A stretch of 64,000 nt of DNA, taken from contig CP137683.1 of NCBI GenBank assembly GCA_037976565.1, forward strand, positions 1,274,637 through 1,338,636. Direction: 5' to 3'. The position numbers and the translations under genes were made by a program. This document shows, piece after piece, positions 1 to 64,000 of this stretch. Position 1 is the first letter of the stretch. Every line of letters begins with the position of its first letter. The DNA comes from Mesocentrotus franciscanus. Taxonomy: Eukaryota > Echinodermata > Echinoidea > Camarodonta > Strongylocentrotidae. A model generated the notes under the pieces. The model saw only the letters and a program-made list of their open reading frames with translations. It had not been told where the DNA came from and did not search any database.

Positions 1-657
1 GTACTGATCTACAAAGTATAGAGTGATCAACAGTATCAAATGCCTTAGAAAGATCTTTAAGAAATGGCCAAAAACTAAATCCTTTTCTTCAAATGCAGAT
101 ACTATATTGTTAATAAATTCCAAAAGTGGAGGAGAGAGAGAGAGATAGTGAGAGAAAAGGGCAGGGACAGGGGGAGAGGTAGAGAGAGAGTGTGAAGAGG
201 GAAAGAGTGGGAGAGTGGGAGAGGGAGGTTGAGAATGAGGAGAGAGGGAAAGGTGAGAGGGAGGGAGAGAATGCGGAAAGATAGAAAAGAGGAAGGGAGG
301 CGGGAGGAAAATATGTAGGAGATGTAGAAAAGAGAGAGAGAGAGAGTAGGGGCCATGTACTTACTTCATACATACACTATGTTAAGGAAAGTAATATTTG
401 AAAGCGGAAAAAAGTATGAAAAAAAAAGAGATGTACACTAGCGTAGCTAAAGTCCCATCGAGATGGTACTAATACGATGAGGGGGGTAATGGTATTACTC
501 TGAAAATTAAATTTGACTTTACCAGGAGGTGTGGGAAGTGATCCAGGGGTTTCTTTTCTCGTCATTTTTTTCTTCTCCCTATCCACTTCCTCCTATCTCG
601 CTTCTCCTGTCCCTCCCTCCCGTTCTTTTTATTCTTTTCTCTCTACCTTATATATCC

Positions 658-660
658 TCG

Positions 661-693
<33 letters not shown>

Positions 694-708
694 CTCCCCT
701 CTCTCTGT
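658..708. repeat. (CT)n microsatellite in copy 1
   Basis: Duplicate of the tract at 9208-9258, with a purine-rich GA tract at 127-350 (8677-8895 in copy 2). Small frames here on both strands are microsatellite translations. Confidence 0.9.
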
Positions 709-2717
709 ATAAATGCATACACCCTTATATAACTATTACGTACAACCTTACATTCTAACACGCAAGTGTGGGTGCGTGAGTGTGTGTGTGTGTGTTATAA
801 AACACACCGCATCATCACACACGACCACACCCTCATCTTTAGGCCTATACAACCACGAATCGATTTCATTTCCTCCCGAGAAGAATGTTAAACTAATAAT
901 AAATAATAACGTGACATGTAAGGAAGAATAAAAGTGAGCCGCTTGAGTTTTTTTTTGCGAATATTTATTATCATAATCATATACATTTCAATCACCTCTA
1001 TACTAGCCATTTCATCCTAACCCCTTCCAGAAAGAGAAAGATGTGATACATCCGTCAAAGAAAAAAAAGGTGTCATGAATATGTAATGATGATCTTCGAA
1101 TCATCCAAGATTTTACCTGCAATACTGAATTTAAAAATGAGATTTCGTTGCAGTGTGAAGCAAATAAACTACACTACACAATTAAAAGTGAACATTAACC
1201 ATTTGTCGACCGGAGAGAGGTACTTCTTGTGGGAATTAAAAAATTCGAAGGTGATTGGTTTAAATAAAAATCCTGTAAGTACACAGTTCTTCATTTCTGA
1301 ATCAAAGTTAAAACATGTAGCCGCTTACTCTATCAACAGATCAAAGAGTTATGAACTAAAAACCGAGTGATGTGAATGTACACTTGATTTTCATTACATC
1401 CGTTTCGTTTTACCCAATCTTTCATCTCTTATCATTTCATGATCGTATAGAAGAAAAAACTACATAGAAGCCCTAGATCATCATAAGGAAATTCATATTT
1501 AAGATTGGTTGCCATTCGTTGTGGTTAATGGTAAAAGTCTAAAGTCGTTGTCATTTGATAAGCAGCAGCCCTCTAATCCTGCGTGGAATCAGCGAACTCG
1601 CTCCTCTACACTTGGTTTGGGTTCGGAGAAGACCCTCGCTAAAAGGACGAAATGCAGAATATGATTAAAGAAAACTTATTTATCCTAGTTTCTGGTTACT
1701 TTAGACGACTCATCTAGCTTCAGACAGAATTATGAAAAGATGTATCATGCTGCTATTACGCCTATTGGACTCTTAATATAATATTAAATCTTAATGAGCT
1801 GTGCATTTAAGCTAGGTAATACTGTATTTGACATGAAAACCAGGATATATATATTTTTTAATGGTTTGGTTTACAACTATTTGTCAAAATAAAGAAGACG
1901 GCAATATGAGGGCAATCTATATTTAAACAGACTTTATTTCATCAATCGATACATTAACGTTTTACCAAACGTTTAACCAAACGTTTAACCCTAATAAAAG
2001 TATTTGATTTGTCGACGTTTTATTTGAGAAACATCAATTGTTGACCAACCATTTTCCACGGTAATATTTATGAATGCATACTTTTATGTGGAAAACATAT
2101 TATATGTACAATTACCCACTAAATTATTCATACCTTTACCAAGTTTATCATTTTTGAAGTATGTGAAAATTGATTTGTCGCGATATACGTCTTTTGAGAA
2201 TGTGACATAATTATTAAAGCTTACGTCTAAAAATATTGAACAAAGGCCCTTATTCAACCAGTCTACCTTTCATTCTTGAGTTGCGTAAAACACAAAAACA
2301 ACAAATTCAAAAGGGGTATGAATAATTTAGTTGTTAACTATAACTATACATGTAGGTCAAATATGTTTTTAATTTTGTATTTAATAAACTTAGTCTCTTT
2401 TCAAAATGTTAATATTTGTACATGTGTCGTGTGTTTTTTTTATCAGCCTTGTAAACTACGATTCCACTTAAACTCACATTAAAGCAGAGAACGTTCCAAA
2501 TTTTACTCTGATTTTTCTCTCTTCCAAAGCAGTTTTATGTTCTGAAGAAACTATCCTGTAAGTCTATATGAAACACATAACCATAATTTGTTTCATAGCA
2601 TTTACTATCTGTTATAAATATAAATTATTTCACTTGTCAGAACTTTATCGATTAAACCTCAACCCAACAATGTAACACCTCGAAAGTATTCCTGAAAATG
2701 AATAATTTCAGTCTTAC

Positions 2718-2836
2718 CTGACACACTGCCTGGTAATCCCGGCAGCAATCACCATAATTCATGCAAGCAGCATCGCAATAGCATGCTCCAATGGGGTTGT
2801 AGGAACCGCATACACCCTCACATGAATAGCGTTCTC
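2718..2836 (-). CDS. Somatomedin-B-like exon, copy 1
   Basis: The exon is intact and has all eight cysteines (CEGVC, CYCDAAC, NYGDCCRDY). It differs from copy 2 at a few residues (for example Ile for Thr, Met for Arg, final Gln for Glu). Donor GTAAGA and acceptor are intact. It is out of frame with exon 2 only because of the upstream 5-bp deletion. Confidence 0.8.
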
Positions 2837-2934
2837 CTGCAAAAACAAGAACAACATTATATCAATAATCATAATATTCGATGTTTATTTAACGTTTAAT
2901 GCATCTACAATGTCTCTAAGCTCTCAATGGAAAT

Positions 2935-3165
2935 GTTATAACTCTGGTTACTAGATTCAGGCTTGCCCACAAGCAATGTATGCACATTCTTCACTGCCCT
3001 TCACTTGGGAGCACCCAAGCCAGGCGCCATTTTACAATCGTTCACAATGCTGGGCAAACTACACTGTCTTTCGCATCCCTGTGGGTTCCAATTTATCACC
3101 TGGGTAGAGAGAATCAATGTATACAAAATCCCTTGCTTAATGGCAGGAGATCAAACGCACGACTG
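2935..3165. repeat. Dispersed repeat fragment (SINE/LINE-tail type), copy 1
   Basis: The motif 'caatgtatgcacattc', followed by a gagcaccc-agccaggcg stretch and 'tttcgcatcc', recurs at 11965-12165 (duplicate) and independently at 20600-20830. This is a dispersed family lying in intron 2 of the gene. Confidence 0.65.
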
Positions 3166-3328
3166 TCGAATCTCCAGTCAAACTACTACGACTACGATGA
3201 GAGGTGTGTGTGTGTGGAGGGGTGATATACTTTACATGATTTGTATTCCCTCCAACATCGTTCCCTTTTTCAGGTTTTGCTGCAAAAGGGTGTACCAAGT
3301 ATTTAAAAGAGGTAAATAATGTACAAAC

Positions 3329-4037
3329 CTGTTGGAGGGGGTCCACTAGGTGGTGGCGGAGAGGCAGAGCTGTTGTTTGGTGGAGGCGGCGGAGGGGAAG
3401 AACCGTTGTTTGGTGGAGGAGGAGGAGGGGAAGAACCGTTGTTTGGTGGAGGAGGAGGAGGTGCAGAACCGTTGTTTGGTGGAGGAGGAGGAGGGGAAGA
3501 ACCGTTGTTTGGTGGAGGAGGAGGAGGTGCAGAACCGTTGTTTGGTGGAGGAGGAGGAGGGGAAGAACCGTTGTTTGGTGGAGGAGGAGGAGGGGAAGAA
3601 CCGTTGTTTGGTGGAGGAGGAGGAAGAACCGTTGTTTGGTGGAGGAGGAGGAGGGGCAGAACCGTTGTTTGGGTGTGAGTGGTTACCGGATCCATTGCCC
3701 GGGGGTGAAATGGTAGAGAAAAATAGCCCGCGCTTAACAATTCGACCGGCGCGTGAGTGGTTACCGGTTCCATTACCAGGTCTTGGTGGAGGAGGTCTGG
3801 TACCATTGATAGGCTGTGATTGGTTACCGGTGACATTACCAGGTCTCGGTGGAGGTGGAGCGGTGCCGTTGCTTGGGTGTGAGTGGTTACCGGTTCCATT
3901 ACCAGGTCTTGGTGGAGGAGGAGCGGTGCCGTTGCTTGGGTGTGAGTGGTTACGAGTCCCATTACCTGGTCTCGGTGGAGATGGGCCTGTACCGTTCCCT
4001 GGCCTTGGTCTTGGTCTCGGTGGCCGATTGCCGTTTG
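3329..4037 (-). pseudogene. Exon 2 of copy 1, expanded repeat with 5-bp deletion
   Basis: The exon is 709 bp against 633 bp in copy 2; 709 is not compatible with the flanking phases, whereas 633 is. It has extra PRPGNGTGNHS-type units and a different number of polyproline units. Both strands carry long open frames (plus 3350-4051, minus 3303-3962); the minus one changes from a Leu/His-rich frame to the true PPPPPPNNGS frame exactly at the deletion. Confidence 0.8.
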
Positions 4038-4425
4038 CTATAAGAATTTAACAGGGGAAAATGAATGGCCAATTAAAAACAAATTTCAATACAGTCCTTT
4101 ATAAAATGTCGTAAACGTACACGCATTAAATTCGTCTGCTTTAACCCGACAATATCCAAAATCAGTGATATTTTTAATAAATACACATTTAAATATAGCA
4201 CATGAAAAGCTTTTATAGTTCTCCGTATTGATGATCAAAATGTTTTCATACTTACGAGCCTGTGCGGCACAAACAGCAGCAAGGACCAGGATGACCAAGA
4301 GTCCGCTGAGAATTATTCGGCCTGACATGATGATATTGATGATATCAGCTTGGAGTAGTCTTTGATTGCTTGTGATCAGTATCTGGAAGGACACTGAATA
4401 TGGCTCTCATGGTTCTACCAGCCCC

Positions 4426-4433
4426 CTTTTATA
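4426..4433 (-). promoter_or_regulatory. TATA box of copy 1 gene
   Basis: The minus strand reads TATAAAAG about 98 bases upstream of the start codon, followed by a GC-rich stretch. The same element is at the same relative position in copy 2. Confidence 0.6.
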
Positions 4434-5820
4434 AGTTTTCGACATTTGAATTGTTAAAGGTAGCTCCGGAAAGGTATACCATTCACAATGTACTACGCGT
4501 TAGATTTCAAGGCGCAGTGTTTAACAAACCACAGGTGTACCTGTCTACTTCTTTTAGATCACGACATGTTTACGCTACCATTCCTTTTAACTTTTGCTTA
4601 GAAATCGGCGTTTCTGCTCATTGTCCATCTGTTCGTGTCCAGTTTGACTGTTTGGTCTGGTGGATTTTATTTCATTTATATTGGAGTGGTGTGTTTATTT
4701 ATGAGCAAACGTATGCATTAGTTTCATTTTTAGATTCAACAATAAACTTTTGAGAGGTCATGAGTTGCAATGGCGTAGAATGGGCTTTGTAAGTCAAGAA
4801 ATGGGGGATTGTGCTGGATGGCACCGTTCTTATTTGGCGGATGAAATGTGAATGAAAAGGCTACTAAATAAGTAGAGGGTGATGTTTGAAGCCCTGTCAT
4901 AATTATCGTTTCCCCTCTCCCATCTCTCCCACTCTCTCTCTCTCTATCTCTCTCCCTCTCCCGCTTTTAGGTTTGTTCTTCTTTTTCTGCATTTCGATTA
5001 GGAGGCACGCTTTCATTATTGTTTTTCTTTTTTGTAAATATCTTACGTTTCCTGGCACCTCGGGTGATAATTTTGTCCGTATCCAATGCGAGACATTCGT
5101 GAAATTATGTTAAACATGTTGCATTGTTTTTGATCAGATAAATGCTTTAAATAGGAATATTCAGGCTTGTGTGCATCCATCACTGAGGTATCATCATGTA
5201 TATCAAATATGGCAACCTCTCCCTTTCATTTACATGCCCCTGTAAAAACACTCACGTGACCACAAGCAGGTGTCACTGGCAATTCAGTGTGTGTAACCAG
5301 ATAGTTTTAAAAGATAATCTTTCGCGGACCTACTTATAACATCGCCGTGAAACTCTCTGGCTAAAATGCTGAAGTCAACAGCAGGTCGCTCCCGTCGCAC
5401 GCTATGTTTATTTTCTAAAAGTAGATTCAACTTTAATTTCACTTATTCTCTCTTTCCACGTCTTTCTTGTCCATCCCTTTTTTTAAATTCCTGTCATTTT
5501 CTCATCACCTTTCACAATGAAGAGGTTAATCCAATTGCTGAATTTTTTTCTACTGATCAGCACTCGATCCTGACAAACCAGCAATTGTGTCAATTTGTTA
5601 ATGTAGTAGGGTTAACGAAAGCACATGTATATTAATTATTCCCGTTATTATATAAAGTTTTTTTGTAAAGATTTCTAATCACAAAGGCCATAGGCGACTG
5701 TGACAGTATGAGATATCGTCATCTGATTTCGGAGTCGAATCTGCTGAAACTCTAAATAGTCTAAAGACATCATGAAGAGATTTTGTGCTAAAATACATAA
5801 AATACATGTATACATTGTAG

Positions 5821-6025
5821 GAATGCAGCTGAAGAGGAGGAGGTGTCCTACTCTTCTATGTCTTCTATCCGGAGTGATAGGTCAAAGGTCAGATCAGGGG
5901 ATGTTAAACAAGCTCAGGGTAAACAGAAAAATAGGCACAAGACACAAGAGTACACGAGAACAGAGAGTGTCATCACTCTGAGCGACAGAGTGAAGAGGGA
6001 TTTAGAGAAGAAAAAAGATGCCTAA
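5821..6025 (+). CDS. Possible terminal exon of an unidentified gene
   Basis: Immediately beyond the duplicated block, an acceptor-like TTGTAG (or GAATGCAG eight bases later) opens a frame reading NAAEEEEVSYSSMSSIRSDR, continuing Lys/Arg-rich through TLSDRVKRDLEKKKDA to a TAA. The composition (acidic then basic, polar, no repeats) looks like a real C-terminus rather than microsatellite translation. No family was recognised. It has no counterpart after copy 2. Upstream exons were not found and would have to lie across or left of the duplication. Confidence 0.35.
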
Positions 6026-6449
6026 GGCATGCCTATACATGTATTTAGAGGAATTGCATACATTACCTCATGACCATATGCGTATTGTGTCACCGTGAAG
6101 TCTGGTCATCGTCGCTAGATATCATATCGTAGCATATCCACAATCTTTTCAAAACTTTATTTTGATACATATTTGTAATTATTTACAGAATGTATGTCTT
6201 CAAGTAGCTTTTTTGTTATTTGTATACTCGCACTGTTGTGAATTCATTGTATTGTTCAGAATGTGTTGCATGCATGGTTGATTATATTGTTTTATAGTAG
6301 TCCGGACTATCCGTCAGTCTTTTGTTCTCGTACTTAATGACTTCAGAAACATTGACAGAGATTTACATTATTTTTACATTATACATGCTACTTTGATTCG
6401 AGATTGAAAATTATAGCATGGTTGTTTTGTTCTTTCCCAACATATATCA

Positions 6450-8660
6450 AGTTCAAGTTCAAGTTTTATTTCCCACATTCCATTAAAAACATACCATTGA
6501 AAACATAAATAATATGATAGAATATGTATATATTGACAATACATTGCAGTAGAACGAAAATGTGGAAAGGGAAACGCTTAGGCCATTGGCCTTTCGAGGC
6601 AGAACCCTAACAAATATATTAATTGAACAATATGTACTACAAGCACAGAATATAAATTAACAAACCACAAAAAAAAAAAAAAACATAAATGCATTTATGA
6701 ATTGGTACCAATTTATCTGCAAGAACTAATTCACGAATACAAACCCTCACGTAATCTAGGGTCATCTTCTCAATTAAACCTCATGTCTAATTTGGTGTCA
6801 ACTCTTTCTTATGGTCATCGCTCTTTTTCCAAAGCTTCTGCTGAACTTTGGAACAAACCACCTTTAAACGTCAAAAACTGTCAAACTGTTAACCAATTCA
6901 AAACCTGTCTTAAAGATAAAGACCAGTTCTGGTCATGCGATTGCATTGTGAAAGAAACGTTGTGGAATCGATCAGAAAAGGTTGATCATCTACCATATAA
7001 GTATTGGTGTGTACTGCAAGGTTCTGGAATCATCAAAATGATAAGAAATTTGGCCCAGTCTTGGTAAAGTTACAAGCACTGTACACAGAAAGATGTATAT
7101 GGGACTACGCGACCACGTGCGCGATATCTATTTGGTCCCAATAGATATAATAATTTACCAAATATATCAATTAGTAGGCGGTTTCCCGACTTTCACGGCA
7201 AAATTTGTATCATCACGTATTAGTCAAAACATATTCTTTCACATGATTGTTAATGAGAGCTTCCATTTCATTTTTTTGAGAGAGGGCGTTTCCAAAACTG
7301 GTCTTTACCTTTAAGGCATATTTATTCAAAATTGCTTTTAATGATTAACTTACTCTGTTCACATTGATGTGTATTTCATATGTATTGTAATTTGTAGGTT
7401 TATTTGCACTTTTTTATTTTGTTTAATATGTAATTGTTTATCAGTCTATTATGTTTGTTATAGCGCTTAGAGACTTCGGTGGTAAGCACTTTATAAGCAA
7501 CGTTTTTATTATTATTATTATTATTATTAAAATACGGTCAAACAGAATATAAACGAACACCCTAAATGCAACAAACATTATAAAGAGGAATAACTTGATC
7601 AAGAGTCATGACAGTAAGAGCTAATAATATATTTCCTATGTTTTCTTTTAAAAGAGTTAGTTCAACAGAAACGGAATTCCAAAGCTGAGGCCTAGTGTAT
7701 TTTACATCGGTCCTTGAGATATTATAATAATAAAAGGAACATACACGTTATCGGAATTTCTGGTTTGATAACTTTTGGCGTACTTGTTATTTACAACATA
7801 TTCATTAAATACTGGTGGCAGAACACCCTTGAAATAAGAGTACATAAATTTGCGACATGAGTAACCTGAATATCAGATACTTTTAGAATGTTAAGTTATT
7901 GAAAAAGAGAATCTGTCGAGGCTAAAAAATGAGAGTTTGTTATAACACGTATTGCACGTTTTTTAAAATAAAATAAGTCTGTTCGATGTAGTGGTTACAC
8001 AATTTCCCCATACTATAGTACAATAACATAAGTGCGGTAAAATCAGTTTTTGGTAAAGGTTGACAAGAATACGCAATGGGAGGATGATCTGTAGCTTGTT
8101 TAATACACTTATTGCTTTTGATATTTTACATGAAACGTCTTTAACATGTTCTTTCCAGTTCAAACAATCATCAATGACCACTCCTAAGAATTGTGTAATT
8201 TTCACCTGCTTAATTTTATGTTTAAATATTTCTACATTAATAGTATCAGTATTCAATCTCCTATTGCGGGTTTTAAACACCATGCAACATGTTTTTTTCG
8301 TAATTAATTGAGAGTTTACTTGATGAAAACCAGTAATTGACTTTGTCAAGTTCTAAATTAAATTGAATGTTTTGTTTCGTGCAGATCATTTCCAGACATG
8401 AATAAATTAGTATCATGTGCAAATATAATCGGACAAAGGATATTGCTAACAAACTGCAGGTCATTTGGATACAATAAGAAAAGTAATGGACCTAAAACGG
8501 AGCCCTGTGGTACTCCTATTGGAAGAGCTTTGCGTTGAAAGCTGTACTGATCTACAAAGTATAGAGTGATCAACAGTATCAAATGCCTTAGAAAGATCTT
8601 TAAGAAATGGCCAAAAACTAAATCCTTTTCTTCAAATGCAGATACTATATTGTTAATAAA
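6450..8660 (-). mobile_element. Decayed non-LTR retrotransposon (LINE), minus strand, interrupted
   Basis: On the minus strand 8358-8666 encodes RT motif B (GVPQGSVLGPLLFLLY) and a mutated motif C (FAHDTN instead of FADDTN). 7963-8349 continues with the thumb region (QFLGVVIDDCLNWKEHV). The 3' end appears at 6450-6670, with CAAGTT repeats at 6450-6465. A plus-strand LINE 3' end (about 6669-7530) interrupts it. The left duplication boundary lies inside this element (8544). Confidence 0.8.
6669..7532 (+). mobile_element. 5'-truncated LINE 3' end with (ATT)n tail, plus strand
   Basis: 6702-7067 encodes the typical C-terminal tail of non-LTR retrotransposon ORF2 proteins (PIYLQELIHEYKPSRNLGSS ... 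GHRSFSKASAELWNKPP). It is followed by a 3' UTR with the 'gcgctta...ctttataagcaac' signature and an ATT tandem tail at 7508-7530, as in L2-like elements. It is inserted in the minus-strand LINE. Confidence 0.8.
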
Positions 8661-10159
8661 TTCCAAAAGTGGAGGAGAGAGAGAGAGATAGTGAGAGAAA
8701 AGGGCAGGGACAGGGGGAGAGGTAGAGAGAGAGTGTGAAGAGGGAAAGAGTGGGAGAGTGGGAGAGGGGGTTGAGAATGAGGAGAGAGGGAAAGGTGAGA
8801 GGGAGGGAGAGAATGCGGAAAGATAGAAAAGAGGAAGGGGAGGCGGGAGGAAAATATGTAGGAGATGTAGAAAAGAGAGAGAGAGAGAGTAGGGGACATG
8901 TACTTACTTCATACATACACTATGTTAAGGAAAGTAATATTTGAAAGCGGAAAAAAGTATCGAAGAAAAAGAGATGTACACTAGCTTAGCTAAAGTCCCA
9001 TCGAGATCGTACTAATACGATGAGGGGGGGGGGGTGTAATGGTATTACTCTGAAAATTAAATTTGACTTTACCAGGAGGTGTGGGAAGTGATCCAGGGGT
9101 TTCTTTTCTCGTCATTTTTCTCTTCTCCCTATCCACTTCCTCCTATCTCGCTTCTCTTGTCCCTCCCTCCCGTTCTTTTTTATTCTTCTCTCTCTATCTT
9201 ATATATCCTCGCTCTCTCTCTCTCTCACTCTCTCTCTTTCTCTCTCCTCCCCTCTCTCTGTATAAATGCATACACCCTTATATAACTCTTACGTACAACC
9301 TTACATTCTAACACGCATGTGTGTGCGTGAGTGTGTGTGTGTGTTATACAACACACCCGCATCATCACACACGACCACACCCTCATCTGTAGGCCTATAC
9401 AACCACGAATCGATTTCATTTCCTCCCGAGAAGAATGTTAAACTAATAATAAATAATAACGTGACATGTAAGGAAGAATAAAAGTGAGCCGCTTGAGTTT
9501 TTTTTGCGAATATTTATTATCATAATCATATACATTTCAATCACCTCTATACTAGCCATTTCATCCTAACCCCTTCCCGAAAGAGAAAGATGTGATACAT
9601 CCGTCAAAGAAAAAAAAAATGTGTCATGAATATGTAATGATGATCTTCGAATCATCCAAGATTTTACCTGCAATACTGAATTTAAAAATGAGATTTCGTT
9701 GCAGTGTGAAGCAAATGAACTACGTACATTACACAATTGAAAGTGAACATTAACCATTTGTCGACCGGAGAGAGGAACTTCTTAGGGGATTCAGAAAATT
9801 CGAAGCTCAATGGTTTAAATAAGATCCTGTAAGTACACAGTTCTTCATTTCTGAATCATAGTTAAAACATGTAGCCGCTTACTCTATCAACAGATCAAAG
9901 AATTATGAACTAAAAACCGAGTGATGTGAATGTGAACTTGATTTTCATGTATTCCGTTTCGTTTCACCCAATATATCATCTCTTATCATTTCATGATCGT
10001 ATAGAAGAAAAAACTACATAGAAGCCCTAGATCATCATAAGGAAATTCATATTTAAGATTGGTTGCCATTCGTTGTGGTTAATGGTAAAAGTCTAAAGTC
10101 GTTGTCATTTGATAAGCAGCAGCCCTCTAATCCTGTGTGGAATCAGCGAACTCGCTCCT

Positions 10160-10195
10160 CTACACTTGGTTTGGGTTCGGAAGAGAAGACCCTCG
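10160..10195 (-). CDS. Predicted terminal mini-exon, copy 2
   Basis: After a pyrimidine-rich acceptor (CCTTTTAG), a phase-0 reading gives RGSSLPNPNQV and a stop. The copy-1 counterpart (1606-1638) differs by exactly one codon (an in-frame 3-bp indel), which supports a coding role, although a chance indel is possible. It lies 74 bp from a hAT-like insertion in the preceding intron. Confidence 0.45.
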   Translation of the reverse strand, partial: RGSSLPNPNQV

Positions 10196-13100
10196 CTAAA
10201 AGGACGAAATGCAGAATATGATTAAACAAAAGAAAACTTATTTAGCATAGTTTCTTGTCTCTTTAGACCATGGGTGGCCAACCTGCGGCCCGCGAGCTCT
10301 TCTGGTGGGGCCCGCGGAGCATTGAAAAAAAAATTATAAAAATAGCTCATAAATGAAATGCGGCCCGCATAGCAGCGATGAAATAGGGTAAAATAATTAC
10401 ACACAGCTATCTCTATTTCTATAATTTGTTTTCATCATTCACAACATATTGACTCGTTATGGGGGTTTACTTTAGGGGGTTTAACGCCCCCCTCACTTGG
10501 GCTGCCAAGTGAAAATGTGATGTGCATATTGTGAGAAGATATTCAACTCATCTGGTAACTTAAGAAAACACATGATAACTCTGGATATAACTGTGTTTTG
10601 AACTGATACTTGATTTAAAAAGACGTTATCATGCACTGCTTTTTATGGTCTCCATTGTGTTAGAAGATGCCAGGAAAACATCACTCACGGGGGTTCAAAA
10701 TAGCAACAACAAACACCCCTGCTTTAGATGACTTGTCTAGCTTTAGACATAATTATAAAAAAGATGTCTCATGCTGCTATCACGCCTATTGGACTCTTAA
10801 TATGATATTAAATCTTAATAAGCTGTGCATTTAAGCTATATAATACTGTAATTGACATGAAAACTGGGATATTTTCAATTTTTTGAATGGTTTGGTTTAC
10901 AACTATTTGTCAAAATAAAGAAGACGGCAGTATGAATGCAATAAATATTAAAACAGACTTTCTTTTAACAATCGATACATTTACGTTTTACCAAACGTTT
11001 AACCAAACGTTTAACCCTCATAAAAGTTTTTAATTTGTCGACGTTTTATTTGAGAAACATCAATTGTTGACCAACCATTTTCCACGGTAATATTTATGAA
11101 TGCATACTTTTATGTGGAAAACATATTATATGTACAATTACCCACTAAATTATTCATACCCTGACCAATTTTTATCATTTTTAAAGTATGTGAAAATTGA
11201 TTTGTCGCGATTTACGTCTTTTGAGAATGTGACATAATTATTGAACCTTACATCTAAAAGTATTGAACAAAGGCCCTCATTCAACCAGTCTACCTTTAAT
11301 TTTTGAGTTGCAAAAAACACAAAAACAACAAATTTAAAATGGGAATAAATAATTTAGTTGTTAACTATAAGTATACATTTAGGCAAAATATATTTTAAAT
11401 GTTGTATTTAATAAACTTAGTCTCTTTTCAAAATGTTAATATTTGAACATGTGTCGTTCTTTTTTTTATCAGCCTTGTTAACTACGAACAAACCTAATCT
11501 CTCATTAAGGCTTAGAACGTTCCAAAAAAAATTCAGGTTTTGGTCTCTTCCAAAGCAATATTATGTTCTGAAGAGACTATCCTGTAAGTCTACATAAAAC
11601 ACATGAACATAATTTGTTTCATAGCATTTACTATCTGTTATAAATATAAATTGTCAGAACTTTATCGATTAAACCTCAAACCAACAATGTACCACCTAGA
11701 AAGTATTCCTGAAAATAAATAATTTCAGTCTTACCTCACACACTGCCTGGTAATCCCGGCAGCAATCACCATAATTCCTGCAAGCTGCATCACAATAACA
11801 TGCTCCAGTGGGGTTGTAGGAACCGCATACACCCTCACATGAATGACGTTCTCCTGCAGAAAAAAAAACAAAATTATATCAATAATGATAATATTCATGG
11901 TTTATTTAGCGTTTAATACATCTACGATGTCTCTAAGCTCTCAACGGAAATGTTATTACTCTGGTTACTAGATTGCCCAGAAGCAATATATGCACATTAT
12001 TCACTGCCCAGTGAGCACCCAAGCTAGGCGCCATTTGACAATCGTTCACAATCATGCTGAGCAAACTCTTTCGCATCCCAGCGGATACCAATTTATCACC
12101 TGGGTAGAGAGAATCGAGGCACACAAATCCCTTGTTTAATGACATAAGTCCGTGCAGGGGATCAAACACAAAACTGTCGCTTCACCAGTAAAATTTAAAC
12201 TATTTGACTATGATGAGAGGTATGTTTGTGTGGAGGGGTGATCCCCTCCCAGATCGTTCCTCTTTTTTTCAGGTTTTTGCTGAAAAAGGAAGTGATTATT
12301 TTCGATACTGTACTCCTACTTGAATAGGGTATAACCTTGCTGCATACCCAAATATATAAAAGAGGTGAAAAATCTACTAACCTGTTGAAGGGAGTCCACT
12401 AGGTGGCGGAGGAGGGGCAGAGCTGTTGTTTGGTGGAGGCGGCGGAGGGGAAGAACCGTTGTTTGGTGGAGGAGGAGGAGGGGAAGAACCGTTGTTTGGT
12501 GGAGGAGGAGGAGGGGCAGAGCTGTTGTTTGGTGGAGGAGGAGGAGGGGCAGAACCGTTGTTTGGTGGAGGAGGAGGAGGAGGAGAAGAACCGTTGTTTG
12601 GTGGAGGAGGAGGAGGGGAAGAACCGTTGTTTGGTGGAGGAAGAGGAGGGGAAGAACCGTTGTTTGGTGGAGGAGGAGGAGGGGCAGAACCGTTGTTTGG
12701 GTGTGAGTGGTTACCGGATCCATTGCCCGGGGGTGGGGGTGAAATGGGAGAGGAAAATAGCCCGCGCTTAACGATTCGACCGGCGCGTGAGTGGTTACCG
12801 GTGCCATTACCAGGTCTTGGTGGAGGGGGCCTGGTGCCATTGATTGGCTGTGAGTGGTTACCGGTGCCATTACCATGTCTTGGTGGAGGAGGAGCGGTGC
12901 CGTTGCTTGGGTGTGAGTGGTTACCAGTGCCATTACCAGGTCTCGGTGGAGGTGGGCCTGTACCGTTCCCTGGTCTTGGTCTTGGTCTTGGTCTTGGTGG
13001 CCGATTACCGTTTGCTATAAGAATTTGATAGGGAAACATGAATGGCCAACTAAAAACCCAGTCTTATATGAAATGTCGTAAACTTACAAGAATTTAATTC

Positions 13101-13296
13101 GCTTCCTGTGACCCTACAGTAGTCAAAGTCAGTGATATTTTCAGTAAATACCCATTTAAATATAGCACATAAAAAGGCTTTTATAGTTCTCCGTATTGGT
13201 GATTAAAATGTTGTCATACTTACGAGCCTGTGCAGCACAAACAGCAGCAAGGACCAGGATGACCAAGAGTCCGCTGAGAATTATTCGGCCTGCCAT
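10160..13296 (-). CDS. Secreted N-glycosylated polyproline repeat protein with somatomedin-B domain (intact copy)
   Basis: Inferred exons (minus strand): 13224-13296, 12382-13014, 11735-11853 and 10160-10195. All junctions have GT/AG sites and agree in phase, giving 286 aa. Residues 1-24 are a signal peptide (MAGRIILSGLLVILVLAAVC followed by AAQA). Residues 25-100 are Arg/Pro-rich with NGT and NHS sequons. A dibasic site (IVKR) lies at 105-108. Then come nine units of about 11 residues reading NNGS(S/A)PPPPPP, followed by a somatomedin-B-like domain at about 236-275 with eight cysteines spaced C-x3-C-x8-C-x-C-x3-C-x5-CC-x6-C. About twenty potential N-glycosylation sites are present. A TATA box lies upstream. 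The start was chosen because it opens the signal peptide. The role is unknown; the architecture suggests an extracellular adhesive, mucin-like or defence protein. The last exon is the least certain. Confidence 0.8.
10261..10729. mobile_element. hAT-like non-autonomous transposon with 8-bp target duplication
   Basis: The element body is 10269-10721 (453 bp). It begins CATGGGTGGCCAACCTGCGG and ends ACACCCCTG, so the ends are short imperfect inverted repeats (CAGGGGTG type). It is flanked by CTTTAGAC (10261-10268) and CTTTAGAT (10722-10729), an 8-bp duplication typical of hAT elements. Copy 1 of the duplication has the uninterrupted site at 1699-1706. Confidence 0.85.
11735..11853 (-). CDS. Exon 3 (somatomedin-B-like domain), copy 2
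   Basis: The 119-bp exon has acceptor CTGCAG and donor GTAAGA. It encodes about 39 residues with eight Cys and the signature CDAAC, NYGDCCRDY and a final Cys, matching the somatomedin-B fold (vitronectin, ENPP and PRG4 type). Upstream and downstream phases (1 and 0) fit the flanking exons. Confidence 0.88.
11960..12165. repeat. Dispersed repeat fragment, copy 2
   Basis: Duplicate of the fragment at 2935-3165. It shares the core motifs with the independent copy at 20600-20830. Confidence 0.65.
12382..13014 (-). CDS. Exon 2 (NGT/NHS and NNGS-polyproline repeats), copy 2
   Basis: This 633-bp exon has acceptor TTATAG and donor GTTAGT. The 3' two-thirds is a 33-bp minisatellite encoding NNGS(S/A)PPPPPP; the 5' part encodes PRPGNGTGNHS-type units. 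The whole exon is open in frame from the signal-peptide phase to the somatomedin-B phase. The opposite strand is also open (12426-13028, Gly/Leu-Phe-Gly-rich), which follows from the 33-bp period and is taken as a shadow. Confidence 0.85.
13224..13296 (-). CDS. Exon 1 (signal peptide), somatomedin-B repeat gene copy 2
   Basis: The exon encodes a 24-residue hydrophobic signal peptide and ends in phase 1 at a consensus donor (GTAAGT). It is nearly identical to the copy-1 exon (Ala instead of Ser at residue 2). Confidence 0.85.
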
Positions 13297-13393
13297 GATG
13301 ATATTGATGATATCAGTTTGGAGTGGTCTTTGGTTGCTAGTGATCAGTATCTGGAAGGACACTGACTATGGCTCTCATGGTTCTACCAGCCCC

Positions 13394-13401
13394 CTTTTAT
13401 A
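13394..13401 (-). promoter_or_regulatory. TATA box of copy 2 gene
   Basis: The minus strand reads TATAAAAG about 98 bases before the ATG. A TCAGTG initiator-like sequence lies about 30 bases downstream. It is conserved with copy 1. Confidence 0.6.
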
Positions 13402-14599
13402 AGTTTTCGATATTTGAATTCTGAAGGTTGGTCCGGAAAGGTATACCATTCACAATGTAGTACGCGTTTGATGTCAAGGCGCAGTGTTTAACAAACCACA
13501 GGTGTACCTGTCTACTTCTTTTAGATCACGACATGTTTACGCTACCATCCCTTTTAACTTTTGCTTAGAAATCGCCGTTTTTGCTCGTTGTCCATCTGTT
13601 CGTGTCCAGTTTGACTGTTTGGTCTGATGGATTTTATTTCATTTATATTGGAGTGGTGTGTTTATCCATGAGCAAACGTATGCTTTAGTTTCATTTCTAG
13701 ATTCAACAATAAACTTTTGAGAGTTCATGAGTTGCAATGGCGTAGTGTGGGCTTTGTGAACCAAGAAACGGGGGTGTGCTGGATGGCACCGTTCTTATGT
13801 GGCGGATGGAATGTAAATGAAAAGGCTACTAAATAAGAAGAGGGTAATGCTTGAAGTCCTGTCATCTCGTTTTCCCCTCTTCCATCTCTCCCCTTCTCTC
13901 TCCCTCTCCCTCTTTCAATTTTTTCTTCTGTTTCTGCATTTCGATAAGGAGGCACGCCTTCATTATTGTTTTTCTTTTTTTAATGATTTTACGTTTTTTG
14001 GCACCTCGGGTGATAATTTTGTCGGTATCCAATGCGAGACATTCGTGAAATTATGTTGAACATCTTTACATTGTTTTTGATCAGATAATAAGTTTCTTCA
14101 TTAATAGAATTATGGTTTAAAGGGGTATATTTTGCACTTTACACGTAGTGCATTTAATAGAATTATTCAGGCTTGTGTGCATTCATCACTGAGGTATCAT
14201 CATGTATATCAAATATGGCAACCTTTCCCCTTCATTGACATGCCCCTGTAAAAACACTCACGTGCCCACAAGCAGGTGTCACTGGCAATTCAGTGTGCGT
14301 AACCAGATAGTTTTAAAAGATAATCTTTCGCGGAAGCCGTGAAACTCTCTGGTTAAAACGGTTAAGTCAACAGCAGGTCGCTCCCGTTGCACGCTATGTT
14401 CATTTTCTCTAAGTATATTCAACTTTAATTTCAGTTATTCTCTCGTTCCACGTCTTTCTTGTCCATCCCTTTTTTTAATTCCTGTCATTTTCTCATCACC
14501 TTTCACAATGAAGAGGTTAAACCAAGTGGAAAAATTGTGCTGAATATTTGTACTGATCAGCACTCCTGACAAATCAGCAATTGTGTCAATTTATTAATG

Positions 14600-14890
14600 T
14601 GGTAGGGCAGGGGCGGATCCAGCGGGCGGCAAGGGAGGGGGCCGAAAAAGGGGCCCACTTCGTGCGAAAATTTGAAAACCGTGCCGGCCGATTTTCCGCT
14701 CAGTGGTAGGGGTAGTGAGGAATTTTTTTGGGGGCCTCAGAAAATTTGAATTTTTTTTTAACCACCCCCCCCCTTGAGCGCCAGGGGAGGGGGCCCATCT
14801 TCTTCTTTTTTTACATAAAGGTGTTTTTACCTGTTTTTTTTTTAGGGGACGGGGCCCGGGCCGGCCCCTGGATCCGCCACTGTGGTAGGG
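14600..14890. mobile_element. hAT-like MITE with 8-bp target duplication
   Basis: The element is 14608-14882 (275 bp), GC-rich, beginning CAGGGGCGGATCCAG and ending CTGGATCCGCCACTG (inverted termini). It is flanked by TGGTAGGG on both sides (14600-14607, 14883-14890). Copy 1 has the empty site at 5604-5611 (one base different). Confidence 0.88.
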
Positions 14891-15111
14891 TTAGCAACTG
14901 TACATGTATAATAATTATCCCCGCCCTTATATAAAGTTTTTGCACAGACATCTAATCATAAAGGCCATAGGCGACTGTAAGAGTTTGACATATCGTCATC
15001 TGATTTCGGAGACGATTTTGCCTGAAGCTCCAAATAGTGAAAAGACATCATGAAAAGATTTTGTGCTGAAATACATGAAATACATTTTTCTATTCGTTTT
15101 ATTTCTGTCCC

Positions 15112-15118
15112 GCTCCCC

Positions 15119-15149
<31 letters not shown>

Positions 15150-15179
15150 TTTCTCTATCTCTCTCTCTCTCTCTCTCTT
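15112..15179. repeat. (CT)n microsatellite at the right edge of copy 2
   Basis: Lies between the duplication breakpoint (15085) and the tubulin retrocopy (15249); absent after copy 1. Confidence 0.9.
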
Positions 15180-15248
15180 ACATAGATTGTTGATTGCTGC
15201 GTTAACGAGTTGACAACGGCTTTTGACTTTCTCTGTTATCGATTATGA

Positions 15249-15668
<420 letters not shown>

Positions 15669-16365
15669 ATCCACCTTATTGATCACCAGCAATCTAGAGA
15701 AAAGGGACCCAGTATCAACTAACTCTTTAACACGGAAGAATGTAAACATTACAATATACCAGTATTTACGAATACTTTAAAGGGAATTATGTAATCAGTT
15801 ATGAACAAATGCTAACAATTTCCGCCAATCGTCTCACATACCATTGCATATTCATGTACTATGTAGTATACATCCATATTGGATGCAAATTCTGCAAAAG
15901 AGCCAAGTCATTATTTTATTTTCATGTGGCACAGTCATATGATTTGATTCAGTGGAGAAACAAAGTTTTGAATTATAAACAAGTGCAATCATGAACTTAT
16001 GATTACAGAATTGATACAAGGATTATTCATCCTCAATACAAAGCAGCCCTTTAAAAGAAAAATTGCAGTACACTCATTAAATGAGATGCCCCAAAATGTA
16101 GCAATGCTTTTCCTATACCTTCAGGACAACTCAATGATGGCAAGTTTAGTAGTACATGTGACTTTGCAATTACAAATATACAGTAACTCAGAAAAGCGAA
16201 GAACTACATGTACTATTTTAACATTGCCTTCATCCAATTTGCAATATATTGATTTAAATAAGATTTGTATGAAAAGTACTAACTTATTATATTTTATAGC
16301 AAACGATGTGATCAATGACTAATAAATTCCCCAAACCGCAAAAAAAAAAAAAAAAAAAAAAAAAA
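15669..16365 (+). pseudogene. 3' UTR and poly(A) tract of the beta-tubulin retrocopy
   Basis: About 670 bases of UTR follow the stop. AATAAA at 16321-16326 lies 13 bases before a pure A26 run (16340-16365). This is the expected structure of a reverse-transcribed mRNA. The 107-codon frame at 15999-16322 is a chance ORF in this UTR. Confidence 0.85.
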
Positions 16366-18017
16366 TGGAATTATATGAATTTTCTAGAACAACTCCAAAT
16401 TATAAGGGAAAAGGTTCAAGGAATGAGGAAACAAACTACCGTCCCACTCTGTTGTAAGCCATATCCCTAAAATAATAGAAAAGGAAATTCAGGAACAACT
16501 ACTACGTTATCTTCTTAAACACAATCTGATCAATATTGAACAACATGCTTTCCTACCGAAACAATCAACGACAACTTGTCTGCATAGAGTTATCGATGAA
16601 TTTCTTGATGCATTTAATGAAAAAGAAAAAGTTGGAGCATGTTTCTTAGATATATCAAAATGTTTCGATAGTGTAGACCATGATAATCTACTCTACAAAA
16701 TGCAGCAATATGTTATTGCTGATAACATGCTAAGATGGTTTTCAAGTTATCTGAAGGAAAGAAAACAAGTTGTATTCTCGCAAGGTAAACTTTCTGCAAA
16801 AAAGGAACTATCAGTAGGGGTACCGCAAGGAGGAGCACTTGCCCCGATCATATTTTTACTTTTTATCAATGATATATCACAATCAATCTGGAGTTATAAC
16901 AATATATGCTGATGATGTTATTTTATTTGAGATAGGGGAAGATGTGCAGACAATAACCTCTAGACTACAATCAAATATTGATTCTATTAATGATTGGTAT
17001 AAACAAAACCACTTAAGGATTAATGTTGACAAAACAATGAGTATATTACTGCAAACGCGTTCTCATGAAACTCTGAAAATATATATTGATGGAATTGAAA
17101 TTGAACAGGTCAAGTCCATACGATACTTAGGCGTTGAAATTCATGAAAATTTAAAGTGGGATATTCATGTTAATAACCTATGCAAATATATTGGATACAA
17201 GATCCGTTCTCTTGGAAAACTGAGGAAATTTTTAAGTTCCTCTTTATTGAACACTCTTTATAAACTTACAATACAACCTTGCATTGATTATGGTATTTCT
17301 GTCTAGGGCAACTGTGCAGATAAACATAAAATTAAACTACAAAGATTACAAAAACGAGCCGCACGTTATATAACTGGCAACTTTGACCTGAATGTTTCCT
17401 TCAAAACACTTTCAAAAAGATTATCTTGGCAAGACATAGATGAAAGGAAAGACTACTTTCTTGCCACACAAATGTTTAAATGTATACATGGTCTAGCCCC
17501 CACAACTTTGTAATGATATCGAAATGTTTTGTGATCGACATAATTACCATACTAGGAATAAAGATAGGCTTAATGTAGTCCCACCTGAAGTCCACCTCTC
17601 AATTTTCAAACAAGCCTTTATTTTTTTCCGGTGCTAAACGAGGGAATGGCATTCCCCACTTTATACAAAATGCCCATACAATTAAAACTTTTAAATTGAT
17701 TTATAAGAAGTTTTATTTTTAATTTTATTTTGTAAGTAAATATTTATATCTATTGTACTTTTTCGTATTTCTTTTATATTTAATTATATGTATAATACAG
17801 AAGTATGTTATGTCTGATGATACTTACCTGTTTGACTTTTTACTATTTATTTTTATTTTATGTCAATATATGCAGTTAAATGATTTTATTTTGAAAATTT
17901 GTTATACATTTCATATGTTATTGCTTTTTAATGTTAACAGGACCATGTTGAAAAACAGTATACCTGAACAAATTATCCTGTATAAAGATGTTTTAATAAA
18001 TAAATAAATAAATAAAC
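16366..18017 (+). mobile_element. Decayed LINE reverse transcriptase, plus strand
   Basis: In shifting frames the segment encodes YKGKGSRNEETNYRP, RT motif A (FLDISKCFDSVDH), motif B (GVPQGGALAPIIF), an intact motif C (YADD) and the thumb (RYLGVEIHENLKWDIHVN). There are frameshifts near 16445 and 16900, an in-frame stop near 17304 and more decay after. It ends with an (AAAT)n tail at about 17993-18017. The 5' end is truncated in the RT domain exactly at the tubulin poly(A). Confidence 0.88.
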
Positions 18018-19520
18018 TATTTCAGATTGTTCTTACTCTATTCTGATAATTTTATTTACATATTAACCATACGGTAGAATTCTACTCAAGCAATTTTGCC
18101 TAATGTTCATAGGAATTTATATATTACTCTGAGGACTTGGAATGATCTAAATGAAGGGAAAAGTCGATTAGATCTTGCTTTAGATCATGACATTAGTAGA
18201 AAGTAAAAACTGTACTCTGAAAGGATATGGAATTACTTTACGTGAGCGTATAAAAATACGATGATGGGTGTGTATACACAAGTGTGTTTGGGGATTGTGT
18301 GTCCTAACATTCAGTGTGCATATGATTGTGGTGTTTGAATCATGGAACATTTTGAATGAATTGATCAATGTCTGTCTGTTTCAGCATTATTATTACCCCC
18401 CCCCCTTTCTTTGCCTCTGACCTTCTTCACTATTTGTTTTAAATATAAATATGGTCTACGTGTTTGAAGATGAATATACTATTTCCAAAAGAAAATCGAG
18501 CTGTTAACATTTTTGTTGTAGTTCAAGGGGATTCCCGTTAAACATCTTGTTATCACAAATGTTTTTTGGGTATTTATGCTATGCAAGATTATTTGAAAAA
18601 GGTAAATAAATAATTGATTCCAGGCAAATTGGCTCCTCCCTCGCACCTTTTCTCATTTTCTCACATCATCCTTTCTTCTATATCTATATATTCTTCATGA
18701 ATAAGAAGAATCTTACCCCTCCCCGTAAAAGGGGGAAAAAAATTGACGAAAAATACGAAGGGATTATGTCAATTAAAGAATTTATTCAGTAAAAATCTAA
18801 TCTTAATATTTACATCATTAACCAAAGAAAAAGATATTACAACTATAGGCTTGTAGCCTTGAGGATAATAGGGGAGCCTACATTGATGCTAACTGTAATA
18901 AATACTAGCTTCTATTAATGGCAATTTAGGCAGCAAATGCAGTATTACCCAATGCTATCCAATGAAGTGAATAATTATAGCAAATAAAGGAAAATTAGTG
19001 ATATTTATTTGTCTTTTCACCCGGAAAAGCCTAACCACTAAGCTGATTTTTTTTTTTTTTACGCCGTGCACATAAAACACAAGAAAACTCAACGAGAAAT
19101 ATAGCATCATACATGTACCAGAAAATTATAAAAAATTAATATCTAGTAAAATGCAATTGTCCATCCACATAATTGAATATCTCAAATGTATGTATTCAAT
19201 TGTTTTAGTTTTATGTTATCGCTTCAAAATACAGGCGGGTCGAAACAGTGAAGAATAATATATAACTTCTAATACTGATAATACTAACGATGATAATCAT
19301 AATAACAATAATAATAATAAAAATAATGAGGCAGGTAATAACAGAAATAATAGCAATAATGATAATAATAATAATGATATTTATAATAGTAATAATAATA
19401 GAAATATTGATGGTAATATATAATAACAAAAATAATGATAAATTAATAATAATAATGATAACAATAGTAATAATAATAATAAAAGTAATAATTGTAATAA
19501 TAATAACATTATTATTATAC

Positions 19521-19574
<54 letters not shown>

Positions 19575-20585
19575 TTTATAAAAAAAAAACAATAATAGAC
19601 TCCACAAGAATAATGTGCTCAAGGCGCAAGTATACCTCAGTCACACGAATGATACGGACACTATACCGAACCGAAGATTACATTACACCGTATAGCCTCT
19701 AATCGGTCGGTCCGGCAGTGTGCGTGGCAGAGGTATCTTTGATATTGTATTTTATTTTCTTCTAAATGCATGTTTTTGTTCATCACTCATTCTGGATTGT
19801 CGAGATATGTAAAATGTTATTCTTCTGGCAATTGGAAGAATTTGACCATTTGTTCCTTTTTATTTGAAATGATAAACAAAAATGAATGATCTGATTCTAT
19901 AATGTAATATTGTTCATTATCATTTTGAAAAATCTTGGTTCTGCTCTTAAACAATTTGCTTTCAAGTTTATCCCACCATATTAATGTGATTTTTTTTGCT
20001 GTATTCACATTGTTTTAAATGGGAAATAAATGGAAGTGAATTGAGCGTTGCTTGCTAAATTTTGAGTTTATCAAATACATTCCTATAGCTGGCGCTGTTC
20101 ATGTTTTACCTATATCAATCATTGACTGCCAAAGTTAAATCACTGATCTCTTCTTAAAAGGTATTACGTCGAGATCAGTGGTTTTCATCCATATTCTATG
20201 AATAAACCGTTCTACTTAAAGGACTCGGACAACTAAGGCCCCAAACTGGATTGCTTAAGAATGAGTACAAATATAAAGAACTGTAAAACAGAGTATCAGT
20301 AAGAAGAGGACATTTAAACAACTATAATAAAACAAAATGGTTTGTCAGTTGCAATCATGACAGCCCAGAAAAATGATTGCCAAGTTCGATATAAAAAATA
20401 ATTAGCATTTGACACAGAACGTTACATAATCAGACGTATTTATATTTCAGTTTACATCATACAGAGGCGCGTATCAGTCAATGATATTATTCTCCTTGGA
20501 AATAAAGTCTCCTGTTTATACAAACAAATAGTACTTGACGCTTGGTCAGTATTTAAAAATAATTTTCCTGCTCATATTTGAGTTA
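18018..20585. other. Intergenic, no gene seen
   Basis: AT-rich sequence with short polyC, polyT and a long region of ATA/TAA-type simple repeat (19260-19575). Reading frames here are translations of the simple repeat. No splice-supported exon or RNA gene was recognised. Confidence 0.6.
19260..19575. repeat. Degenerate and pure (TAA)n microsatellite
   Basis: Imperfect ATA/ATG trinucleotides run from 19260 and become pure TAA at about 19520-19574. Confidence 0.9.
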
Positions 20586-20589
20586 TAAT

Positions 20590-20830
20590 TAATAATAATA
20601 ATAAAAATAATAGCTAGTACTTATATAGCGCTTTTCAGGACCGAAGGCCCTCTCAAAACACTTTATTACCCCGGTCATCGGATTTAGGCTTACCCGCACA
20701 CAATGTATGCACATTCTCCACTCCCTGGGGAGCATTCCAGCCAGGCGTCATTTTTACATGCGCACACTTGCTAATCTAAGCACATTAGCTTTCGCATCCT
20801 GCCGGGTAAGTGTGTAATCATAAACCTAGG
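20590..20830. repeat. Dispersed repeat of the 3 kb/12 kb family
   Basis: An AATAAT tract followed by 'cttatatagcgcttttcagg' and the same 'caatgtatgcacattc' core and 'agccaggcg' found at 2960 and 11985. This is the third copy in the window and the only one outside the duplication; it retains the L2-like 5' portion. Confidence 0.7.
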
Positions 20831-20971
20831 TCCATTGTATAATTCGTTAATTAGAAATAGAAGATCAGAGTAGTTTGATTATTATGCCATAATGCCAGGA
20901 TACGCAGAGATAAATGTGTTTGTTTTAAATAAATAAAGAAGAAATGCCCAGCATTTCCAATGCCCTGAAAG

Positions 20972-20977
20972 TTTATT
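20972..20977 (-). terminator. Candidate polyadenylation signal for the urea transporter
   Basis: AATAAA on the minus strand about 450 bases beyond the stop codon. Inferred from position only. If used, the 3' UTR would include the MITE at 21132-21340. Confidence 0.3.
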
Positions 20978-21131
20978 TCGTTTGCATTCAAATTCTTCGT
21001 TGATATCATGCTCCATGTGAAGAGTAGTGGTGTATGAAGTCATCCTTAAAATAACAAAGACGCAGAAAATATCATGCAAGAGCAATGCTTTACCAAATTG
21101 ATCATAGTTGGGTGTTCAATATATTCAATAG

Positions 21132-21340
21132 ACCCTTTCACGGTTAAGGCCGCCATTTTAATTCGCGCGTAAACATGGCGTCATCAATGTTTTCAGATGC
21201 GCTTGTATTGTTGCGTCACTGCCTGCGCTGTGCGCTCACATCATATTGACATGGGCGCCATCTTAAATTACGAGTAAACAACTTTGTTTTACTCGTAATT
21301 TAGTGTCAGCGCATGCGCATTCTTGTAACCGTGAAAGGGT
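21132..21340. mobile_element. MITE with ACCCTTTCACGGTTA termini
   Basis: A perfect 15-bp terminal inverted repeat (21132-21146, 21326-21340) encloses 209 bp with an internal palindrome built on AATTACGAGTAAA. It lies just downstream of the urea transporter stop codon. Confidence 0.85.
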
Positions 21341-21424
21341 GTATACTGCGCACCTTGCTTGTCTTTGTTCAAGGTTATACAAAACAAACACCGATTGTCC
21401 TTCAGAATGTTTCTTTCTCTTAAG

Positions 21425-45954
<24,530 letters not shown>

Positions 45955-46934
45955 GTTGCTATGCTTGCCCTAAGCCAAAACAGCACAAAATTAACTCCTC
46001 ATATATTTGCTAGCAGTAACGTCGTGGAAAAATAGCCTTTATTCGTCGCCATACCAGCCGATTGTACATTACAGGTTCGATAATCTCGTTTACATGCGTG
46101 AAATTGAGCGTGGGTTATTGCAAACAGCACTCAGCATGCTACCTTAACTATCTCAAACATCCCAAATTCGTCGCCTTTACGTCCTTCACGTCTCCTCGAG
46201 CTTCACACACAACTACCTGTTTGCACACACTCGGTCGGAGCACTACACACACAGATGTGGCAACCGTTTCATTACCAATGCACTGTGCTTTATCTACGTA
46301 AGATTGTGAAATGGTGAAATTCAGTGCTTTCACGCTCACCCATTTCCCCTTAGTGCGTTGTAGCGTCCACGCTTTTTTGACGTCACAAGAAGTCGCATCG
46401 GAAAGAATAAAACAACCTACTCAATCCTTATTACACCCAACTTGCTAAAGTTGATATGACGCAAGTGTGCCTCTTCAACAAATATTTTTACTTCTACCAC
46501 CTCCGTCTCTCTCTCTCTCTCTTACTCTCTCCTACTTTCTCCTTTCTCTTCCCCCTCCCCCATTCCCTTTCTCCATCTCTATATTCTCCATGTCTATTAC
46601 CAGCAGCATCCTCCCGATATTACCATCTGTTTTATTTTGCCATAATAATTATTTGCACCTTTCCATGTTTCCATTACCTTTTTCCTCCTGAGGAACTGAA
46701 TTAAAAAAAAAAAAATCTTCATTTCTAAACGGGATTTATCCAAAAACATATGGATACCTCTTTTGTGTTGGTTAGTTGGATAATTTGTTTGCTAATTTTT
46801 TTTTTTTTTTTTTTTTTTTGTTGGGGGTTATTTTGTTGTGTTTTGTTTTTGTGTGCTGCTTGTTTGTTCTATTTAATAACAATTGACGTGTGCAGATTTC
46901 AAAGCGGATTGCGTTTTTCATAGCCATTATTAAT

Positions 46935-47210
46935 GTCATCGCGGAGGTGTCGTAGTCGAGTGGATATGTCGCCGGACTGTGGAACACATGGTTCGCAGTT
47001 GGAGTACCGCCGGGGAGCTAATGTCATTCGGCAAGACTATAACCTACATTTGCCACACTCGACCCAGGTGAGGTAAATGGGTACCTGGCAAGAATTAATT
47101 CCTTGAAATGCTAGAGCTCCATAATGGCAGTTATGCTACAGCCGTGGTAATAATTGTGAAAAGCCATGAGTGACAAGTCTGACAGACATGAGTGCTATAC
47201 AAGAACCCAC

Positions 47211-47268
<58 letters not shown>
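46935..47268 (+). mobile_element. tRNA-derived SINE with (ATT)n tail
   Basis: The head contains a polymerase III box A match (TAGTCGAGTGG) and a box B-like GGTTCGCAGTT about 35 bases later. A non-tRNA body with 'gtaaatgggtacctggcaag' follows, and the element ends in a 60-bp (TTA)n tract. Confidence 0.75.
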
Positions 47269-48964
47269 TCAAAGCATTAGAATCGAGCCGTCATTCATTT
47301 TCAATTGTCATAACCTCCCCTCTTCCCTCCCCTTCTATCTCTCTCTCTCTCTCTCTCCCTCTGTCACTCTCTCTCTCTCTCCTTTGATTCCATCTGATTT
47401 CATTTGTAAAGGATGAAATATTCACATCAAATAAAAATGTATAACATGGAAAGTCAATATAAAATGACATAGAATGACACAACCATTTCAAGAAATTTGA
47501 AGAGAGGAAACATTCATTAAGGCCTAGTTACCTTTTTTCTAGAATTATAAAAAAAATAAAAAGTAAAAAGAAAACTTCAGAATTATTTATTTATTGTTGT
47601 TAAAATGAAATATATAAGTCATTGTTTTATCGACATTATTTTTTGACAATGAAAATGTTGTATTGCAAATTTCCTATGAGCAGTGCATCAAGTGAGCTTA
47701 CAATGATTATATCAAACAAATTGAACAAGAAAATTCAATTATAAAACACAAAAGAACAGGAAATAGGCTAGGTAATCCTTTTACTGCCCATGCTGTAAAA
47801 AAATGCCCCTTTGGGCGCCGAAGCGTGAGATGAAATATTAAGGGGGCGCTGACTTTTGACGGGGGCTGGGAAATTGGCGTTTCTCTTCTGATGCAATACA
47901 AATTTACAATACTATTGATCTTGAAAATTATGTGAGAGGGCGTCGTATCTTTTTCTTCTTCTCACTTTGAGTTGTTGTTTCGCCATTTGATTTGGGACAC
48001 GTTTCTCCTTGCCTTTTTGAGCTCCGGAACCCCGCCACATTGCCTGCTATCAGATATGTCATCTGCTGACACTGTCAACATTACAATCAGGATCGTTGAG
48101 ATAATTGCATAATTGAATCTGGGGCTTGAGATGAATAGACAGCAATCAACGCATTTCTATTGGTACCATAAATGACGAGAGGTAAACATGGTAACGAGAT
48201 AGAGAGGGGAGTGAGAGGGTGGAGGGAGAGACGATAGAGGGTGAGGGAGGAGGAGAATGTGCGAGAGAAAGGAGGGAGAGAAAAGAAAGATATTTTTTCG
48301 AAGAACGAGAAAATTATTTTGTAGATCGGTCTAAATACTTGAAAATTTGAATTTCGGTAAAGGCATCCACAATGTTAAGTAATGGAATAAGTTGTGTTTG
48401 TGGGATTGTATGTTGGTTGTTTGTTTGTTTGATTTGCAACACTTTTGCATGACATGGATCGGTGTTACTTTCCCACTGACTGATATCACTGTCTTGGTCA
48501 CTGGATGGAGAGTCATTTGATAATACCTGATATTATAGATTCAAAATATAATGTCTAACTCATAGAATTACGGTTGTCAATCTGTAATTAATGAACTAGA
48601 AAGAGTATTAAATTTAATTAATGTGGGAATTTTGTATACGTTCCTCAATGATTCTTGACTGTAACACCAAACAAGTATGACCATGATGACCAATCTATCA
48701 ATTCCAAAGTGGCCAAAAACGTCAACAACACGTTCTTCATCTCCTGAAATCAATATTGATGACCCTTCATTAACCAAACCATTTCAACCCGCGCATGACT
48801 GACTTAATGGGGTAGAACAGGTAAAATAGTTGCCAGGCAACGTCGTCTTTTTAAGCGTATATATCATTAATAGATATCACGGTTCAAAGGTCACGAGGGT
48901 CTCCCATCGGAAAATTCATTGTATCCGCGATATACCACAGGTATATTTTGCTCGCTATCTCTCA

Positions 48965-48995
<31 letters not shown>

Positions 48996-49085
48996 TCTCT
49001 CTTCCTCTCTCTCTCTTTATTGTTTGTCTGTTTGTTTGTTTGTTTGTTTTTAAATCAGATTCATCCTGCATGCAATTGTTTTCCA

Positions 49086-49276
49086 GAGAGGGAGAGGGTA
49101 GACAAGAGAGGAGAGGAGAAGAAGGGGAAGTAGAAGAAGAAGGAGGAGGAGAAGCCGGAGAAGCAGACGAAGCAGATGAAGAATACGAAGAAGAAGAAAT
49201 AGAAGAAGCAGAAGATTTTTCTACCAAAAATGACAATACTATTGTGGCCGGTAGTTCGATGCCATCGTTTACCTGA
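49086..49276 (+). CDS. Possible acidic terminal exon, low confidence
   Basis: Behind an acceptor-like TTGTTTTCCAG, the frame reads Glu/Gly/Arg-rich sequence, then EADEADEEYEEEEIEEAEDF and STKNDNTIVAGSSMPSFT before TGA. The second half is less repetitive than a microsatellite translation. No family recognised; it may be a chance frame in a purine-rich tract. Confidence 0.2.
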
Positions 49277-49921
49277 CTTTTGTATTAAAATTTGCCAATT
49301 TAGATTATATCATACAGAAACAATGATTAATGCCCTTTTCGACAAACAGTCGGAAAACAATTTTTACTGAACTGATAGCGCCATACAAGGAAACAAAAAT
49401 TGTGAATTTAACCCCACAAGGCCACAACTATATGTAATTTATAACTGCGAGACACATAAGTAACACAAAAAGGCTCACTTACGTTTTAGCATTTGTATTT
49501 TTTTCTGTTTTATTTACTTTTATTCAAAAAATACTTTGAATACACATACAACCAAGACCTTCCACATTTAAACAACAAAAGCATATTTTCATCTGAATCA
49601 AAGGCTGTTTAATACATTCACGTACATCAGACAACCTTTCGCCACATAAAGTAACTTCAGCTGCGAAGTCGGTATTCATATTTTTCACGTTTGGAATTCC
49701 ATGGAAATCATATGGTGATCATTCGTGACGGCTTTATCAAATGTAATCATTCTCAATGTATTTTGACTTTTGCAATAAAACACATCTCCGTCTATTATAT
49801 TTGGTTCATAATATATCAATGCTTTTCAAATGTATCATGTATTATGCATTATGATTTTTGCTATTTGATTGGGTTTCCTATTTCAAGAATAATTAAAAAG
49901 TTCAACTTTTATTGACGGCGC

Positions 49922-50024
49922 ACGATACCGATGACCCACAAGACCGAGAGCCCACGAAACGGACAAGCATACTATCGATCCCTTGGGCCTACCATTTTTC
50001 GGTCTCGTGGGCCATCGGTCTCGT
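49922..50024. repeat. Imperfect inverted repeat
   Basis: A 27-bp arm (49922-49948, CGATACCGATGACCCACA) is mirrored at 49998-50024 (GTGGGCCATCGGTCTCGT) around about 50 bp. Possibly a small MITE. Confidence 0.65.
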
Positions 50025-50665
50025 ACCTAGACTAGATAACACTACATATAAAACTCACTTAAAATATAAGATTTGTCTCACAGTGATGATAACTTTATAT
50101 TCCTGAAAACATGGTTTCATACTTAAGCATCATGTCTCAGCCAATGTATTTAATAAATTGTGAATTAGTTGATTACATTTATTTTCATCATATATATTTC
50201 ACTTTTTGTCAAAATGGACATAAATAAATGATAACATTATATACGAGCATGAATGACACATGCAAGGTTTTATTAATTTCTTTTGATTTCCTTAAAACAG
50301 TACTAAGGTTTAAATTTAGCCAATCCCTAAAAGCACCGTCTTGAATTGTACAACACGAGGGGATTTATGTATCAGTCTAACTTTAGAAGTGTTCTGCACA
50401 GTCACGACCACTCTTTACTACAAATTGATCAAACAATATTCAAGTTAGATACAACATTACCCCCTTATTGTGTATTTTCAAATAGAATGTTGACGGTCAA
50501 ATTGATTGGTTCCATAAGAGCGTGAACGTCGTTCTGGTTCTGAACAGACTGGGTCTTTGATTCCGTAGATGGCTCCAATCAATGTTGTAAAGAAAATAAA
50601 GCCCTGTGCTACCCCGCCCTATTCCCAGAAAATGTATTTCAAATTGTAAAATGTCTTCATCATGT

Positions 50666-50827
50666 TCATCGTAAGTTTTTCTTAAAATCCCATTCTTTCA
50701 TATTAAGCTGCCATGATCGTTGACTAGTTCGTCTATCGCATTCCTGTACAGTGAGCGTGAAAGAGTCGTCGTCATCATCGACCACCAGATCCAAGCAATC
50801 TCGAGCCTTGTTCTTGATTTCACCCGT
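50666..50827 (-). CDS. GALNT-like C-terminal lectin exon, tentative
   Basis: 54 codons including the stop after a pyrimidine-rich acceptor (CACCTAACCAG). TGEIKNKARDCLDL, LTVQECD and RSWQL resemble the last repeat of a ricin B-type lectin domain. Its phase does not join directly to the 53270 exon, so exons between them are missing. Confidence 0.55.
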   Translation of the reverse strand, partial: TGEIKNKARDCLDLVVDDDDDSFTLTVQECDRRTSQRSWQLNMKEWDFKKNLR

Positions 50828-53269
50828 CTGGTTAGGTGTGGCAAGGAGAAAGGTAGATTCAGTGAAGCAAAATTGATTACTGGTTGATTTCTTCTCGGAG
50901 TAAATAAATATCATGATGACATTGTGAAACAAAATTGTTTAAGAAGAAATTTGAAGATAGATTTTTGTTATTTTCAAGGGAGTTGACATTAAAATAGTAT
51001 TCTTCAGAAAGCAGACAATGTTTGTCAAACTATTCACATCGTACTGTATCTGCGCGCCTCTTGATTTGTTTTTAGGGGGCATAAAACAGGATCACAAAGA
51101 TTTGATCAAGATTTCAACTCAGTGGATATCAGTCAGAGGCAATTCCAATACAAATTGTATACCTGCAGAAATCGTCGATTCCTTACTCAGATGCAAGAAA
51201 AAGTAGTCATATCATAATGTTCTTACAGTAACTTTTCTTCATTTTGTAATGGGATTTTTCAACACAAGCATTGCTTTCAAGTATTTCTCCTTCTATTTTT
51301 GCTTAATTCTTTACTATACTGATCTCTATGTTTATCATCTTGTACCGAATATTGTACGTCCAAGTTACTAACTGGCCTAACTTCACTCATTTGAATGGAT
51401 GATAAATAATTAAAATTGATGAGAGTATGGCTGCTGTCGACCGTCTAGCGTGTGTGATACCATGGACCTCCCATGGTGATACGTACGGTGTTGTGTGAAT
51501 GCGGAAGTAATTACCCCAATCTGACCCCAATCGCCTACGTCATCATCGAAACCGCCCAATGTGTATGATTTCGGTTTTGTTCATGAGGGGGATGCCAAGA
51601 TTCAAAGTTAAATGTCTGATTGTGGTCACATGTGTGTTTTTAGGGAAAAGATATGACACTTTTCACTTTCTTTAGGTTATAAGCTTTCCATTAATATAAT
51701 ATTGTATTTGAATCCGTTTCTACTTTAAGCCGTGAATAGCAATTTTACTTTTTATATTAATCAACATGACTTCGATCACACGGTGATTCTTTTTCATTAC
51801 AATTCAATTATCAAATTAGTATATAGTTTTGTTTAAAATTGATTACTATTATTTCTTTATTGCAACCAAAAGGTTGTATATCAAATACAAATATGGGGAA
51901 TGATAATAACGGATTTTTAAAAAAGCACAGGTCACAAACATAAAATAAATTCAGAATCGAGTTATAAGTGATGGTGTATCGTCTGTTTAGAGACAGAAAG
52001 GCGTTAACTCATATTCATTACATAGACCCAACATCCTCTCAGCTCTCAACAGACGATATGTCATATAAATATCATATTTAAATCAAATTAAGAAATTAAC
52101 AAACTGAGCCTAGACAATGTATCGCCAAGATTTGTCAAAAGGTGGTCAATTTGGTGGTTTGAATTGGTTATAATTGCGTGTATATTCGTGTACAAAATCT
52201 CTTAATATGCAAAGCACAACTTATGAATTTAAGCCAAATACAATATAAATAATTAATGTAGACATATCATTCTCGATGTAAACAACTGCATTAAACACAT
52301 AGCAATATATAATTATCATTCTGTATGACAGCAATTTTTCTAGTATGTTATTTATACAGGTGTTCTCATAACAATATCATTTTAGATATAGCTATGAAAA
52401 CCCTGCCGAGTACTGATTAATGATATAAGATATTCATGGTAAGACAAAGTAACATTTGGATGGCTCTCGCAGCAAGAGGTTTCAAGGGCCTAGAATGAAA
52501 GGTACTTGAAGATATAAAGATTCCTCTGTGAGAGGTTATTTTGATACCACCCCCCTGATTCGTTGTGTGGTTGGTCAGGGCGGATTTTTTGGGGGATGCA
52601 CAACATGGTCGTGCCACCGTTATAAAACTGTTTTTTAGCATACCTTAAGCGAAAATTATCCCCCCCCCCTTTTTTTTCTTTTTTTTCCTTTTTTTTTTCT
52701 CCCCCTTCGACAAGGTTCTTTATTTTCAAAACAAAATCCATCATTCTTTGTGTTACTTTCAAATATTAGACTCTAAAGCTACTTGAAGATATAAAGATTC
52801 CTCTGTTTTTTGTGTGTTTTTAAAAGATATTTTTCATTATTTTCGCTCAAATGAAATATATATTGTACAAATCATTCTGAACAAAACTGAATACATTGTA
52901 CATTGATATTTTGGATTAAACATACATTGCAATAATAAAAAGAAAACATAAGTACATTTTATAAACTGTTTAGAAAATATTTTCATACATAATTATGATC
53001 AAGAATATTAAAGTATACTTGAGAGAAATTTGTTATATATTCTCCCATCCCCTCCCCCGTTAAACATAATCCCAACACCCTCATCCACACACCCAAGCTC
53101 ACACACACATACAAACACGCACACACACGCACACGCACACACACACTGACATACTACAAAAAAGAGTAACGTGTGAGAGGTTTTTCGATATCCCCCTGAC
53201 TCATTCCTGTGGTAGGATATATGTGGGCATGGAGCGTGGGTGTGGGAGGGTGAAACTGACTTCCTTTAC
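50828..53269. other. Interval expected to hold missing GALNT exons; none seen
   Basis: AT-rich sequence with a polyC/polyT patch (52661-52700) and CA repeats (53100-53145). I looked on the minus strand for the family's AGGLF and WGGEN motifs and saw neither. Confidence 0.55.
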
Positions 53270-53383
53270 CTCATGCGATAGGAACACCACCATTCCCCAC
53301 TATGTGAAATCATTTCATTGTCAGCCTCGTAACCCAAATTTTGAGCGTTGATGACGTCAATAACGGGCGTTACAACGTTGCTC
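53270..53383 (-). CDS. GALNT-like exon (PVIDVI)
   Basis: 114 bp, acceptor ATTTTAG, donor GTAAAG. It encodes SNVVTPVIDVINAQNLGYEA and ends HSGEWWCSYRM, where the family normally has a Gly-Gly-Phe-x-Trp pattern, so this end is divergent. Confidence 0.75.
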
Positions 53384-53828
53384 CTAAAATATGGACAAGG
53401 ATAGAGAATGTTTATAAAATATTTTTGGTCAACTGCTATAACACTATAGTTTGTAACACAAAAATATACAGTTAAATAATTGCCCGTAATATTTCTTCCT
53501 GAATAGGCCTACCACTATGCAATCTCATCGCGATACTTCATGATGATTCCATTTTCACTTTTTATTTTGACTTAAACAATAACCAACTTTTTCATGTCGG
53601 ACTCACCATGTGATTTATTGTGAGTTTGAATACAAACAAATTGTGTGGCGTGTTTATAATAATTTGGCCTTTCATTTAAAGATTTGTGACCTATGTGCGC
53701 GTATGTGTGTGCGTTCGTGTATGTGCGTGGGTGTGTGTGGATGTGAATGTCGGCTTCTAATGAATTGTTGGGTTTTGTATTTTCTTATTGTTTCCATACA
53801 TTTTTCAAACACCATCATTAATAATTAC

Positions 53829-54036
53829 CTGTCTTCTGCTATCCTGGCAAGAAAAGGTTCCAGCCAGCCAATAGTAGCCTCGCAATGCGAATTAAGGAAC
53901 GTCAACACTTGACCTTTAGCTACGAGGGCACCGCGCATGCGTGCTCTTATCAACCCAGATCTGACTCCCATACGTTCTACGTGGACAAGGACGGGTAACC
54001 TGAGTACATACGAGTCAAGCTGATGACCAAGATGAG
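53829..54036 (-). CDS. GALNT-like exon with altered DxH motif
   Basis: 208 bp, acceptor TTTACAG, donor GTAATT. It encodes [61 protein letters not shown] replaces the conserved DxH. Confidence 0.9.
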
Positions 54037-54571
54037 CTGTAAATAAATCAGTTCATTCATAATAAATGCTGAAAAGTTGGTATTCCGACACATTAAAAAG
54101 TCAAAAGTAAATATACGCAGACGCAAATATCAGTGTATTAAAGTTATATATATAATAAACTGCTGAACAATCTACATGACGTGTTTTGGATGAATATAAC
54201 AAATATAGTCAACTGATAGTATGGAATCTCTGTAGAAAGAAAAATACAAGATTCCGTTGTTTTTATCCTTGTACTAGTAATTGATTCATTTATTCCATTT
54301 CTTTATCACAATAGAGCATAGAGACTAGGCAAATACCTACGTAAAAAACTAAAATTCATTTTTGAGCAGCCGTTTGCGGATCCTTAATGTTTCATTTTCT
54401 CCTTTTGACATAAAAACAAATTTCACCATTTCTCATATTTTTGGCATTGGCCAAAATAATCATATGGCTTTAATATGAACAATAACGCTCTAAAATTCAA
54501 CACACAGTATAAATCTCATTTTGTATCTTTAATTATCTCTAGGGGATGTTTAAAAGTACACTGCACCTTAC

Positions 54572-54738
54572 CATGAATACTTGCGTCGTCAACCAGGATA
54601 ATCTCCGTTAGATATTGACGTGGAGTTCGGTTGATGACACTATGGACTGTCCGTAAGAGGGCGCTCCATGCTTCGTTATGGAACACAATGATGACACTTG
54701 TATTTGGAAGTGATGTAAAGTACTGTTTATATAGGCAC
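54572..54738 (-). CDS. GALNT-like exon (GT-A N-terminal strand)
   Basis: 167 bp, acceptor TTCGCAG, donor GTAAGG. It encodes [20 protein letters not shown] through [11 protein letters not shown], the nucleotide-sugar binding start of the catalytic domain. Confidence 0.9.
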
Positions 54739-56090
54739 CTGCGAATTAAAAAACCACAAAAAATTGACATACAATGTTGTTTGTATAGGCAAGTGTTAGT
54801 ATATCAAATCACAACGAATCGTCACATAGATTAGTGTTTACATGTGCACCTGGTAGTCAATGAAATTGATCACACTAAAATGGTACATTTTCTTTTTGCC
54901 CCCTTTGTTCTTTACCTCAGTCTAATGATTTATTGACTCATAGATAAAGGCTGAACCGTGGTGAGAAGCGTTGTTTTAATGCCTTTGACAGCGAAATAGT
55001 ATTATGCAGTTTAGTACACATGAACCAGATGCCTAATGAAGTTTTAACTCGACCGCATTTTGAAGCTCTACTTTCCAAGCATTTAGATCACCAGTGAGGC
55101 CAATTGCTTTGTTTGACCTTAATTTATTACAATCCCCTATCGACATGATTGGGTTATTTCCTGTTATGTGAAATATGAGGTTCGCAATAGTACTATGGTA
55201 TCTTCAAACAGATGATCATTACATAATACTCATTTATTTACACTTCCTATTTTAAAATCTATACATGTAAGCCTGTAGTTGGCACAAGAGTCATGAACAT
55301 GACACAAAAGGAAGGAATAAAAGCTGGCATGATGCACTTTCAAAGTTATTTATGATTAGCAAGGGCACTAGCTTCAAGACTGCTATCAGACTATGCTAAC
55401 GCTAAACATGCACTCACAGGACTTGACGCGAATGTTATCCTCATTATTTGGCAAATACTTAACCTAAAAATTCGGTTTAAAATCAAAAACATTTATTTTT
55501 TACTCGTCATGTTGTCTTGCGGTTGGATATATTTGTTGAATAATATACTGAGGTATAATGATGTTGCGTAGATCATGGTAGAAAGTGCATGGTAATAGGC
55601 TTTTATATCTTAAAGTGATGCGTGCCTCCCCATGAAAAAACAGCACTTGGTTACGCAGCTCCAAAAAGGGCGCTTTGCCTACCATCCTGTCTATACCAAA
55701 TCGTTGTGACTCCCAGATGCTCCTTAATATGTTTTGTTCGTTTGTTTTCAGTCAATATCAATTCCAACATTTTATGCAAGTTTTATGCAACGGGGCACAG
55801 GCTTGGATAAAGTCTCTCCAATTTAGTAAATGACTGGGCTTTTTAAATTGCCTCATCTTCCAACCTCCATCTCGACTGTACCAAAAGCGGCGTACACCAT
55901 GAATCCCATCTTTAGCTCACATTAAGTCTCATATTTACGACCAAGGATCAATTACCTAGTTAAAATGAAGCAGTCGATAACAAGTCGGAAAAGAGTGGTT
56001 GGAAAAACAGCACATATGTTTTTTTAAATACCATTTTCAACTCTGAATATATTTTCATCTATCTTTTGTTCCAACTCTTTAGCCTAGAAT
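54739..56090. other. No gene recognised
   Basis: Non-repetitive AT-rich sequence, probably GALNT intron or upstream sequence. No convincing exon on either strand. Confidence 0.5.
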
Positions 56091-56099
56091 TGTGCGTTT

Positions 56100-56683
56100 T
56101 TAAGGGGTTATTTTCATTTCGTCCATTAAGAAATAAAGGAAATAGTCTAGTTTTCTAGAAAATACCATAAAAGTAAAGAGAGAATACCCCCTCAAAAATA
56201 TAAACAGTGTATTTATATATTTTCCGCATGTGACAATAGTTAAACGACCAGGGCATAGTCGTCGCTCGTCAGAGCATAATGATGCCTTTAATGTCTTTAA
56301 TTTATAAATAATATCGATATTTCGGGAAATAATTTTACAAATATTGTCCATGTGATTTTTCCATGAAAGCTTTTTGTCAACCGTTATACCTAAAAATGTA
56401 TTAAATGAAACGCACTCCAATGGGGTATTATCCAAAACTATATTAGCTGGCAATTAATTTATAGATTTACTAAACAACATATACTTCGTTTTCTGGAGAT
56501 TTAATGATAATTTGTTAGCTCTAATCCACAATGAAATATTACACATTTCAATATTAATTATTTCAACTAATCTATGAGAGTCTTTGTTAGAAAAAAATAA
56601 ATTTGTGTCATCAGCAAAAAGTACGAAAGACAGAATATCAGAAGATGGACAAAGTCTTTTATATATAAAATAAATAATACTGT
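56100..56683 (-). mobile_element. LINE reverse transcriptase fragment, minus strand
   Basis: The minus strand encodes LFILYIKDF, an intact motif C region (LFADDTNLFFSNKDSHR) and the thumb (FLGITVDKKLSWKNHMDNIC). Frames are shifted between segments. It breaks off at about 56683, where a LINE of opposite orientation starts. Confidence 0.85.
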
Positions 56684-57395
56684 CAACAAAGCCATTAACG
56701 TCCTTGCCTTTCTAAGACGCAATCTACGCATAAAATCTGCTGACTTCAAAGCCACTGCCTACAAAACGTTGGTCCAACCGATCGTAGAGTATGCTTCCTC
56801 TGTTTGGGACCCAGCTTTCAAGAACCTCACTCACAAAGTTGAAAAGGTGTAGAGAAGAGCTGCGAGATTCACTCTGAATCGTTACCATAATACCTCAAGT
56901 GTCAACAGTATGTTGGAAGAACTTGATTGGACCACTCTACAACAGCGCAGAGAAAATGACAGACTAACCATGATGTATACAAAATATTTAAAAAACATAA
57001 TCTCGCTCATCTTCCGGCACAGGACTATATCACACAAGTCACCCAGTCGACGAGAGCTACCCAACTACATTTCTATCAGATGCCATACTCGAGAACTGAA
57101 TCGCATCGGCATTCATTCTTTCCGAGAACAGTGGAATTCCCTGCCCTCAGAAATTGTTGCAGCGCCATCTGTCGGAGCCTTCCGTAATCGACTGCAGACG
57201 GTTGATGACAGTGGCTAGTCTTCCTCCATTCTATACATGAGCTTGTAAATATTTGTGAATAAACTGTATTATAATGTAAAAGCACTCGAATGGACGTAAA
57301 TTGCGATTAACACACACTCACGCACATAGTTTGCAATAATCTTCAGTCAATTGAAGGAGGCAGACTTAATCTGAAGAAGAAGAAGAAGAAGAAAG
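56684..57395 (+). mobile_element. LINE 3' fragment, plus strand
   Basis: It encodes NKAINVLAFLRRNLRIKSAD, LVQPIVEYASSVWDP, one stop, then RRAARFTLNRYHNTSSVNSM and IHSFREQWNSLPSEIV, the C-terminal part of a non-LTR ORF2. The 3' end carries a (GAA)n tail (57373-57391). Confidence 0.85.
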
Positions 57396-60098
57396 CGTCT
57401 AGACACACAACCCCAATCATACTTGCATATCCAAACACTAATGAGTAAACTGCCCATCAGGAGGGTTTTGTTATGTGTTCGAAAAACATTTGGGCAATAA
57501 TTGTAAGCCCAACTTGAGTAATGATTACAAAATCGCGATAACATTTTATTATAAATTGAGGATTAAAAAGAAACATGCCATAGTTGGCTAATATTGCTGG
57601 CAAATTGTTCAGACTCGTACCGTAGTCAGACTCATAGTCTAGTGACCCTCATGTTAGGGATTTGTTTACCCAATGTTGTTACAGTGCTCGGTGCATGGTA
57701 ATATAAGCTAAGTCGTGCAATTCCATTTTTAGACCTAAACTAGAGCATTATTAGAGAAATGGAAAAAAAAACATTAAAATGTTCAGCATTTCTTACATGC
57801 ATTGGAATCTGTCTTCTGGTTAAAAGCCGTCTTTTTCTAGTCGTGAGAAAATCCCGAATTCCCATTTCGGCGGCCTTTTTTCTCTCCAAACACTGCAATA
57901 AAAATCAGCTCATTTTATTAATATTTATAATTTATAATTCATTTATGCTAGCATAGCTGAACGGGTGAATTTGGAGACTGACATTTTTTGCTCGAATATC
58001 TTAAGATTCTAAATTTTCCGCCCGCGCAAAAATGTTGACACTAATTGTTTGAAGTTAAAATTACATATTCAAGCACTTCCTGTCAAAATGAGATTATTCG
58101 GGTAATTTGCAGCCCGAAAATAAATATTGAAGTAAATCACTGCCCGAAAATGTTGAGATTCGGGCGCTTCGCTGCTCAAATTCGAGGTTGTGGGTGCCCG
58201 AGTATCGGAGCGATAAAAAGAGAAAATAAATCCGGGGGTGGTTATGCTGCAGCTAGTAGCCCCGCCTCGTACATCTATACATAATAGGCTAAATTACTGA
58301 GGAGGGGGAGGGGGCTACTCTTCCAACTTCCGCACATAGAAAGGAATACGCATTTTCGAAAGGCCTACTCATCACTGCGGTACAGGTCTGTGCAATGAAT
58401 CCTATGCTCATGTTGAGTGATGTTCTTCTCGCCTGAAAGGAGTCACTGAAGAGGTTCATCTGATTCGTGATGTAACTGGAAAATGAGTTCTTTCTTCACA
58501 ATCAGTAGAAAAATCACCTGTTACTCTGATTGTAAAGAAAGTCAGAATCGCGTGTCTATATCAGGGGCAGATCAAAGATTTTGTTTTTAAAACCGGGTCC
58601 ACTATTCGGAGAAAAAAAAATACAAAATTAAAGGAGCTCTTCTTTCTGTTGGTTTGTCCTATATTGCATAGTCATCCAAATAATGCCGTTTCGATTTAAC
58701 AAATAAATAAATAACCATTTAAATCGATTGACCTAGTCAGTTTGCCTGCTTATGAAAATATGTAAGATAAGACTATGAGTAAAAGAATGTCGGATTTTTA
58801 ACGTAAAAGGGCCCTCTTTTAGCGTGCCCCTAACATTGAAAATATGTTAATGGTGTATTAAGAGACTGATAAACAGGATGCGTGGGGAGGAATTAGACCT
58901 TCTTTCTTTTAAGTTAGAAAAGAAGACCCGCGTTTCGTAGTCTTACTGGAGGTTTTATCAATTATTTTTTTCTGTCCACTCTAATGACGAATTGGGCGCA
59001 ACGTACCGTGTGCTCCTGCGGTAATAACGCGAGGTTTTGATGTTTAATGAGTATATTTACTTGTTTATAGGCCTACCTAAGAATGTATTTTGAAATTGGG
59101 AAATAAGTTACTATTAAGTGAGCTTTCTTTCTTCGTTATAATAGACTTACATGAAGTAAAAAGGGTTCCTTTCATTTCAAATCTCCTTTACTGCTGACCC
59201 CTTGGTAAGTCACGTGAACTGTTTTTTTCTTCGTCGTTCTTCAGAAAATTTGACAGATTAGAGGAAGAATGTCGGAAGCCTCGTTCTCTTTTCAGCTTCT
59301 TCTTTTCATTCAGTATTCTTGAGCATGCTTTTTCCATTAGCAGAAAAAAAAACCTTTGAAATTGTATTTGAATGATGTTTTTTACCACTCTCGAAGCGAG
59401 AAAATAGAGCGGAGGATTATTGTCCTAAAAGTTTATCATTCAAAAGAGCAAACTGGGCCTATTTGAAAGGATGAACGATATAATTCCTAATATTTTCTTT
59501 AAATGAATGGATGAAAAGAATTTAATGGGCGATCCAACTTCACAGGTTTTCGCAACCTTTATGGAAAGCCCCGCATATAACCTTTGTAAACATAGTTAAA
59601 TTTACCGTTACTTTGTATATTTGTATATATTGCGAAATAAAATTGAATTGAATTGAAATTGAATTGAAATATGGCTGCTAGCAATATCATAAAGCACAAT
59701 TTCGTATACCCTTTTAAATTCTTTAAGTTAAGATTGTGACTGAATAGAAAATAGTATGACGATTTGAAGGTGAGCAGACACATGGCAGGAAAGGCAATTC
59801 CCAAATTTTTCCTCATTTACGAAATATAGGCCAATGCACATTTTTACGATTTTGTAAAACATGTATTCTCGATTCTATTTTTCTTGATTATATTGTTGAC
59901 TTCTTTATTTAAATTTCTCCATTCTCACTACCCCTCGACCCCTTACTTTATAAAAATGATTTTCCACTTCATTCAAGTAATTCGCTAGACCTACTGCAAG
60001 CAAAGGCTCGTAGGTATTCAAATCTCTTCGGTGGGAAAAATATTTCTTTATGATAAAATGGAAGACACTCCAGGAGTGAAGGTAAAAGTTTAAAAGTT

Positions 60099-60100
<2 letters not shown>
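57396..60100. other. No gene recognised; repeat remnants
   Basis: Contains a GC-rich patch with repeated 'gcccgaa' words (57960-58270), probably an old dispersed repeat, and an (ATTGAA)n-type LINE tail near 59636-59670. A minus-strand stretch near 58290-58500 is open but lacks convincing splice sites. Confidence 0.45.
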
Positions 60101-60102
<2 letters not shown>

Positions 60103-60140
<38 letters not shown>

Positions 60141-60144
60141 AACA

Positions 60145-60195
<51 letters not shown>

Positions 60196-60245
60196 GCTAC
60201 TACTACTACTACTACTACTTCTACTACTACTACATTACTACTGCT
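60103..60245. repeat. (CTA)n microsatellite
   Basis: About 140 bp of CTA/TAC trinucleotide with few interruptions, followed by ATA-type repeat to 60315. Confidence 0.95.
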
Positions 60246-60587
60246 AGTACTATTATTAATGATGACAATAACGATGATAATAATAATAATGATGATTATA
60301 ATAATAATAATAACAATATTGATTTAATTAATAATAAATTATATCATTTATGACTGAATGATGATGGTAGAGATTGTATACATCTATAATGCGCAATTCA
60401 TAAACAGATAGACTCAACTATGAATGCAACGTTATTACAAAAAGGAGAAAGTAATGATACTTAATAAGAGCATAAAGATTAGGATATTAAAACAGACCTT
60501 AAGATTTGGTAGATATAAACGAATATCAAATCATAATGGGTTATAATAAAATGTGTCTGGTGGAGATTTCGTGAAAAAGGTTACCCG

Positions 60588-60936
60588 GATAACCACCCCC
60601 AATCAACTACCCCCTAGGACAACTATCCCCTAGGACAACTACCCCCTAGGGCAACCACCCTCTAACACGACCACCCCCTGGGACAACTACCCCCGGACAA
60701 CTACACCCAGACAACTACCCCTAGGACAACTACCCCCTAGGACAACTACCCACCGGACAACTACCTCATAGGACAACTACCCCCTGGACAACTACCCCCC
60801 AAACAACTATCCTAGAGGGTAGTTGTCCGGGGGTAGTTGTCCTAGTTGGTAGTTGTCCGGGGGTAGTTGTCCTAGGAGGTAGTTGTCCGGGGGTAGTTGT
60901 CCTATAGGGGGTAGTTGTCCTAGGGGGTAGTTGTCA
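60588..60936. repeat. Minisatellite inverted at its centre
   Basis: About fourteen units of GGACAACTACCCCCTA (14-18 bp) in one orientation up to about 60810, then eight units of the exact reverse complement (TAGGGGGTAGTTGTCC). The whole can fold into a long hairpin. Confidence 0.92.
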
Positions 60937-60977
60937 TGAAGTATTGCAAACTAGATTATTATGTTTCAATTCACCAG

Positions 60978-61134
60978 GTATCCTAAGTTCAGGAGGGCTG
61001 TCAAAGACAAAGACATGTTCAAGAGGAAAGGAAGTGAGCAGCGCCCTCTATTTGACCAAGACGAAATAGATGCTGGGGCCAAGAGTTCGGCGACACTTTC
61101 TTCTGCCGTATCGACTGCTGCAAACACAGTGTGA
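60978..61134 (+). CDS. Terminal exon of an unidentified plus-strand gene
   Basis: Behind the acceptor TTTCAATTCACCAG the frame (first base completing a codon) reads YPKFRRAVKDKDMFKRKGSE, QRPLFDQDEIDAGAKSSATL, SSAVSTAANTV and TGA, 51 residues. Codon use and composition look genuine (basic then polar, Ser/Thr/Ala-rich end, as in a cytoplasmic tail of a membrane protein). Upstream exons were not identified; the inverted minisatellite lies 42 bases before it. Confidence 0.55.
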
Positions 61135-62400
61135 ATTTAACACGTACCTTCTTCCTTGACAAAATTGCAAAATAATCGAAAGTAGTTCAAGAGAGATTTC
61201 TTCACAACATTCACTTTTACTTCACTTGGAAATATAGTTTTGTATTTATAAGATAATTGACGATGAATTCACTTTGTTCACTGGAGTGAGAGATTGATTG
61301 ATTGATTACTTTAATTTTTTAAAGACAATTTTGGTGGTCTAATCTATTTTGTTTCGAGAATTTCGAAATGCTGCTTATTCCTGTGAAATATCCGGCTCAC
61401 ATATTAAAAAAAACAGGTCATGATATTGATTGATTTGTACTGAATTTTTTTTCTCGAGTTATTCAATAATCATTGTACATGTTAGCTGCACAATCTTTAC
61501 TTTCATTTGTTCAAAAGACATATGCCTCATTTCAGTAATGTAAATTTGTTCTTCAGATATGTGATTTAGGTTTTTTTTAAGAAGATGACTTACGGTGATT
61601 GATGTTTCCATTATCATACAGATTTCAGAATGAAATGCAAATGATTTGATTCCATAATAAGCATAATCCATATACGTAATGAGTTGATATTTAGCGCTGT
61701 TTTTTGATATACATATTCATTTGAAAATCGATGAAAACAAAATACATAATTCAAACAATTATGAAGGCATTTGACATTTACTCTGATTTGTTTTAAAGGA
61801 ATGTTACTGCTAAATACACAGTTTTATATAAGTTTCCACAATTTAGACATCAACATGAACTTCAATGCAAAACAGTGTCTAAATCGTAGGCCTATTCAAT
61901 TTCTAAAAATACATATTTGGTAAATTATAAAAAAAAAAAAAAATATTGCAGAATACTTTCCAAACTCTGGGAAACTGAAATAACAACATAAAATAACCTT
62001 ATATTATTTTATACTTTTCAATATAACAAAATATTGATCCAAAGTATTTTGTCATATTAGACCTATATACTCTATGCAGAGTGTTTAAAACAGCGAAGTG
62101 GTATACTGGTAAAACCTTTGACAGTGAGCGCCAAATATCAGGAAAAATCGGCAAAGAAACACAGTGATATTTAAACCTACGTGCATCATTGTGGTTAAGC
62201 TGTAGATGTATTTGTGAACGTGGAAAGTTATGAACTTTTGTAGGATTTAAACAGATTTATAAATAAAAAATTGATTTTTGTAGTTATTAAATGAGGGTGT
62301 CCCACTTTAACCTGTCCTATATTATTCTCTTTTTTTCAGAGTGACAGTTGTAAAAATTATGTATTGCTGGTAAGTGGTAACCTTGGTTGTTATTCCACAT
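61135..62400. other. No gene recognised
   Basis: AT-rich sequence probably containing the 3' UTR of the preceding exon. No ORF, RNA gene or clear repeat. Confidence 0.55.
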
Positions 62401-62444
62401 GAATAAGATGATGGGGTCTTAGTTTTGAAGATTTTTTTTAAATT

Positions 62445-62870
62445 AAACGGGTCTGGAGTAAAGACTACGCTCTAAATCCATGCTTTATCACAGGGTCTTG
62501 TAGTTTGGAAGATGGTGGAGCCTTAGTTTTAAAGTTAATGTTTTGTTTTGTTTTGTTTTATTTTATTTTTGAAATAACCGGGTATGGAGTAAAGACAACG
62601 CTCTAAACCCATGCTTTATTACAGGGTCTTAGTTTGGAGGATTGTTGGGTCTTAGATTTGAATTTTTGTTTTGTTTTTATTGTTTTTATTTTTGAAATGA
62701 CCGGGTCTGGAAGAAAGATTACGCTCGATTCTCATGTTATTCCACAGGAAAAGGATTATGGGGTCTTAGTTTTGAAGATTTTTAAATTTTTGAAATAACC
62801 GGGTCTGGAGTAAAGACTGCGCGCTATACCCATGCTTTATTACAGGGTATTAGTTTTGAACAAATTCGAC
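62445..62870. repeat. Tandem repeat of ~125 bp, four units
   Basis: The words CCGGGTCTGGAGTAAAGAC, CGCTCTAAACCCATGCTTTA and TTACAGGGTCTTAGTTT recur at about 62449, 62578, 62700 and 62800, separated by T-rich spacers. Confidence 0.85.
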
Positions 62871-62884
62871 AAAATATCCCTTCA

Positions 62885-63137
62885 AATTTATTACATTTGT
62901 GGGTAAAGTCATTATTACATTTGTGGGTGATTCAAAATTATTACATTTGTGGGTAAAGTGGTTATTACTTTTGTGGGTGATTCAAAATTATTACATTTGT
63001 GGGTAAAGTGGTTATTACTTTTGTGGGTGAAATTATTACATTTGTGGGTAAAGTGTTATTACATTTGTGGGTGTTATTACATTTGTGGGTAAAGTTTTAT
63101 TACATTTGTGGGCGTTATTACATTTGTGGGTGTAACA
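62885..63137. repeat. Minisatellite TTATTACATTTGTGGGT, eleven units
   Basis: Eleven copies of a 16-25-bp unit. Copies ending in 'aaag' mostly alternate with copies ending in 'tgattc' or 'tg', giving a two-unit higher-order pattern. It directly follows the 125-bp array. Confidence 0.92.
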
Positions 63138-63368
63138 GTCCCCGTCATCAATCCTTGGTTTTTTCTTGACAGCGGGGCAAATATTGATATGAAATAGTCA
63201 CAATAAATCCTTAATCGTTTTCTGCAATGTACATTTTTCCCCGGTGTCCCTGGAAAATATTGATTACCATCCTGTTTGTCAAAAACTATTAACTTATTTA
63301 TTGTAGGCCCTACTAACAAATAAATACACGAAGAGTCGAACGTTGACGCCGCAGTTCTTGCTTTCTAG

Positions 63369-63499
63369 TGAGATTTTGATCAACAGCAATTCTTTAACGT
63401 ATTCTAGTCAAAAGGCCTTGTACAAAAAGTTGGCTATATTGCCTCTCAGAATCTTGTCCTGGCACATAACAGCGTCCAGAAGCCGGGTCATGGTTTATG
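63369..63499 (+). CDS. Candidate internal exon, low confidence
   Basis: A strong acceptor (CTTGCTTTCTAG) and donor (GTAAGG) bracket 131 bp that are open in one frame: EILINSNSLTYSSQKALYKK then LAILPLRILSWHITASRSRV. No family recognised, and no partner exon in the window. Confidence 0.25.
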
Positions 63500-64000
63500 G
63501 TAAGGTTCCTCCTTGTTTTTTATTTGATAATTTGTTATAGTTCATGATCATTACGTCCAGTTATATTATGTCTTGTATCATTTTAGTATTTCAATTGGAG
63601 TCAACAGCCAAAATGAATATGCGCAGATATATTATTTTCTGTTCATGCTCATAATAATGTTTATATTTACCGTTCATCGTTAATGTTGCATCTGAGAAAA
63701 AGAAGAAAAACAAGAAGAAAAAATCCTACTAAATCGTAAGTATGATCATGAGAAAAAAATACATTTTGACTCGTGGTCTTTGAAAATAGCTAAAATTATA
63801 AGAGATTCTTAATTGTGTAATGTACAATAATATTACGGAAGAATTTTTATTATATGAAAATGTATTGCTCGCGAAACCACGAAAGCAATTTTGTCAGTGA
63901 CATGTGTCCCTACTAGGGCATATTGGCTAAACTCAAAGGAGTATTGATTAAATGTATTATAATTTCACTGAGATAATCGCTGACTTGACTAGTGTGGCAA

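What the first reader, a model, noticed from the sequence alone, without database searches (positions are those of the whole stretch)
10160..13296. Candidate undescribed secreted family: N-glycosylation sequons on a polyproline stalk capped by a somatomedin-B domain
Four exons in consistent phase join a signal peptide, about 75 residues of NGT/NHS-bearing Arg/Pro sequence, nine NNGS(S/A)PPPPPP units and an eight-Cys somatomedin-B domain. About twenty N-glycosylation sequons regularly placed between polyproline blocks would give a stiff, heavily glycosylated rod. I know somatomedin-B with mucin-like O-glycosylated repeats (PRG4/lubricin), but not this N-sequon/polyproline design.
Basis: partly seen in the sequence, partly recalled or inferred. 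Interest (0 to 1): 0.82.

Follow-up and report, generated by a model that had tools for sequence, protein, structure and literature searches.

The report
Sea-urchin glycosylated proline-rich gene array
A sea-urchin-like genome carries a row of eleven related gene copies, three of them clearly intact, for a secreted protein built of proline blocks and sugar-attachment sites and ending in a small cysteine-rich domain; the repeat design resembles a human salivary glycoprotein, but the combination appears undescribed.

Summary
On the minus strand four exons (13296-10160) join in phase into 286 aa: signal-peptide-like start, 22 N-X-S/T motifs (20 non-overlapping) between polyproline blocks, and a C-terminal eight-cysteine somatomedin-B domain. 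It is one of 11 copies found genome-wide, all within about 200 kb, two of them in this window. Three copies are intact and differ as a coding gene under purifying selection does (pN/pS 0.21-0.28; third-position excess); a fourth is open with an internal frame switch; seven show frame loss, a truncated domain or no domain. The one convincing relative is a purple-urchin prediction with the same repeats joined to the domain. The repeat design has a precedent: human salivary PRB3 has 21-residue Pro repeats, N-glycosylated every 21 residues. My paper searches showed no report of it combined with somatomedin-B. Best reading: a secreted N-glycosylated proline-rich coat or lubricant glycoprotein, anchored by the somatomedin-B knob, possibly cut at a conserved Lys-Arg. 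A defence effector is the main rival. New variant of a known kind; transcripts, glycans and function are untested.

The parts
13224..13296 (-). Exon 1 of copy B (the finding): start codon and signal peptide, ends in phase 1
   Evidence: 96-100% aa identity in 11 of 11 copies
12382..13014 (-). Exon 2 of copy B: Arg/Pro start, sequon/polyproline repeats
   Evidence: substitution pattern
12787..12960 (-). 63-bp (21-residue) repeats with NGT/NHS sequons
   Evidence: reading
12408..12700 (-). 33-bp (11-residue) NNGS(S/A)PPPPPP repeats
   Evidence: nine units counted
12764..12769 (-). Lys-Arg of IVKRGLF, possible dibasic processing site
   Evidence: residues 107-108; sequence seen in 7 of 7 somatomedin-B-type copies; cleavage is inferred
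11735..11853 (-). Exon 3 of copy B: somatomedin-B domain with eight Cys
10160..10195 (-). Exon 4 of copy B: short C-terminal tail RGSSLPNPNQV and stop
13395..13401 (-). TATAAAA box of copy B
   Evidence: sequence; TATAAAA present in 11 of 11 aligned promoters
1606..4328 (-). Copy A: exons 4256-4328, 3329-4037, 2718-2836, 1606-1638; exon 2 is 709 bases, frame lost inside the repeats
8544..15085 (.). Segment that repeats window 1-5807 (about 84-96% identity in pieces); a CT microsatellite follows at 15119-15178

Best explanation
A recently amplified sea-urchin gene family for a secreted, N-glycosylated proline-rich glycoprotein that works like the salivary glycosylated proline-rich proteins, with a somatomedin-B knob added at the C-terminus. 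Shown by sequence: signal-peptide-like exon, sequon/polyproline stalk in frame with somatomedin-B, conserved promoter, purifying selection among intact copies, different repeat numbers between copies. Inferred: the sequons carry glycans; the polyproline blocks keep the chain extended; the protein coats or lubricates a surface or holds microbes in mucus or coelomic fluid; the knob binds a partner and anchors it; a dibasic protease may cut at Lys-Arg and free an Arg/Pro-rich N-terminal glycopeptide.
For: Gene model in phase; somatomedin-B by profile; pN/pS 0.21, 0.28, 0.28 between the three intact copies; third positions hold 27 of 41 and 26 of 40 exon-2 differences to copy B, and all 7 gaps in these two comparisons are multiples of three (the two comparisons share copy B); exon 1 71-72 of 73 and exon 3 109-111 of 119 identical to copy B against 164-167 of 197 in intron 1 (5 copies); promoter identity to a distal copy peaks at about 0.9 around the start codon and falls to about 0.4 by -800; purple-urchin prediction with the same order and five sequons before the domain; PRB3 shows that Pro-rich repeats with one sequon per 21 residues are N-glycosylated in nature.
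Against: No transcript, tissue or glycan data. Seven of 11 copies show frame loss, a truncated domain or no domain. Gene conversion between copies could mimic part of the conservation. The basic Arg/Pro N-terminal piece and the Lys-Arg site fit a defence peptide at least as well. The purple-urchin prediction itself shows frame switches, no signal peptide and an unrelated-looking tail. P0001 was the only convincing relative in three protein searches.
Confidence: 0.45

Rival explanations
1. A diversifying defence-effector family: a modular protein whose basic Arg/Pro-rich N-terminal part (RPRPRPRP) is released at Lys-Arg and acts on microbes, with a Cys-rich second module as in penaeidins and arasins (recalled); the array and its unstable repeats make variants, as proposed for sea-urchin Sp185/333 genes.
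For: N-terminal piece of about 85-104 residues (taking the mature start at residue 24, an assumption) with 13-14 Lys/Arg and no Asp/Glu in the 3 intact copies; Lys-Arg in 7 of 7 somatomedin-B-type copies; array with microsatellites as in the Sp185/333 cluster.
Against: Purifying, not diversifying, substitution among intact copies; no penaeidin or other antimicrobial profile at E up to 1; dense sequons are not typical of such peptides (recalled); no expression data.
Confidence: 0.25
2. A structural extracellular-matrix, adhesive or biomineral-associated protein: the stalk is a spacer and the somatomedin-B knob binds matrix, as vitronectin and PRG4 do (recalled).
For: Somatomedin-B relatives in solved structures include vitronectin and ENPP proteins; stalk 39% Pro.
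Against: No hemopexin or other matrix domain found; no tissue data.
Confidence: 0.2
3. A decaying gene family or minisatellite with little or no present function; the open frames are partly a by-product of stop-poor repeats.
For: Seven of 11 copies are broken or lack the domain; exon 2 of copy B is also open over its full length in a second minus-strand frame and on the plus strand.
Against: Third-position excess, low pN/pS and multiple-of-three gaps among intact copies; TATA box in 11 of 11 promoters; same architecture predicted in purple urchin.
Confidence: 0.1

Closest known systems
Human salivary glycosylated proline-rich proteins (PRB3 / Gl)
   Same: Secreted, 21-residue Pro-rich tandem repeats with a regularly placed N-glycosylation site, gene in a family cluster, repeat number varies between alleles (PMC3235478 and PMC10454625, passages)
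   Different: PRB3 repeats have one sequon per 21 residues, here three per 21-residue unit or one per 11; here a somatomedin-B domain follows; no sequence relationship shown, so I read it as convergence
PRG4 / lubricin (recalled; papers seen as a listing only)
   Same: Somatomedin-B joined to a Pro-rich, heavily glycosylated repeat stalk
   Different: In PRG4 somatomedin-B is N-terminal, the stalk is O-glycosylated and a hemopexin domain follows (recalled); here somatomedin-B is C-terminal, sequons are N-type and no hemopexin was found
Sea-urchin Sp185/333 (SpTransformer) genes
   Same: Tandem array, leader in exon 1, repeat-mosaic exon 2, microsatellites around the duplicated segments (PMC3091723, abstract and passages; here)
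   Different: Four exons instead of two, Cys-rich domain, Pro/Asn repeats
LOC105443879 of Strongylocentrotus purpuratus (XP_011675841.1)
   Same: NHS/NGT/PPPPR repeats running through NSSAP.PPPSG into somatomedin-B; 72-78% identity in the domain
   Different: Uncharacterised prediction without signal peptide, with frame switches and an extra coiled-looking tail

Membership tests
Somatomedin-B domain (PF01033) | Profile match above the curated cut-off | tested here: met
   35.1 bits for the whole protein, 39.9 for the domain piece, cut-off 23.1
Somatomedin-B domain (PF01033) | Eight cysteines | tested here: met
   Cys 241, 245, 254, 256, 260, 266, 267, 274
Somatomedin-B domain (PF01033) | Somatomedin-B fold | tested here: inconclusive
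   Two models of low confidence, mean pLDDT 58.8 and 56.9; no fold search run
Salivary glycosylated PRP (PRB3) | 21-residue Pro-rich tandem repeats with N-sequons | tested here: met
   63-bp repeats at 12787-12960 with NGT/NHS sequons; published PRB3 repeat
Salivary glycosylated PRP (PRB3) | Sequence homology to the family | tested here: not met
   Somatomedin-B was the only Pfam family at E up to 1; no direct alignment to PRB3 was made
Salivary glycosylated PRP (PRB3) | Experimentally occupied N-glycosylation sites | not testable with these tools
   Needs glycopeptide mass spectrometry
PRG4 / lubricin | Somatomedin-B plus hemopexin domain (recalled) | tested here: not met
   No hemopexin match at E up to 1 in the 286-aa model
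Sp185/333 | Two exons, leader in the first | tested here: not met
   Four exons; published structure
Sp185/333 | Tandem cluster with microsatellites at the edges of duplicated segments | tested here: met
   11 copies; CT microsatellite just beyond the duplicated segment at 15119-15178 and others inside it; edges of the other copies were not examined one by one
Sp185/333 | Induction on immune challenge | not testable with these tools
   No expression data held
Penaeidin | Penaeidin profile (recalled to be in Pfam) | tested here: not met
   No match at E up to 1

The most novel reading that the evidence does not exclude
A sea-urchin-specific, fast-turning defence gene family: unstable repeats that stay open in more than one frame yield length and frame variants of a secreted N-glycosylated Arg/Pro-rich protein that is cut at Lys-Arg into a basic glycopeptide and a somatomedin-B-tethered rod; unrelated to Sp185/333 but organised like it.
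Probability: 0.15. Interest if true: 0.72.

Novelty: new variant of a known kind. Interest (0 to 1): 0.5.

Why it matters
If true, the N-glycosylated proline-rich repeat known from human saliva arose separately in an echinoderm and was coupled there to somatomedin-B. The 11-copy array lets repeat growth, frame loss and selection be followed gene by gene, and a role as coat, lubricant or defence protein is directly testable.

Tried and rejected
Rejected: a single-copy gene (11 copies); a mere minisatellite; a repeat principle without precedent; membership of Sp185/333, PRG4 or penaeidin (membership test).

Led nowhere: the protein search with the somatomedin-B part and with the N-terminal part gave nothing. 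One search gave 2 proteins among 7974 scored candidates (capped list); I set aside P0002, a metagenome protein with polyproline before a C-terminal somatomedin-B domain, because I see no sequon or signal peptide in it (read by eye); it could still be a distant parallel. Structure models were too weak for a fold search, so none was run. Ten paper searches showed no title on a sea-urchin somatomedin-B protein; most hits were not opened.

Dropped before counts: repeat-exon hits under 60 residues, the four distal copies (acceptor pattern not matched) and copy 1153736 (exon 4 pattern not matched) got no full model, exon 2 of the four distal copies was cut at 1300 bases because no donor was recognised, so some of their later frame counts may lie beyond the exon, 3 of the 7 neighbour frames were tested. 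Frame losses could in part be assembly errors; no reads were available. Genome DNA searches give lower bounds by the tool's own statement.

Full report
What is there. The minus strand of 10160-13296 carries four exons with GT-AG junctions that join in phase into 286 aa: a signal-peptide-like start; an Arg/Pro stretch with 21-residue repeats carrying NGT and NHS (63-bp repeats); a short unique segment with IVKRGLF; nine NN(G/S)S(S/A) polyproline units; and a C-terminal somatomedin-B domain (PF01033, 35.1 bits) whose best matches among solved structures are an endoribonuclease, ENPP proteins and vitronectin. There are 22 sequon motifs, 20 non-overlapping. The stalk (residues 24-236, mature start assumed) is 39% Pro with 13 Lys/Arg and no Asp/Glu. 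TATAAAA lies at 13395-13401 and is present in 11 of 11 aligned promoters. An AATAAA lies 636-641 bases after the stop in 5 of 7 somatomedin-B-type copies.

It is an array. The window lies at C18:1274637-1338636 of a 773-Mb, 21-contig genome. A probe of exon 1 plus promoter gives 11 matches, all between 1.09 and 1.29 Mb of that contig (a lower bound by the tool's statement). Seven copies are of the somatomedin-B type and mostly 8.5-11 kb apart within blocks; two are in this window. Four more distant copies, one inverted, share promoter and exon 1 but have another repeat (RNGSSPPPP, RDGSDSPPPP), several frame changes, an exon-4-like tail and no somatomedin-B match. A genome search with the domain gave 19 matches: 6 in the array and 13 remote ones of at most 55% identity on C13 and C8. 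A seventh, truncated domain exon (copy 1153736) was seen only.

Intact and broken copies. Three copies (start codons at C18 1164595, 1173091 and 1287932, the last being the finding) keep one frame through exon 2 and give 313, 303 and 286 aa with 25, 24 and 22 sequon motifs. A fourth (1182173) is open to the end, but its middle runs in another frame before returning. Copies 1153736, 1270410 and 1278964 (window copy A) have lost the frame or part of the domain. Between the intact three, pN/pS is 0.21, 0.28 and 0.28. Against copy B, third positions hold 27 of 41 and 26 of 40 exon-2 differences (one-sided binomial p 2e-5 and 4e-5, not independent), and the 3 and 4 gaps are all multiples of three. 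In the domain alone, copy B differs from each of the other five by 4 amino-acid changes against 4 (four copies) or 6 (one copy) synonymous ones over about 93 nonsynonymous and 24 synonymous sites: the same direction, but few events. Exons are more alike than intron 1, and promoter identity to the distal copies peaks around the start codon. Gene conversion may contribute.

Relatives. The first protein search gave two proteins. P0001, a purple-urchin prediction, has NHS, NGT and PPPPR repeats running through NSSAPLPPPSGPPPTG into the domain, 72-78% identical in the domain. It supports the join of repeat and domain in a second species, but it lacks a signal peptide, shows frame switches and has an unrelated-looking tail. 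P0002, a metagenome protein with polyproline before a C-terminal somatomedin-B domain, I set aside as a distant parallel. Two further protein searches found nothing.

Known parallels. Human PRB3 has 6, 7 or 10 repeats of 21 residues combining Pro blocks with N-(Q/K)-(S/P) (PMC3235478, passages), and its 3M form carries N-glycans at Asn 66, 87, 108, 129, 150, 171, 192 and 213 (PMC10454625, passages). Sp185/333 genes are a tandem array with leader exon, mosaic second exon and microsatellites at the edges (PMC3091723, abstract and passages); this array is organised alike but is not a member (four exons, Cys-rich domain). PRG4, penaeidin and arasin features are recalled; PRG4 papers were seen as a listing only.

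Mechanism. Shown by sequence: secretion signal, stalk and domain in one frame, conserved promoter, selection. Inferred: glycan occupancy, extended chain, anchoring by the domain, cleavage at the Lys-Arg seen in 7 of 7 somatomedin-B-type copies. I put a coat or lubricant glycoprotein at 0.45, a defence effector at 0.25, a matrix or adhesive protein at 0.2 and a decaying family at 0.1.

Noticed in passing
window 12316-13028: Exon 2 of copy B is open over its full length in a second minus-strand frame (232 aa) and on the plus strand (215 aa), so indels in the repeats rarely meet a stop; copy 1182173 leaves the frame and returns.
   Followed up: partly
C18:1090000-1120500 of the own genome (L010-L013): Four distal copies keep promoter and exon 1 (about 91-92% DNA identity) although exon 2 changes frame and no somatomedin-B exon was found; three stop early after an Arg/Pro-rich start.
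   Followed up: partly
window 15249-15665 (+) and 16427-16909 (+): Just beyond the array: a stretch with a tubulin C-terminal domain and a reverse-transcriptase stretch.
   Followed up: no
window 45442-45969 (-): Open stretch with a urea-transporter match (PF03253, 76.7 bits).
   Followed up: no
window 60604-60935: Tandem array of a 16-base unit facing its own reverse complement, a large inverted repeat.
   Followed up: no
C13 and C8 of the own genome (L035-L038): Thirteen remote somatomedin-B exons on two contigs, several close together, perhaps further somatomedin-B gene families.
   Followed up: no
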